Below are positions 1 to 64,000 of a DNA stretch of 64,000 nt, in pieces. This DNA is from Terriglobia bacterium. GTDB taxonomy: Bacteria; Acidobacteriota; Terriglobia; Bryobacterales; Bryobacteraceae. Position numbers and translations under genes: made by a program. Positions within the stretch are counted from its first letter, which is position 1; each line of letters begins with the position of its first letter. Location: assembly GCA_020073265.1 (NCBI GenBank), contig JAIQFN010000016.1, positions 1 through 64,000 of the forward strand, in the 5' to 3' direction. Under the pieces are notes generated by a model. The model worked only from the letters and a program-made list of their open reading frames with translations. It did no database searches and was not told the origin of the DNA.

Positions 1-31
1 AGGGGGGCCACAGTGCGCCGGCGGCCGATAA

Positions 32-247
32 GGCCTCTTCCGTCAACCGGCCCCTCTTAATGCCGGGTATCGTCTACACGGGTCCGTGGAGATGCGCAGC
101 ACGGACCTGGCGCTCTTGCTCGCGGGTGTCGACATCGCGCAGGCACGTCGGCGACGCTGGTACGAACGATTAGCGTGGGCGGGTGCGGTTGTACCGCTGA
201 TCGGTCTCGCGTATGATGCGCGCGTGGCTGACGATCTCGCTTCATGA
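32..247 (+). pseudogene. IS66-family TnpB (Orf2) C-terminal remnant
   Basis: An open frame without a plausible start begins after an in-frame stop at 29-31 and ends with TGA at 245-247. Its middle reads SVEMRSTDLALLLAGVDIAQ followed by an arginine run. This resembles the end of IS66 accessory protein TnpB, which typically closes with a T-x-x-x-L-A-M-L-L-x-G-I-D motif and basic residues. The N-terminal two thirds of the protein are absent, and no IS66 transposase or inverted repeat is visible downstream, so this is a relic. The identification rests on one short motif. The rest of 248-470 shows nothing recognisable. Confidence 0.45.
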
Positions 248-470
248 CTCTGATCGTGCCGGGGCTGAAGCTCCCTTCCTCCGATGACAAGGCCAAGTCG
301 GCCGAACAGGCCTAGCCCTGTCGAGGTGAAGTGATCTTTGGAACGCCTAGGATCAATCCACACCGATACGGGCGTCGCGTAATTGGGATCGTCGAAAAGT
401 ACTGTCCGGTTACGCCGTAATCCCGGACTTGGCCGCTTTTCCGATCTGCTAAAACCGGCTGATCTCCTTT

Positions 471-1008
471 ATGCCGTCCGCCACGGGCTCAAAGCTCGGA
501 CCCTCCAGAATTTTGATGCCGCTCTCACTCAGCGTTCTGGCATTCGTAGTCTCGTGGATTCTACCGGCGCCGCTTGCCGCGCAGGCGACGCAAGGTGCGG
601 CGGAAGCGAACAAGAAGACCAAAGCAAAACCGTGGGCGCCTCCATTAACGCCCGACGGGAAACCGGATCTCCAGGGAAACTGGATGAATCGGAGCGCGAC
701 TCCCTTGGAACGTCCCAAGCAACTGGAAGGCCGGCAATTCCTCAGCGATGCCGAAGTGAAGCAAATGCAAAAACGGTCCGACCAGCTTTTCAACGACGGC
801 CGCAGCGATTACCTCGACTCGGGCAGTCTCTTTGAAGCGGTTCTCGCGAAAGCCGACGTCTATAAGGATCCGACCGGCCCGCTGGAGGGCAATGATGTCA
901 CATTGAGGCTGGAGTTCGACAACCGGACATCGCTGATCGTGGATCCTCCCGATGGAAAGCTTCCCCCCTACACGCCGGCGGGCAAACAGAGACGGGAAGC
1001 CAGGGACG
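471..1008 (+). pseudogene. Truncated exported hypothetical protein, paralogue of the gene at 61405-62361
   Basis: The N-terminal part encodes a secreted protein: a hydrophobic signal segment (LSVLAFVVSWILPAPLAAQ) followed by a region starting PDLQGNW and containing NRTSLIVDPPDGKLPP. The same blocks, in the same order, occur in the intact gene at 61405-62361 (PDFEGVW; NQTSLIVDPPDGRLP), so the two are family members. The fragment stops resembling the family just after GKQRREARDAL, near 1005, where the paralogue continues for about 190 further residues. The frame then runs into unrelated sequence to a stop at 1139. Translation could start at 471 or, better for the signal peptide, at the ATG at 516. 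The function of the family is unknown. Confidence 0.6.
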
Positions 1009-1230
1009 CGCTCGAGGGCCGCGATCAAGATCGCGACTCGCATCGCCGCGTGCGCGCCGCCGGGTATCAAGGCCACCCTGGCTTCGGCTCATCTCGCGCT
1101 GGACGAATCGGAGCCAGTCGCCCTCGCGAAAACGAGTGAGCAATATGCGGCCCTTTACCGCACTCAGGATTTCCTCGAAGGGCGCCGCGCAGAGGCGGAA
1201 GGCCGACCGCCGGTCTACATAGAAAAGTAG
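1009..1230 (+). pseudogene. Enoyl-CoA hydratase/isomerase C-terminal remnant
   Basis: In the +1 frame relative to the preceding fragment, about 73 codons ending TAG at 1228-1230 read as the tail of a crotonase-family protein: IAACAPPGIKATLASAH, then TQDFLEGRRAEAEGRPPVY. The pattern x-E-D-x-x-E-G-x-x-A-F-x-E-x-R-x-P-x-F/Y at the C-terminus is characteristic of enoyl-CoA hydratases, and variants end the intact paralogues at 27149, 33823 and 34622. The catalytic core is missing, and the fragment directly abuts another truncated gene, so a deletion probably joined the two. Confidence 0.6.
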
Positions 1231-1472
1231 ACCATACCGGAATTCCTTCTGAAACGTCGCTCTTGGAAGCTAGCGAGATTGTGAATTCACGGGCGCCGTC
1301 GCCATGCGGCCCATCTAAGTAGAATCGGCCAGTTTCACGAGTTGCGTCGTCCTAGTCGGCAGTTCGGGAAAAAGGTAACTTCCGGATCGCACCCAGCCGG
1401 GAGTTAGGCGGAAAAGCAATTTGGTCGGCTGCCGTCTGCTATATTCGATCTGGTTTTCGTCGTTGACGCAGC

Positions 1473-1945
1473 TCAGGAAAATGCCTGGCCGGCTGGAACT
1501 GCCGGGCTGGTCGGACCGAGACCTACGCCGAAGAGTTCCACGGAATCGCCTGCCTTCGCTGTGACCGTCGCATAACCAAGCGAGTTTCCGGTCGGTCCAA
1601 GGATATCGTAGGTTCCGCCCCCGTAAGCGCCCGAGCCGTCAGACCTGATGATGATTCCAGTCACGTGTTTGGCATCAAGCAGTAGGAACGAAGGAGCAAG
1701 CTGCGCCAACGTTACAGTCGAGGTCGCTTTCCCATGGCAGTTGTAACTACGACGGGGACTGTTCCGGTCGCTGTGTCGTCCGGCGCTTGCACAGTGATCT
1801 GCGTGGGGCTTACGAACCAGAGGTAGTCCGGCTTACCGTCGATGGTGACGCTGGTACTACCGAGAGACACGGGAAAGTTCCCAGTCCAGGTTGCCGAGCC
1901 GGGAGCCAGATTGTTCCCGTAAATCGATACCCATATCCGCGGCAA
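1473..1945 (-). pseudogene. TIGR03437-type C-terminal domain, frameshifted remnant
   Basis: Two adjacent minus-strand frames together spell the Solibacter-type TIGR03437 domain. The first (1945 to 1712) has WVSIYGNNLAPGSATW, then VSPTQITVQAPDD. The second (1709 to 1473) has GAYGGGTYDILGPTGNSLGY and ELFGVGLGPTSPAVPAGQAF. Restoring one A in the minus-strand run gcc-atg-gga (plus-strand 1733-1737) rejoins them as ANGKATSTVTLAQLAPS, so a single-base deletion separates the halves. The domain is normally the tail of a long secreted protein. Here the upstream part has been replaced by the decarboxylase gene ending two bases away, and the copy also stops early after GQAFS. Confidence 0.7.
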
Positions 1946-1946
1946 A

Positions 1947-3461
1947 TCACTGACTGCTCATCTCGGCGTGGGCCTGGCGGCCGAGGCGCGCCACCAATGG
2001 CGGCACGGCCTCGATGTCGCCGGTTGAGGTTCTGAAGTTGACGATGCAGAACCGCAATGCGCGCTTCCCCTCGATCAGAGCATTGGAGCAGAACGCCTCC
2101 CCGCTATTCTCAAGGTACGTCAGCAGGAGTTGATTCAGACGATTCAAGTACGCCTCTGTCTGCTCGGAGTCCACACTGGCACGCAGTTCTAACGGAACGT
2201 AGCGCAGTGTCGTGATGCTTAGGTTGTGCGAAAACACCTCCAGTTCCGGGTGTTCCGCCGCCAGTTCGTAGAGGTGCCGGGCCAATGCGACGTCTTCCCC
2301 GATCATCTGGCGGTAGGCTGCCGCACCCGCTTGTTGAAGGGCCAGCCAAATTTTGAGTGCACGAAAACCGCGCGAGTTCTGAGGCCCGAGATCATAGTAA
2401 TTCGTTGCCTCGACGTCAAAGCTGTAGTATGGCGGGTGGTAAGAAAACGCATTGCGCAAAGCGGCCGGGTCGCGGACTAGCGCGCATCCGGCTTCGAGCG
2501 GTGCGTACAGCCATTTGTGAGGATCGACAGCCACCGAGTCCGCCGCAGTCAAACCCATGAGACTGGCGGGCGCTTCCTTGATCCCCGCGGCGAAGGCCCC
2601 GTATGCGCCATCCACATGGAACCACAATTGGCGCTCCTGGCAGAAGGCCGCCAGATCCGGGAGGGGATCTACCGCTCCTGTACTGACGGTTCCGGCGGTG
2701 CCGACTACGAGAAATGGCCGGCACCCCTCTTCAAGATCCCGCTTGTACTGAACTTCTAAGGCAGCAAGATCCATGTGCTGCTGCTTGTCAACGTTGATCC
2801 AGCGAATCGCTTCCGTGCCAAGTCCCGCGAGGTCGGCGGCTTTCTGTAGCCAGGTGTGTGTTTCCGTGGAAGCGTAAGCCAACAGGGGCGGTCCGCTGGC
2901 GACACCTTGCTTTCGAACATCCCATCCGGCTTTTGCGGCACGGGCGGCCAGGAAACACGTGAGATTGGCCATGTTGCCTCCGCTCACAAGCAAACCGCCA
3001 CAATCGGACGGATAGCCAATGAATTGTGCGAGCCATCGAATCGTCTGGGCTTCTATTTCGGTGGCCATGGGAGACAGTTTCCAAGCGCCGACGTTGGCAT
3101 TTACGGCGGCTGCCAACAATTCCGCGAGCATTCCGATGGGAGCGGCGGAAGACGTGATGTAGCCATAAAAGCCTGGATGTCCGTTGAACAGAGAGTGCTG
3201 AAACAGCAGGTCGGCGGTGTTCTTAAGCAGATCATCGGCCTGCTCGCTTTGTTCGGGCAGCGTCCGCGCCGCGTCTAAGGCTGCGCGGACTTTATCGGCG
3301 GACTCCGCTGGCGTGACTGCACGTCCTCGCAGAGAGCCCAGGAAGCTGGCGATCCGGTCGACGAGGTCGTGGCCGAGCGAACGAAATTGCTCTTCCGTCA
3401 TCTCGAGGGGAGCCGTGCGGGATTTTAATTGATCGACCTTGGGAGGAGAAGATATAGTCAT
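1947..3461 (-). CDS. Pyridoxal-phosphate-dependent amino acid decarboxylase (group II)
   Basis: The 504-residue product is a full-length group II PLP decarboxylase, the family of aromatic-L-amino-acid, glutamate and histidine decarboxylases. The Schiff-base lysine is K316 in VDPHKWLYAP. D284 in FHVDGAYG pairs with the pyridine nitrogen and H202 in STETHTW stacks on the ring. The N-terminal segment with LFNGHPGFYGYITSS is typical of bacterial aromatic-amino-acid decarboxylase-like enzymes, but the substrate cannot be read from sequence. The start codon directly follows the stop of the PIG-L gene (TAA then ATG), so the two are co-transcribed with the DinB-like gene. Product location is cytoplasmic. 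Confidence 0.9.
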   Translation of the reverse strand: MTISSPPKVDQLKSRTAPLEMTEEQFRSLGHDLVDRIASFLGSLRGRAVTPAESADKVRAALDAARTLPEQSEQADDLLKNTADLLFQHSLFNGHPGFYGYITSSAAPIGMLAELLAAAVNANVGAWKLSPMATEIEAQTIRWLAQFIGYPSDCGGLLVSGGNMANLTCFLAARAAKAGWDVRKQGVASGPPLLAYASTETHTWLQKAADLAGLGTEAIRWINVDKQQHMDLAALEVQYKRDLEEGCRPFLVVGTAGTVSTGAVDPLPDLAAFCQERQLWFHVDGAYGAFAAGIKEAPASLMGLTAADSVAVDPHKWLYAPLEAGCALVRDPAALRNAFSYHPPYYSFDVEATNYYDLGPQNSRGFRALKIWLALQQAGAAAYRQMIGEDVALARHLYELAAEHPELEVFSHNLSITTLRYVPLELRASVDSEQTEAYLNRLNQLLLTYLENSGEAFCSNALIEGKRALRFCIVNFRTSTGDIEAVPPLVARLGRQAHAEMSSQ

Positions 3462-4313
3462 TTACCGTAGCCCCTCAAACAGATCGTTCTCAAGCTTGCG
3501 GCCGCCGTTGACAGCGCTGTGAACGCGGTAGAACTCCTGGGATCCCCAAAGTGCCCTCTGCTGTTCTTCCGAAAGCTGCCCCAGCCGTTCGTATACGGAC
3601 ATTTGTGTCTGGTGGCAGCATACCGCTTTCCAAACGACGGGCCAGTAGGAGGAAGTGTCGACTTCGGTGGTTACAGCCCAGTCAGGCCACGGATTGGCCT
3701 GGCGCGCAGTTCCATCGACCATCGAAGTCAGCTTGCGAAAGGTGGCTTGGTAGGCTTCCCATTTGTCATTTCGCCACGCCATATTGTAGAGCTTGGCAAC
3801 ACGATGAGCAGAAGACCAGTCGCTTGGCGAGCCGTCACCGGGATCGTAACCTGCATCGCTGGCACACACGACAGCAGCCGTCGTGAACTGAGAGATTGCG
3901 ATGTGGTCAGGGTGGCCGTAAGCGCCATCCGGGCCAAACGTGACGACCACGTGAGGCCGAACACGCCGCATATGTCGGACAATTTCCGCTATGGCAGTCG
4001 CAGCATCGATCTGGTCGACCGCTCCATCGGGGTAGCCGAGGATGAAGACTTTACGAACGCCAAGCACAGCAGCGGCCGCTCGAAGTTCCGCTTCACGCAC
4101 TCGGCCGACCTCAGCAGGTTCAGTCTTTCTGTCCGGTGAAAAAAACCGGCCCCGTTCCCCACGCGTCGCTGTGACCAGGTAAGTCTCAACTTGTTCAGCT
4201 GAATACCTGGCCAGCGTCCCGCCAAAGCCGAGCGATTCGTCGTCCGGATGTGCCAAAACGGCCATCAGCCTGAACTTCTGCTCATCTTGAACGCCGCACC
4301 CGAATCGATTCAT
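3462..4313 (-). CDS. PIG-L (LmbE) family zinc-dependent deacetylase
   Basis: The 283-residue product carries the family signature AHPDDESLGFGG near residues 21-32, with metal ligands His-x-x-Asp and a general-base Asp, and the second zinc motif GHPDH further on. These enzymes remove acetyl groups from N-acetylglucosaminyl compounds; MshB and BshB in mycothiol and bacillithiol synthesis are the known examples. The start overlaps the stop of the upstream DinB-like gene by ATGA, and the stop abuts the decarboxylase start, so the three genes form a tight operon. A later ATG just before AHPDD (MAVLAHPDD) would also be possible. The substrate is unknown. Confidence 0.85.
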   Translation of the reverse strand: MNRFGCGVQDEQKFRLMAVLAHPDDESLGFGGTLARYSAEQVETYLVTATRGERGRFFSPDRKTEPAEVGRVREAELRAAAAVLGVRKVFILGYPDGAVDQIDAATAIAEIVRHMRRVRPHVVVTFGPDGAYGHPDHIAISQFTTAAVVCASDAGYDPGDGSPSDWSSAHRVAKLYNMAWRNDKWEAYQATFRKLTSMVDGTARQANPWPDWAVTTEVDTSSYWPVVWKAVCCHQTQMSVYERLGQLSEEQQRALWGSQEFYRVHSAVNGGRKLENDLFEGLR

Positions 4314-4777
4314 TTGGCGCCTCGGGGCTTATCGGCCCAACGCCCGGCGGATACCCGCCAGGCGATGCCAGCCACCGCTGCGGCCGCCTCCAGACTGTTC
4401 CAGCGCAGTTCGAGAGCAGCGGCCTTTGTGACGCCGGCCTGCTCTTGGGCATGCTTGCCATTGATCTCGGCGACAAGCTCCCATGTAACCTCCGGCGCCG
4501 CCTTGCCGCTGGCGACGGCCCGCGCGAGATCGATCTCGATAGAGTACATGCTGGCAACATGGTGCACGATGACGCCGACCGTGCGGCGGTCCTTGGCCGA
4601 CATCGGCGTACGCCGCTCGTCGGCCGAGAGCCCTTCCGCCAACGCGGCCAGACCGGCGGCGCCTTCCTCGATGCGATTCGCCAGTAATTCAGCCCGACAT
4701 CCCTTGGAATCTTCGATTTTGTGACTAGCGGCGCTTTGGGGCATGATCGCTTGTGTCTCTTTTTGAATCGAATTCAT
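4310..4777 (-). CDS. DinB-like four-helix protein, C-terminally short
   Basis: Starting at the ATG at 4777, which has AGGGAG about nine bases upstream, the product has 155 residues. The segment ELLANRIEEGAAGLAALAEG and the following VGVIVHHVASM fit the DinB/YfiT superfamily: helix 1 and the first metal-binding His in helix 2. The last third (RWNSLEAAAAVAGIAW to the end) lacks the usual C-terminal His-x-x-x-His metal motif, so the protein may have lost its active site or have a reshaped end. The superfamily includes thiol-dependent S-transferases. The coupling to a PIG-L deacetylase is suggestive but no substrate can be assigned. Confidence 0.65.
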   Translation of the reverse strand: MNSIQKETQAIMPQSAASHKIEDSKGCRAELLANRIEEGAAGLAALAEGLSADERRTPMSAKDRRTVGVIVHHVASMYSIEIDLARAVASGKAAPEVTWELVAEINGKHAQEQAGVTKAAALELRWNSLEAAAAVAGIAWRVSAGRWADKPRGAK

Positions 4778-5056
4778 GCGATAACTCTCCCTACACTCCG
4801 ATGATGCGCCAGAGAGGCCAGGAGGACTTGATCTATCGTCCTTTATTCTTTGCACAAACGTGTTCTCTGCCCGAACGCTGCTTCTGCCAGGGCGATCCAC
4901 GCCTTCGTCTCAGTTTTCCGCTTCTATCGCAGCGCCTCTTTGTTTGAACTGTGACAGAAGCGGCGAAGCAGGACGGCTACAGTCGAGAGTGCGGGAATAT
5001 TACACGGTGGAAGGGTCCAACGATGACGTTGGTTTTGAAATTCCTAAAGGACGCTG

Positions 5057-6124
5057 TTAGGCCGGCAGCGTCCGATGATCGCTGCGGTATCGGCCCGGAG
5101 GTTGCCCGAACTCCCTCTTGAATGCGCGATTGAAGGCGGCTTCCGATTCGTATCCGACCTCCGCGGCAATCTCCGCGACGCCCCGCGCGGTCCTCTCGAG
5201 CGATCGAGCAGCCACTTGAAGCCTCCAACGGGTTAGGTACGTCATCGGTGGCTCCGAGAGATAGCGCGTGAAGCGTTGTACCAGTGCGGACCGCGAAATG
5301 CCTACCTCGTCCGCGAGTTCAGCGATTGTCCACGGGTGAGCAAAGCGGCTATGTAGCAAGCCCAGACTTTTTCCCACAGTGGGATCACGCACTCCTGTGA
5401 GCCATCCGGTCTGTTGTTCGGGCAGGCTAGCCACATAGCGCCGTAAGGTGTCCACGAACAAGGCTTCCGAAAGTTTGGCGAGCATCGCATCGCTGCCGAT
5501 TCGCCCCGAAGCGGCTTCTTCGACCAGGTGCAGAATGGAATTCTCCAACCAGAGTCCGGAGGGATCTGTCCGGATGTTGACCTTAAAGACGGGTGGCAGT
5601 CCACTAAGGATCGGGCGGCTGAGGTGGGGATCGCAACTCATGTACCCGCACACGAATCGCGAAACGGCACCACCGCCGCCGGCGCGTAAGGGAACCAAAT
5701 CGCGCGCCTTAATCTTGTCGCTGATCCCATAATTCGAGAAGGGTCGTGCTCCGGCGCTGCTGCTCATAAGATGAGGGTCCCCATGCGGAAAGACGACTAT
5801 GTCGCCGGGGATCAGCTCGGTCCGCTGTCCATCGAGCAACTCGACGACGGCCCCGCCGTCGATAACCAAGTGGTAGAGCACGACGAGTTGTTCGGCTCCC
5901 ACGCCGGCAGTGGCCGCCATCGCTTGCGCCGCGGGCGTCGAAACTCCCCACGGCGCCGAGAATTCCGCACGGAAGAACACAGCGCCGTTCAACTGGACTC
6001 CACTCAGGATTTGCGAGAACGCGTCCATCCGATCCTTTGGCCTATCTGCAAACTCTCTGATCTTTTCGACAAACCGATTCGCAGCCGCGACCCGTTCGAG
6101 CAAGTCATAGCGACGCTCGGGCAT
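5057..6124 (-). CDS. AraC-family transcriptional regulator with cupin sensor domain
   Basis: From the ATG at 6124 (MPERRYDLLERV) the product is 355 residues. The N-terminal two thirds look like the AraC cupin_6 ligand-binding domain (LVVLYHLVIDGGAVVEL, then VVFPHGDPHLM). The C-terminal 100 residues hold two helix-turn-helix units, with IAELADEVGISRSALVQRF and VAEIAAEVGYESEAAFNRAF, the second being the classical AraC signature. It is transcribed away from the methyltransferase gene across an 88-bp intergenic space, so control of that neighbour and of itself is likely. The frame extends upstream to 6223, but this would run into the divergent promoter region and adds no conserved residues. Confidence 0.88.
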   Translation of the reverse strand: MPERRYDLLERVAAANRFVEKIREFADRPKDRMDAFSQILSGVQLNGAVFFRAEFSAPWGVSTPAAQAMAATAGVGAEQLVVLYHLVIDGGAVVELLDGQRTELIPGDIVVFPHGDPHLMSSSAGARPFSNYGISDKIKARDLVPLRAGGGGAVSRFVCGYMSCDPHLSRPILSGLPPVFKVNIRTDPSGLWLENSILHLVEEAASGRIGSDAMLAKLSEALFVDTLRRYVASLPEQQTGWLTGVRDPTVGKSLGLLHSRFAHPWTIAELADEVGISRSALVQRFTRYLSEPPMTYLTRWRLQVAARSLERTARGVAEIAAEVGYESEAAFNRAFKREFGQPPGRYRSDHRTLPA

Positions 6125-6212
6125 GGTTATTCCAACAGGGGCACTGCACAATTGTAGCCGTAAAGTACTTCTCGGTCTTACTGACGAAGTCCAGCACAAG
6201 GAGCAAACAGAC

Positions 6213-6983
6213 ATGAATCGCATTTTCAGCTTCCTTTACGGCACGGCGAGCTACGCCGCCTGTCTAGCCACATTTCTGTACTTAGCTGGGTTTATCGGCA
6301 ACTTCGGTGTGCCGAAGTCGATGGACTCGGCGCCGGAGGGTCCGTGGCAAACCGCCCTCATGATCGATCTGGGGCTTCTGATCCTTTTCGCTCTACAGCA
6401 CAGCGTCATGGCGCGTCCGGCATTCAAACGCGTCCTGACGTGCGTCGTACCGGACGCCGTCGAGCGAAGCACCTACGTGTTAGCAAGCAGCATAGCAATG
6501 CTGTTGCTGTTCTGGCAGTGGCGGCCGCTGGGCGGAACGGTGTGGGATGTTCAAAGCGAAGCGGCAAAGGTGGTGTTCTACGGCGGCTATGCCTTCGGCT
6601 GGGTGCTATTGCTGTTCGCCACGTTCATCATCAACCATTTCGACCTGTTCGGCCTTCGCCAGGTCTGGCGGCAACTATTCGGTAAGCCGCAATCCGGTTT
6701 GAAGTTCACTACGCCCTTCCTTTATCGGGTGGTGCGGCATCCTCTGTACGTCGGTTGGTTATGCATCTTCTGGAGCACCCCGGCGATGACCGTGACGCAT
6801 CTGGTCTTCGCGGTGATGACGACGGTCTACATCCTGGTCGCAATTCAATTTGAAGAGCGTGACCTGATCGCCAAGCATCCAGAGTATTCCGCGTATCGCC
6901 AGCAGGTTCCGATGATCGTGCCTGGAATGCCCCGCCGCGTTGCGATCCCTCCATCGGTCCGAACTGCAGCGGTCGCCAAATAG
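6213..6983 (+). CDS. mddA: Methanethiol S-methyltransferase-like membrane protein (NnrU/ICMT superfamily)
   Basis: The ATG at 6213 has AAGGAG eight bases upstream, giving 256 residues with five or six membrane helices. Family marks are LYLAGFIGN and VPKSMDS near the N-terminus, QHSVMARPAFKR, ERSTYVLASS, LLFWQWRP, INHFDLFGLRQVW, and the ICMT-like cofactor region RHPLYVGW with the distal acidic pair FEERDL. These match what I know of MddA, which S-methylates methanethiol to dimethyl sulfide with S-adenosylmethionine. Other NnrU-like proteins share much of the scaffold, so the substrate is likely but not proven. A divergent AraC regulator lies upstream and the efflux operon downstream. Confidence 0.75.
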   Translation: MNRIFSFLYGTASYAACLATFLYLAGFIGNFGVPKSMDSAPEGPWQTALMIDLGLLILFALQHSVMARPAFKRVLTCVVPDAVERSTYVLASSIAMLLLFWQWRPLGGTVWDVQSEAAKVVFYGGYAFGWVLLLFATFIINHFDLFGLRQVWRQLFGKPQSGLKFTTPFLYRVVRHPLYVGWLCIFWSTPAMTVTHLVFAVMTTVYILVAIQFEERDLIAKHPEYSAYRQQVPMIVPGMPRRVAIPPSVRTAAVAK

Positions 6984-6993
6984 GAGACGAGCA

Positions 6994-7167
6994 TTGGAAC
7001 CCATGGAAATCGTCAAGAGCAACGCCCGCACGGTCAGGCACACCGCAGCTATCAAGAGTGTCCAAGCTGTTCCCGTGCGGCGCGCGTATGCAGGCACCGC
7101 TAAGTCCACTCAAGGCTGTCGCCGAGACGGCACAGCACAATCGCAAAAGAAGGAGAACACACTATGA
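6994..7167 (+). CDS. Hypothetical basic small protein (57 aa), TTG or ATG start
   Basis: Just after mddA, AGGAG at 6982-6986 sits seven bases before a TTG at 6994; an in-frame ATG follows at 7003. The frame runs to TGA at 7165-7167 and encodes a Lys/Arg-rich peptide (MEIVKSNARTVRHTAAIKSV). No family is recognised and there is no signal peptide or membrane segment. Its stop overlaps the start of the next small frame by ATGA, a pattern typical of translational coupling. It could also be a chance frame in mddA trailer RNA. Confidence 0.35.
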   Translation: MEPMEIVKSNARTVRHTAAIKSVQAVPVRRAYAGTAKSTQGCRRDGTAQSQKKENTL

Positions 7168-7307
7168 TACGCATCCAAGGAGTCCCTGTCGTCGCGGAAA
7201 GACTGCAAAAGGCGCTTCGCCCCGCCCGCCCGTATGCCAGGCAACTCCGTGCCAGGGCACCACGACCGCGGACACGTCAGCCCGCAACGAAGTCCAGAGC
7301 GGCGTAG
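7164..7307 (+). CDS. Hypothetical Arg/Pro-rich small protein (47 aa)
   Basis: The ATG at 7164 is preceded by a strong ribosome site (AAGAAGGAG at 7147-7155) and overlaps the previous small frame by ATGA. The peptide begins MIRIQGVPVVAERLQKALRP and then becomes very basic, with alternating Arg, Pro and Ala. I recognise no family. The ribosome site and coupling argue for expression; the biased composition and lack of homologues known to me argue for caution. It lies between mddA and tolC, so an RNA leader or decoy function is also possible. Confidence 0.4.
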   Translation: MIRIQGVPVVAERLQKALRPARPYARQLRARAPRPRTRQPATKSRAA

Positions 7308-7414
7308 ATATGGGAACCCAGAACAATCATTCAAGGCATCGCCTCGCTGCCTCCTGGGACGGATCGCGCCTGAATGAGTTGCTTATACCCCAGCGTCTTC
7401 GGTATCGAAGCTTG

Positions 7415-8749
7415 ATGAAAAAGTTAACCTTCATATTCGCTCTGGCTGTTTTTGCGCGTGGACAGGACGCCATTTCACTAAAGGAAGCCGTTCGCCAGTC
7501 GATGGCGCGGAGCAAGGTCATGGAGGCGTCCGTTGCGTCCAGAGACGCAGCGAGCGCGCGTGTCACCGAGGCTAAGGGTGGTTTATTGCCCAAAGTGAAC
7601 TACTCGGAATCGTGGGCTCGCAGTGACAATCCTGTATTCGTCTTTTCGTCACTGCTGACGCAGCGGCAGTTTAGCGAGTCGAACTTCGGCGTCACGAGCT
7701 TGAACCGGCCGGGCTTCCTCAATAACTTTCAGTCGCTGGTGAGCGGAGACCAGTCTCTTTATGACGCTGGAAAGACCAAGCGCTCCGTGCGCACCGCGGA
7801 GCTCGGCGAGGATGCGTCCCGCGAAGACAGCCGCCGCAGTCAGTTGGAGGTGATCGCCCAGGTAGTGCTGTTCTACTGGGACACGCAGCTCGGAGCGGAG
7901 GAGATTAACGTTACCGCGAAGGCTATGCGGTCGGTCGAAGCGGACCTGGAACGCTCGGAGGCACGGCGTGCGAGCGGAATGGCCACCGATGCCGACGTGC
8001 TGTCCATTCGCGTGCATCTCGCCGGGGTCCGCGAAGAGCAGATTCGGCGGTCGGCAGATTTAGAAGTGGCTCGCGCTGCCATGAACGACGCAATTGGATT
8101 GCCCCTGGACTCTGTTCATTCCCTCACCACTCCTCTGGCCCCATTGCCAGTCGCACAACGTGAACTGAGCGGTTATGAGAAGAACGCAATCGACGGCAGA
8201 CCGGAAGCGCGCCAAGCCCGGCTTGCCGCGGAGATCGCAAGGGTTCAGGCGGCGGATGCCCACAGCAACCATCTTCCGCGGGTAACTCTACACGGAGCCT
8301 TCGAAGCCGACCGCCAGCGATTTGCGTATCGCGGCGGCGAGAACTGGCTGGTTTCGATTGGCCTCCGCTGGAACCTGTTCAACGGGGGCGCGGACAAGGC
8401 AAAGACAGCCGAGAGCGAAGCGACGACGCGCCGTACCGCGGCACAGCAGGCGCAAGCGGAATCGGGAATTCGCCTGCAGGTTCGCCAAGCGTGGGCGAAT
8501 TTAAAAGCCGCGCAACAGAGAATTGCATCCGCGCAAGCGTCCGTGGAAGAAGCCCGGGAAAGCCTTCGCATCTCTCAAAACCGCTTTGCCGCGGGACTGA
8601 GTACCGTAACCGATCTGCTCCGGACCGAAACCGCATTACTCGAAACGCAGACGCGTTATTTGGCGGCCGTGCATGACCAGCGAATCGCTGCTGCGATGTT
8701 GGAGTTCGCAGCAGGCACGCTTAATCCCGACTCGGAGGTTCTAAACTAA
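7415..8749 (+). CDS. TolC-family outer-membrane efflux channel
   Basis: From the ATG at 7415 the product is 444 residues with a signal peptide (MKKLTFIFALAVFARGQ) followed by ISLKEAVRQSM, the usual start of the outer membrane efflux protein repeat. The rest is long amphipathic helices with the duplicated OEP layout, including YDAGKTKRSV and WNLFNGGADKAKT as the beta-strand returns, and LRISQNRFAAGLSTVTDLL near the end. The protein forms the exit duct of a tripartite pump. The stop overlaps the start of the adaptor gene as TAATG, so this is the first gene of a three-gene operon. The open frame extends upstream to 7058 but those residues look non-coding. Confidence 0.9.
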   Translation: MKKLTFIFALAVFARGQDAISLKEAVRQSMARSKVMEASVASRDAASARVTEAKGGLLPKVNYSESWARSDNPVFVFSSLLTQRQFSESNFGVTSLNRPGFLNNFQSLVSGDQSLYDAGKTKRSVRTAELGEDASREDSRRSQLEVIAQVVLFYWDTQLGAEEINVTAKAMRSVEADLERSEARRASGMATDADVLSIRVHLAGVREEQIRRSADLEVARAAMNDAIGLPLDSVHSLTTPLAPLPVAQRELSGYEKNAIDGRPEARQARLAAEIARVQAADAHSNHLPRVTLHGAFEADRQRFAYRGGENWLVSIGLRWNLFNGGADKAKTAESEATTRRTAAQQAQAESGIRLQVRQAWANLKAAQQRIASAQASVEEARESLRISQNRFAAGLSTVTDLLRTETALLETQTRYLAAVHDQRIAAAMLEFAAGTLNPDSEVLN

Positions 8750-9887
8750 TGCGCCCCTACTACGCGCTTGCAGCATTACTCTTCTTGGCAGGATGCGGAA
8801 ACGAACCGGCGGACGACACTGTGGGCACGTCAGTGACTCCGATACGGGTGGAAACCGTTGCCGTCACTGAAACCGATTGGCCATCTACCTACGAGGCGAC
8901 GGGCAGCATCCGCGCCAGGACCACAGCCACCATCTCCTCCAAACTCATGGGGTATGCGCGTGAAGTACGAGCGCAAATTGGAGACCGCGTGCGGGAAGGA
9001 CAACCGCTGGTCGTGCTGGACGCTCGCGACCTGGACACGTCGGTGGCGCGGGCGGAGGCCGGGCGCGAGGAAGTGAAAAGCGCCATTCCCGAGGCGGAGA
9101 GCGCCGTCGCCTTGGCCAGAGCTCAACTGGATTTGGCCCAAGTGACCTTCCATCGCATTAAGGATCTGTTGAACAAGAGGTCGATCACCAACCAGGAATA
9201 CGATGAAGCCTCGGCGCGTTTGAAAGCGGCGCAAGCCACGCTCGACATGGCGTGCGCCAGACGCGCTCAGTCAGACGCGAAGATGGCGCAAAGTGAGCAG
9301 GAGGTCCGATCTGCCGGGATTCAGCGTGGCTACTCGGAAATCATCGCGCCCTTCTCCGGGACCATCATTACCAAGTCCATCGACCCCGGCACTTTGGCGG
9401 TACCCGGCGCACCGTTGTTCACCATCGAGCGCGCCGGCGCCTACCGGCTTGAGGCGTCCGTGGAAGAGTCTCGACTTTCCTTGGCGCGAGTTGGGAAAAC
9501 GGTTTCGATCACGATAGACGGTATTGATCGAACGTTTCCGGCGCGAGTTGCCGAAGTCGTTCCGTCAGTGGATGCGGCAGCAAGAACCGGAACGGTGAAG
9601 ATCGACTTGCCCTCGCTTCCCGAGTTGCGCTCCGGGTTGTTTGGAAGAGCGCTCTTTGACACGGGCGGGCGCAAGGTTCTGACGGTCCCAAGCGCGGGCG
9701 TCATGGAACGCGGACAACTCCAGTCCGTCTACATCGCGGAGAACAACGTCGCTCATACGCGGCTGGTGACGCTCGGCACGAGGGTGAAAGACAAAGTTGA
9801 AGTACTCTCGGGCCTCAACCAAGGCGACCGCGTGATCGTTCCGATCCCCACCAGCCTGGCCGATGGCGCGCCGATAGAGGTTCGCCA

Positions 9888-9891
<4 letters not shown>
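8749..9891 (+). CDS. RND efflux periplasmic adaptor lipoprotein (MFP/HlyD family)
   Basis: The 380-residue product has a lipoprotein signal with lipobox LAGC (Cys16), so it is probably anchored in the inner membrane. It then shows the adaptor order: beta-barrel/lipoyl start ([20 protein letters not shown]), lipoyl motif [17 protein letters not shown], an alpha-helical hairpin rich in Ala, Glu and Arg, the returning lipoyl half [15 protein letters not shown] with [13 protein letters not shown], and a membrane-proximal domain ending DRVIVP. It links the RND pump to the TolC channel. Start and stop overlap both neighbours (TAATG, ATGA), so the three are translated as one unit. Confidence 0.92.
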
Positions 9892-13148
<3,257 letters not shown>

Positions 13149-13438
13149 AGCTCTGTTTGTTTTTGTTCGCCTGAGTCTGGGCGCGAGTCGCGCCAGAACA
13201 GGTACGCTCTCGCCGATTGCCCGTGTGCAGTTTGCTATCGGGAGCGAATCGCCGCAGGTCAAGGCAGGCGACGCGGCCGGCCGCCAAAGTGGATGGCGCG
13301 AGTGAAGAGACGCGGGCGACCACCAGGGAGCAAGAACAAGCTGCCGAAGTGAGGCCAGCGGCCTCAGCGAGGCTCGCGATAGCAACCGTTAGTGCTGCTT
13401 AACAGCTTGCCGGCTAGCGATCTTTCGAGCGTGCTCAG
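13149..13438. other. Intergenic stretch, no supported gene
   Basis: This 290-bp gap lies between the RND gene and the 3' end of the molybdenum-hydroxylase gene. Immediately after the RND stop an ATG at 13145 opens MKLCLFLFA and hits TGA, resembling the start of a signal peptide that has lost its frame. The remaining short frames are Arg/Ala-rich and show no known motif. No clear terminator hairpin with a T-run was seen between the converging genes. Confidence 0.4.
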
Positions 13439-15781
13439 TCAGGCTTGCGAAGTCTTCAGCGCAGCCAATACGCGGTTTGCACGAAACGGAATCCGGCGCA
13501 GGCGAACGCCGGTTGCATCGTAAATTGCATTCCCTATCGCGGCTAGCATCGGTTTGCAAGCGGCTTCGCCAGCTCCGTAAGGAGGCAAGTCGGGCCGGTT
13601 CGGATTCGGGTCTCCATTGACAAGAACTACACGGACCTCTCCCGGCACATCAGCATGCGTGAGGGTAGGATGCGAGTTCCAGTCGACGCTGGTGACTTTC
13701 TCGCCATCGAACTGCACTTCTTCATGCAGGGCTCGGCTCAGCGAGTGCAGCATGGCGCACTCCACGGTGTGACGTAGCGACTCGGGATTGACGACCAAAC
13801 CGCAGTCGTGCGCAGCCACCAGGCGTTTCACCCAAACACGCCCGGTCCGGACATTCACTTCGACTTCTGCAATCTCTGCGACGACAGTCTGACCACGGAA
13901 TGCGTAGGCGATACCGCGACCCGTCAAAGTGTCGCCGGTTCCGCGCGGCTTCGGCGACGAACGCCGGTCCCATCCGTAGGCGTCCGCCACTGCCTTCAGC
14001 GCTGCGATGGAACGGGCCCGGCGGAAGCCGCCATCTTCAGCGCTACTGGCTGTTAGCAGCTTCATGCGAAACTCGAATGGATCGGCGTTTGCCGCCGCGG
14101 CCAGTTCGTCGATGAACGACTCGGAGGCAAACGTCGATTGCGGGCCGTTGGGGTCGCGGAGATTTCCCGTGCGAAGAGGCGTCTCCCAGACTAGCGGCAA
14201 GCTCACCACGTGCGTGGCCATGCGGCGATGGGGGATTGCATACATCTCCGAAGGCATCGACGCGCTGCCCGAGGCGGGCTTCGCGGGCCTGATCCCCATG
14301 AGCTGGGCGATCAAAACGGTATCGGGCTCGTTGTAGCCGACGTGGTTATAATCCGCCGAGCGAGCATCGTAATCGAGTGCGAGGAGATTCCCGGCGGCGT
14401 CCAGTGCTCCTTTGAGCTTCACGGCGAATGCCGGAGCTTTCGTATCCCAGGCCGTCTCTTCGTCGCGCATCCATTGAACCCGGACGGGCCTGCCGATTTC
14501 TTTGGCAAGGTACGCCGCTTCACAACCCGCATCGTCCGCTGCAGTCCGGCCGAAACCCTGCGGTCCTTCCATCCAGACCACGCGGACCTGTTCGCGCGGC
14601 ATCCCCAGAAAATCAGCGACGCCCCTGCGCATGCCGTACGACTTCATGTCGTTCGAATAAATCGTCATCTGACCATTCGATGGGTCGGCCAGGGCATGCG
14701 CTGGACTGATTGCCGTATGCCCCTGGAACGGAACGTCGTAATCTGCTTCGATCAGCTTGGGCGCGTTCGTGAACGCTGACTCGGGATCACCCACCACCAC
14801 TGATCGCGAGCTGGATGTGGGTTTCACTTCGCGCATGTACCGGAACAGATCTTCCGACGACGGAAACGGCGCTGTCGCGGGCTTTTCCCAATTGAGCTTG
14901 AGTGCCTTGGCAGTGTTGATGGCCTGCTCCTCGCGCTCGCACACGACCGCTACGTAATTTCCTTTCGTGACTATCTTCACAAAGCCGGGCATTTTGCGAA
15001 CAGACGACTCGTCAACGCTTACTAGCTTCGCACCGGCGAACGGCGGCTTCACATTTCGCGCATGAACCATCCCGGGCAGTCTCATGTCAACGGCCCATTT
15101 GAGCGATCCATCCACTTTGGCCGGGATGTCGTAGCGCTGCGGCGAAAGGCCGGTGTTCTTCAGTTCCTGCACCGGTTTGACGAGCGCGCGGCCATTGGTC
15201 GCATTGATGTTACTGCCGGTGAGCGTAACATTGAATTTCCGCCCGCCGATCAATTGGCCATAGGTGACGTTCTTCGAAGGAGCGCCCTTCACCGTGATGA
15301 CGCCCGCACTCACCGCGAGTTGATCGACAGGCGCCCCGAGCCGCTGCGATCCCATCTCGAGCAATACACGCCGCGCCTCCGCCGCAACACGCCGCATGGG
15401 CCAACTGTCTCGCTCCATGGCGGTCGAGCCGCCGGATCCGCCTTGGTCTACCGTTATGTCCGTGCTGCCCATGATGCACGTGGTCTTCTCATAGGCGACA
15501 TCCAACTCATCCGCCATGAGCTGGCGGAAGGACGTGCCGGTTCCCTGGCCGCAATCCGTCTTACCGACATAAAACGTCGCCGAACTGTCTTCATGGATGA
15601 CGATCCACGAATCGAGTTGATGAAAATCGACTTCGGGATAGGGACCTGCGGGAGCCTGGCCATTCGCCTCCCCTGGATCGAAGCCCGCAAAGCTAACGAC
15701 CAGCATGCCGGCACTTTTCAGCAGATTTCTGCGGGAAAGCGTGGCTTCCACGTGTTTCGGAATGCCGGCCACCGGAGTCAT
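13439..15781 (-). CDS. Molybdenum hydroxylase large subunit (xanthine dehydrogenase family, IorB-like)
   Basis: The 780-residue product starts with a twin-arginine signal (LSRRNLLKSAGMLVVSFAG), indicating Tat export of a folded molybdoenzyme to the periplasm. Conserved marks include DCGQGTGTSFRQLMADELD, GGSGGSTAMERDSWP, MEGPQGFGRTAADDAGCEAA, and near the end HDCGLVVNPESLRH and PPYGAGEAACKPM, where the final E is the catalytic glutamate of the family. This layout (single-chain Mo subunit with Tat signal, partnered only by a 2Fe-2S subunit and no FAD subunit) matches isoquinoline 1-oxidoreductase and related aldehyde dehydrogenases. Its start overlaps the stop of the 2Fe-2S gene by ATGA. The substrate is unknown. 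Confidence 0.9.
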   Translation of the reverse strand: MTPVAGIPKHVEATLSRRNLLKSAGMLVVSFAGFDPGEANGQAPAGPYPEVDFHQLDSWIVIHEDSSATFYVGKTDCGQGTGTSFRQLMADELDVAYEKTTCIMGSTDITVDQGGSGGSTAMERDSWPMRRVAAEARRVLLEMGSQRLGAPVDQLAVSAGVITVKGAPSKNVTYGQLIGGRKFNVTLTGSNINATNGRALVKPVQELKNTGLSPQRYDIPAKVDGSLKWAVDMRLPGMVHARNVKPPFAGAKLVSVDESSVRKMPGFVKIVTKGNYVAVVCEREEQAINTAKALKLNWEKPATAPFPSSEDLFRYMREVKPTSSSRSVVVGDPESAFTNAPKLIEADYDVPFQGHTAISPAHALADPSNGQMTIYSNDMKSYGMRRGVADFLGMPREQVRVVWMEGPQGFGRTAADDAGCEAAYLAKEIGRPVRVQWMRDEETAWDTKAPAFAVKLKGALDAAGNLLALDYDARSADYNHVGYNEPDTVLIAQLMGIRPAKPASGSASMPSEMYAIPHRRMATHVVSLPLVWETPLRTGNLRDPNGPQSTFASESFIDELAAAANADPFEFRMKLLTASSAEDGGFRRARSIAALKAVADAYGWDRRSSPKPRGTGDTLTGRGIAYAFRGQTVVAEIAEVEVNVRTGRVWVKRLVAAHDCGLVVNPESLRHTVECAMLHSLSRALHEEVQFDGEKVTSVDWNSHPTLTHADVPGEVRVVLVNGDPNPNRPDLPPYGAGEAACKPMLAAIGNAIYDATGVRLRRIPFRANRVLAALKTSQA

Positions 15782-16254
15782 GCGGCGCCTCCCTTAGCTG
15801 CGATTGTCTTCACCGCGCGTTTGATCGCAGCTTGAATGCGGTAGTACGTCATGCATCGGCACAGGACACCCTTCATCCCTTCGCGGATCTGTGCGTCGTT
15901 GGGCTTTGGATTCCTGTCCAGCAGCGCTTTCGCCGTCATGATCTGCCCGTTTTGACAGAACCCGCACTGGGGAACCTGCTCATCGATCCAGGCCCGTTGG
16001 AGCGGATGCAACTCGCCATTCCTCGCAAGCCCCTCAAGCGTCGTGATTTCGCCCTTCGCGGCCGAGGCTGGAACGATGCAGGATCGTGTTGCGACCCCGT
16101 TCATGATCACTGTGCACGCTCCGCATTGTCCGAGTCCGCAACCGAATCGCGGTCCCTGCAAGCCAAGATCATTGCGAAGGATATACAGCAACGGAGTCGA
16201 GGCGTCGACATCAACCGTGTGTGATTTTCCGTTCACCTTCAGCGTCACGCTCAT
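15778..16254 (-). CDS. 2Fe-2S subunit of molybdenum hydroxylase (IorA-like)
   Basis: The 158-residue product has a plant-ferredoxin-type cluster loop CGLGQCGACTVIM and then Cys in TRSC, followed by the second cluster domain with CGFCQNGQIM and CRCMTYYRI. These eight cysteines in this order define the small subunit of xanthine dehydrogenase-family enzymes. It passes electrons from the Mo centre to an outside acceptor, probably a cytochrome since no flavin subunit is encoded nearby. It is the first gene of the pair and is translationally coupled to the large subunit. Confidence 0.93.
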   Translation of the reverse strand: MSVTLKVNGKSHTVDVDASTPLLYILRNDLGLQGPRFGCGLGQCGACTVIMNGVATRSCIVPASAAKGEITTLEGLARNGELHPLQRAWIDEQVPQCGFCQNGQIMTAKALLDRNPKPNDAQIREGMKGVLCRCMTYYRIQAAIKRAVKTIAAKGGAA

Positions 16255-16382
16255 CGTGTTCTCCTTGCGAATCGGCGAGCCGAACGGGTCAAGTCGATTC
16301 TATCAGATGACGGCTAAGCCGCTAATTCCTGGGCTCGCGCGAGAGACCATGGCTCGCGCGGGTCGCACTATGACCGATCTGG

Positions 16383-16829
16383 TTGTGGCGGAAAAGATCG
16401 CGCAGGGTATCGGCGCTCACTTCCGCTCACATCCAGCAGCGCGATGGCCGCTGGTGCATCGTCGACCTCAAGGGTAAGCACGGCCGCGTTCGCACGATGC
16501 CGATGCCGACCTGGGTTAAGGTGGCGATCGATGCGTGGATATCTGCGGCGGCGCTTGTGGGAGGCTTTCTGTTCCAACCTGTGAACCGAGCCGACCGAGT
16601 GGCTGGCGAACGCCTCGGCGAAAAGGTCGTCTGGCAGATGCTCCAGGCTTACGCGGCAGCAGTTAGCGTTCCCAGCATCGCGCCTCATGACCTGCGCCGC
16701 ACGTGTGCGAAATTGTGCCGGGCGGCCGGAGGAGAGCTTGAGCAAATCCAACTGCTCCTCGGCCATGCGTCGGTTCAGACCACGGAACGATACCTCGGTA
16801 CCAAGCAGGATCTAGTTCATGCGAGTTGA
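16383..16829 (+). pseudogene. Tyrosine recombinase (phage integrase family), C-terminal remnant
   Basis: The frame retains the C-terminal half of the catalytic domain: HIQQRDGRWCIVDLKGKHGR with the beta-hairpin lysine, then HDLRRTCAKLCR (His-x-x-Arg box) and LLGHASVQTTERYLG with the nucleophile tyrosine. The first catalytic arginine and the whole core-binding domain are missing; upstream of SALTSAHIQQ the reading loses all similarity and no usable start is present. The copy is therefore inactive. It closely resembles chromosomal integrases common in Acidobacteria and marks a former mobile element between the molybdoenzyme operon and the signalling island. Confidence 0.75.
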
Positions 16830-17085
16830 AATCTTGCGCGGAACACACCTTGGCAGCCCATTCCGATTTACAGAACATGTCCCGGGCAGCGCAGCATCAA
16901 TTCACAGCGTTCGAGCGCTCTTGCCATGGTTGCGACTCCGCCGCGGCTGGAAATTGCGCCTGCTGCTAAATTACTGATAATGCGTTGGTCCCTTTCACCT
17001 GCTCGGACCGCGTTCCGGCCCCGATCTCCCGTGCTCCCAACAAGTCCGGCTCTCCGCCGGTGTGCCTTCCTACATCAAAACCCGC
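16830..17085. other. Intergenic stretch, no supported gene
   Basis: Between the integrase relic and the promoter-like element there are about 250 bases with only short, motif-free frames on both strands. I see no inverted repeat or attachment-site duplication that would define the edge of the lost element. Confidence 0.4.
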
Positions 17086-17119
17086 TGGCGTGAAAGAAAT
17101 CGGACGAAAGTACGCTTGT
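17086..17119 (+). promoter_or_regulatory. Two-box promoter-like element shared with 21292-21325
   Basis: TGGCGTGAAAGAAAT at 17086-17100, twelve bases, then CGCTTGT at 17113-17119. The same two boxes with the same spacing lie before the related gene at 21346, and the distance to the ATG is nearly identical (21 and 20 bases). GAAAG-N16-CGCTT has the geometry of an ECF-sigma promoter (-35 and -10). An ECF sigma gene lies immediately downstream of the gene it precedes. A ribosome site AGGAGG follows at 17126-17131, so a transcript starting here would have a very short leader. Confidence 0.55.
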
Positions 17120-17140
17120 TGCCATAGGAGGTAGGACACC

Positions 17141-17917
17141 ATGAAAAAAATGGCATACAGGAACATAGCGATAATATTGTTGACGCTGGGCGCGGCGGCC
17201 CCGGGAATGGCGGACGAGGTTCACTTCGGCCCGATCCAGATCGCCGCGTTTGAGAACGCGCGGCTTACGGCGGACTGCGATGGCTCGGTCACTCCAACGC
17301 CCTGCGAGGTCACCTTCGAGTTCAGGCACGGCGGCGGCCGGCTATTGAAGCAGGCCACCATGATGATTCAACCGGGCGCCGCCGGCTTCCTGGATCTGGC
17401 GGCAGCGCAAACCGGAATCGCCGGGCCGGTATTGCTTGATCCGTGCTGGAAGGTGACGCGGGGCTCCGCCACCGCTTCACTGGAAGTTTTCGACACGTTC
17501 AGTTTGCGCACCCGCATCCTGATCAACTGGGGCGACCGTTCCGTGCCCAGGTCGGGGGATGTCGACTTTGGCTTGGCCGGCATCACGCCTCTTGACACGG
17601 CTCGCATCAACGCCTTCTGCTCCGACGACCAGGACGTGCCCGGGCGCCTTCCGGCGGAGTGCGACGTCACCTTCGAGTTTCACGATGCGCAGGGGCGGCT
17701 GCTCAAACAAACGCGCATGACCCTGCAGCCAGGCACCGCCGGCTTCGCGGAATTGCGCTGGCCCGAGACGGGCGCCACAGCGAGGCGAGTTGAGCTTGAC
17801 CCGTGCTGGACGGTAGCCAGTGGACTAGCCGTAGGAACCTTCTCCGTGATCGACACCTTCACCGGCCTCACCATCGCGCAGGCATATCCGGCGACGCTGA
17901 TATCGGGGACGCCGTAG
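17141..17917 (+). CDS. Exported protein with two tandem about 110-residue domains
   Basis: AGGAGG nine bases upstream supports the ATG at 17141. The 258-residue product has a signal peptide (IAIILLTLGAAAPGMA) and then two related domains: FGPIQIAAFENARLTADCDG, EVTFEFRHGGGRLLKQATMM, LDPCWKV in the first and FGLAGITPLDTARINAFCSD, DVTFEFHDAQGRLLKQTRMT, LDPCWTV in the second. Each has a pair of cysteines, suggesting disulfide-linked beta-sandwich units. No known family is recognised. A second, more diverged tandem-domain gene follows the kinase at 21346, with a shared upstream element, so both are probably targets or sensors of the sigma/kinase pair in between. Confidence 0.8.
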   Translation: MKKMAYRNIAIILLTLGAAAPGMADEVHFGPIQIAAFENARLTADCDGSVTPTPCEVTFEFRHGGGRLLKQATMMIQPGAAGFLDLAAAQTGIAGPVLLDPCWKVTRGSATASLEVFDTFSLRTRILINWGDRSVPRSGDVDFGLAGITPLDTARINAFCSDDQDVPGRLPAECDVTFEFHDAQGRLLKQTRMTLQPGTAGFAELRWPETGATARRVELDPCWTVASGLAVGTFSVIDTFTGLTIAQAYPATLISGTP

Positions 17918-17978
17918 CGCCGGAGTGAGGCTGCGGTTTTACAAGCCATGCTGAGGGGCTCGTGATAATCTGTAGCCC

Positions 17979-18548
17979 ATGGCGGACGGGGGGGAGATCA
18001 CGCGGCTCCTGCGCGCCTGGTCCAGGGGCGACGGAGACGCGCTGGAAGCCCTGATCCCTCTGGTCTACGAGGAACTGCGGCGCCTGGCTGCCGGCCAGAT
18101 GCGGGCTGAGAATCCAGGCCACACTTTGTCCCCGACGGGTCTGGTTCACGAGTCCTTTCTGAAGTTGGTTGAACAGAAGCACAGCCCGGACTGGCAGGAC
18201 CGCAAGCACTTTTTCGTTGTAGCCTCGAAGGCCATGCGCCAATTGCTGGTGGACCATGCGCGCCGGAAGCATGCTCGAAAGCGCGACCCCGGCGCCCCCG
18301 CTGAATGGCCCGGCCAGTACCAGATGCCCGGCGCCCCCTGGGACGTCATCGATCTTGACCGCGCCCTGGATCGCCTGGAACAGAACGAGCCCCGGATGGC
18401 CAAGGCCGTGGAACTCCGGTTCTTCGGCGGATTGAACCTGGACGAGATTGCCACGACCATGGACGTTTCCGCGCCTACCATCAGCCGCGAATTGCGCCTC
18501 GCGGAGGCTTGGCTGGCGCACGAGATCCGGGGCGATCCACAGGATTAG
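17979..18548 (+). CDS. ECF sigma factor, TIGR02999 type (kinase-associated)
   Basis: The 189-residue product begins ITRLLRAWSRGDGDALEALIP, the typical start of the Sig-70_X6 (TIGR02999) ECF group, with sigma-2 residues LSPTGLVHESFLKLV and a FFVVASKAMRQLLVDHARR segment, and sigma-4 containing VELRFFGGLNLDEIATTMDVSAPTISREL with its helix-turn-helix. In Acidobacteria and Planctomycetes such sigma factors stand next to Ser/Thr kinases, as here, in place of a classical anti-sigma factor. The kinase gene begins three to eight bases after the stop. The likely targets are the flanking secreted-protein genes that share an ECF-like promoter. Confidence 0.92.
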   Translation: MADGGEITRLLRAWSRGDGDALEALIPLVYEELRRLAAGQMRAENPGHTLSPTGLVHESFLKLVEQKHSPDWQDRKHFFVVASKAMRQLLVDHARRKHARKRDPGAPAEWPGQYQMPGAPWDVIDLDRALDRLEQNEPRMAKAVELRFFGGLNLDEIATTMDVSAPTISRELRLAEAWLAHEIRGDPQD

Positions 18549-18556
18549 TCCATGGA

Positions 18557-21277
18557 ATGGCCCGAGCTGAAGCGACTGTTCGACCTGGCCTGCGACCTGC
18601 CGCCGGCCAGCGGGAATTATTTCTCGATCGCGAATGCGCCGATCCCGAGCTGCGGCGGCAGGTAACCGAGTTGCTCGCCGAATCCGACGCCGGTGCCAGC
18701 GAATTTCTACAGGCCCTCGTCACCCAGGATTCGGTGGCTCTCGCCGCGCCTGCCCTGGAGGACCGCGCCGGTGAGACGATCGGATCCTACCGGATCGAGC
18801 GCGAGCTGGGCCGCGGCGGCATGGGCGACGTCTTCCTGGCCCGGCGTGTGGACCAGGAGTTCGACAAACTGGTCGCCGTCAAAATCGTCCGCCGCGGACC
18901 CGATCTGAGCGAAGTCCTCCGCCGCTTCCGCCAGGAGAGGCAGATTCTGGCTCGTCTGGAACATCCCAACATCGCGCGCTTGCTGGACGGCGGATCGACG
19001 GCCGACGGGTTGCCTTACCTGGTTATGGAGTATGTGGAGGGCCTCCCGATCACGGAGTACTGCGATTCCCGCGGCGCCTCCATCGAGGACCGCTGCCGCA
19101 GCATGCTTCCGGTTTGCGATGCGCTGCTCCACGCGCACCGGAATCTGGTCGTGCATCGCGACCTAAAGCCATCCAACATTCTGGTAACTTCCGAGGGCGT
19201 GCCGAAGCTCCTGGATTTCGGGATTGCCAAACTGCTGGAGCCCGAACAGGCCGCCGGCGACCAGACCGCTACCGTCTTCCATCGGCCGCTCACGCCCGAC
19301 TATGCCAGTCCCGAGCAACTGCTCGGCCGCCCCATCACCACCGCCACCGACGTGTACCTGCTGGGCGGCGTACTGTTTCAATTGCTCACGGGGCGCAAGC
19401 CGCACCAGATCACCGGCTACACGCCCGAGGAAATCGATCGCGCGGTGTGTCACACGCCGATTCCCAAGCCGAGCCAGGTGAAGCCGGAGGCGCGGCGCAA
19501 GCTGGAAGGCGATCTGGATAACATCGTGCTGCGGGCCACGCACGCCGAGCCGGAACAGCGCTACGCGTCAGTGGAGCAGATGGCCGGCGATCTGGAGCGC
19601 TATCTCGCGCATCGTCCGGTGCTGGCGCGTCCGGATAGCCTGCGATACCGCGCCGGGAAATGGGTGCGCCGTTCTCCGGTGACTGCGGCCGCGCTCGCCC
19701 TGGTGCTTCTGAGCATCACGGCCGGCGTGGCTGGCACGCTGTACCAGGCTAGGCGGGCGGAGCGCCGCTTCCAACAGGTTCGCAATCTGGCCAAGTCATT
19801 TGTGTTCGACGTGCATGATCAGATCGCGACGCTTCCGGGCGCGACGCAGGCGCGTAAGACGATCGTGAGCACGGCGCTGACTTACCTGGAGAATCTATCG
19901 AAGGAAGCGGGCGGCGATGCGGACGTGACGCGGGAACTGGCGGCGGCGTATCTCAAGATCGGCGCGGTGCAGGGCGATCCGGTGAGCAGCAATCTGGGGG
20001 ATCCGGTGGGCGCGATGCAGAGCTATCGGAACGCGGAGACTCTGCTGGCTCCGCTCAATTCCCGTGGCGACCTGGAGGCGGACCGGCTGCTGATGTCGGT
20101 CTACACGCGCATGTCCGCATTGCAGCGTTCCAAAGCCGACGCTGCCGCGGCGATCGAATCCATCCGGCTGGCGCGGCGCTGCGCGGACCAAATATTGGCG
20201 CGCCTGCCCGGCGACTCCGAAACGCTCGCCGCAGTTGTGGACTTGGATCTCAGCCTGAGCCGATCGCTGCGAGCCTCCGGCGATCCGAAAGGCGCGGGCG
20301 TGGCAGCCCACTCCGCGATGGCCGCGGCGGAGAAGCTTTCCGCGGGCCAGCCGAACGACGCTACCCTGCTGGCCGGCCTGGCCGACGCCGTGAGCAACCT
20401 CGGGGTGCTCCAGGCGCAAAGCGGGGATCTCGACTCCGCTGCCGCAACTTTTCGCCACCTGGTGGAGATCCGGGAGCGCATGGCTCGCGATCAACCGGGG
20501 AACGTGGTCTACCAGCGGCAGCTCATGATCGCCTACGGGCATGTCGGGGACGTGCTGGGCTTTCGGGCGGGTGAACATTTGGGCGATTTCGCAGGCGCCG
20601 CGGAGGTTCTGGGAAAGGCCGTGGCCATCGCCGAGTGGCTGGCCCGGCAGGATCCGTCCGATGAGAAGGCGCGCTTTGACCTGGCCAGCGCCAAGCTTCG
20701 TTTCGGAACGGTGTTGTTGGAACAGGGGCACGCCCCGGACGGTCTGGCGCAGCTCGAAGAAGCCGACCGTTTGAATGCGCCTTTGCTCCGCAAGAACGCC
20801 TCCAGCACGCTGTACCTGGCGAACTCCATCGTCCTGAAGACCACCATCGCGGAGGCGCTGGTGGGACTGGGCCGGAGCAACGACGCCGTGCGACTGGCGC
20901 GGCAGGCCGTCGCCGATGCAAGAGCGGGTATCGCACCCAGGCTGGCTACTCCGAGCCAGGTGCTTCACAGCCAGTTGGGATTGGCTATTGTCCTGGCGCG
21001 CGCGCATCGGGCTGACGAAGCCGGTCAAGTAGCGGGCAGCCTGGGCGCCGCGCTGGCGGGCGATGCCCAGTTGCTTCGAACGGGCTGGCTGCGCGCTTAC
21101 TTCTACAGCGAGCTGGGTGGGATCTACCAGCAGCTTGGTCAGTCGGGCGCGGCGCGGACATGGTTCACCAAGAGCCGTGAAGCTTGGGGGCGAATCGGCG
21201 GCGGTCCGCTGCTCTCGGCTCGGCGCGACAGCGAGATCCGGCGACTGGACGCGGCTCTGGATAATCGCAGGCCCTGA
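18557..21277 (+). CDS. Membrane Ser/Thr protein kinase with C-terminal TPR-like region
   Basis: From the ATG at 18557 the product has 906 residues. The kinase domain shows GRGGMGDVFLA (about residue 84), AVKIV, HRDLKPSNIL (about 200), DFGIAK and PDYASPEQL, so it should be active. One membrane helix (ALALVLLSITAGVAG, about 375-395) separates it from about 500 residues of TPR-like helices facing the periplasm. The family usually starts M-x-W-x-x-[LV]-K-x-L-F; that peptide exists here from the ATG at 18552 (MEWPELKRLFDLACDLPPA) but in another frame, and one missing base near 18607 would join it to QRELFLDRECADPELRRQV. Either the gene is frameshifted or translation starts at 18557. It probably regulates the adjacent ECF sigma factor. 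Confidence 0.88.
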   Translation: MARAEATVRPGLRPAAGQRELFLDRECADPELRRQVTELLAESDAGASEFLQALVTQDSVALAAPALEDRAGETIGSYRIERELGRGGMGDVFLARRVDQEFDKLVAVKIVRRGPDLSEVLRRFRQERQILARLEHPNIARLLDGGSTADGLPYLVMEYVEGLPITEYCDSRGASIEDRCRSMLPVCDALLHAHRNLVVHRDLKPSNILVTSEGVPKLLDFGIAKLLEPEQAAGDQTATVFHRPLTPDYASPEQLLGRPITTATDVYLLGGVLFQLLTGRKPHQITGYTPEEIDRAVCHTPIPKPSQVKPEARRKLEGDLDNIVLRATHAEPEQRYASVEQMAGDLERYLAHRPVLARPDSLRYRAGKWVRRSPVTAAALALVLLSITAGVAGTLYQARRAERRFQQVRNLAKSFVFDVHDQIATLPGATQARKTIVSTALTYLENLSKEAGGDADVTRELAAAYLKIGAVQGDPVSSNLGDPVGAMQSYRNAETLLAPLNSRGDLEADRLLMSVYTRMSALQRSKADAAAAIESIRLARRCADQILARLPGDSETLAAVVDLDLSLSRSLRASGDPKGAGVAAHSAMAAAEKLSAGQPNDATLLAGLADAVSNLGVLQAQSGDLDSAAATFRHLVEIRERMARDQPGNVVYQRQLMIAYGHVGDVLGFRAGEHLGDFAGAAEVLGKAVAIAEWLARQDPSDEKARFDLASAKLRFGTVLLEQGHAPDGLAQLEEADRLNAPLLRKNASSTLYLANSIVLKTTIAEALVGLGRSNDAVRLARQAVADARAGIAPRLATPSQVLHSQLGLAIVLARAHRADEAGQVAGSLGAALAGDAQLLRTGWLRAYFYSELGGIYQQLGQSGAARTWFTKSREAWGRIGGGPLLSARRDSEIRRLDAALDNRRP

Positions 21278-21291
21278 AATTCGCACAGCGT

Positions 21292-21325
21292 TGGCCTGAA
21301 AGAAATTCCTCCCGATTGCGCTTGT
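21292..21325 (+). promoter_or_regulatory. Two-box promoter-like element, second copy
   Basis: TGGCCTGAAAGAAAT at 21292-21306 differs by one base from the box at 17086, and CGCTTGT at 21319-21325 repeats exactly after the same twelve-base gap, while the gap itself has diverged. It begins 14 bases after the kinase stop and ends 20 bases before the ATG of the second secreted-protein gene, so that gene probably has its own promoter and does not rely on read-through. Confidence 0.55.
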
Positions 21326-21345
21326 GATCCCGGAGGGTTTCTCTC

Positions 21346-22157
21346 ATGCGTTCTCTTGCGATATTTTTCGCCGGCACCCTGATGCTGTGCGGTACTTTGC
21401 TTGCAGTCGATCCGCCGGATGGAGATTTTCCCATTCTGGGCGGCTCGTTGGGGCAAACCATTCGCATTGCTATCACCGCGGACGGCCGGGCGGGTTGCGC
21501 CGCCGTAGTGGGCTTCCGCAACTCTCTGAACGCTCCGCCGGAGCCCGACAGGACGCTGAGCTTAGCGGCGGGGAACACCGGATTCGTGGACTTGAACCTC
21601 AGCCGCCTGGCGCCGCGCTTCGGACAACGCGTGGAATTGCGGCCGTTTGTGCAGGTGACCTCGGGCCAGTGCGATGGATCGGTCGAAGTTTTCGAAGTCT
21701 TCACCGGCCACACCACGGCATCGCTACGGCTGTTCACCGGTCTCAGCGATTCGCCGAAACCCGGGACGCCCGGTCTCGTCCCTCCTCCGGATCCGGATTT
21801 CCCCGCCCTGGGCGCGGTGCGCGGCCAACTGGTGCGACTGGGAGTGGCGCGGACGCAGGGTCCGCCGGAGCCGGATACGCCTGGTCTGGTCGATCCGCCG
21901 GAGCCGGAATGCCAGGCGGTGCTGGGATTACAGACGGCGACGGCAACGCGATCGGGCCGCAGAAGCGGATCGCCCTCGCGCCCGGCCAGTTCGACTTCGT
22001 GGATTTCGACCCGGCGCAGATGCCGGGTGCGGCGGGCCGCATCACCGTTCGCCCTGTGTTGATTTCCACCGGTAGCAGCATGGCCGGCTGCCAGGCCTCG
22101 GCGCAGGTGTTCGAGCAAGTCACCGGCTGGACCAGTGTGGTGGTGCAAGGCCGATAG
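21346..22157 (+). CDS. Exported tandem-domain protein, paralogue of 17141, with apparent frameshift
   Basis: GGAGGG ten bases upstream supports the ATG at 21346. A signal peptide (IFFAGTLMLCGTLLA) is followed by a domain with GQTIRIAITADGRAGCAAVV, AGNTGFVDLNL and SGQCDGSVEVFEVFTG, then a linker rich in PPEPD/PGLV, then a second copy starting GQLVRLGVAR and CQAVLGL. At about 21928 the reading frame breaks: the in-frame continuation ends at 22062 in a Ser/Arg-rich tail, whereas the next frame gives DGDGNAIGPQ, APGQFDFVDFD and CQASAQVFEQVTG, matching the first copy, to a stop at 22155-22157. One missing base restores a protein of about 270 residues. Function unknown. Confidence 0.65.
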
Positions 22158-22194
22158 CCCAGGCAACGGTAAGTGCAGCCCGGGTCCCGGCCAC

Positions 22195-22250
22195 GGAACC
22201 AGCTAAATATCCTGCGTCCGCGTGCCGATAAACGATAGAGAGTTCTATCG
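22195..22250 (+). promoter_or_regulatory. Possible ECF-type promoter and operator before the hybrid kinase
   Basis: GGAACC at 22195-22200 and CGTC at 22215-22218 fit the common ECF pattern GGAAC-N15-CGTC. A perfect 7-bp inverted repeat, CGATAGA-GAGT-TCTATCG (22233-22250), ends one base before the ATG at 22252 and could be an operator or a hairpin covering the start. Short motifs like these occur by chance, so this is tentative. Confidence 0.3.
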
Positions 22251-22251
22251 G

Positions 22252-24813
<2,562 letters not shown>

Positions 24814-24870
24814 ATAGCGGACCTTACAAATCCTAACGAACCTTAATCCTACGCCCGCGTCCAATCGGGC

Positions 24871-25551
24871 ATGGACGGCGCAAGCGACTTCCGGCCCGCC
24901 GAGCGCACCAATCGAGGCGCACTCGCGTCGGCCGAGAAAAAGGCTCTCATCTGGATGGCGCAGCGCCTGCCGGCCTGGCTGAATTCCGACCACCTGACCG
25001 CGCTCGGATTTGTGGCGCTGGCGGCGGTCGGCGCGAGCTACTGGTATGCGCGCTACTCGCCCGCGGGTCTGGTGCTCGCCATCGCGTTTCTCATTGTGAA
25101 TTGGTTCGGCGACAGTCTGGATGGAACGCTGGCGCGCGTGCGCAACCGGCAGCGGCCGCGGTACGGTTTCTATGTCGATCACGTGCTGGATGCCTGCGGC
25201 ACCGTGTTTATCTTCGCCGGACTCGCGCTTTCGGGCTACATGAGCGAGCGCGTCGCGGTAGGGTTGCTGATCGCGTACTTCCTGCTGAGCATCGAGGTTT
25301 ACCTGGCCACCTATACGCTGGGGAAATTCAAGATGTCATTCGCGGCCTTCGGACCCACCGAGCTGCGCCTGCTGCTGATCGCGGGCAACGTCGCGCTGCT
25401 GAACAAGCCCTTCGCCACGCTGGCCGGAAAGCAGTACCTGCTGCTGGACGTCGGAGGCGTGATCGGGATCGCGGGCATGGGCGTGGCGCTGGTGTGGACC
25501 ATCGTGAAGCACGCTGGCTATCTGTATCGCGCGGAGACAGTCTCACAATGA
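24871..25551 (+). CDS. CDP-alcohol phosphatidyltransferase family protein
   Basis: The 226-residue integral membrane protein has the diagnostic motif D-x2-D-G-x2-A-R-x7/8-G-x3-D-x3-D as DSLDGTLARVRNRQRPRYG then FYVDHVLD. Such enzymes transfer a phospho-alcohol headgroup or join CDP-diacylglycerol to an alcohol such as inositol or glycerol phosphate. The exact product is not readable. The stop overlaps the start of a GtrA-like gene by ATGA, so lipid-linked sugar or headgroup modification is a reasonable guess for the pair. Confidence 0.88.
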   Translation: MDGASDFRPAERTNRGALASAEKKALIWMAQRLPAWLNSDHLTALGFVALAAVGASYWYARYSPAGLVLAIAFLIVNWFGDSLDGTLARVRNRQRPRYGFYVDHVLDACGTVFIFAGLALSGYMSERVAVGLLIAYFLLSIEVYLATYTLGKFKMSFAAFGPTELRLLLIAGNVALLNKPFATLAGKQYLLLDVGGVIGIAGMGVALVWTIVKHAGYLYRAETVSQ

Positions 25552-25934
25552 TCCGCTGGTTCAAGTTCAACGCGGTCGGCATGGCGGGCGTGGTCGTGCA
25601 GCTCGCCGCGCTGTCGCTGCTGACGAGCGTGTTCCGCGTGCCCTACCTGTTCGCGACCGCGCTGGCGGTGGAGCTCGCGCTGCTGCACAATTTCGTGTGG
25701 CACGAAGCCTGGACCTGGCGCGGACTCGCGGTGGAAGACCGCTGGCGGCGCCTGGCGCGCTTTCACCTCGCCAACGGGTTCGTGTCCATTGGCGCAAACA
25801 CGCTGTTCACCTATTGGTTCAAGCAACACTTCGGGCTGCCTCTGCTGTCCGCGAATCTCGCCGCGATTGCTGCAACGTCTCTTCTCAACTTCGCCGTCGC
25901 CACTTGGTGGGTATTTCGAACTCAGGCACGGTAA
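25548..25934 (+). CDS. GtrA-like membrane protein
   Basis: The 128-residue product has four predicted membrane helices, begins RWFKFNAVGMAGVVVQLAAL, and contains the GtrA family marks HNFVWHEAWTWR in the middle and LLNFAVATWWVFR at the end. GtrA proteins are thought to flip lipid-linked sugars across the membrane. It is translationally coupled by ATGA to the phosphatidyltransferase gene and followed after 46 bases by a new gene with its own ribosome site. Confidence 0.85.
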   Translation: MIRWFKFNAVGMAGVVVQLAALSLLTSVFRVPYLFATALAVELALLHNFVWHEAWTWRGLAVEDRWRRLARFHLANGFVSIGANTLFTYWFKQHFGLPLLSANLAAIAATSLLNFAVATWWVFRTQAR

Positions 25935-25980
25935 CCGCCTCCCCAGGCTGTTATAGTTTCCTTTTGGCCCGGGAGGAAAC

Positions 25981-27144
25981 ATGGACTTTGCGCTCAGCGA
26001 CGAAGATCGGATGCTGAAGGATCTGGTCGCGCGTTTCGTCCGCGAGGAGTTGCTCCCCTTGGAACCGGCCGTGCTCGAACGCGAAGCGCAGGGCCAGGGC
26101 ACACTGCTGACCGACGACGAGCGCGCGCCGCTCGATCTGAAGTCTCGCGAACTCGGATTGTGGGGACTGGACGCTCCCGAAGACGTCGGCGGCTCCGATC
26201 TCAGCGAGGTTTCCCTCGTCGGCGTGAACGAAGAGCTTGGCAAGACCGTCGCGCCCTACGTGCTCCCGCCCGATTCGCCGAACCTGCGCATGCTGATGGC
26301 AACTGTGAATGCCGAACAGCGCGCCCAGTATCTGGCCCCGTACGCGCAAGGGAAAGCAATCTCGGCGATCGGGATCTCAGAACCCGGCGCGGGCGCGGAT
26401 CCGGCGTCGATGACCACGAACGCGGTGAAGGACGGCGGACATTGGGTGATCAACGGCCGCAAGATCTGGATCAGCCGGGCGGCCGAAGCCGATTTCACCA
26501 TCCTCATGGCGGTCACCGACAAAGCCAAGGGCGCGCGCGGGGGCATCTCGGCGTTCCTGGTGGACAAGGGAACGCGCGGGTTCAACGTACTGCGCAGGAT
26601 CCCGATGATCGGCGGCCACTTCACCTACGAAGTGGCGCTGGAGGATTGCCGCCTGCCGGAATCGAAACTGCTAGGCAAGGAAGGGCAGGGCTTCGCTCCG
26701 ATGCAGATCCGGCTCTCTACGCGGCGCCTGGAAATGTCGTGCACCTGCATCGGCATGGCGCAGCGAGCGCTGGACATGATGTGCGAGTATGCGCCGCAGC
26801 GCGTTACGTTCGGCGTTCCGCTGGCCGAACGCCAGACCATCCAGTGGTGGGTGGCCGACTCCGCCGCCAGGATTCACGCCTGCCGCCTGATGGCCTATGA
26901 CGCCGCCTGGAAAATCGATCAAGGGCGCGACGTGCGCAGCGAAATTTCCATGCTCAAAGTATTCGCCACCGAGATGGCCTGGGACATCATCGACAAAGCC
27001 ATGCAGACTTTCGGCGCCATGGGCATGACCAAGGAGGTCCCGCTGCAATTGATGGCCGGCACGGTGCGAAATATGCGAATCTACGATGGTCCGTCGGAGG
27101 TGCATCGCTGGGTGGTGGCGCGAAAGCTGCTCCGGCTGCGGTGA
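25981..27144 (+). CDS. Acyl-CoA dehydrogenase
   Basis: GGGAGGAAAC lies just before the ATG. The 387-residue product has the three-domain acyl-CoA dehydrogenase layout: an N-terminal helical region, the FAD-binding middle with AIGISEPGAGADPASM and WVINGRKIWISRA, and a C-terminal helical domain with CIGMAQRALDMMCEYA, MQTFGAMGMTKEVPL and RNMRIYDGPSEVHRWVVAR, the last being the usual C-terminal signature. It introduces the alpha,beta double bond in an acyl-CoA using FAD. The following genes encode an enoyl-CoA hydratase homologue and a hydrolase, so this is a small beta-oxidation-type operon for an unidentified acyl-CoA. Confidence 0.92.
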   Translation: MDFALSDEDRMLKDLVARFVREELLPLEPAVLEREAQGQGTLLTDDERAPLDLKSRELGLWGLDAPEDVGGSDLSEVSLVGVNEELGKTVAPYVLPPDSPNLRMLMATVNAEQRAQYLAPYAQGKAISAIGISEPGAGADPASMTTNAVKDGGHWVINGRKIWISRAAEADFTILMAVTDKAKGARGGISAFLVDKGTRGFNVLRRIPMIGGHFTYEVALEDCRLPESKLLGKEGQGFAPMQIRLSTRRLEMSCTCIGMAQRALDMMCEYAPQRVTFGVPLAERQTIQWWVADSAARIHACRLMAYDAAWKIDQGRDVRSEISMLKVFATEMAWDIIDKAMQTFGAMGMTKEVPLQLMAGTVRNMRIYDGPSEVHRWVVARKLLRLR

Positions 27145-27148
27145 GATC

Positions 27149-27934
27149 ATGGCAAACACGCGATACGGCGATGTGACGGTAACGCTGGAAGGCCACGTGG
27201 CCTGGGTCGAGATACACCGGCCGCCGCACAATTTCTTCGACTACAAACTGATCGGCGATCTGGCCGGCGCCTTCGAAGCGCTCGACCAGGAAAACGAGTG
27301 CCGCGCGCTGGTTCTGGCGTCCGAAGGCAAATCGTTCTGCGCGGGCGCGGACTTCAGCCCGTCGATCCCCGAGGGCAACGAACTCGAATCCGACCGGGCC
27401 GGCCGCGTCTACGTCCAGGCGATTCGCTTGTTTGGCACGCGGAAACCAGTGATCGCCGCGGTTCAGGGTGCGGCGGTCGGGGGAGGGCTGGGCCTTTCGC
27501 TGGTGGCTGATTTTCGCGTCGCAACTCCCGACACGCGATTCTGGGCGAATTTCACCAAGCTGGGCCTGCACCCTGGATTCGCTCTCACGCACACGCTGCC
27601 GAGACTGATCGGAGTGCAGCGCGCCAGCCTGATGTTTTCCACCGCGCGGCGCGTCTCAGGCGATGAGGCGATGGCCTGGGGACTGGCCGATGTCCTGGCA
27701 GCGCACGATCAACTTCGCGCGGAAGCTGGGAAACTCGCGAACCAGATCGCCGAGTGCGCGCCTCTGGCCGTGCAATCCACCAGGGCGACGCTGCGCCGAG
27801 GTCTCCAGGACGCCGTCAAAGCCACGCTCGAACATGAACTCGGCGAGCAGAGCCGGCTCGCGCGCACCGAAGATCACAAAGAAGGTATCCGGGCGGTGGG
27901 CGAGCGCCGGCCGGGCCGCTTCCAGGGACGGTGA
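27149..27934 (+). CDS. Enoyl-CoA hydratase/isomerase family protein
   Basis: Starting at ATG 27149, four bases after the dehydrogenase stop, the product is 261 residues. It has the first oxyanion-hole segment SFCAGADFSP and the second with VQGAAVGGGLGLSLVADFRVA, and the family tail EDHKEGIRAVGERRPGRFQGR. The crotonase catalytic Glu positions lie in less conserved text, so hydration, isomerisation or another crotonase reaction is possible. It is the second gene of the acyl-CoA operon. Confidence 0.9.
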   Translation: MANTRYGDVTVTLEGHVAWVEIHRPPHNFFDYKLIGDLAGAFEALDQENECRALVLASEGKSFCAGADFSPSIPEGNELESDRAGRVYVQAIRLFGTRKPVIAAVQGAAVGGGLGLSLVADFRVATPDTRFWANFTKLGLHPGFALTHTLPRLIGVQRASLMFSTARRVSGDEAMAWGLADVLAAHDQLRAEAGKLANQIAECAPLAVQSTRATLRRGLQDAVKATLEHELGEQSRLARTEDHKEGIRAVGERRPGRFQGR

Positions 27935-27938
27935 GCCG

Positions 27939-28712
27939 ATGCCGACGCTCGATCGCGCGGGTGTCAAACTTCACTACGAGACTTACGGCGCCGGCCCGGT
28001 GATACTGCTATCGCACGGGTATTCGGCGACAACAGAAATGTGGCGCGGACAGATCGAAGCGCTGTCGCGCGATCACCAGCTCATCCTGTGGGACATGCGC
28101 GGCCATGGGCGATCGGACTATCCCGCGGATCCTGCCGAATACAGCGAAGACAAGACCGTTGCCGACATGGCCGCGCTGCTGGATGCGGCCGGCGCCGATC
28201 GCGCCATCGTGGGCGGCCTTTCGCTCGGCGGCTACATGTCGCTGGCATTCCATCGCGCTCATCCGGAGCGGGTCCGGGCGCTGCTCATCATCGACACTGG
28301 GCCTGGATTCAAGAACGAAGAAGCCAGGGAGAAATGGAATCGGCGCTGCGAGGAGTTCGCGCGTCATTTCGAGGCGGAGGGCCTGGGCTACCTGCGTTCG
28401 CTGAGCAAGGAGATGACCATGAGCAGCCATCGCTCCGCCGATGGCCTGGTTCGCGCCGCGCGCGGCATGCTGATCCAGCGCGACGCCCGCGTGATCCAGT
28501 CGCTTGCCGGCATCCAGGTTCCGGCGCTGGTGATCGTGGGAGCCGATGACACGCCTTTTCTGGCTGCGGCGGATTACATGGCGGCAAAGATTCCGAACGC
28601 TATGAAGGTTGTGATTCCTGGCGCGGGGCACGCTTCTAATATTGACCAGCCTGGGGAGTTCAATCGGGCTGTGGTGCGATTTCTGGCCGACCAGGCGTTC
28701 ACACGAGTGTGA
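27939..28712 (+). CDS. Alpha/beta hydrolase
   Basis: From ATG 27939 the product has 257 residues and a standard alpha/beta-hydrolase fold: oxyanion region LLSHGYSATTEMW, strand with LWDMRGHGRSDYP, nucleophile elbow GGLSLGGYMS, acid in VIVGADDTPF and histidine in IPGAGHASN. No cofactor is needed; the substrate is unknown but the position after two acyl-CoA genes suggests an ester or lactone intermediate. Its last codons and its TGA lie inside the hairpin repeat at 28695-28740, so the C-terminus FTRV comes from the repeat. Confidence 0.9.
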   Translation: MPTLDRAGVKLHYETYGAGPVILLSHGYSATTEMWRGQIEALSRDHQLILWDMRGHGRSDYPADPAEYSEDKTVADMAALLDAAGADRAIVGGLSLGGYMSLAFHRAHPERVRALLIIDTGPGFKNEEAREKWNRRCEEFARHFEAEGLGYLRSLSKEMTMSSHRSADGLVRAARGMLIQRDARVIQSLAGIQVPALVIVGADDTPFLAAADYMAAKIPNAMKVVIPGAGHASNIDQPGEFNRAVVRFLADQAFTRV

Positions 28713-28740
28713 ACGCGGCACGCACGAGGGCGTGCGCCAC
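28695..28740 (-). repeat. Double-hairpin dispersed repeat, copy 1 (inverted)
   Basis: Read on the minus strand this is GTGGCGCACGCCC-TC-GTGCGTGC followed by GCGTTCACA-CTCG-TGTGAACGC, two consecutive hairpins of 8 and 9 bp. The same element occurs at 40419-40464 and 50353-50398 on the plus strand. This copy overlaps the end of the hydrolase gene and provides its stop codon. Confidence 0.8.
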
Positions 28741-28758
28741 GAGTAGAATCGAAGAACC

Positions 28759-30351
28759 ATGAAGCGAATCACTGTTTGGGTTGGAATCGGCTTAGCGGTT
28801 TTGTTGCTGGTTGCGCTCGCCCTGCCCTTCCTGATCGACGCGAATGCCTTCCGGCCGAGGCTGGAGTCGAGTCTCACTAGCGCGCTGGGCCGAGCCGTGA
28901 AGCTCGGCGAGCTGAAGCTCGCGCTGCTGTCGGGTGGCGTCTCGGCGAACGACCTCTCCATCGAAGACGATCCGGCCTTCAGTAAGACTCCCTTCCTGCG
29001 CGCCAAACAACTGAGCGTCGGCGTGGAGCTGGCTACGCTGATCTTCTCGCGCAAGCTGCACGTGACCGGCATCACGATCGATCAACCCGAGATCGTGATG
29101 GTGGAGTCCACGCCCGGTGTTTGGAATTTTTCCAGCATGGGAACGAAAGCGGGACCGAAAACCACGGCCCCGTCCACATCCTCTGCCAAGGAAGGGCTGG
29201 ACCTCTCCGTCCAGCGAGTGAAAATCACCAACGGCCGCCTGACGCTGAACCGAAGCGGCGCAAGCAAGCCGGTGATCGTCGAGCAGGTCAACATCGAGCT
29301 TCAGGATTTCTCGCCTACTTCGGCTTTTCCCTTCTCCGTAACGGCAAGCATGTCGGGTGGAGGCGTGCTCAAGCTGAACGGAAAGGCTGGCCCGCTGGAT
29401 CAGACCGACGTCGCGATGACGCCCGTGAGCGCCAGCCTGAACGTGTCGCACCTGGATCTGGCGCTCTCGCGATTGAATGACTTTGCGCCTACGGTCGGCG
29501 GCCTGGTTTCTTTCGACGGCACCGGCGACTCGGACGGCAAGAGCGTCCACCTGAACGGCAAGCTCCAAGCCGATAAGTTAACGCTGGCGCGCAACGCGGC
29601 GCCCGCGCGTCGCACGGTGCAGTTCGATTTCGCGGTCGAGCATGATTTAATGAACCGCTCGGGCGTCCTCAACCGCGGCGACATCCACATTGGCAACGCC
29701 GTGGCCAGCCTGACCGGAACCTACGCGGAGCACGGTGAAGCGATGGCATTGAAGATGAACCTCTCCGGATCGAACATGCCCGTGGCGGAGTTGGAAGCGC
29801 TGCTGCCGGCCCTCGGCGTGGTGCTGCCGGCCGGGTCCACGCTCCAAGGAGGCGCCGCGAATGCCAAGTTGGCGGCCGAGGGACCGGCCGACCGGCTCGT
29901 GACCACCGGATCGGTGGGGATCAACAACACCAGGCTCGCCGGCTTCGATATGGGAAAGAAGATGTCGACTATTCAGAAGCTGGCCGGCATCAAATCCGGA
30001 CCGGATACCGAGATTCAAACCCTCAGCATGAACGTGCGCTACGCACCCGAAGGCGCCAGCCTCCAAAACATCAAGCTGGTGGCGACGGGCATCGGCGAGC
30101 TGAGCGGCGCCGGCACGGTCAGCCCGAGCAACGCTCTGGACTTCAAGATGAGCGCCATGGTCCACTCCACCGGGCTGGCGGCGGTTATCAGCAATGCGCC
30201 GATTCCTTTTTTCGTTCAAGGCACCGCTTCCGATCCGGTGTTCCGCCCGGACGTCAAGGGGCTGGCCACCGAAACGCTCAAAGGCATGGGAGGCGATGCC
30301 GGTAAGGCGGCCAGCGGCATCCTAAAAGGGATTCTCGGCGGAAAAAAGTAG
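28759..30351 (+). CDS. AsmA-family protein
   Basis: The 530-residue product starts with a single membrane helix (VWVGIGLAVLLLVALALPFLI) followed by DANAFRPRLESSLTSALGR, the usual AsmA N-terminal motif, and LSIEDDPAFSKTPFLRAKQLSV. The rest is a long beta-rich periplasmic region with repeating strands and a C-terminal AsmA-2-like part (NISLQ-type strands; KGLATETLKGMGG at the end). AsmA proteins form grooves that help move phospholipids to the outer membrane. The gene stands alone with the same orientation as its neighbours. Confidence 0.85.
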   Translation: MKRITVWVGIGLAVLLLVALALPFLIDANAFRPRLESSLTSALGRAVKLGELKLALLSGGVSANDLSIEDDPAFSKTPFLRAKQLSVGVELATLIFSRKLHVTGITIDQPEIVMVESTPGVWNFSSMGTKAGPKTTAPSTSSAKEGLDLSVQRVKITNGRLTLNRSGASKPVIVEQVNIELQDFSPTSAFPFSVTASMSGGGVLKLNGKAGPLDQTDVAMTPVSASLNVSHLDLALSRLNDFAPTVGGLVSFDGTGDSDGKSVHLNGKLQADKLTLARNAAPARRTVQFDFAVEHDLMNRSGVLNRGDIHIGNAVASLTGTYAEHGEAMALKMNLSGSNMPVAELEALLPALGVVLPAGSTLQGGAANAKLAAEGPADRLVTTGSVGINNTRLAGFDMGKKMSTIQKLAGIKSGPDTEIQTLSMNVRYAPEGASLQNIKLVATGIGELSGAGTVSPSNALDFKMSAMVHSTGLAAVISNAPIPFFVQGTASDPVFRPDVKGLATETLKGMGGDAGKAASGILKGILGGKK

Positions 30352-30473
30352 AACTGACCGCATCCCCTCCGCTCGGCACAAGGTTTTTACCAGACCGTTA
30401 CGTCCACAAGCGGCTCAACTCTCATCTTCTGACCAGCGGCGGACATTTTCGGTCCGCGCGAAGGAGGGTCGCA

Positions 30474-30704
30474 ATGGCGAATACAATCGTGGCAACGAAT
30501 TCAGAGACGAAGCGCCAGCAGGTTTGGCCGATCCCGGCGTTCATCATGGTGATTGTCCAGGTGGCGAACGCCGCGCTGGTTTTTGGTTTGCTTCAGATGC
30601 TGAGCTGGGAGCAGTGCGCGATGGTGGTATTCAGCGGTGTCGCGCTTAGCGGCGGTATCGTCTTCACGATCGCGACCATGCAGAGGCTGGGCAAAGAGGG
30701 CTAG
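30474..30704 (+). CDS. Small two-helix membrane protein
   Basis: GAAGGAGGG before the ATG is a strong ribosome site. The 76-residue product has a polar N-terminus and two membrane helices (IPAFIMVIVQVANAALVFGLL and MVVFSGVALSGGIVFTIATM), ending RLGKEG. No family is recognised. The TAG stop is made by the first bases (CTAG) of the inverted-repeat element that begins at 30701, so the original protein may have been longer. A hairpin (GCGGAC-ATTTTCG-GTCCGC) lies just upstream of the ribosome site. Confidence 0.7.
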   Translation: MANTIVATNSETKRQQVWPIPAFIMVIVQVANAALVFGLLQMLSWEQCAMVVFSGVALSGGIVFTIATMQRLGKEG

Positions 30705-30895
30705 TGCATCGTCCGAATAGTGCTTTATAGATCGGCGGGCTTGGTGGGGCAGGCAATCTTGCCTGCAGCCGGCTTTCAGCCGGCGTTTCCCACCCTGGTG
30801 CGAGGCGCCGTGGAGACAAAGGCCGCCTGAAGGCGGCTGCAGCCACGATTGGCTGCCCCACCATACGATAGAGAACTATCTGGACGATGTACTAG
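30701..30895. mobile_element. MITE-like 195-bp element with terminal inverted repeats
   Basis: The left end CTAGTGCATCGTCCGAATAGT (broken here as CTAGTGCATCGTCC plus GAATAGT) and the reverse complement of the right end agree at 18 of the outer 21 bases and about 23 of the outer 28. Both ends start with CTAG. Inside lie two hairpin repeats facing each other (30743-30784 and 30821-30863). No frame is open across it, so it is non-autonomous. It sits exactly between two stop codons: it supplies TAG to the gene on the left and ends one base before the hupE-like gene on the right. Confidence 0.65.
30743..30863. repeat. Inverted pair of REP-like hairpin repeats (REPIN-like)
   Basis: The left half has the hairpins CAGGCAA-TC-TTGCCTG and GCCGGCT-TTC-AGCCGGC; the right half, read on the minus strand, has CAGCCA-ATCG-TGGCTG and GCCGCC-TTCA-GGCGGC, preceded by GGTGGGGC. 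Single copies of the same unit occur at 33759 and 53647. The stems differ between copies but remain paired. Confidence 0.75.
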
Positions 30896-32248
30896 TCAGT
30901 CCGTCCCTTCGGCCTCGGCCTGCGCGTTGCGCGCGGCCCGCAACCGGCCCAACACCGAGACCAGCCACACCAGGCCTGCCAGAACCACGATCGCCATGAG
31001 CCAGCGCAGCAGGCTTGCCAGGAAGGCGGCATCGAGCGCCGGCCACTGGAAGCGGTACTTGCTCAGCACGGTGCCGCGGTCGATCATCCAATGCCAGGCG
31101 ATATGTGCCACCAGCGCCGACACGATGATGGTTCCCATTCGCTCGGCCACCACGAAGCGGAAAAGTCCCTCCAGCATCGGGATGAGCAGAACCAGCACCA
31201 GAAGCTGGCCCAGCTCGACGCCGAGATTGAACGACAGCAGCGAGGTCAGCATGTGGGTGCCGGCAAACTGCAGCGTCTGCCGCAGCGCGAACGAGAAGCC
31301 GAATCCGTGCACCAGGCCGAACCCGAAGGTGATCATCCAGCGCCGGTGCACCGTGCTCGCGCCCGCGATGTTTTCGAGCGCCATATACAGGATGGACATC
31401 GCGATCAGCGTTTCGATAAGCGGCGGAAACCACAGCGCGTCCGGCGCCAGGTTGTAGGCCGAAGCGATCAGCGTGATGGAGTGCGCCACGGTGAACGACG
31501 TCACGATCGGGATCAGCGACCCGAAGCGCCGGAACGGAATCACCAGGCAGAACAGGAACAGCAGGTGGTCGGTGCCCTCCAAAATGTGCAGGAAGCCCAG
31601 GTGCACGAAGTTGAGCGCGGCCTGGTACCAGCGCGGATCGAGCCGAACCAGCCCCGGGTCCTCGGGAAATTCGAATGCGCGAACCGCGCCGCCTGGCGGC
31701 AGAAACCGCAGCACCGTCAGCACGCGCAGGCCCAGCCGCCACCAGCCGTCCGGGTTGACCGAGAATCGCGATCGATCCGATTGAATCGGGTACTCGAACA
31801 GCACGTCCAGGATGGTCTGGTTCCACACCACGTTGGTTTCGAGCGCGAGATCCGGGCCGGTGAGGTGCGCCAGGGCCTGGCCGTACGACGCGAAAGAGCG
31901 GTCCGACTGCAGCGCCAGTCGCGTCTCCATCACCCGCGGCTTGGGTAACCGCGTGTCGTCCTCGTAGACCTGGATGAAATCCGAGATCCACACGGTGGCC
32001 GCGTCCGCCAGCAACGCATGCGCGGCCTCCAGATCCAGATAACCGCCTTCTTTCTCCGGAAAATTGATGTCGCGCATGGCCACCAGGGGCACTCGCACCA
32101 ATAACCGCAGGCGCTGGCCCTCCGGCTTTACAAACGTCTGGATGGTCACGTCGCGCGGAATCTCGTGGGCCGCGGTCACGCGCGGCAGCGCCAGTAGGAG
32201 CGTCAAAGCGGCAGGAAATGCGCGCACCAGGGTACTTCGTGTCAGCAT
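30896..32248 (-). CDS. HupE/UreJ-like membrane protein with N-terminal exported domain
   Basis: From the ATG at 32248 the product is about 450 residues: a signal peptide (FPAALTLLLALPRVTAAH) with HEIPRD just after it, about 190 residues of soluble domain, then the HupE/UreJ_2 domain with FVHLGFLHILEGTDHLLFLF, VTSFTVAHSITL, and FGLVHGFGFSFAL, a His-rich helical bundle often linked to nickel or other metal transport. It may handle a metal or act in an unknown role; in many bacteria these proteins stand alone as here. The frame extends upstream to 32323 but that would cross the divergent promoter. Confidence 0.85.
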   Translation of the reverse strand: MLTRSTLVRAFPAALTLLLALPRVTAAHEIPRDVTIQTFVKPEGQRLRLLVRVPLVAMRDINFPEKEGGYLDLEAAHALLADAATVWISDFIQVYEDDTRLPKPRVMETRLALQSDRSFASYGQALAHLTGPDLALETNVVWNQTILDVLFEYPIQSDRSRFSVNPDGWWRLGLRVLTVLRFLPPGGAVRAFEFPEDPGLVRLDPRWYQAALNFVHLGFLHILEGTDHLLFLFCLVIPFRRFGSLIPIVTSFTVAHSITLIASAYNLAPDALWFPPLIETLIAMSILYMALENIAGASTVHRRWMITFGFGLVHGFGFSFALRQTLQFAGTHMLTSLLSFNLGVELGQLLVLVLLIPMLEGLFRFVVAERMGTIIVSALVAHIAWHWMIDRGTVLSKYRFQWPALDAAFLASLLRWLMAIVVLAGLVWLVSVLGRLRAARNAQAEAEGTD

Positions 32249-32306
32249 GGCAGAAGACTTGCGACCGGCGCCGAGGATTTTGCTGGCTGCCTCGATGCCG
32301 AATCGT

Positions 32307-32312
32307 GTATAA
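32307..32312 (+). promoter_or_regulatory. TATAAT -10 box before the NHL-repeat gene
   Basis: A perfect TATAAT lies about 37 bases before the ATG at 32350, between two divergent genes. No convincing -35 at the right spacing was found, so this is a weak prediction. Confidence 0.35.
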
Positions 32313-32349
32313 TACTTTACCATCTATCGAAAGGGAGGAGACAGAAGGA

Positions 32350-33705
32350 ATGAAGCGTCATCTCTACGTAGGAGCGATGTTTCTTGCAGTCTTCGTCGTA
32401 CTGGCGATTGGCTCTCACATGCTGGGGAAACGAGCCGTCGTTCAGGCCGCCGGAACCCAAGCACCGAAATTTGAAGTGGACCCGATGTGGCCGAAGCCGC
32501 TGCCCCATCACTGGCTCATGGGCAACGTGATCGGCGTGTCGGTCGATTCCAAGGATCACATCTGGATCATTCACCGCCAGGGATCTCTGGAAGCAATGGA
32601 AGACTACGCAGTGGCGAATCCCCCGGGCGCCAAGCGGCAGCGCGGCAGAGTGGAATCGGAATGCTGCGAGCCCGCACCGCCCGTGCTCGAGTTCGACGAA
32701 GCGGGCAACCTGCTGGCGAGTTGGGGCGGCCAAGACGGCGATGGTTATGTTTGGCCGGCCTCGAACCATGGGATCACAGTGGACTACAAAGGCAATGTTT
32801 GGATCGGCGGCAACGGCCGCGCGGCTACCGATCAAAACGCTCCCGGGGCAGGCCGTGGCGGTAGAGGCGCTGCTGCCGGTGGCCGCGGTCAGGCTCCGCC
32901 GGAAGGTCAGTCGGGCGTCGCCCGTGGCCGGGGTCCGGGCGGTCCGCCGCACTACCACGACAGCATGATCATGAAGTTCACCCAGGAAGGCAAATTCCTG
33001 ATGCAGATCGGCAAGTCCGGCGCGAGCGAAGGCAGCAACGACACGAACAACGTCGGCCTGGCCGCCAAGATTTTCGTCGATCCCAAGACCAACGAAGTCT
33101 ACGTCGCCGACGGTTACGGCAACAAGCGCGTGATCGTGTTCGACGGCGACAGCGGCAAGTTCAAGCGCTACTGGGGCGCTTACGGCCACAAGCCCGACGA
33201 CACCAACCTGGGACCCTATGACCCCAGCGCTCCGCCCGCCCAGCAGTTCCGCAACCCGGTGCATTGCGCCGACCTTTCCAACGACGGCCTGCTGTACGTG
33301 TGCGACCGCGTGAACGATCGCATCCAGGTGTTCAAACCAGATGGGACCTTCGTCAAGGAGAAGGTCATGTTCAAGGAAACCCTCGGCGACGGCGCCGTGT
33401 GGGACATCGCATTCTCCAAGGACGCGCAGCAGAAGTACATTTATCTGGCTGACGGTTCCAACGAGAAAGTCCACATTCTGGACCGCGAATCGCTGGAAGA
33501 GCTGACCAACTTCGGCGACGGAGGACGCCAGCCCGGCTTGTTCTACGCGGTTCACAGCATCGCCACCGATTCGAAGGGCGACATCTTCACCACTGAGACC
33601 TATCGCGGCCAGCGCGTGCAGAAGTTCGTCTTCAAAGGCCTTGGCCCGGTTCCCAAGAAGGACCAGGGCGTGCTCTGGCCCAAGAGCGCCAAGAGCCCGT
33701 TCTAA
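32350..33705 (+). CDS. Exported NHL-repeat beta-propeller protein
   Basis: AGAAGGA precedes the ATG at 32350. The 451-residue product has an N-terminal membrane/signal helix (FLAVFVVLAIGSHMLG), then NHL-type propeller blades: GNVIGVSVDSKDHIWIIHR, HGITVDYKGNVWIGG, AKIFVDPKTNEVYVADGYGNKRVIVFD, ADLSNDGLLYVCDRVNDRIQVF, and HSIATDSKGDIFTTETYRGQRVQKF. Similar proteins are abundant in Acidobacteria and are sometimes labelled peptidylglycine-lyase-like; the function is not established. A Gly/Arg-rich insert of about 40 residues interrupts the second blade. A rho-independent terminator follows. Confidence 0.85.
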   Translation: MKRHLYVGAMFLAVFVVLAIGSHMLGKRAVVQAAGTQAPKFEVDPMWPKPLPHHWLMGNVIGVSVDSKDHIWIIHRQGSLEAMEDYAVANPPGAKRQRGRVESECCEPAPPVLEFDEAGNLLASWGGQDGDGYVWPASNHGITVDYKGNVWIGGNGRAATDQNAPGAGRGGRGAAAGGRGQAPPEGQSGVARGRGPGGPPHYHDSMIMKFTQEGKFLMQIGKSGASEGSNDTNNVGLAAKIFVDPKTNEVYVADGYGNKRVIVFDGDSGKFKRYWGAYGHKPDDTNLGPYDPSAPPAQQFRNPVHCADLSNDGLLYVCDRVNDRIQVFKPDGTFVKEKVMFKETLGDGAVWDIAFSKDAQQKYIYLADGSNEKVHILDRESLEELTNFGDGGRQPGLFYAVHSIATDSKGDIFTTETYRGQRVQKFVFKGLGPVPKKDQGVLWPKSAKSPF

Positions 33706-33727
33706 ACCGCAGTAGCAAAACTGGAAG

Positions 33728-33758
33728 CGCCCGGCAGCAATGTCGGGCGTTTTTATTT
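33728..33758 (+). terminator. Rho-independent terminator of the NHL-repeat gene
   Basis: The stem CGCCCG (33728-33733) pairs with CGGGCG (33744-33749) around a ten-base loop, followed directly by TTTTTATTT. It lies 23 bases after the stop. Confidence 0.85.
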
Positions 33759-33799
33759 GTGGGGCAGCCAATCCTGGCTGCAGCCGGCTTTCAGCCGGC
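33759..33799 (+). repeat. REP-like double hairpin, single copy
   Basis: GTGGGGCAGCCAATCCTGGC then TGCAGCCGGCTTTCAGCCGG: two hairpins (CAGCCA/TGGCTG and GCCGGCT/AGCCGGC). Same family as the pair at 30743-30863 and the copy at 53647-53686. It sits between the terminator and the next gene. Confidence 0.75.
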
Positions 33800-33822
33800 C
33801 AATCGCGATATCCTGGATAACC

Positions 33823-34617
33823 ATGCCTGACGACGTCATCCTCACCTCCATCGAAAACGGCGTTGCGACGCTGACCTTCAACCGTCCCGACCGCCTCAAC
33901 GCCTTTAGCCCGGAACTGCTCACCAAGTCCATCGAGACGCTCGCGAGCTGGGAGGAAGATCCGAGCGTCGCGGTGATCGTCGTTACCGGCGCGGGCCGCG
34001 CCTTTTGCGCCGGCGGCGACATCGGCGGCATGGCGCAGGAGAACGCCGCGCCGCGTCCACACGAAGAGCGCATCGACTGGCTGCGCCGCGCTCAGCAGAT
34101 CTCCTGGCGTCTTTACAACATGCCCAAAGTCACCATCGCCAGCGTCAACGGCTTCGCCATGGGCGCCGGATTGGGGGTGTGCCTGGCGTGCGATTTCCGC
34201 ATCGCCTCCGATCAGGCCAAGTTCGGAACCGCCTACGCCAAGGTCGGATTCGGCGGCGACTTCGGCGTCACCTGGCTGCTGACGCGCTACGCCGGCGCGC
34301 CCAAAGCGAAAGAACTGCTGTTCTTCGCCGAGGCGTTCGATGCCGCGCACGCCCTGCACCTGGGCTTGGTGAATCTCGTAGTTCCGGCTGAGACGCTGGC
34401 CGCCCAGACTCGCTCGCTCGCGGCGCGCGTAGCCGCCGGTCCGCTGGTCAGCTATCGCTATATGAAAGCCAACGTGAACCTGGCCACCACCGTGGATTTC
34501 CGCACCATGCTGGATCGCGAACCGGAGACGCACCTGCGTTGCGGGCAGACCGAGGACCATCGCGAGGGCGTGCAGGCTTTTCTCGAAAAGCGCGCGCCGA
34601 AATTCAGGGGGAGATAA
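33823..34617 (+). CDS. Enoyl-CoA hydratase/isomerase family protein
   Basis: From ATG 33823 the product is 264 residues: LTFNRPDRLNAFSPEL, oxyanion segments RAFCAGGDIGGMA and VNGFAMGAGLGVCLACDFRIA, and the tail TEDHREGVQAFLEKRAPKFRG. This is a standard crotonase, full length, cytoplasmic. A paralogue follows after four bases with its own ribosome site, so the two are an operon. Substrate is unknown; no other beta-oxidation gene is adjacent. Confidence 0.92.
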   Translation: MPDDVILTSIENGVATLTFNRPDRLNAFSPELLTKSIETLASWEEDPSVAVIVVTGAGRAFCAGGDIGGMAQENAAPRPHEERIDWLRRAQQISWRLYNMPKVTIASVNGFAMGAGLGVCLACDFRIASDQAKFGTAYAKVGFGGDFGVTWLLTRYAGAPKAKELLFFAEAFDAAHALHLGLVNLVVPAETLAAQTRSLAARVAAGPLVSYRYMKANVNLATTVDFRTMLDREPETHLRCGQTEDHREGVQAFLEKRAPKFRGR

Positions 34618-34621
34618 GCTC

Positions 34622-35422
34622 ATGACGTTCCGCGAAATTCTTCACGAAAAAGACGGCCACGTCGTCACCATCACCTTGAATCGTCCGGCCAAGCTCAACG
34701 CCTATTCGGAAGTGATGGTCCACGAAGTCCTGGGGGCCTTGGCCGACGCTCGCGACGACGATTCAGTCCGCGCCGTGATTCTGACCGGCACTGGCCGCGG
34801 CTTCTGCTCGGGCGGCGACATCGGCCGCGACTTCCAATATCCGGCGCGCTATCGCGGCCATCGCCTGGAATCAATGCTCGAAATGCGCGAGAACATGCAC
34901 GAGCTGGTCAAGTTCCTCCAGCGCTTCGACAAGCCCGTAATCGCAGCGGTCAATGGCGCAGCGGTGGCTGGTGGCCTGACGCTGGCGTTGAGCTGCGACT
35001 TCCGGATCGCCGCCGAGAGCGCCCGTTTCGGCGACACATCGCTGCGCTTCGCCCTGCTGCCCGACGAAGGCGGCGCGTACTTCTTCCCGCGCTTCCTGGG
35101 CATCGATCGCGCGCTCAAGATGTCGCTGTTCTCGGAAGTTTACAACGCGCGCGAAGCCGCGTCGCTCGGTCTGGTGACCGAGGTGGTGCCGGACGCCGAG
35201 CTGATGCCCACCGCGCGCGCCTGGGCCACGCGCCTGGCCGAAGGCCCGCCCATCGCCATTCGCATCGCCAAGCGCATGATGTACAAGCAGCTCTCGATGA
35301 ACCTGGACAACGCGCTCGAAGACGCCGCCATGGCGACGCTGGTGGCCAACTACACCGACGACGTGAAGGAAGGCACGGCTGCGTTCCACGAAAAACGCAA
35401 ACCGAAGTTCCAGGGCAGGTAG
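34622..35422 (+). CDS. Enoyl-CoA hydratase/isomerase family protein (paralogue)
   Basis: GGGGAGA lies before the ATG. The 266-residue product has ITLNRPAKLNAYSEVM, GRGFCSGGDIGRDF, VNGAAVAGGLTLALSCDFRIA, and an acidic residue in RFALLPDEGGAYFFPRFLG at the place of the second crotonase glutamate, with the tail DDVKEGTAAFHEKRKPKFQGR. It is similar in length and layout to the preceding gene but clearly diverged, so the pair may form a heteromer or act on different acyl-CoAs. It converges on the transglutaminase gene with a seven-base gap and no visible terminator. Confidence 0.92.
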   Translation: MTFREILHEKDGHVVTITLNRPAKLNAYSEVMVHEVLGALADARDDDSVRAVILTGTGRGFCSGGDIGRDFQYPARYRGHRLESMLEMRENMHELVKFLQRFDKPVIAAVNGAAVAGGLTLALSCDFRIAAESARFGDTSLRFALLPDEGGAYFFPRFLGIDRALKMSLFSEVYNAREAASLGLVTEVVPDAELMPTARAWATRLAEGPPIAIRIAKRMMYKQLSMNLDNALEDAAMATLVANYTDDVKEGTAAFHEKRKPKFQGR

Positions 35423-35429
35423 AGAAGCG

Positions 35430-38400
35430 CTACTGGACGCTTGCGACCGTTTCTCCAATCGATGAGGTCTGCGGTGGCCGCACCACGTACGACAGGATGC
35501 GCTGCAGCTCGCCGAGGGCAAAGCGAAGCTCAATGGTGCGGACCGATCGAAAGCCTGCTCCAGGCCATGAGAGCGGTGGAAGGGTCAGGCGTCGCCCGTA
35601 CGCCAGCAGGCCGGAGATTGGCTCGTCCCCGCTCTCCATCACGGCGTCGAGCACTTTGCCATTTTCGTCGACCAGCGCAAGCATCCGGTAGGTACCGTTC
35701 GCTGATTTGTCTGGCCAATCGGCGGACACCGGGATTTCGCCCAGCAGCGGCATCCGTCTCTTGGCCTCTGCCAAACGAGCCTCGAACCGCGCAGCGTCTG
35801 CTTCTTGGTTGGCAAGTTCTGACTGCACGGCGTCGGCTGGCGACGAATCCAGGACAGGCGTTGACCGCGCCGCAACTAGCAGTTCCAGCGCCCTGTCGGC
35901 CTCACCCAACTTGGAAAGAACTGCAGCCAGGTGCAACGCAATTTCGTATCCCGGAGCTACCGCATAAGATGCCGCGATGTATGTCTTGGCTTGCTCTGGT
36001 TTCCCTTGCGCAAACAGCGCCCAGCCGGCCGTATCAAGCGCGGAAGCCAACCGGTAAAGCCTCGTGGCGCAATTCCCGTCCGGCGTTGCCGTTGTGGGGT
36101 GACAGATGTTGTTCGCCTGGCCCGAAATGGCGCTGGAGACAAGTTCCCAGGCTTTCGCCAAGTCGATCTTTGCTTCAACCATCTGATACGCGACGCTGTT
36201 TCGGATCATCGGATCGTTACTGGCTTCCATTGCATGCTCAAAACTGCGGCGTGCGTCCTCGATATGGCCGGCGTTCGCCTGCACGCGCCCCAGCAGCACC
36301 CAGACCGAAGCATTCTTCGGATCGATTTCCGCCGCGAGAGACCCTTCCTTCACGGCCTCGTCCCACTTCTTCTGTGAAGCCAACGTCGCCGTGAGATTAT
36401 TGTGCGCGTAAGCGTCCCGCGGCGCGCTCTCCAGCCGTTTTCTAAACAGAACAACGGCTTCGTTGTACCTGCCTTGCGCACGGCGGACAAACCCCAGATT
36501 GTTGTAGGGAGCGGAATCGCGCGGGTTCACCTCGAGCTGACGCTGAAACGCCTCTGCTGCTTTGTCTAGGTCGCGAAGACCGATTCGTGTCCGCCCGAGA
36601 CCACCCCAAGCCGCATAGCTCCTGGGCTCGAGGCGAATGGCTTCCTCATACGCGCTTTGCGCGGCCTCGAAGGAACGGATTCTCAACGCGTCGCTGCCAG
36701 AACGGAGCAAATCGCTGAGGCGATCGCTTCCCGTACGCGGGTTGGTTGCAACAACGGGTCTGCTCCTATTGCGCTCCAGCAGAAAGCCCCGATTCTCCAC
36801 CTCGGCCACGTTTGTCCAGAAGGACGTAAACCTGGTCCAATCCGCTGGATCAATCGGCTCTCCGGTGAACTTCAGCTTCCGATTGAGCCGAAGATGACCC
36901 TGATCATAGCCCGACTCGGAGTCATAGCTGCCGAACGGCGCGCTCATATGCACCGGCATGTCGTTGGTGATCACGTAAGACGAAGCGATCTGCAGGTCGA
37001 TCGACATTTCCAAGTCGCGCTTCTCTACTGGAATGGGCTCAGTTGGGTGCTCCCTATCGGTGAGCGACTTCGGGTCGACAGTGCCACCCCCCAAGAGCGT
37101 GATCCGCTTGCTGGTCTCATCAGGCGGCAAGAAGGCCCGATCGCTCAGCGAATATTCAAGCCAGAATGGGCGTTCCAGATCCTCTGGGTCCGAATGACGG
37201 ATTTCCCCAATCGTCGCACGCCAGGATTGGGTCCCCGAAACTGCGCGCACGAGTTGCTCTTGCTGCTCCTTCGTTCCGTCGCGAAAAATACGGCGGACCT
37301 CCGGCTCGTCAGCGCCTTCGAATTCAATGCGGCTCGTTCCAGTCAACCTCCCATCAGCGTCGATGCGTCCGTTCAGCTTGATCCGGTCGAGGGTTGGAAT
37401 GGGAGAAGCCGCTGGAATGTCGATGATGCTTGATTTATCGGCGCCGAACAACAGCGCTTTCTTGCCCCGCATGCCGGGCGCGAGCACTTGCGGCGGCGCC
37501 AGTTCCAGCGTTGCGTCTAGAAAGACAGGCCCCTGGCTGGTCTCGATTCGGGTGAATTCATGCACAAACTGGCTGGGCACCGGAACGTCAGGCTCCAGAA
37601 CCCCGATGCCCGGCGTAATCAGAACCGCATCGGCCTTGATTCCCACGGCCCGAAGCAGTGAGGCAAGCAGCGCATGTTTATCCTTGCAGTCTCCATAGGC
37701 GTTCTTGAGGACCTCGGATGCGGCGTGCGGCTGGTACCGCCCCACACCGAAATTGATACTCACGTAGCGAATCTTTTCCGACACGTACGCGTATAGGGCG
37801 TTTATCCGGTCGCGTTCCGTGGTTTTTCCAGCCGTCAGCTTGGCGGCCAGCGCCCGGATCTCTGGAGTGGGCTGTTCGCTCGGTTCATTGAGGCCGCGAA
37901 TCCATTCTCCAAAGGCATCCCAACTCAGGATCGTGCTCACGGCAAACACCGGTTCAAAGTGCGTGTCCAGAGTCGAAGCCGGCTCCGGATTCGCCAGCTC
38001 CCAGCTTTCGATACGCCTTCCGTCACGCACTTCGTTCTTGTGCGGCAAGTCGGAGTTCTCATGCAGGGCCACGTGAACATCCGCGGGCAGATCGAGCAGT
38101 ACTGTTTCAGAAACTACGGGGACGCTTCTTTCCTGGTAGTGCATCAGCCAGAAGTCGTTCCCCTTAAGAGATTTCTTGGAGTGTTGCACGAATTCGTATT
38201 CGAACAGATCCCCCACCTCGACATTCGGCGGGACGAAGGTCTTGATCTTTTCATCCGCAAACATCGTCACGCCATACGGACCCGGGGCCGTCCGTTCGAA
38301 AACCTGTGTAAGATCCCCTTCAACCGTCGTGCCATCTTTCTTGAGAGTCCGGAAGAAGTTGACCTGAACGTCCTCGAATTCGTTTTCATAGGGGATCGAA

Positions 38401-38624
38401 AACTGGCTGGCTCGGCTGCGTCCCGCTGCAGTGATCACCTTCCAGCGAACATGGGTTGTAGTCTGCCCGGTGCCATCTGCCTCGAAACGATAGACGGTTT
38501 CAAGCTTTTCGATCTGCAGGTCATGTTGCGAGGCTGCACCGGCCGGCAATCCATTGCAGATTGCGCCTGCCACGATCATCAGGAATCTGGCGGCTTGCCC
38601 AACCGTGAGATGCTCGCAAATCAT
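35430..38624 (-). CDS. Exported DUF3857 transglutaminase-like protein with TPR repeats
   Basis: The 1064-residue product has a signal peptide (FLMIVAGAICNGLPAGA), an N-terminal DUF3857 domain, and a transglutaminase core whose Cys is in NAYGDCKDKHALLASLLRAVG, with the later His/Asp in the VHEFTRIETSQGPVFLDAT region. After a beta-rich part come TPR units (YNNLGFVRRAQGRYNEAVVLFRK; AHNNLTATLASQKKWDEAV). The last 80 residues (LVDENGKVLDAVMESGDEPI, TIELRFAL) resemble a TonB C-terminal-like domain. Such proteins are widespread in Acidobacteria and Bacteroidetes but their substrate is unknown. Location is probably periplasmic. Confidence 0.88.
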   Translation of the reverse strand: MICEHLTVGQAARFLMIVAGAICNGLPAGAASQHDLQIEKLETVYRFEADGTGQTTTHVRWKVITAAGRSRASQFSIPYENEFEDVQVNFFRTLKKDGTTVEGDLTQVFERTAPGPYGVTMFADEKIKTFVPPNVEVGDLFEYEFVQHSKKSLKGNDFWLMHYQERSVPVVSETVLLDLPADVHVALHENSDLPHKNEVRDGRRIESWELANPEPASTLDTHFEPVFAVSTILSWDAFGEWIRGLNEPSEQPTPEIRALAAKLTAGKTTERDRINALYAYVSEKIRYVSINFGVGRYQPHAASEVLKNAYGDCKDKHALLASLLRAVGIKADAVLITPGIGVLEPDVPVPSQFVHEFTRIETSQGPVFLDATLELAPPQVLAPGMRGKKALLFGADKSSIIDIPAASPIPTLDRIKLNGRIDADGRLTGTSRIEFEGADEPEVRRIFRDGTKEQQEQLVRAVSGTQSWRATIGEIRHSDPEDLERPFWLEYSLSDRAFLPPDETSKRITLLGGGTVDPKSLTDREHPTEPIPVEKRDLEMSIDLQIASSYVITNDMPVHMSAPFGSYDSESGYDQGHLRLNRKLKFTGEPIDPADWTRFTSFWTNVAEVENRGFLLERNRSRPVVATNPRTGSDRLSDLLRSGSDALRIRSFEAAQSAYEEAIRLEPRSYAAWGGLGRTRIGLRDLDKAAEAFQRQLEVNPRDSAPYNNLGFVRRAQGRYNEAVVLFRKRLESAPRDAYAHNNLTATLASQKKWDEAVKEGSLAAEIDPKNASVWVLLGRVQANAGHIEDARRSFEHAMEASNDPMIRNSVAYQMVEAKIDLAKAWELVSSAISGQANNICHPTTATPDGNCATRLYRLASALDTAGWALFAQGKPEQAKTYIAASYAVAPGYEIALHLAAVLSKLGEADRALELLVAARSTPVLDSSPADAVQSELANQEADAARFEARLAEAKRRMPLLGEIPVSADWPDKSANGTYRMLALVDENGKVLDAVMESGDEPISGLLAYGRRLTLPPLSWPGAGFRSVRTIELRFALGELQRILSYVVRPPQTSSIGETVASVQ

Positions 38625-38776
38625 GTGGCCCTGACTCGTACCGGCAAAAAGATACTCTCTAAACAGCCATTGATGCTAGCATACACATCTTTAACAGCAA
38701 AATTCGCACTCTTTTTGTACTGAGTCCCAAATTCCTCCAAAACCAACGGCCCGCCGGAAAGCGATATGATGTCTCA

Positions 38777-40405
38777 ATGCAACGGCTGAAACTCTCGCTC
38801 GGATTCCTGCTGGCGTTCGCCACGCTGGCCGTCCAACTCCACGCGCAACAGAATCGCAACGAAATGGTTTCGATGCGCGACGGCGTCCGGCTCGACACCA
38901 ACATCTACCTGCCCGGAGGCGAAGGCCCGTGGCCAGTCGTTCTGACGCGCACGCCTTATGGCAAAGACCAGATGTACACCGCGAAAAACGAAGCCGCCTA
39001 CATGCAGGCCGGCTACGCGCGCGTGGTCCAGGACGTCCGCGGACGCTTCAAGAGCGAAGGCAAGTACCGGCCCTTCGCCGACGATCTGGAAGACGGCTAC
39101 GACACCATCGAGTGGGTCGCCAAGCAGCCCTGGGCGAACGGCAAGATCGGCATGGTGGGTCCCTCGGCCATGGGCATCGCGACCAACCTCGCCGCGATGA
39201 GCGGTGCGCCGCACCTGACCGCCGCGTTCGTCAGCGTGGCGCACGGATCCAACTTCCGCTACTCGCGCCATCCCGGCGGCCTGTACCTGAAGAATCTCGC
39301 CGAGGAGTGGTCCAAGCGCCAGGGAGTGCCGCCGCCGGATGTGCCCCGCCCGATTCTCGCCGTCTACAATGACGACGCGCGCCGCATGGACATGCGCAAT
39401 CATCTCTCCCAGATTCACGTGCCCATGTACAACCTGGGCGGCTGGTACGACATTTTCCTGCAGGGCGACATCGACAGCTTCACCTCGCTCCAGAAGGACG
39501 GCGCACCGGGCGCGCGCGGCAATCAGAAACTCGCGATGGGAGCATTTGGACACGGTCCGCTGTCGGGCGATCTGAAGTATCCCGCCGAAGCCGGCAATCT
39601 GATGGGCAATGCCGACACCATGCGCTGGTTCGACTACTGGCTCAAGGGAATCGACACCGGCGTCATGAAGGAGCCGCCGGTGAAGTATTTCGTCATGGGC
39701 GACACCATGGCTGCGAACGCGCCCGGCAACGCGTGGCGCACGGCTGCCGGCTGGCCGCCCAAGTCCACCGCGACGTCCTATTTTCTGGAGCCGGGTGGAA
39801 AGCTCGCGACCGCCAAGCCGGCGTCGGTCGCCCGGATGACCTACGTCTACGATCCCAAGGACCCGGTGCCGAGCATCGGCGGAAACAACCTGATGATGGA
39901 TCGCGGTCCCATGGATCAGCGCAAGGTCAGCTCGCGCAAAGACGTGCTGAAGTTTGAGACCGAGCCGCTCAAGGCTCCGGTGGAGATCGTCGGACCGGTC
40001 ACTGCGGAACTCGCCGTGTCCACCGACGCCGCCGACACCGACTTCATGGTGAAGCTGGTGGACGTCTACCCGAACGGCTACGAAGCCCTGGTGTTGGACG
40101 AAGGCCTCAGACTGCGCTACCGGGACGGGTTCGTGCCGGAGCACGCCCAGCCTGGCAAGGTCTATCCCATCAAAGTGGACCTGTGGTCCACGGCGCTGAT
40201 CTTCAACACCGGCCACAAAATCGCGGTACATGTTTCGAGCAGCAATTCGCCGCGCTTCGAGCCGCACTCGAATACCTGGGATCCGGTGAAGTCGTACGAC
40301 GAAGCCGTGAAGGCGACCAACACCGTGGTGCTGGACGGCCGCTCGAAGATCATCTTGCCGGTGACCAAGGTGTACCCAGGCGAAAAGAGCGTCGCCAGCC
40401 GGTAG
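38777..40405 (+). CDS. CocE/NonD family exported hydrolase (X-Pro dipeptidyl-peptidase-like)
   Basis: The 542-residue product starts with a signal peptide (LSLGFLLAFATLAVQLHA) and MVSMRDGVRLDTNIYLP, the classic S15/CocE beginning. The nucleophile serine lies in MVGPSAMGIATNLAAM; RTPYGKDQMY and GRFKSEGKYRPF are other family marks. A C-terminal jelly-roll domain follows (LKFETEPLKAPVEIVGPVTA; NTGHKIAVHVSSSNSPRFEP). It cleaves acyl or peptide bonds of unknown substrates outside the cytoplasm. The neighbours encode other exported peptidases, which suggests a peptide-scavenging locus. Confidence 0.92.
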   Translation: MQRLKLSLGFLLAFATLAVQLHAQQNRNEMVSMRDGVRLDTNIYLPGGEGPWPVVLTRTPYGKDQMYTAKNEAAYMQAGYARVVQDVRGRFKSEGKYRPFADDLEDGYDTIEWVAKQPWANGKIGMVGPSAMGIATNLAAMSGAPHLTAAFVSVAHGSNFRYSRHPGGLYLKNLAEEWSKRQGVPPPDVPRPILAVYNDDARRMDMRNHLSQIHVPMYNLGGWYDIFLQGDIDSFTSLQKDGAPGARGNQKLAMGAFGHGPLSGDLKYPAEAGNLMGNADTMRWFDYWLKGIDTGVMKEPPVKYFVMGDTMAANAPGNAWRTAAGWPPKSTATSYFLEPGGKLATAKPASVARMTYVYDPKDPVPSIGGNNLMMDRGPMDQRKVSSRKDVLKFETEPLKAPVEIVGPVTAELAVSTDAADTDFMVKLVDVYPNGYEALVLDEGLRLRYRDGFVPEHAQPGKVYPIKVDLWSTALIFNTGHKIAVHVSSSNSPRFEPHSNTWDPVKSYDEAVKATNTVVLDGRSKIILPVTKVYPGEKSVASR

Positions 40406-40418
40406 ATCAGATCACAGT

Positions 40419-40464
40419 GTGGCGCACGCACTCGTGCGTGCCGTGTCGAGACTCGTCTCGACAC
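40419..40464 (+). repeat. Double-hairpin dispersed repeat, copy 2
   Basis: GTGGCGCACGCAC-TC-GTGCGTGCC then GTGTCGAGA-CTCG-TCTCGACAC. The first hairpin matches copies 1 and 3; the second has the same length and loop but a different, still fully paired stem. It lies 13 bases after the CocE stop. Confidence 0.8.
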
Positions 40465-40541
40465 CATCACCTTCTTCACTCAGGCCTGCCGAATTGCGCC
40501 GCCTCGCCCCAATCTCTGACAATCTAACAAAGGACCACACG

Positions 40542-43331
<2,790 letters not shown>

Positions 43332-43333
43332 AC

Positions 43334-44005
43334 ATGCAAAACTTCAACACACTATTCCGCCTGGATGGCGCTGAAATCCGCGGGCAGGGCGGCGTAGCCG
43401 AATCGCTGGCTCTCGACATTTGCGATGAAGCGAACGTCACGGCCACAGTCGAGAAGATTCGCGAGCGGCACCAGCGCATCGACGTGCTGGTGAGCACGCC
43501 CGCCCTCAACGTCCGCAAGCCGCTGCTCCGCTACAGCGCCGAAGAGTTCGACAAAGTGCTGCGCCTGAACCTGAAAGGCAGCTTCCTCATCGCGCAAGCG
43601 GTGGGCCGCATCATGAGCGAGAACAAAAGAGGCAGCATCATCCTGCTTTCTTCCATCCGCTCGCTGGTGGTGGAGCCGGGCCAGGGCGCCTACGCCGCCA
43701 CCAAAGCCGGACTGGTCCAGCTCGCGCGCGCATTCGCAGCCGAGCTGGGCGGATCGGGCGTCCGCGTGAACTGCATCGCGCCCGGAATCGTCGAGACGCC
43801 GCTCACCGAGCCGATCAAGAGCAATCCCGCCTGGTACAACGCCTACGCCGCGAAGACTGCGCTGGGTCGCTGGGCCACCGCCGATGAAATGGCCGGACCG
43901 ATCATGTTCCTGGCTTCCGACGCTTCCAGCTACGTCACCGGCACAGTCTTGTTCGCGGACGGCGGATGGACCGCCATCGACGGCCGCTTCCAGCCACCCG
44001 TTTAG
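43334..44005 (+). CDS. SDR-family oxidoreductase lacking the N-terminal NAD(P) motif
   Basis: The product has 223 residues from the ATG at 43334 (TTG at 43328 is also possible). It keeps the SDR middle and end: IDVLVSTPALNVRKPLL, VLRLNLKGSFLIAQ, catalytic Ser in ILLSSIRS, Tyr/Lys in AYAATKAG, then RVNCIAPGIVETPLT and DASSYVTGTVLFADGG. The first beta-alpha-beta unit with T-G-x3-G-x-G is missing: FRLDG, which normally precedes it, joins directly to AEIRGQGGVAESL, which normally follows about 40 residues later. The usual N-N-A-G has become S-T-P-A. The cofactor site is thus damaged and the gene may be decaying, although its frame is intact. Confidence 0.8.
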   Translation: MQNFNTLFRLDGAEIRGQGGVAESLALDICDEANVTATVEKIRERHQRIDVLVSTPALNVRKPLLRYSAEEFDKVLRLNLKGSFLIAQAVGRIMSENKRGSIILLSSIRSLVVEPGQGAYAATKAGLVQLARAFAAELGGSGVRVNCIAPGIVETPLTEPIKSNPAWYNAYAAKTALGRWATADEMAGPIMFLASDASSYVTGTVLFADGGWTAIDGRFQPPV

Positions 44006-45060
44006 CGCGCGTTGATGTCCCGATAACTCGGCAACCCCGGCAAGCCGCGCGCGTTCTTAACCGCGCGCACCACCGCCTCAGCCACGGCCTCAGCCGCCAG
44101 CGCCCCAACCGCTCCATGATCCGCCCGGCCGTTGCTCGCCCCGGTCGCGACCGCGAAAATCGTGTCGCCATCGTTCGGCGTGTGCACCGGATTGACGGAC
44201 CGCGCCAGGCCGTCGTGCGCCATCTGCGCGATCTTGGTCATCTGCGTCTTGTCGAACGCGGCGTTGGTCGCCACCACGCCGATCGCGGTGTGAGCTCCCG
44301 CCGGCACTTCCACCAGCCGCCCTTCGCGCATCTGCGCCATCGTATCCATGAAGCCGGAGCCATCCGGCTTGCGCGCGCCGGCGATGATCTTTCCCGTTTT
44401 CGAATCTACTACGTCGCCAACTGAGTTCACCGCCACGATGGCTCCCACCACGATGCCCGTGTTGCCCACGTGGATGCTGTAGGTGCCGATCCCGGACTTC
44501 ATGGCCTGCTTGGGTCCGAACATCTTTCCAACCGTCGCACCCGCGCCAGCGCCGACGTTGCCTTCTTCCACTCTGCCCGCCTTGGCCGCCTGGCATGCTC
44601 GATATCCTGACTCCGCCGTCGGCCGTATCCTGGCATCCCCGACTCCCAAATCGAACAGGATCGCCGCCGGCACAATCGGCACCACGATGGACCCCACGCG
44701 ATAGCCCAGGCCGCGCTCTTCCAGATACCGGACCACGCCCGAGGCCGCGTCCAGGCCAAACGCGCTTCCGCCGGAAAGCAGGATGGCTTGCACCTTCTGC
44801 ACCGTGTTCACCGGATTCAGCAGATCGGTCTCGCGCGTTCCCGGCGCTGCTCCGCGAACGTCCACGCCCGCGGTCGCTTCCTTTTCGAAAATCAGAACCG
44901 TGCAGCCCGTGGGCCGGCGTGTTTCGGTGAAATGCCCGACCTTGACGCCTTGCACATCGGTGATTCCGCCATCGCCATTCATGCCCGAACTCCTCCGCGG
45001 CAACAGCGCCGCTCCCGCTGTAATCCCGGCCATCACCCGACTGAATTCGCGCCGCTTCAT
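44002..45060 (-). CDS. P1 (S58, DmpA-like) family exported peptidase
   Basis: From ATG 45060 the product is 352 residues with a Tat-like signal (MKRREFSRVMAGITAGAALL). Family marks are GITDVQGVKVGHFTE, GCTVLIFEKEATAGVDVRG, LLSGGSAFGLDAASGVVRYLEE, GATVGKMFG, VGAIVAVNSVGDVVD and HTAIGVVATNAAFDKTQ, the last region containing the self-cleavage site of this N-terminal-nucleophile family. Known members cut D-amino-acid or beta-amino-acid peptides. It is four bases downstream of the M20 gene and co-oriented, so the two form an operon. It converges on the SDR gene with a 4-base overlap. Confidence 0.9.
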   Translation of the reverse strand: MKRREFSRVMAGITAGAALLPRRSSGMNGDGGITDVQGVKVGHFTETRRPTGCTVLIFEKEATAGVDVRGAAPGTRETDLLNPVNTVQKVQAILLSGGSAFGLDAASGVVRYLEERGLGYRVGSIVVPIVPAAILFDLGVGDARIRPTAESGYRACQAAKAGRVEEGNVGAGAGATVGKMFGPKQAMKSGIGTYSIHVGNTGIVVGAIVAVNSVGDVVDSKTGKIIAGARKPDGSGFMDTMAQMREGRLVEVPAGAHTAIGVVATNAAFDKTQMTKIAQMAHDGLARSVNPVHTPNDGDTIFAVATGASNGRADHGAVGALAAEAVAEAVVRAVKNARGLPGLPSYRDINAR

Positions 45061-45064
45061 AAAA

Positions 45065-46342
45065 TCACTCCGTGCCCAGCAGCCGCATCGCCGCCAGCGC
45101 CATCGCCTTGGATCCCTGGACCAGGTCATCCACCCGGCAAAACTCATCTGGTTGATGCGATAAATCCAGGATACCCGGACCGTAGGCGATGCACTGCTCC
45201 ACCAGCCCCAACCGCATCACGTGCTTCTGATCGTAAGTGCCGGGGCTGGCAATCAGCGGCGGCTCGATGCCCAGCACGTCGCGCACCGCGCCGGCCATGG
45301 TTGAAACCAGATTCGCGTTCGCGTCGGTCTGGATGGGAGGAACGGTCATGAGGTCCCGCATCTCGAAACGAAACTCCGGATCGTTGCGTGCCAGCGCCTC
45401 GAGAATGCCGCGGATCTCCGCGCGCACCTGCTCAACCGGCTCCTCGATCAAAAACCGGCGGTCGAACACCGCCTCGCAGCGGTCGGCGACGCACGGCGTC
45501 TGCATTCCGCCCGGCTGCCCGCCCGAAATCGAATTCACGTTGATGCTCGCGCGCCGCGCCTCCGGCGGTTCCACGGGCATGACCGTCGTTCTCTTACTCA
45601 GCGCCGGTTTCAGTTCGTGCTCGATGACCGCAAGAAAATCGGCCATTTTGCTGATGGCGCTCACGCCCAGGAATGGCATGCTGCCGTGCGCGATGCGGCC
45701 GAGCGTCGCCACCTCGAACCAATACACGCCGCGATGGCCCAGGCAGACTCGATCCACGTTCAGCGGCTCGGTCAGGATCGCGTAGTCGGTGCGGTCGCGG
45801 CTGACGTAGCCGCGTTCGGCCAGATAAGCCATGCCGGCGAACCCGCCGCTCTCTTCATCCACCGTGCCGCTCTGTTCCACGCCTCCGCGCAATCGCACAC
45901 CGGATCGGCGAATCGCCTCGATCGCAAAGACGGACGCCGCTATACCCGCTTTCTGGTCGGTAACGCCGCGGCCGAAGATCTTGCCGTCCCGAAGCACTGC
46001 CGCGAACGGATCGCCGGTCCAGCCATGCCCCACCGGCACCACGTCGAAATGCCCGTTGAAATGCAGCAGCGGCCGCGCCGGCGTATCGCGCAGCCTTCCG
46101 ATGACGTTTACGCGCGGATGCAGCGCGGTGTGCTCGGCGCGTCCTTCCGCGGCTACGTACTCGACGTCATACCCGAATTCGCCGAGCCGTCGGCCGAGCC
46201 AGTCGGCGCACGCGGCATAGTTGTCGCCCGGCGGATTCACGGTCGGGATGGCCACCAGCTCGCGCAGAAACTCCACCATTTCGCCGGCCATCGATTCCAC
46301 TCGATCGAGCACGGCCTGTTCCCGATTCGGCGATCCACTCAC
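45065..46342 (-). CDS. M20-family metallopeptidase (ArgE/DapE-like)
   Basis: The 425-residue product has the M20 motifs: metal-binding HFNGHFDVVPVGHGW, the bridging Asp in GRGVTDQKAGIAAS, the catalytic-base Glu pair in TVDEESGGFAG, and a C-terminal His in TYDQKHVMRLGL. The dimerisation domain lies between about residues 210 and 320. It has no signal peptide and should be cytoplasmic, splitting N-acyl or peptide bonds with two metal ions. Together with the exported P1 peptidase downstream it may finish the digestion of imported peptides. Confidence 0.92.
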   Translation of the reverse strand: MSGSPNREQAVLDRVESMAGEMVEFLRELVAIPTVNPPGDNYAACADWLGRRLGEFGYDVEYVAAEGRAEHTALHPRVNVIGRLRDTPARPLLHFNGHFDVVPVGHGWTGDPFAAVLRDGKIFGRGVTDQKAGIAASVFAIEAIRRSGVRLRGGVEQSGTVDEESGGFAGMAYLAERGYVSRDRTDYAILTEPLNVDRVCLGHRGVYWFEVATLGRIAHGSMPFLGVSAISKMADFLAVIEHELKPALSKRTTVMPVEPPEARRASINVNSISGGQPGGMQTPCVADRCEAVFDRRFLIEEPVEQVRAEIRGILEALARNDPEFRFEMRDLMTVPPIQTDANANLVSTMAGAVRDVLGIEPPLIASPGTYDQKHVMRLGLVEQCIAYGPGILDLSHQPDEFCRVDDLVQGSKAMALAAMRLLGTE

Positions 46343-46405
46343 GGAACCCAGTGTATCTCGCCACCGTTTGCTTCGTCCGGCTGCGGCGCGATACAGTCGG
46401 TCTGA

Positions 46406-47446
46406 ATGAAACTGATATCCGGCTGGCTGCTGGCAGCGTCACTCTTAGCGCAGAATCCCTCCTGGAAATTCGCTGTCTCCGGCGACTCGCGAAACTGCGG
46501 CGGCATCGTCATGCCCGCTATCGCTGCCGGCGTCCGCACGAGCGGCGCCGACTTTTACTGGCATCTGGGCGACTTCCGCGCCATCTACATGTACGACGAA
46601 GATCTGGTTCCGCCGCCCAAACTGGGCCTGCCATCGCGCCCGCTCTCCATCCTCAACTACGAAAGCATGGCCTGGCCCGACTTCATCGCCCGCCAGATCA
46701 AACCGTTCGGCAGTCTGCCCGTGTTTCTCGCGCTGGGCAACCATGAACTCTATCCTCCCTTTTCGCGCGATGCCTGGCTGATCCAATTCGCCGACTGGCT
46801 GGAGCAACCCGTGCTGCGGGAACAACGCCTCAAGGACGATCCGGCCGACCACAAACTGCACGGCTACTACCACTGGATCAACCACGGCGTCGATTTCATC
46901 ACGCTCGACAACGCCAGCGCGGACCAATTCGACGGCGCCCAACTGCGCTGGATTCACTCGGTCATCGATCGCGATGAAGCGTCGCAGGAGATCCGCAGCA
47001 TCGTGGTCGGAATGCACGAGGCGCTGCCGGGCAGCGTCAGCCGCGGCCACAGCATGAGCGAGTCGGCGCAAGGCGAACGCAGCGGCCGGGAAGTCTACCA
47101 GTCGCTCTGGCACGCACAGAACTCAGCTCACAAACATGTGTACGTCCTGGCCAGCCACTCGCACTTCTACATGGAAGATATCTTCGATACGCCGGACTGG
47201 AAGGGTAAAGTGCTGCCGGGCTGGATCGTCGGAACGGCCGGCGCGGTTCGGTACCGCCTTCCGTCGGAGACCGGCCCTTCGCAAAACGCCGTGACCGACG
47301 TGTACGGCTATCTGCTCGGAAGCGTTTCGGCCGACGGGGCCATTGCCTTCGCGTTCCAGAAGCTCAGTCTGGACGACCTGCGCGCGGCCAACGCCAAGAC
47401 ACCGGAGCCGCTGGTTCGCTGGTGCTTCGAGGAAAACAAGCAGTAA
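46406..47446 (+). CDS. Exported metallophosphoesterase
   Basis: The 346-residue product has a short signal peptide (MKLISGWLLAASLLAQ). Calcineurin-like metal motifs are in order: AVSGDSRN, WHLGDFRAIY, LALGNHELY, VVGMHEALPG and LASHSHFYMED. It should be a two-metal phosphatase or phosphodiesterase acting outside the cytoplasm. It is divergent from the M20 gene and convergent with the DUF4159 gene. Confidence 0.88.
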   Translation: MKLISGWLLAASLLAQNPSWKFAVSGDSRNCGGIVMPAIAAGVRTSGADFYWHLGDFRAIYMYDEDLVPPPKLGLPSRPLSILNYESMAWPDFIARQIKPFGSLPVFLALGNHELYPPFSRDAWLIQFADWLEQPVLREQRLKDDPADHKLHGYYHWINHGVDFITLDNASADQFDGAQLRWIHSVIDRDEASQEIRSIVVGMHEALPGSVSRGHSMSESAQGERSGREVYQSLWHAQNSAHKHVYVLASHSHFYMEDIFDTPDWKGKVLPGWIVGTAGAVRYRLPSETGPSQNAVTDVYGYLLGSVSADGAIAFAFQKLSLDDLRAANAKTPEPLVRWCFEENKQ

Positions 47447-47465
47447 GCACGAACCCGGCCCGCTC

Positions 47466-48302
47466 TCAGTGCGTCATCGCGTAGACGATATAGTTGACGC
47501 CGATGCGCAGCCCCAGCGCCGAATACTTCTCCGGATACAGCGGATTGTCGGCGTGCTCCCAGGAGTCGCCCAGATCCATGTTGTGACAGATGGCCACCAT
47601 CAACCGGCCTTTGTGGTCGTAGATTCCGCGCCAGCGCGCTTCGTATCCGTCCTGCTCGTAGGTTCGGCCGCTGCGCAGGAACTGCGCGCCGGGCACCTGG
47701 TAGCGGCCATCCAGATCGAAGATGCTGTGGAAGATCGCCTCGCGGTCGTCCAGATCGACGATCGCGCGGTCCGGAAACACCCGCTGCATGCTGGCGATGA
47801 ATACCTGCCATTCCTGGGTGCCGTGAAAATCGTCGCACATGAAGAATCCGCCGCGCAGCAGAAAATCGCGCAGCTTGCCGGCCTGCTCATCGGTGAGATC
47901 CCAATGCCCCACTTCCACGCCGTATAGCCACGGCCAGTTGTACACCTCATCGCCGTCGTCCAGGTTCACAGGCTCTTCCACCGAGCGAGCCTGAATGCGC
48001 GTCAGCCGCCGCACCGCCGCCGACAAGTGCCGGTCCGATCGCGGATAATCGATGGTCCAGTTGGAATAGCCTTCCTGCCAGTTCACACCGCGCTGGCGGC
48101 GAAAGCCGCGGCCGAATCCGAAAATCGGCGGGTACATGAGGCGCGCGAAGGCCCACTCGCCGGGCGTTTTCCAATCGGGCGGAAGCGGGAAATCATTGTA
48201 TTCCCAACCCGGATACTCGCGAAACGGTCGCTGCCCATAGACCACGCCCAGTACCATCAGCGCGCCACATGCGATCGCGAACCAAGCCCGGAATCTTCGC
48301 AT
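47466..48302 (-). CDS. Exported DUF4159-domain protein
   Basis: The 278-residue product has a signal peptide (WFAIACGALMVLGVVYG) followed by FARLMYPP, NWTIDYPRSDRHLSAAV and LLRGGFFMCDDFHGTQEW, then ICHNMDLGDSWEHADNP and a C-terminal GLRIGVNYIVYAM. These match DUF4159, which resembles a GATase-like fold found next to MoxR/DUF58 clusters; no such cluster is present here. Function is unknown. Confidence 0.85.
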   Translation of the reverse strand: MRRFRAWFAIACGALMVLGVVYGQRPFREYPGWEYNDFPLPPDWKTPGEWAFARLMYPPIFGFGRGFRRQRGVNWQEGYSNWTIDYPRSDRHLSAAVRRLTRIQARSVEEPVNLDDGDEVYNWPWLYGVEVGHWDLTDEQAGKLRDFLLRGGFFMCDDFHGTQEWQVFIASMQRVFPDRAIVDLDDREAIFHSIFDLDGRYQVPGAQFLRSGRTYEQDGYEARWRGIYDHKGRLMVAICHNMDLGDSWEHADNPLYPEKYSALGLRIGVNYIVYAMTH

Positions 48303-48422
48303 GCTGCCTTTCTATCTTAGCCTGCCTCCAAACCGGCCGATAAGGTTTTCGTGCGCCTTTTCCGGAAGCGGCAGAAACAGGTTGGCGTGTGGCCTCGTCT
48401 ACAAGGTAGCTGGTTCAGAATC

Positions 48423-48845
48423 ATGCCGCTCGAAATCCAACAGCGTGAGAAGGAAGGGATCGTCCTGCTCGACCTGAAGGGCCGTTTGGTGCTCGGCCCC
48501 GAGGATGTGCTCATGCGCCAACACCTCCAGTCTCTGCTCGATGGCGGCAGCAAGAACGTTATTCTGGACGTTCGCGCGGCACCGGACATCGACACCGCTG
48601 GATTCGGCTCGCTGGTTTTGTTCGCCGAGAAATTTCGAGAGGCCGGCGGGAGGCTGGCGATCATCGAGCAGTCCATGGCATCATCGCTCTTGAGGCTCGC
48701 CGCCGCGTTGGACACTTACACCGACGAACAGGCCGCCATCAACAGCTTCTTCCCCGATCGCGCCGTGCCGCATTACGATATCCTCGAATTCGTGGAAGAA
48801 GAAGAACAGCGCCAACATTCCGATTCAGACCGCACAGACAAATAA
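48423..48845 (+). CDS. STAS-domain protein (anti-sigma-factor antagonist-like)
   Basis: From ATG 48423 the product has 140 residues: a STAS domain (EGIVLLDLKGRLVLGPEDVLM; NVILDVRAAPDIDTAGFGSLVLF) with an acidic C-terminal tail (EFVEEEEQ). The phosphorylatable position of SpoIIAA-type proteins (D-S-S-G) is D-T-A-G here, so Thr could still accept phosphate. No anti-sigma kinase is next to it. It ends one base before the LigD phosphoesterase gene. Confidence 0.85.
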   Translation: MPLEIQQREKEGIVLLDLKGRLVLGPEDVLMRQHLQSLLDGGSKNVILDVRAAPDIDTAGFGSLVLFAEKFREAGGRLAIIEQSMASSLLRLAAALDTYTDEQAAINSFFPDRAVPHYDILEFVEEEEQRQHSDSDRTDK

Positions 48846-48846
48846 C

Positions 48847-49491
48847 ATGGCCAAGCGCATCCTGAAGGAGTATCAGCGCAAGCGCAACTTCGAAGTTACA
48901 CCTGAACCCGATGGCGACAAGTCGCCGTCCGCGCCCAAGACCGGGCTGCTGCTGTACGTGATCCACAAGCACCAGGCTACGCATCTGCACTACGACTTGC
49001 GCCTGGAGTGGCGCGGCGTGCTGCTTTCCTGGGCGGTCCCGAAAGGCCCGTCGCTCGATCCCTCGGTGAAGCGCCTGGCTGCCCAGGTGGAGGATCATCC
49101 GCTCGACTACGGCACTTTCGAAGGCGTCATCCCGGAAGGCGAATACGGCGGCGGCACCGTCATGCTGTGGGACTACGGGACCTGGACGCCCGAAATTCCC
49201 GACGTCGACTCCGCGCTCAAGGAAGGCGAGCTGAAATTCACGCTGCACGGGAAAAAGCTGCGCGGCTCCTGGGTGCTGGTGCGAACCAGGTTGGGCTACG
49301 GCCGCAGTTCGGGCAAGCCCCAGTGGCTGCTCATCAAGCATCGCGACCGGTTCGCGTCCGCCCGAGACGTCGCATCCGAGATGCCTCGCTCGGTCAGCTC
49401 CGCCAGGCTCCTGGCCGACATCGCGCGCGACGAGCACGGCGACGTCGCCCGCGCCGCCAAGGGCGATCCTGCCGGGAGCCGCGCGCGTTGA
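48847..49491 (+). CDS. LigD-type 3'-phosphoesterase domain protein
   Basis: The 214-residue product is the stand-alone phosphoesterase (PE) module of LigD: LLYVIHKHQATHLHYDLRLEW with the active-site His/Asp, SWAVPKGPSLDP, VEDHPLDYGTFEGVIPEGEYG and WLLIKHRDRFA. The module trims 3' ends during non-homologous end joining. It overlaps the polymerase-domain gene by TTGA, so the two are translated together as a split LigD. The C-terminal 40 residues are a low-conservation tail. Confidence 0.9.
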   Translation: MAKRILKEYQRKRNFEVTPEPDGDKSPSAPKTGLLLYVIHKHQATHLHYDLRLEWRGVLLSWAVPKGPSLDPSVKRLAAQVEDHPLDYGTFEGVIPEGEYGGGTVMLWDYGTWTPEIPDVDSALKEGELKFTLHGKKLRGSWVLVRTRLGYGRSSGKPQWLLIKHRDRFASARDVASEMPRSVSSARLLADIARDEHGDVARAAKGDPAGSRAR

Positions 49492-50351
49492 GAGTCTCGA
49501 ATCCCGACAAGGTGTTTTGGCCCGACGAGGGCTACACTAAGCTGGATCTCGCGCGCTACTACGCCGCAGTCTTCGGAAAGCTCGAGCCATACGTTTCAGG
49601 CCGCATGCTCACCATGGAGCGTTGCCCGGACGGCATGCTCGGCGAATGCTTCTATCAAAAGCAGGCCCCTAAAGGACTGCCGGCTGCAACGCCCACGCAA
49701 ATCATCCGCCACGCGAACCGGAACGTTCGCTACATCGTCGGTGGCGCACTTGAAACGCAGCTCGAGTTGGTGAATCTCGGCTGCATCGCGGTACACGTCT
49801 GGTCCAGCCGCGCCGCTCATCCGCGCCAGCCGGATTGGATGGTCTTCGATCTCGACCCGGGTTCGGGTGAATTTGCGGACGCAGCCGAAGCTGGATTGCT
49901 GGTCAAGGAAGCGCTCGACCAGCTCGACCTGACTTCGTTTCCGAAAACGTCAGGCAGCCGCGGCCTGCACGTCTTCGTTCCGATCGTCGTGGGACCCGAC
50001 TGCGATGACGTGCTCGCGTTCGCGAAGGCGGTTTGCGAACGCGTGGCCGCCGCGCATCCAAGCGTAGTCACCGTCGAGCCGCGCATCGAGGCGCGTGGCG
50101 ATCGCGTCTATCTGGACCCGTTCCGGAACTCGTTCGGCGCCACCGTCGCCGCGCCGTATTCGGTTCGCCGCCGCGCGAAAGCCCCCTTCTCGATGCCGCT
50201 GCTCTGGCCGGAAGTAAAACCGACGCTCGTTCCTTCGGACTACAACCTGGGTAACTACGAAAAACGCCTGGCCGGCCACGACCCGTGGGAAGATTTCTTC
50301 CACAGCCGCCAATCGATCGAAAAAGCTTCCCGGGTGTTGCAGAGAATCTGA
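49488..50351 (+). CDS. LigD-type polymerase/primase domain protein
   Basis: Starting at the TTG at 49488, overlapping the PE stop, the product has about 287 residues beginning RVSNPDKVFWPDEGYTKLDL, the usual first motif of LigD PolDom. It continues with the metal-binding DWMVFDLDPG, SGSRGLHVFVPI and YLDPFRNSFGATVAAPYSVR. It is an AEP-superfamily polymerase that fills ends with ribonucleotides in end joining. No ATP-dependent ligase domain and no Ku gene are in the window. A dispersed hairpin repeat begins two bases after the stop. The open frame reaches back to 49008 inside the PE gene, but only as a shadow. Confidence 0.88.
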   Translation: MRVSNPDKVFWPDEGYTKLDLARYYAAVFGKLEPYVSGRMLTMERCPDGMLGECFYQKQAPKGLPAATPTQIIRHANRNVRYIVGGALETQLELVNLGCIAVHVWSSRAAHPRQPDWMVFDLDPGSGEFADAAEAGLLVKEALDQLDLTSFPKTSGSRGLHVFVPIVVGPDCDDVLAFAKAVCERVAAAHPSVVTVEPRIEARGDRVYLDPFRNSFGATVAAPYSVRRRAKAPFSMPLLWPEVKPTLVPSDYNLGNYEKRLAGHDPWEDFFHSRQSIEKASRVLQRI

Positions 50352-50352
50352 T

Positions 50353-50398
50353 GTGGCGCACGCACTCGTGCGTGCAGCGTTCACATTCGTGTGAACGC
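50353..50398 (+). repeat. Double-hairpin dispersed repeat, copy 3
   Basis: GTGGCGCACGCAC-TC-GTGCGTGCA then GCGTTCACA-TTCG-TGTGAACGC, two perfect hairpins of 8 and 9 bp, the second with a TTCG tetraloop. It lies directly after the LigD polymerase stop and before a convergent small gene. Confidence 0.8.
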
Positions 50399-50408
50399 CA
50401 GGCGAGTA

Positions 50409-50633
50409 CTAGCGCTCTTCCAGGTGCCTAAGCCTCGCGTCCAGGACTTCCTCCATGCGATGAAGCTCGGAGCGCCACAGGTCGCGCATATCGTCGAAGC
50501 GCTTGTCAATCCCTTCGAATCGCCTTTCAATGGTGGCAAATCTTGCGTTGAAGTAAGCGATGAGGAGGCCCGTCATCGCGGCGTTGAATAACATCGGAAT
50601 GCCGATCGCCAAGTAGAGTTGCTCGTTGGTCAT
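50409..50633 (-). CDS. Small membrane-anchored coiled-coil protein
   Basis: The 74-residue product has one N-terminal membrane helix (LYLAIGIPMLFNAAMTGLLIAYF) followed by a charged heptad-like helix (FATIERRFEGIDKRFDDMRD, then LHRMEEVLDARLRHLEER), so it is probably a membrane-tethered coiled coil. Similar small proteins are common and uncharacterised. It is 42 bases downstream of the ABC permease gene on the same strand and could be co-transcribed with it. Confidence 0.7.
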   Translation of the reverse strand: MTNEQLYLAIGIPMLFNAAMTGLLIAYFNARFATIERRFEGIDKRFDDMRDLWRSELHRMEEVLDARLRHLEER

Positions 50634-50675
50634 GGCCGCCGCTGTTACGCAGTTCTATTGTCTCACGCGCCGCCA

Positions 50676-51485
50676 CTAACTCACCACCCGCGCCCGGAAC
50701 GTCCGGCTCCCCACGATCAGCGACCCCACCACGCTCGCCCCCAGCGCCACCAAAACCCACGCGATGTGCAGCGTCGGAATACTCTGCCCGCCGACCGGAG
50801 GCACCATGGCGTACCGCAAACCTTCGGCGCAGTAAGTCAGCGGATTGAACAGCGTCACCACTTGGAACCACCGGATGTGGTCGAGCGCGCCCCACGGATA
50901 GTACGTGCAGCCGGTGAACAGCAGCGGCGTGAAGATCAACGTGAACATCAGGCTGATCTGCTCCGGCTTGATGCTGGTGCCCATCACCAGCCCGATGCCC
51001 GCGCCCACCGCGGCCGTCAACACGATCATTCCCGCCAGCAGGGCGATATGATCCGTCCGCACCGCGTAGCGGTCGCCCAGAATCCACCAGGCCAGCGGAA
51101 AAATCACCGCCCCGGCCACCACGCCGCGCATGGTGGCGAACAACACCTTCTCCACTGCAACCAGCCCGATCGGCAGCGGTGACAACAGCCGGTCGTCGAT
51201 TTCACGCGCGAAGCCGAGATCCAGCACCAGCGGCAGCGTGACGCCTTGCATGGATGCCACCAACGCCGTGAGTCCCACGATGCCCGGCAGCATAACCGCG
51301 ACGAACGCTCCCGCCGTCATCCCCATTCCCGGCAGCACTTTTCCGAAGATGAACAGGAAGAATAGAGGCTGCAACAGGGCCTGCAGCAGGAACGCGACGA
51401 TCTCGCGCCCGGTAACCACCAGGTCGCGTCGCAGCATCGCCAGGAAGGCCGTCATGGCCAGAGAAAAGCGAGACGGTGAATGCAT
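50676..51485 (-). CDS. ABC-2 type transporter permease
   Basis: The 269-residue product has six predicted membrane helices with the ABC-2 pattern: LRRDLVVTGREIVAFLLQ at the start, LDLGFAREIDDRLLSPLPI (coupling region), and a C-terminal helix with WVLVALGASVVGSLIVGSRTFRAR. It forms the membrane part of a DrrAB-like exporter with the ATPase gene upstream, whose stop it overlaps by one base (TGATG). Exported substrate is unknown. Confidence 0.92.
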   Translation of the reverse strand: MHSPSRFSLAMTAFLAMLRRDLVVTGREIVAFLLQALLQPLFFLFIFGKVLPGMGMTAGAFVAVMLPGIVGLTALVASMQGVTLPLVLDLGFAREIDDRLLSPLPIGLVAVEKVLFATMRGVVAGAVIFPLAWWILGDRYAVRTDHIALLAGMIVLTAAVGAGIGLVMGTSIKPEQISLMFTLIFTPLLFTGCTYYPWGALDHIRWFQVVTLFNPLTYCAEGLRYAMVPPVGGQSIPTLHIAWVLVALGASVVGSLIVGSRTFRARVVS

Positions 51486-52570
51486 CAGCGCAGGTGCCTC
51501 CCGGTGAGATAAATGAAAACTTCCTCGAGCGTGGCTTGTTTCAAATGCAGATCTCGTACTTCAGCGCCGGCCGCCAGCACGGCCTGCGCCGCGGCCCCGG
51601 TCAAGGATCGCGCGTTCTCCGCGTACAGCCGATAGGTCGCGATACCCGGTTCGTCTTGCCCGGCCGCAGCCGCCGCCGGCGCGCCCCGCATCGCCCAGGG
51701 ACCGCCTGGACCGGCAGCCGCCTGCATCACCGGCGCCGGTTGCGCCGCCATTTCTTCCACCTTCGACACTCCCGGCAGCGCTTCGAGCGAACTCTTCAGC
51801 CGCTGGTGCGTGGCCGCATCGGACGAATCCGGAACATAGGCCCGAATCTCCAGCGCGTTGCCACCCGGAATCATTTTCTTCAATTCCGCCGAGGTGTTGT
51901 TCACCAGGATCTTGCCGTGATCCATGATGGCGATGCGCTCGCACAGCTTGTCGGCCTCGTCCATATCGTGCGTGGTCAACAGAATGGTGAGACCCTGCTT
52001 GTTCAGCTCGCGAATGCGGTCCCACAGGAACAACCGCGATTGCGGATCCAGGTTGTTGGTCGGCTCGTCCAGAAACAAAACGTCGGGCGAGTGCATCAGC
52101 GCTCTCGCGATCATCAGCCGCTGCGCCATGCCGCCCGAATAGCGATTCACCTTTTCGTTCTTGCGCTCGCCCAGTCCCAGCTCGTCGAGCAACTTGTCCG
52201 CGCGCGCCTCCCGCTCCTTGCGCCCCACGTTGTGATACGCCGCGTGAAACGTCAGGATCTCGCGCACCTTGAGGCTGCGGTCCAGATTGCTCTGCTGCGG
52301 AACCACGGCGATGCGCTGCTTCACCGCGATCGGATCGGCGGCCACGTCGATCCCCATGATCCTGGCCGCGCCGCTAGTGGGCTTTACGCTCGTGATCAGC
52401 ACGCCGATGGTGGTGGTCTTCCCCGCCCCATTCGGACCGAGCAACGCGAAGATCTCCCCGCGCCGCACCTCGAAAGAAACGCCATCCACGGCGTTGGTCT
52501 TGGATTTCTGATAGCGCTTCACCAGCTCGCGCACTTCGATTGCGGGCACACCATTGGTAGAATTAGCCAC
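51485..52570 (-). CDS. ABC transporter ATP-binding protein (DrrA-like)
   Basis: The 361-residue product has Walker A GPNGAGKTTTIG, the Q-loop region, signature YSGGMAQRL, Walker B DVLFLDEPTNNLDP and the switch His in TTHDMDEADKL. After the ATPase core comes a DrrA-type C-terminal domain, which here carries an unusual Ala/Gly/Pro-rich insert (near residues 280-310, with GPGGPWAMRGAPAAAAAG) before the final LKQATLEEVFIYLTGRHL. It powers the permease encoded next. Confidence 0.93.
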   Translation of the reverse strand: MANSTNGVPAIEVRELVKRYQKSKTNAVDGVSFEVRRGEIFALLGPNGAGKTTTIGVLITSVKPTSGAARIMGIDVAADPIAVKQRIAVVPQQSNLDRSLKVREILTFHAAYHNVGRKEREARADKLLDELGLGERKNEKVNRYSGGMAQRLMIARALMHSPDVLFLDEPTNNLDPQSRLFLWDRIRELNKQGLTILLTTHDMDEADKLCERIAIMDHGKILVNNTSAELKKMIPGGNALEIRAYVPDSSDAATHQRLKSSLEALPGVSKVEEMAAQPAPVMQAAAGPGGPWAMRGAPAAAAAGQDEPGIATYRLYAENARSLTGAAAQAVLAAGAEVRDLHLKQATLEEVFIYLTGRHLR

Positions 52571-52664
52571 ACCGGACCCCAGGATATATTGAATAGCACG
52601 AACCCACCCCGTCGCGCACGCGAGTGGGAACGCAATGCGAGATTCTGCTAGCCTTGCGTGTTTG

Positions 52665-53645
52665 ATGCCCGTAATTGATTTTCACAACCACTACTACCCT
52701 CCCGCCTATCTGGACGCCCTGCGCTCCGGATCAAGCGCTGTCCAGGTGACCATCGACGCGCAAGGCAATCCCTGCCTGCACTATCCCGGAGACTACAACG
52801 TCGCCGTCCCCGGCCACCGCGACATCGATTACCGGGAGCAGGTCCTCATCGAACACGGCATCGACACGCAGGTCCTCACACTGACCACACCCGGCACGTA
52901 TGTCGAAACGCCGCCCACTGCCACGCGCCTCGCGACGCTGGTGAACGACTGCTTCGCGGACGTGATCGCGCGCAAGAAAGGCCGCTTCACGGCGCTCGCC
53001 ACGCTCCCGCTCAACGACCCGCGCGCCTCCGTCGCCGAATTCGAACGCGCGACTCGCCAGCTTGGCCTCCGCGGCGCCATGCTCTTCAGCAACGTCAACG
53101 GCGTTGCGCTCGCCGACCAGCGCTTCTGGCCGCTGTATGAGGCCGCCAACGATCAGGCCGCGGTGCTGTACATTCATCCCACCAATCCCGCCAGCGTCGA
53201 AGCTATGACCGAGTACTGGCTGATGCCGCTGGTCGGTTTCCTCTTCGATACCACGCTGGCGGCCGCGCATCTGGTGTTCAGCGGCGTAGTGGAGCGATTC
53301 CCGCGCATCCGCTGGGCGCTGTGCCATCTCGGCGGCGCGATCCCGTACCTGGTCGAGCGCCTGGATCGCGGCTTCTATGCCTTCAACGATTGCCGCGCGA
53401 ATATCAACAAGCCGCCCAGCGAATACCTCAAAAGCTTTTACTACGACACGGTGAACTTCAACCCGCGCGCCATCGAACTCGCCATCGCTTTCGCCGGCGT
53501 GGACCACATCCTGGCGGGCAGCGACTACCCGCACCAGATCGGAAGCATCCCCAAGATGCTCCAAAGCGTCCACGCCCTGAACATCGCCGAATCCGATAAG
53601 GCCGCGATCCTCGCCGGCAACGCCACGAAGCTCCTGGGCTTGTAG
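52665..53645 (+). CDS. Amidohydrolase family protein (ACMSD-like, amidohydrolase 2)
   Basis: From ATG 52665 the product is 326 residues. The metal-binding start IDFHNHYYPP, the His in YIHPTNPA, WALCHLGGAIPYLVERLDRGF and the distal Asp in LAGSDYPHQIGS are the marks of the amidohydrolase_2 group, which includes aminocarboxymuconate-semialdehyde decarboxylase. The reaction may be a decarboxylation or hydrolysis of an aromatic-derived acid. A REP-like repeat and then an amidase gene follow. Confidence 0.9.
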   Translation: MPVIDFHNHYYPPAYLDALRSGSSAVQVTIDAQGNPCLHYPGDYNVAVPGHRDIDYREQVLIEHGIDTQVLTLTTPGTYVETPPTATRLATLVNDCFADVIARKKGRFTALATLPLNDPRASVAEFERATRQLGLRGAMLFSNVNGVALADQRFWPLYEAANDQAAVLYIHPTNPASVEAMTEYWLMPLVGFLFDTTLAAAHLVFSGVVERFPRIRWALCHLGGAIPYLVERLDRGFYAFNDCRANINKPPSEYLKSFYYDTVNFNPRAIELAIAFAGVDHILAGSDYPHQIGSIPKMLQSVHALNIAESDKAAILAGNATKLLGL

Positions 53646-53646
53646 A

Positions 53647-53686
53647 GTGGGGCGGCCAATTCTGGCCGCAGCCGCCTTCAGGCGGC
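53647..53686 (+). repeat. REP-like double hairpin, single copy
   Basis: GTGGGGCGGCCAATTCTGGC then CGCAGCCGCCTTCAGGCGGC: stems CGGCCA/TGGCCG and GCCGCC/GGCGGC. Same layout as 33759 and 30743, with compensating stem changes. It begins one base after the amidohydrolase stop. Confidence 0.75.
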
Positions 53687-53713
53687 TCTGTATAATTCCT
53701 GAGGGAGCACTGC

Positions 53714-55207
53714 ATGCAGCCGGCCGCCACACAGACAGACTCACAAAGCCAAACCTTCTTCGATCCCGACTTCGGCTCGGCCCTCGACGCCGCCGCCGCG
53801 ATCCGCGCGCGCAAGATCTCCGCCGTCGAACTCACTGAGCACATCTTCCGCCGCATCGATGCATTCCAGCCCAAGCTCAACGCCTACGTTTATCAACTGC
53901 GCGAGCAGGCGCTGGAGCAAGCGCGCCAGGCCGATGAGGCGATCACCCGCAACCGAGCAACCGGCGTCTTCCACGGCGTCCCGATCAACGTCAAGGAAAG
54001 CTTCGGCGTCCAGGGACAACCTTGCACCTGGGGCCTGCCGGGGCTCAAGGATTCCAAAGCGCCCGCGAATGCCGTCGCGGTACGCCGCCTTCTGGATGCC
54101 GGGTCCATCCTGCTCGGCGCAACCAACGTGCCCCTGAACCTGATGGATGGCCAGTCCTTCAACGATATCTACGGCACCACGAACAACCCCTGGGATCTGG
54201 CGCGCACTCCCGGCGGTTCGTCCGGCGGATCGGCCGCCTCGCTCGCCGCCGGCCTGGCGTTCCTCAGCATCGGATCGGATATCGGCGGCAGCATCCGAAC
54301 CCCGTGCGCGTTTTGCGGAGTCTACGGCCACAAGCCGACGCTCGACATCATGTGCCAGACCGGCCACCTCCCCGGCGGCGTGCACTCCGATCCCGGATTC
54401 TCGACCCTGCTGGCCGTCGGCGGCCCGATGGCGCGCAGCGCCGAAGACCTGGACGCGGCGTTGCGCATTCTGGCCGGCCCGGAACCTCCCGACTCGAAAG
54501 CCTTCCAGTGGACGCTGCCCGCACCGCGACACCAGAGGCTCAGCGACTACCGCGTGGGCTACCTGCTCGAAGATCCCGCCGTCCCGGTCTCGGCCGAAAC
54601 CAAGGTCGTCCTGGAAGCGGCCATTCACGCCTGCGAAAAAGCCGGAGCCAAGCTCAAAGCCGGCTGGCCCGAAAACTTTCAGTTTCAGGAAATGCTCGAT
54701 GTCTACCTCTTCCTGCTGGGCGCTTTCGACTTCAGCGTGATGCCGCGCGAACGCCAGCAGAAACTTCGGCCGCGCCTCGCCGCGCGATCCGACATGCTGG
54801 CGCAAGGAATGCTCACCGACTTTGCGCAGTGGCAATGGCGCAACCGCAAGCGGCTGGCTTATCGCGCGCTGTGGGAAAAATTCTTCGAAACCGTCGACGT
54901 GTTCCTGCTTCCCACCGCCTTCACCACGGCCTTCCCGCACGACCGCACGCCGCAGGACGCCCGCATGATTCCGATGCCAGAAGGCGGCGCGCTGCCCTTC
55001 TGGAACATCACCAGCTACATCGCGCCCGCCACCTTGACCGGTTGTCCCGCCACCACCGCGCCCGCCGGCCTGAGCAAGAGCGGACTGCCGGTGGGACTCC
55101 AGATCGTCGGGCCGTATCTGGAAGACGCAACGCCGATCGCGTTCGCCGGATTGCTGGCCCGAGAAATCGGCGGATTTCTGCAACCGCCGGACTTTGGCGG
55201 AATCTAA
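53714..55207 (+). CDS. Amidase (amidase-signature family)
   Basis: The 497-residue product has the amidase-signature triad regions: the Lys in GVPINVKESFGV and the two serines in PGGSSGGSAASLAAG followed by GSDIGGSIRTPCAFCGVYG. The C-terminal YIAPATLTGCPATTAPAG, then GLPVGLQIVGPYLED, is also typical. It hydrolyses a carbon-nitrogen amide bond in the cytoplasm. It differs from GatA in that no GatB/C genes are near. A crotonase gene begins five bases after it, so the pair may be co-expressed. Confidence 0.92.
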   Translation: MQPAATQTDSQSQTFFDPDFGSALDAAAAIRARKISAVELTEHIFRRIDAFQPKLNAYVYQLREQALEQARQADEAITRNRATGVFHGVPINVKESFGVQGQPCTWGLPGLKDSKAPANAVAVRRLLDAGSILLGATNVPLNLMDGQSFNDIYGTTNNPWDLARTPGGSSGGSAASLAAGLAFLSIGSDIGGSIRTPCAFCGVYGHKPTLDIMCQTGHLPGGVHSDPGFSTLLAVGGPMARSAEDLDAALRILAGPEPPDSKAFQWTLPAPRHQRLSDYRVGYLLEDPAVPVSAETKVVLEAAIHACEKAGAKLKAGWPENFQFQEMLDVYLFLLGAFDFSVMPRERQQKLRPRLAARSDMLAQGMLTDFAQWQWRNRKRLAYRALWEKFFETVDVFLLPTAFTTAFPHDRTPQDARMIPMPEGGALPFWNITSYIAPATLTGCPATTAPAGLSKSGLPVGLQIVGPYLEDATPIAFAGLLAREIGGFLQPPDFGGI

Positions 55208-55212
55208 GCATC

Positions 55213-55971
55213 ATGATTGAAGTCACCCAGCGCGGCGAAGTGGCCGTCTTGCAACTCAAGCACGGTAAAGCCAACGCCCTGGATGTTGAATTCTGCGACG
55301 CCATAGCCGCTCAACTCCAGGCGCTGAAGAATTCATCCGCCGGCGCTCTCGTCCTGATCGGTCAGGGCCAGATCTTTTCGGCGGGCGTGGATCTGCGGCG
55401 CGTCTTGAGCGGCGGTCCCGTTTACATTCGCGCCTTCATTCCCAGCCTGCAGAAGGCCTTCGAGATCCTGTTCAACTTCCCGAAGCCCGTGGTTGCGGCA
55501 GTGAACGGCCACGCCATCGCCGGCGGCTGCATCCTGGCGTGCGCGGCCGATCATCGGATCATGGCAAACGGTTCCGGACGAATCGGGACTCCCGAATTGC
55601 TGGTGGGCGTGCCGTTTCCCACCGTCGCGCTCGAGACCGTGCGCTTCGCCGCGGGGCCGCAGCATTTCCAAAAGCTGGTCTACAGCGGCGCAACGCTTTC
55701 GCCGCACAAGGCCCAGGAATACGGACTCGTGGACGAGGTGGCCGATCCGGGCGCGCTGCTGGATCACGCCGTGGCGGCCGCCGAACGCCTGGCTCGATTG
55801 CCTCGCGCAGCCTTCGCACTGACCAAGAGCCAGATCCGTCAGCCGACTCGAACTCGAATCCAGAACGACGGTCCGCGATTCGATCCCACAGTCGAGGAAT
55901 CGTGGTCGAGTCCGGAAACGCTGGCGGCCATTCAGCAGTATGTGGATCGAACGCTCAAGAAGCCGAGCTGA
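55213..55971 (+). CDS. Enoyl-CoA hydratase/isomerase family protein
   Basis: The 252-residue product has a compact crotonase fold: VAVLQLKHGKANALDVEF, GQIFSAGVDLRRV, and VNGHAIAGGCILACAADHRIM, then GTPELLVGVPFPTVALE. The first oxyanion segment has Ser-Ala-Gly-Val-Asp in place of the more usual Cys-Ala-Gly-Gly/Ala-Asp, and both catalytic-Glu positions seem changed, so it may be an isomerase or deacylase-type crotonase. Close to the amidase upstream; hemD follows after 29 bases. Confidence 0.88.
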   Translation: MIEVTQRGEVAVLQLKHGKANALDVEFCDAIAAQLQALKNSSAGALVLIGQGQIFSAGVDLRRVLSGGPVYIRAFIPSLQKAFEILFNFPKPVVAAVNGHAIAGGCILACAADHRIMANGSGRIGTPELLVGVPFPTVALETVRFAAGPQHFQKLVYSGATLSPHKAQEYGLVDEVADPGALLDHAVAAAERLARLPRAAFALTKSQIRQPTRTRIQNDGPRFDPTVEESWSSPETLAAIQQYVDRTLKKPS

Positions 55972-56000
55972 GACCGCCCCGCGTTGCTAACCTGAAAGGG

Positions 56001-56837
56001 ATGCCCTTCGATGGCCTGCGCGTCGTCAGCTTCGAAAGCCGGCGCGCCAACGAGATCGCCGAGTTGATCCGCCGGCAAGGTGGCGATCCCTTCGTCGCGC
56101 CATCCATGCGCGAGGCCTCCATCCAAAACAACCGCGAAGCCTTCGAGTTCGCCGAGCGCCTGTTTCGCGGCGAATTCGACATGCTGATCTGCCTCACCGG
56201 CGTCGGCATTCGGGCGCTCGACAAGGTCCTGGCATCGCGCTTCGACCCGGGCGCTTTCGCGGCGGCGCTGCGAAAGATCACCATCGTCGCGCGCGGACCC
56301 AAACCCTCGGCGGCGCTGCGCGAAATGCAGGTTCCTGTCGCCGTCACCGTTCCCGAGCCCAACACCTGGCGCGAACTGGTAGCCGCCATCGCGCCACGCA
56401 GCGAGCGCCGCATCGCAGTTCAGGAATATGGCAAATCGAATCCTGAGTTGCTGGCCGCTCTCCGCGAGCGCGGCGCCGAAGTGACCGCCGTGCGCGTCTA
56501 TCAATGGGACCTGCCCGAAGACACGCAGCCGCTTCGCGAAGCCATCCGCCGCATCGTCGAAGCTCAGGCCGACGTCGCCATCTTCACCACCTCCATCCAG
56601 CTCACGCACCTGTTCCGCGTCGCCGCCGAGGCGTGCCTCGACCAAGCCGTTCACGCCGCTCTCAGCCGCATGGTGATCGCCTCCATCGGCCCCACCACCA
56701 CCGAAGCGCTCGAGGAATTCGGCCTCAAGCCCGACATCACTCCGAGTCATCCCAAGATGGGTTTCCTCATCAAGGAAACCGCCGAGCAGGCCGCTGCGAT
56801 TCTCGAAAGGAAGCGACGCGTCCATGCCGAAAAATGA
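56001..56837 (+). CDS. hemD: Uroporphyrinogen-III synthase
   Basis: The 278-residue product begins GLRVVSFESRRANEIAELIR, has the two-lobed HemD layout with MLICLTGVGIRALDKVL in the first lobe and VAIFTTSIQLTHLFRVAAE and ASIGPTTTEALEEFGLKPDI near the C-terminus. The last motif (S-I-G-x-T-T-x-x-A-L) is the usual HemD signature. It closes and inverts ring D to make uroporphyrinogen III. The 3' end overlaps the following small gene by 14 bases, which ties haem synthesis to the F0 genes in one transcript. Confidence 0.85.
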   Translation: MPFDGLRVVSFESRRANEIAELIRRQGGDPFVAPSMREASIQNNREAFEFAERLFRGEFDMLICLTGVGIRALDKVLASRFDPGAFAAALRKITIVARGPKPSAALREMQVPVAVTVPEPNTWRELVAAIAPRSERRIAVQEYGKSNPELLAALRERGAEVTAVRVYQWDLPEDTQPLREAIRRIVEAQADVAIFTTSIQLTHLFRVAAEACLDQAVHAALSRMVIASIGPTTTEALEEFGLKPDITPSHPKMGFLIKETAEQAAAILERKRRVHAEK

Positions 56838-57036
56838 CCTCATGCAGCAGCTCGGCAAGTACTACAGCGTGGCCTTCCTGGTTCCGGCCGCGGTGCTGGT
56901 CGGCTTCGTCATCGGATACCTGCTCGACAGAGTCTTCGGCACCGGCTTCCTAAAAATCATCTTTCTGTTCCTGGGCCTGGCCTCGGGCGTGATCCAATTG
57001 GTGCGTGAGTTGAGCAAGAGCGATGCCCGAAACTGA
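56824..57036 (+). CDS. AtpZ/AtpI-family small membrane protein of the ATP synthase locus
   Basis: The 70-residue product has two membrane helices (FLVPAAVLVGFVIGYLLDRVFG and IIFLFLGLASGVIQLVREL), with GYLLDRxFG the mark of the F0F1 ATPase gene-1 family (AtpZ/AtpQ-like, PF09527). These proteins help assemble or supply ions to the synthase. It overlaps hemD upstream and the AtpI-like gene downstream by 14 bases each. Confidence 0.8.
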   Translation: MPKNDLMQQLGKYYSVAFLVPAAVLVGFVIGYLLDRVFGTGFLKIIFLFLGLASGVIQLVRELSKSDARN

Positions 57037-57400
57037 CCCGGCGTTCTACGATCGGGCGCTGCGCCGCGTCGGCCGCCTGATCCTGGCCATCGCGACCATC
57101 GGAGCGGGCGTCCTCACCTCGCTCAAGGGATTCCACATGGGCCTCGCGTTCCTGATTGGCGCGCTGTTCTCGTACGTCAGCTTCTGGGGCTGGCAGCACG
57201 TAGTCGTCGCGCTTTCGCCCGGCGCGTCGAAGCACAAGCCGTGGAAATTCACGCTCCGCATTGTCGCGCTCGCCGCGCTGGCCTGCGCTATAATTAAGCT
57301 TCTGGGACTCAACGTAGCGGCAGCGGTTACAGGCCTGCTCGTTTCCGCCGCGGCGGTTATCCTCGAAATCGTTTACGAACTCATCTATGCAAGAGCATGA
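57023..57400 (+). CDS. AtpI-like ATP synthase subunit I
   Basis: The 125-residue product has four membrane helices (LILAIATIGAGVLTSL, GLAFLIGALFSYVSFWGWQ, a third with IVALAALACAIIKLLG and a fourth with GLLVSAAAVILEIVYEL). Subunit-I proteins show little sequence conservation, so the call depends on position before atpB, size and topology. It overlaps the neighbours on both sides by 14 bases. Confidence 0.7.
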   Translation: MPETDPAFYDRALRRVGRLILAIATIGAGVLTSLKGFHMGLAFLIGALFSYVSFWGWQHVVVALSPGASKHKPWKFTLRIVALAALACAIIKLLGLNVAAAVTGLLVSAAAVILEIVYELIYARA

Positions 57401-58127
57401 AGTAGATCTCTGGACAACCAAGCTGTTTAATGATTTTCTGGCTGCGCCCCTGAACTCACTGCTGAACGCGGTCGGGCGGCCGGCGGCGGATCCCGCGCAT
57501 CCGTGGCAGAACTGGATCACCATGGAGATCCTGGTGGTTTTGATCATCATGGTGCTGTTCGCGATCCTGAAGTCGCGCCTCTCCGCCGACAATCCCGGCA
57601 AACTGCAGATCCTGTTCGAAACCATCTATGAGTTCGTCGCCGGCCAGGCGCACGACGCCGTGGAGCACTCCTCGAAATATGTTCCGTTCTTCGGGACCAT
57701 TTTCATTTTCATTCTGTTCATGAACCTGATCGGCGTGATTCCGGGCTTCGAATCGCCTACCATGACTCCGGCGGTTCCCCTGGCGCTAGCCGTCAGCGTG
57801 TTCGGCTACTACAACTGGATGGGTTTCCGCGAGCAGGGCTTGCTCCGCTACCTGGCGCATTTCGCCGGGCCGGTGTGGTGGATGGCGCCGCTCATGATTC
57901 CCATCGAAATCATCAGTACCTTGGCGCGCCCGCTATCGCTCACGGTTCGTCTCTTCGCGAACATGTTCGCGGGCGAGCGGGTCACCATGACGTTTCTCTC
58001 GCTCACTTACCTGGCGATCCCGGCCGTCTTCATGGGGCTGCACGTTTTCGTCGCATTCTTACAGGCTTTTATTTTTATGCTGCTCGCCATGATCTACGTC
58101 GGTGGCGCGGTGGCGCACGAACATTGA
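57387..58127 (+). CDS. atpB: F0F1 ATP synthase subunit a
   Basis: The 246-residue product is a full-length subunit a. It has FGTIFIFILFMNLIGVIPGF in the second helix, and the essential arginine in the fourth helix within LARPLSLTVRLFANMFAGE. The C-terminal helix has FIFMLLAMIYVGGAVAHEH. It forms the ion half-channels next to the c ring. Start overlaps the AtpI-like gene by 14 bases; atpE follows after 96 bases with its own strong ribosome site. Confidence 0.95.
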   Translation: MQEHEVDLWTTKLFNDFLAAPLNSLLNAVGRPAADPAHPWQNWITMEILVVLIIMVLFAILKSRLSADNPGKLQILFETIYEFVAGQAHDAVEHSSKYVPFFGTIFIFILFMNLIGVIPGFESPTMTPAVPLALAVSVFGYYNWMGFREQGLLRYLAHFAGPVWWMAPLMIPIEIISTLARPLSLTVRLFANMFAGERVTMTFLSLTYLAIPAVFMGLHVFVAFLQAFIFMLLAMIYVGGAVAHEH

Positions 58128-58223
58128 TACCGGCATCATCGTTTCGAGCGTGAGCCCGTCGTCCCCCAGGATAGATTGGGAACCACCTCCTCGGAACAAT
58201 TTCTAAAGAAGGAGAACACTCAA

Positions 58224-58529
58224 GTGACACGTAAGACATTTTTCCTGCTGGCGGCCCTGCTGTTGGTTGCCTGCCCGATCTTCGCGCAAACTCCCGGTGG
58301 CGGAGGCAGCACGAGTTGGAACCTGCCTGCCGCCTACATCGCGATGGGCATCGCGTCCGGCTTGTGCGGCATCGGACAGGGCAAGGCCACGGCATCGGCG
58401 GCGGAAGCCATGGCGCGCAATCCCGGCGCACAGGCGGCCATCCGGTTCGCACTCATTTTCGGACTGGTGCTGATTGAATCTCTGGCGCTCTACACGCTGG
58501 TCATCACGTTCGTAGCAAAGGCCACTTAA
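58224..58529 (+). CDS. atpE: F0F1 ATP synthase subunit c with signal-like extension
   Basis: AAGAAGGAG at 58206-58214 supports the GTG at 58224. The 101-residue product has an extra N-terminal hydrophobic segment (TFFLLAALLLVACPIFAQ) that looks like a cleavable signal, then the hairpin: helix 1 with GIASGLCGIGQGKATASAA, the loop ARNPGA (the R-N/Q-P motif contacting F1), and helix 2 with the ion-binding Glu in FGLVLIESLALYTLVI. Gln in helix 1 and Glu-Ser in helix 2 lie at the spacing found in sodium-binding c subunits. A GC-rich hairpin follows the stop. Genes for subunits b, delta, alpha, gamma, beta and epsilon are not adjacent. Confidence 0.93.
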   Translation: MTRKTFFLLAALLLVACPIFAQTPGGGGSTSWNLPAAYIAMGIASGLCGIGQGKATASAAEAMARNPGAQAAIRFALIFGLVLIESLALYTLVITFVAKAT

Positions 58530-58536
58530 TCTCGGC

Positions 58537-58560
58537 GGGGCGGTTCTGAAGGGCCGCCCC
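58537..58560 (+). terminator. GC-rich hairpin after atpE
   Basis: GGGGCGG at 58537-58543 pairs with CCGCCCC at 58554-58560 around a ten-base loop. There is no T-run, so it may terminate weakly or protect the 3' end of the F0 transcript; the next gene starts only 12 bases later. Confidence 0.5.
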
Positions 58561-58571
58561 ATCCTTCCCGC

Positions 58572-59456
58572 ATGAAGCTGCACGGAATCTTCCCTCCCAT
58601 CGCCACGCCCTTCAATCACGAAGGCGAAATCTGGAAAGTAAAGGTCCAGCACAACATCGAGAAGTGGAATCTCACCGGACTGGCCGGCTACGTGGTGTGC
58701 GGCTCCACTGGCGAGAGCGTCATGCTCACCACGGAGGAAAAGATCCAGCTTTGGGAATGGGTGGCGCAGTGGGCGGCGCCCGCCAAGCTGCTGATCGCGG
58801 GGACCGGCATGGAGAGCGTGCGCGAGACCGTCGCGCTTTCGAACCGCGCGGCCGAAATCGGCTACAAGGTCGCGATGGTGCGCACGCCGCACTATTACAA
58901 GAACCTGATCAACAACTCCGCGGCGCAGATGCTGTACTTCCGCGCCGTCGCCGACCAGTCGAAAATTCCACTCATCATCTACAACTGGCCGCAGATCACC
59001 GGCGTCGACATCGCGCCGGACGCCGTGGCGGAGCTGTCGCATCATCCCAACATCATCGCCATCAAGGAAAGCTCCGGCAATCTCGAGAAGGTGATGCAGA
59101 TGATTCGGGATACGAAAAAGGGATTCCAGGTGCTGACCGGATCGGCTCCGACGCTCGCGCCGTCTCTGGCCGTCGGATGCGTGGGCGCCGTGCTGGCGTT
59201 CGCCAACGCCGCTCCTTACGCGACCATCTCCATCTGGGAGGCGCACCGCACGCGCGAACCCGAGGCGGCGCTCGACTGGCAAAATCGCATCGCTCGTCCC
59301 GCGCAGCTCGTCACCACCAAGTACGGCGTGCCCGGCCTGAAGTACGCCATGGATCTGGCCGGATACTACGGCGGACCGCCGCGCCTGCCGCTCACCTGCC
59401 CGACTCCGGAAGCGAAGAAGGAAATCGACTTGGCGTTTCAAAGCCTGCGTGGGTGA
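58572..59456 (+). CDS. Dihydrodipicolinate synthase-family aldolase/lyase
   Basis: The 294-residue product is a DapA/NAL-family TIM barrel: GIFPPIATPF at the start, GYVVCGSTGESVMLTTEEK, the conserved Tyr in IPLIIYNWPQITG and the Schiff-base Lys in IIAIKESSGNLEKV. The family includes dihydrodipicolinate synthase, N-acetylneuraminate lyase and sugar-acid dehydratases. The Y-N-W-P variant and the lack of other lysine genes make a catabolic role as likely as lysine synthesis. Confidence 0.9.
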   Translation: MKLHGIFPPIATPFNHEGEIWKVKVQHNIEKWNLTGLAGYVVCGSTGESVMLTTEEKIQLWEWVAQWAAPAKLLIAGTGMESVRETVALSNRAAEIGYKVAMVRTPHYYKNLINNSAAQMLYFRAVADQSKIPLIIYNWPQITGVDIAPDAVAELSHHPNIIAIKESSGNLEKVMQMIRDTKKGFQVLTGSAPTLAPSLAVGCVGAVLAFANAAPYATISIWEAHRTREPEAALDWQNRIARPAQLVTTKYGVPGLKYAMDLAGYYGGPPRLPLTCPTPEAKKEIDLAFQSLRG

Positions 59457-59509
59457 GTCGCGTCGGCCTGGGTTCGACAAGCGGGGCTGGAGGGGTTCAT
59501 AATGAAAAT

Positions 59510-60424
59510 ATGCGGATATTCATTGTGCTTCTCACTCTTTGCTTGATTCCGCTGGGCGCCCAGCAACAGCCTCCCACCGAAGGCGGCGCCTCCGCGACCA
59601 ACGCCCCCGCGCAACCGACCGGCCCGCTCGATTACGTCTGCCCGATGGACAAAGACGTCCGTTCCGACAAACCCGGGTTCTGCTCGCGCTGCGGAATGAA
59701 GCTCGTGCTCGGCGTACCCGACGAGGTCGAGTATCCGATGGATCTGCACTTCAAACCCGCTACGTTTAGGGCCGGCGAGAAGGTCCAACTTCACTTTCAC
59801 ATTGAGGACCCGAAGACGGACAAGACCGTGAACAAGTACGAATTCGTTCACGAGAAGCTGTTCCACATGTTTGTCGTCAGCCAGGATCTGCAGTATTTCC
59901 TGCACGACCATCCGGTACTTCAAGCCGACGGCACTTTTGATTTCGACCAGGTGTTTCCGAAGCCGGGATTGTATCGCATCGTGGGCGACTTTTATCCCAC
60001 GGGCGGCACGCCCCAACTGATCGCCAAGACAGTGATAGTTCCCGGAGCTCCGGGCGCCGAGATTCCTCTGGTGGAACCAAAGCTGAAGCCGGAACTTGGA
60101 GTGAGCCATTGCACGAACATGGACGTCGCGTTGACTACCGATCCGCCGACGCCCATCGTGGGTTTGAAGACGCTGCTGTTTTTCAAGATCACTCCCGCCG
60201 ATGGACTCGAGAAATACATCGGCGCGTGGGCGCACATGCTGGCAGCGAGCGACGACCTGATCGATCTGATCCACGATCATCCGTTCATCGCCGACGGCGG
60301 GCCGCAGATGCAGTTCAACATCATCTTCCCGCGCGCCCGGACCTACAAAATCTGGGTGCAGTTCCAGCGCAAGGGCGTGATTAACACGGCGTCCTTCACG
60401 ATACCGGTGTCGGAGCTGAAGTAG
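59510..60424 (+). CDS. Exported protein with heavy-metal-binding domain
   Basis: From ATG 59510 the product has 304 residues, with a signal peptide (IFIVLLTLCLIPLGAQ). A short heavy-metal-binding domain follows: YVCPMDKDVRSDKPGFCSRC then GMKL, the Y-x-C-P-M-x(n)-C-x-x-C-G-M-x-L pattern found at the front of CusB and copper ATPases. The remaining 230 residues contain two similar halves with His-rich stretches (HMFVVSQDLQYFLHDHPVL; HMLAASDDLIDLIHDHPFI), so a tandem beta-sandwich metal-binding protein is likely. Its 3' end overlaps the convergent pyrF by 29 bases. Confidence 0.82.
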   Translation: MRIFIVLLTLCLIPLGAQQQPPTEGGASATNAPAQPTGPLDYVCPMDKDVRSDKPGFCSRCGMKLVLGVPDEVEYPMDLHFKPATFRAGEKVQLHFHIEDPKTDKTVNKYEFVHEKLFHMFVVSQDLQYFLHDHPVLQADGTFDFDQVFPKPGLYRIVGDFYPTGGTPQLIAKTVIVPGAPGAEIPLVEPKLKPELGVSHCTNMDVALTTDPPTPIVGLKTLLFFKITPADGLEKYIGAWAHMLAASDDLIDLIHDHPFIADGGPQMQFNIIFPRARTYKIWVQFQRKGVINTASFTIPVSELK

Positions 60425-61310
60425 CCTTTACGATTTCGTCGATCATCCGCAGGGTGTTGTCTCGGACCGAAGTCACGAATGCTTTTCGCGAAATGCCGCG
60501 ATCGGAAAAGCCGTAGGTGATTCCGCGCGACGAACTCACCACCGCGCCCAGACCGTTCTCGTGGAAGCAGGCCGCCGCGCTTTGAGCGCTTCCGCCTTGT
60601 GCGCCGTAACCCGGAACCAGGATGATGGCCTGAGGCATTAGCGCGCGCAATCTGCGCCCGTCTTCGGGAAAAGTAGCTCCGACCACCGCTCCGATGGAGC
60701 TATAGCCCGATTCGCCGAGCATGTTCTTGCCAAGATCGCTGATGATGGCGGCGATGGCTTCATAGAGCGGCCGGCCGGTGCCGGCGAGCGGCTGGTCCTG
60801 AAAATCCCGGGAACCCGGATTCGAGCTTTTCAGAACAACGAACAGTCCCTTGGCGTGTTTCGCACACGCTTCCGCGAAGGGAGCCAGGCTGTCGCGGCCG
60901 AGGTAGGGCGTCACGGTCAGGCTGTCGGCTTCAAAGTCGGTGGCCGACAGGAACGCGGTCGCGTAGGCTTCCGCGGTGGAAGAAATATCGTTGCGTTTTC
61001 CGTCGGCGATGACCAGTAGTCCTCTCGAGCGCGCCGCTTTCACCGTGTTCTCGAACGCCTCCATTCCGCCCAGGCCGTATTGCTCGTAGAAGGCCAGCTG
61101 CGGTTTCACGGCGGGGACCAGGTCGGCAACCGTGTCCAGCACCAGCTCGTGAAAATCGGAGACGATGGCGCGGAAATTCTCGCGCGACGGCGTTTCGCGG
61201 CCGGACCGGATGAAGTCCGGCATCAGGTCGATGCGCGGGTCCAGGCCGACGATGCAGGGGTTGCCTTTCTTGCGGACGGAGTCGATCAGGCGGTCGGCGA
61301 AGGTCTGCAT
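60396..61310 (-). CDS. pyrF: Orotidine 5'-phosphate decarboxylase (type 2)
   Basis: The 304-residue product is a PyrF of the longer subfamily: CIVGLDPRIDLMP, VKPQLAFYEQYGLGGM, LLVIADGKRNDISSTAEAYA with the catalytic Asp-Lys-Asp set, GLFVVLKSSNPGSRDFQD, and the phosphate-binding end ILVPGYGAQGGSAQSA then SSRGITYGF. It makes UMP in pyrimidine synthesis. No other pyr gene is adjacent. The gene is convergent with and overlaps the heavy-metal-binding gene. Confidence 0.94.
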   Translation of the reverse strand: MQTFADRLIDSVRKKGNPCIVGLDPRIDLMPDFIRSGRETPSRENFRAIVSDFHELVLDTVADLVPAVKPQLAFYEQYGLGGMEAFENTVKAARSRGLLVIADGKRNDISSTAEAYATAFLSATDFEADSLTVTPYLGRDSLAPFAEACAKHAKGLFVVLKSSNPGSRDFQDQPLAGTGRPLYEAIAAIISDLGKNMLGESGYSSIGAVVGATFPEDGRRLRALMPQAIILVPGYGAQGGSAQSAAACFHENGLGAVVSSSRGITYGFSDRGISRKAFVTSVRDNTLRMIDEIVKATSAPTPVS

Positions 61311-61404
61311 GAATCAGTCCCATTGTGCCACGCCGAACAATTCGGGAGCGCTCGAGTGCCTGCGTCCGGGACATATAATGGAACGCATCGGAAGGAAGGT
61401 GCGC

Positions 61405-62361
61405 ATGGATCTCGGAACTCTGATTTCAGCGGGCGCGCTGGCCCTGATGGCCGCGGCGTCCGGACTTGGGCAAACGCGGGCCGCCTCGAAAACGCATCCC
61501 GACTTCGAGGGCGTGTGGAGCTTCGCGACTTTGACGCCGCTGGAGCGTCCCGCGGATCTGGCCGGCAAGACGCATCTGACCGATGAGGAAGCGGCCGCAT
61601 ACGCCAAGCAGGTACGCGAGCGCAGGAACTTCGACCGGCGCGACGGCGGGGCGGAGGCGGACGTCTCGCGAGCGTACAACGATCTGTTTTACGACTTCGG
61701 AAACAGGGCTTCCAATCAGACCTCGCTGATCGTCGATCCGCCGGATGGAAGGCTGCCTGCCATGACTCAGTTCGGGCAGAAACGGGCTGCCGAGCGGGCC
61801 GCTAAGAACGCGGCGATTCCGAACGGACCGGAGGATCGCCCGCTGTGGGAGCGCTGCATCCTGGGTTTCAACTCCGGCCCGCCAATGATGCCGAGCGGCT
61901 ACAACAACAACGTGCAAATCTACCAGGTGCCGGGCTATGCCGTGCTCTTCAACGAGATGGTGCACAGCGCGCGTGTGGTGCCGCTGGACGGCCGCCCGCA
62001 CGGCACCCTGCGGCAGTGGATGGGCGACTCGCGCGGCCATTGGGAGGGCGACACGCTGGTGGTGGATACGATCAATTTCACGAGCGCCGGCACTGGAACG
62101 CTGGGACTGCGCGTGTCCACCGACGAGAACCTGCATCTGACCGAGCGTTTCACGCGCCGCGACGCGAAGACGCTGGTATACGAATTCACGGTGGACGATC
62201 CGACCGTCTGGACGAAACCGTGGACTGCGTCGGTTCCGATGACTAAGACGGACGAAGCGATTTACGAGTACGCGTGCCATGAGGGCAACTATGGGATGCA
62301 GGACATTCTGGCGGGCGCGCGAGCCGAGGAGCAGGCCGCGGGGCAGAAGCAGGCGAAGTGA
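61405..62361 (+). CDS. Exported hypothetical protein (family of the fragment at 471)
   Basis: GGAAGGAAGG before the ATG at 61405 supports this start. The 318-residue product has a signal peptide (GTLISAGALALMAAASGLGQ), then HPDFEGVWSFATLTPLERP, NQTSLIVDPPDGRLP, RPLWERCILGFNSGPPMMPS, YNNNVQIYQVPGYAVLFNEM, ARVVPLDGRPHGTLRQWMGD and SRGHWEGDTLVVDTINFT. This block order is common in Acidobacterial and other secreted proteins of unknown function. A truncated paralogue lies at the left end of the window. Confidence 0.82.
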   Translation: MDLGTLISAGALALMAAASGLGQTRAASKTHPDFEGVWSFATLTPLERPADLAGKTHLTDEEAAAYAKQVRERRNFDRRDGGAEADVSRAYNDLFYDFGNRASNQTSLIVDPPDGRLPAMTQFGQKRAAERAAKNAAIPNGPEDRPLWERCILGFNSGPPMMPSGYNNNVQIYQVPGYAVLFNEMVHSARVVPLDGRPHGTLRQWMGDSRGHWEGDTLVVDTINFTSAGTGTLGLRVSTDENLHLTERFTRRDAKTLVYEFTVDDPTVWTKPWTASVPMTKTDEAIYEYACHEGNYGMQDILAGARAEEQAAGQKQAK

Positions 62362-62384
62362 CGTCCAACGCGTCGCCTGCCGCC

Positions 62385-63122
62385 CTACTTCTTGGCGAGC
62401 AGCGCGAGCGTGCCGCCGCCGGCCGGGTAGACTTCGATCTTGGTGCCGGCTGGGAATGTGAGCGGTTTTTCGAAGTAGTAGGCGCGGTCGTATTTCGGCT
62501 TGTAGTCGTAGATCCAGATAAGCGGCCTGATTTCGCCGTCAGGCATTTGGGCCACGGCCTGGACCGAGCTTCCTTCGGTCATGGCGCCGGCGCGCGCACC
62601 GATCAAAGTCAGGGGAGCTTTCAGCGTGAGGCTGCCGTCGGCGATGATTTCAGTGCCTGGCTTGGCCGAAGCCGAAGTTGCGGCCGCTTTGACGTTGGCG
62701 GCGACGCCTTTCTCGGCGGAGTCGAACACAGGCGGCTTGGGCAACAACGAAGGATCGTCGCCCTCGGGCGATCCGCCTTCGACCCAATCGGCGATCAGAT
62801 GCATTTCCTCCTGCGTGAGCGCTTCCTGGTCCTGCACTTCTCCAAAGCCCTTCACGGCGGCGAAGGGAGGCATGCGACGTTCCAGCACTTCTTCCTTGAT
62901 GGCCTTGGCCCAGGGCCGCGCGTCCTGATAGGTCATCAATTTGATATCGGACGCCGAGCCGCCGTCGCGATGGCACGAGGCGCAGCGCTTATAGACAATT
63001 CGTGAAATCTCGCGGTTCCAGGTGATCTTGGTGGAAATAACGTCGTGGGCGCTCAGCAAGAAGCTTGCGCCCACGACCAGGAGGAGAATAACGGCTGACT
63101 TTGCTATCACTACCTTCATCAT
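62385..63122 (-). CDS. Exported cytochrome c-like protein
   Basis: The 245-residue product has a signal peptide (SAVILLLVVGASFLLSA) and a single haem c site CASCHRDG in YKRCASCHRDG, with a likely Met ligand in LERRMPPFAAVKG. The haem domain ends near residue 110 (EMHLIADWVEGG); a beta-rich domain follows (IWIYDYKPKYDRAYYFEKPL), typical of the extra domain seen in the copper-monooxygenase-linked cytochromes of Acidobacteria. Its start overlaps the stop of the monooxygenase-like gene by ATGA, so it is probably the electron donor. Confidence 0.85.
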   Translation of the reverse strand: MMKVVIAKSAVILLLVVGASFLLSAHDVISTKITWNREISRIVYKRCASCHRDGGSASDIKLMTYQDARPWAKAIKEEVLERRMPPFAAVKGFGEVQDQEALTQEEMHLIADWVEGGSPEGDDPSLLPKPPVFDSAEKGVAANVKAAATSASAKPGTEIIADGSLTLKAPLTLIGARAGAMTEGSSVQAVAQMPDGEIRPLIWIYDYKPKYDRAYYFEKPLTFPAGTKIEVYPAGGGTLALLAKK

Positions 63123-64000
63123 TGAACGCTGGCGCTAGGCGCGCCCTCCCGTCTCTGGCGGAACAGATCATTCAGATTCATGTCGGCCGGGACGACGATG
63201 TCGTAGAAGCCGAACATCATCTCTTCCGAGCTTTGCTCGCCGAAGCGCACGGTCGCGGTCGGATCCGGATTGTGCGGATTGTTGGGCGAGTTGTCATACC
63301 AGGCGGTGCACTCGATCTGGGCTCCGGGCGGGATGGTGAGCGGCTGGGGGAGCCGATAGTCGAGCTGCCAGAAGAAGTCGTAATTGGGAACCCGCAGCAG
63401 AACTTCCTTGCGGCCGTCCGGATAAACCAGCCGGTACTCGAAGGCCTTGCCGCGCACGTGCATATGCGGGAAGAAGTTCAGAATCGTCACGCCATTGGGA
63501 AAAGTGTTCTTGGCATCGACGCGATAATTCGGATCGCCGGGAGGAATTGCGAAACCCAGGCTGCTGCCAGCCATGGTTACGGCGCGCTCGGTGGGCTTCT
63601 GTTTGGCGAACACCAAGCCAATCTTGGTGTTGTCTTCCGATTCCTTGCCGTTGGTGGTGTAGTGGATCTGCAGCACCAGATCCGATCCGGCCTTGATCAT
63701 TTTGCCTAATCCCGGGCGCCACATCTCGGGCACTTTTCCGGGAGTGTAGATCATGAGGACATCGTTGCCGCCGCCGGAGATGTTCTGGATGTTGCCGCCC
63801 GTGGGAACGATGGGCACGCCGGTCTTGGCATCGCGCAGCCACTTGGAGTTGGGATCGCGGATGAAGATCACGACGTGGTGCACGACCGACCGGTCGCTGG
63901 GGCGCGCTTCCGCCATCTGGACCCATTTGTCTTCGGTGAATCTGGTGGGGAGCACGACGTACTGGTAGGGAACCTCGCCCTTGGCGGGCAGATGGAACGC
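63119..64000 (-). CDS. Copper monooxygenase-like exported protein (5' end beyond window)
   Basis: The frame is open to the window edge (the reading continues upstream of the GTG at 63955 as FHLPAKGEVPYQYVVLPTRF), so the N-terminus is missing. The visible part has SVVHHVVIFIRD, LVLQIHYTTNGKES, ILNFFPHMHVRGKAFEYRLV, and IECTAWYDNSPNNPHNPDP: the His-His and His-Met-His copper-site pattern of peptidylglycine/dopamine-type (PHM-like) monooxygenases. Such genes are common in Solibacter-like genomes. It is translationally coupled to a cytochrome c gene. Substrate unknown. Confidence 0.82.
   Translation of the reverse strand, partial: AFHLPAKGEVPYQYVVLPTRFTEDKWVQMAEARPSDRSVVHHVVIFIRDPNSKWLRDAKTGVPIVPTGGNIQNISGGGNDVLMIYTPGKVPEMWRPGLGKMIKAGSDLVLQIHYTTNGKESEDNTKIGLVFAKQKPTERAVTMAGSSLGFAIPPGDPNYRVDAKNTFPNGVTILNFFPHMHVRGKAFEYRLVYPDGRKEVLLRVPNYDFFWQLDYRLPQPLTIPPGAQIECTAWYDNSPNNPHNPDPTATVRFGEQSSEEMMFGFYDIVVPADMNLNDLFRQRREGAPSASVQ

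Follow-up and report, generated by a model that had tools for sequence, protein, structure and literature searches.

A putative ECF43-type sigma factor and kinase cassette with a two-box promoter-like word shared by two neighbouring exported-protein genes in a Terriglobia genome

A TIGR02999 ECF sigma factor gene and an adjoining Hanks-type Ser/Thr kinase gene lie between two genes for predicted exported proteins, sec1 and sec2, and nearly identical two-box elements precede the two exported-protein genes (Table 1). We consider it moderately probable that this locus is an autonomous ECF43-type cassette for envelope signalling, in which a kinase-to-sigma relay would control a tiny private regulon made up of the operon that encodes it and of exported proteins; Sec1 and Sec2 are probably targets private to this pair. 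The window, by which we mean the whole 64,000-nucleotide stretch of DNA that was analysed, is part of contig C87 of a 6.41-Mb genome in 131 contigs.

Table 1. Features of the cassette in the window and of the G104 locus used for comparison.
Feature	Position	Strand	Description
Promoter-like element 1	17086..17119	+	TGGCGTGAAAGAAAT (17086-17100), 12-base spacer, CGCTTGT (17113-17119)
Sec1, predicted exported protein	17141..17917	+	258 aa; hydrophobic N-terminus, two ~110-aa beta-sandwich domains
ECF sigma factor, TIGR02999 (Sig-70_X6 / PF07638)	17979..18548	+	189 aa; profile matches; SPTG at 51-54
Ser/Thr kinase	18552..21277	+	Pkinase, single TM segment, TPR-containing C-terminal ectodomain of ~500 aa; tool ORF 18509-21277
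Promoter-like element 2	21292..21325	+	TGGCCTGAAAGAAAT (21292-21306), 12-base spacer, CGCTTGT (21319-21325)
Sec2, predicted exported protein	21346..22157	+	the Sec1 domain in two diverged copies; single-base frameshift near 21925
G104 locus	L095:1-6622 (G104:C590)	n/a	box, TIGR02999 sigma, kinase, divergent secreted lysyl-oxidase-like gene

The two elements share the form TGGCSTGAAAGAAAT-N12-CGCTTGT, which can also be written TGGC[G/C]TGAAAGAAAT-N12-CGCTTGT. A sequence-only reading of this DNA had described two elements with identical internal spacing, a diverged gap between the boxes and almost the same distance to the ATG, and each of these points held: CGCTTGT ends 21 nt before the ATG of sec1 (17141) and 20 nt before that of sec2 (21346), 21 of the 22 box positions are identical (14/15 in the first box, 7/7 in the second), and the spacers agree at only 3 of 12. 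The score of 21/22 compares with a maximum of 19/22 in controls with free spacing allowed, which consisted of 5000 shuffles of both upstream regions and 4941 random window pairs. The same reading had proposed a genome-wide scan for the boxes; no scattered copies were seen, the exact word TGAAAGAAAT-N12-CGCTTGT occurring at two sites in the whole genome, both at this locus, and matches with three mismatches across the genome showing no excess over a reversed-pattern control. Recent duplication of the upstream region, which would have left the boxes without meaning, does not account for them, since only 13 of 60 bases are identical in the upstream flanks and the spacers are equally dissimilar.

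ECF promoters have two boxes immediately ahead of the gene, with their starts about 22 bases from each other. This spacing is present in both elements (22 bases from the start of TGAAA to the start of CGCTT), so that the ECF-promoter geometry noticed earlier stands, but the usual letters do not accompany it; the hallmark AAC of the -35 box and CGT of the -10 box (PMC8103513) are absent from both elements, which read TGAAAG and CGCTTGT instead. When a sigma-70-like promoter was looked for upstream of sec1 and sec2, none was found. Element 2 is the proposed promoter of sec2.

Against the TIGR02999 model the sigma factor scored 192.2 bits (cut-off 126.15), which bears out the earlier assignment of the gene between the two secreted genes; PF07638 matches too, and the reading frame is intact. 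Its sigma-2.2 region carries the non-charged SPTG in place of DxxD, with Thr53 at the position of EcfK Thr51. Threonine occupies the equivalent position in 63 of the 67 TIGR02999 proteins examined, and the motif is free of acidic residues in 60 of them. ECF43 factors have lost the negatively charged DxxD of sigma-2.2, and the adjacent kinase phosphorylates a threonine found there instead, so allowing RNA polymerase to be bound; QTTA, QATE and STTA are the motifs available for comparison (PMC13147305, PMC8103513). The window pair matches these systems in kinase adjacency, DxxD loss and threonine position, its profile matches being to TIGR02999 and PF07638. Given SPTG with its Thr53 and the ECF43 precedent, activation of the sigma factor through phosphorylation by the kinase would be, by homology, the best-supported mechanism.

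The kinase (Pkinase match, 2.6e-41) starts immediately behind the sigma gene, its ATG at 18552 following the sigma stop at 18548. The large extracytoplasmic region that had been attributed to it was recovered as a TPR-containing stretch behind the single transmembrane segment, and its orientation across the membrane is a prediction. Because the gaps are short (61 bases between sec1 and sigma, 3 between sigma and kinase) and no terminator-like site was seen in the sec1-sigma, sigma-kinase or kinase-sec2 gap, element 1 probably drives sec1, sigma and kinase as an operon. A one-base shift puts the natural kinase start (ATG 18552, MEWPELKRLFDLACDLPPA) in a different frame from the remainder of the protein (QRELFLDRECADPELRRQV...), the change falling near 18600 (18590-18620); a related kinase in genome G078 starts with MDWNRAQELFDRASAMPPAEAAQFLERECGDDREL, which indicates that the two halves belong together. 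In sec2, the first frame ends at 22062 and the second extends to 22157, with the switch between 21915 and 21940. The frameshifts in the two genes could be assembly errors, or they may reflect real decay. The sequence-only reading had mentioned neither of them, nor the further TIGR02999 paralogues of the genome.

Both exported proteins have the hydrophobic N-terminus typical of signal peptides and two copies of one domain of about 110 aa, as the sequence-only reading had supposed. The two domains of Sec1, whose reading frame is intact, are 46% identical to each other, and the domains of Sec1 and Sec2, though of the same family, are only about 20-36% identical. No Pfam or NCBIfam family matched either protein. 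A confident model of the Sec1 domain (pLDDT 89, pTM 0.82) is a beta-sandwich, and it matched no PDB structure at E <= 0.001, so that no function can be read from the fold.

Homologues of Sec1 are present in 19 of the 257 genomes of the order, and homologues of Sec2 likewise in 19 genomes, the window's own genome being counted in each case. Most of them have no TIGR02999 neighbour, so the domain family does not belong specifically to TIGR02999 sigma/kinase pairs. Beyond the window, the exceptions are contig 193 of G169, where a homologue is convergent with a sigma gene, and G034, where a secreted protein with a Sec1-type domain is encoded directly 3' of a TIGR02999 sigma gene (L082:438-2226, G034:C1003) with no box. 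The Sec2 homologues of other genera and of three same-genus genomes have neither a box nor a sigma neighbour. No Sec1 homologue was found in four same-genus genomes, so the cassette may have arrived by transfer, or it may have disappeared from other genomes. Just upstream of the cassette, at 16383-16829, the window holds a fragment of a phage-type integrase (PF00589). About 60 bp after sec2, on the same strand, a hybrid histidine kinase with PAS, HisKA, HATPase and receiver domains is encoded at 22222-24813, with no box before its gene.

The box was then sought in other genomes. Allowing at most one mismatch, TGAAAGAAAT-N12-CGCTTGT matched in two of the 256 other genomes of the order, G104 and G218. 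In G104, which belongs to another genus, the box is intergenic, with a TIGR02999 sigma/kinase pair on one side and a divergently oriented secreted gene on the other; it lies 52 bp from the sigma start, the kinase following sigma, and is directed at the secreted gene, which encodes a lysyl-oxidase domain. The start of that gene is about 120 nt past the box, and the ATG of a 23-codon frame is found at 19 nt. In G218, neither a sigma gene nor a secreted gene lies behind the box. In G229, a box that differs from TGAAANAAAT-N12-CGCTTGT by two mismatches precedes an N-terminally truncated, decayed Sec1 homologue (51% identity), in which AGGAGG is at the usual distance after the box but no start codon follows. 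The spacers of the G104 and G229 boxes have GTGGATTC in common, adjoining CGCTTGT. In G169, an exact TGAAARA-N15-CGCTTGT is found 18 nt upstream of the ATG of a secreted protein of another family than Sec1 and Sec2; the relative of the window kinase and sigma in G169 has no box at its own locus. CGCTTGT ends 18-21 nt before a start codon in four cases.

The window and G104 sigma factors are 45% identical and share the recognition-helix pattern TISRE-x-R-x-AEAWL; a protein-level scan of the named genome contigs with the sigma factor returned distant relatives only (41-44%). Comparison of the sigma/kinase loci of related genomes, which the earlier reading had proposed, placed the box beside the pair with the closest ectodomain. 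When the window kinase was compared with those at the TIGR02999 loci of its own genome, G104, G169 and G229 and with those beside the best-matching sigma factors of about 20 further genomes, its ectodomain was closest to that of the G104 kinase (44% over 507 aa) and of the G169 relative (46% over 402 aa), and all others compared were at most 36% identical. Of the four genomes in which a box is placed as a promoter would be, three carry this ectodomain subfamily. Two further candidates were dismissed: a box-like site on contig 193 of G169 (L065:1374), which overlaps a coding-sequence start and misses the last T, and a match in G123 that overlaps the start of a cytochrome-like gene.

Counts alone do not set the word apart. 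Across the order, TGAAARA-N15-CGCTTGT gave 15 matches against about 17 for the reversed word, the other one-mismatch boxes were at control level, and a class-wide scan of 399 genomes found no exact site outside the window's own genome. As the totals do not exceed the control, the comparative support lies in where the boxes stand and what surrounds them. For about 0.2% of positions, a secreted gene with an SD sequence follows at the right distance, and the chance that at least one of the 13 outside matches would sit so is about 0.026; the position of the G104 box beside a TIGR02999 start is rarer still by chance, roughly 0.001-0.01, and among the loci examined it was the only one with a TIGR02999 gene within 1.5 kb. 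The degenerate form TGAAARAMAY gave four out of four, but having been fitted after these cases were seen it is not an independent test. Paired private promoters were not borne out as a general rule of TIGR02999 loci: over 33 of them, shared two-box words showed no excess over between-locus pairs, in a weak comparison whose simple gene calling missed the window's own pair. At one other locus near a TIGR02999 gene (L141, G063:C269), a two-box word resembling GTGTCCACT-N11-GTTTTTCGC is shared by the regions before the ORFs at locus positions 9284 and 11735; it could have arisen by chance or be a promoter private to another pair.

Because the boxes have the spacing of ECF promoters but not their letters, we infer recognition by the window sigma factor from location and recurrence. 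The boxes might instead serve another sigma factor, either a TIGR02999 paralogue or a different ECF factor, with the neighbouring pair as a target or a bystander. Besides the window sigma factor, the genome encodes about 12 TIGR02999 paralogues that could each recognise the boxes, including one on the same contig with a similar recognition helix (TVGREQRMAEAWL), and no sigma gene lies beside the G229 and G169 boxes within the stretches read; yet both sites in the genome flank the window pair, and the box in G104 likewise adjoins a TIGR02999 pair, the one with the closest ectodomain, so that we regard this explanation as unlikely. It is improbable that the boxes serve as an operator for some DNA-binding regulator and form no sigma-factor promoter at all, for although their letters are unlike canonical ECF boxes, two separated, non-palindromic boxes at fixed spacing shortly before the start codon in four cases fit a promoter better, and the lack of a sigma-70-like promoter before sec1 and sec2 argues in the same direction. 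An old duplication of a secreted gene with its promoter could have occurred, Sec1 and Sec2 having a domain family in common, but that the elements are leftover copies of no regulatory meaning is hardly tenable when the boxes are conserved between spacers and flanks at chance identity, the domains have diverged so far, and the box recurs before unrelated genes in other genera.

We therefore return to the relay from kinase to sigma factor. The periplasmic TPR region of the kinase would sense something outside the inner membrane, and its cytoplasmic domain would phosphorylate the sigma factor, most likely at Thr53; the phosphate would supply the negative charge missing from the sigma-2.2 helix and so permit RNA polymerase binding. 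The resulting holoenzyme would read TGAAARA-N15-CGCTTGT upstream of sec1 and of sec2. Autoregulation is usual for ECF factors, and here it would arise from the sec1 promoter driving the sec1-sigma-kinase operon, the output upon induction being more sigma factor, more kinase and two exported beta-sandwich proteins. Besides the paralogues and the unusual box letters, the broken kinase and sec2 frames in the assembly and the G169 kinase relative without a box of its own count against this relay.

A closed circuit had been the proposal of the sequence-only reading, and it is the most likely interpretation, now with more support than the sequence alone had given: the box recurs beside the G104 pair and before a Sec1 relative in G229. 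The kinase-sigma step was already known, and the exported partner is not fixed, a different protein family taking the place of Sec1/Sec2 in G104 and in G169. The constant part seems to be the promoter rather than the exported protein. A bolder version, which we think distinctly doubtful, would have an ECF43-type subclass with the ~500-aa TPR ectodomain use this private word on different exported proteins in each genome, and these proteins would in turn bind the ectodomain as feedback ligands, so that the cassette would be a swappable sense-and-secrete unit.

Four genomes checked have about 7 to 20 or more kinase-paired TIGR02999 sigma factors each, and we found no paper in which any such factor of the group is given a promoter or targets. 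The locus offers a defined promoter word that occurs only twice in the genome, a named threonine and two named target genes, so that one pair becomes testable in vitro with no need to culture the host; it suggests that each such pair may govern just a handful of exported proteins encoded nearby. The kinase-sigma core is already described; what is new is the promoter word, the fact that it is nearly unique, and its association with exported proteins. The earlier statement that no described system was known with these exported partners stands: the mechanism is that of ECF43, and of the promoter and targets we found no published description.

In Candidatus Solibacter usitatus, large paralogous sets of sigma-24 factors and Ser/Thr kinases likewise coexist in one genome, and the portion of that account available to us assigns no promoter element or targets to any pair (PMC3174227). 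EcfP/PknT of Vibrio parahaemolyticus would share with the window pair the kinase-dependent activation of an ECF sigma factor through one threonine, which in EcfP lies in an STTA that replaces DAED, but controls polymyxin resistance, in another host group and through other targets (PMC13147305, PMC8103513). EcfK/PknS of Xanthomonas citri, an ECF43 system (PMC13147305), is alike in its non-charged DxxD position, its sigma-2.2 threonine phosphosite and its adjacent transmembrane Hanks-type kinase; unlike PknS, the window kinase has a large TPR-containing C-terminal region, and whereas EcfK turns on type VI secretion genes, the likely targets in the window are the two small exported proteins encoded beside the pair.
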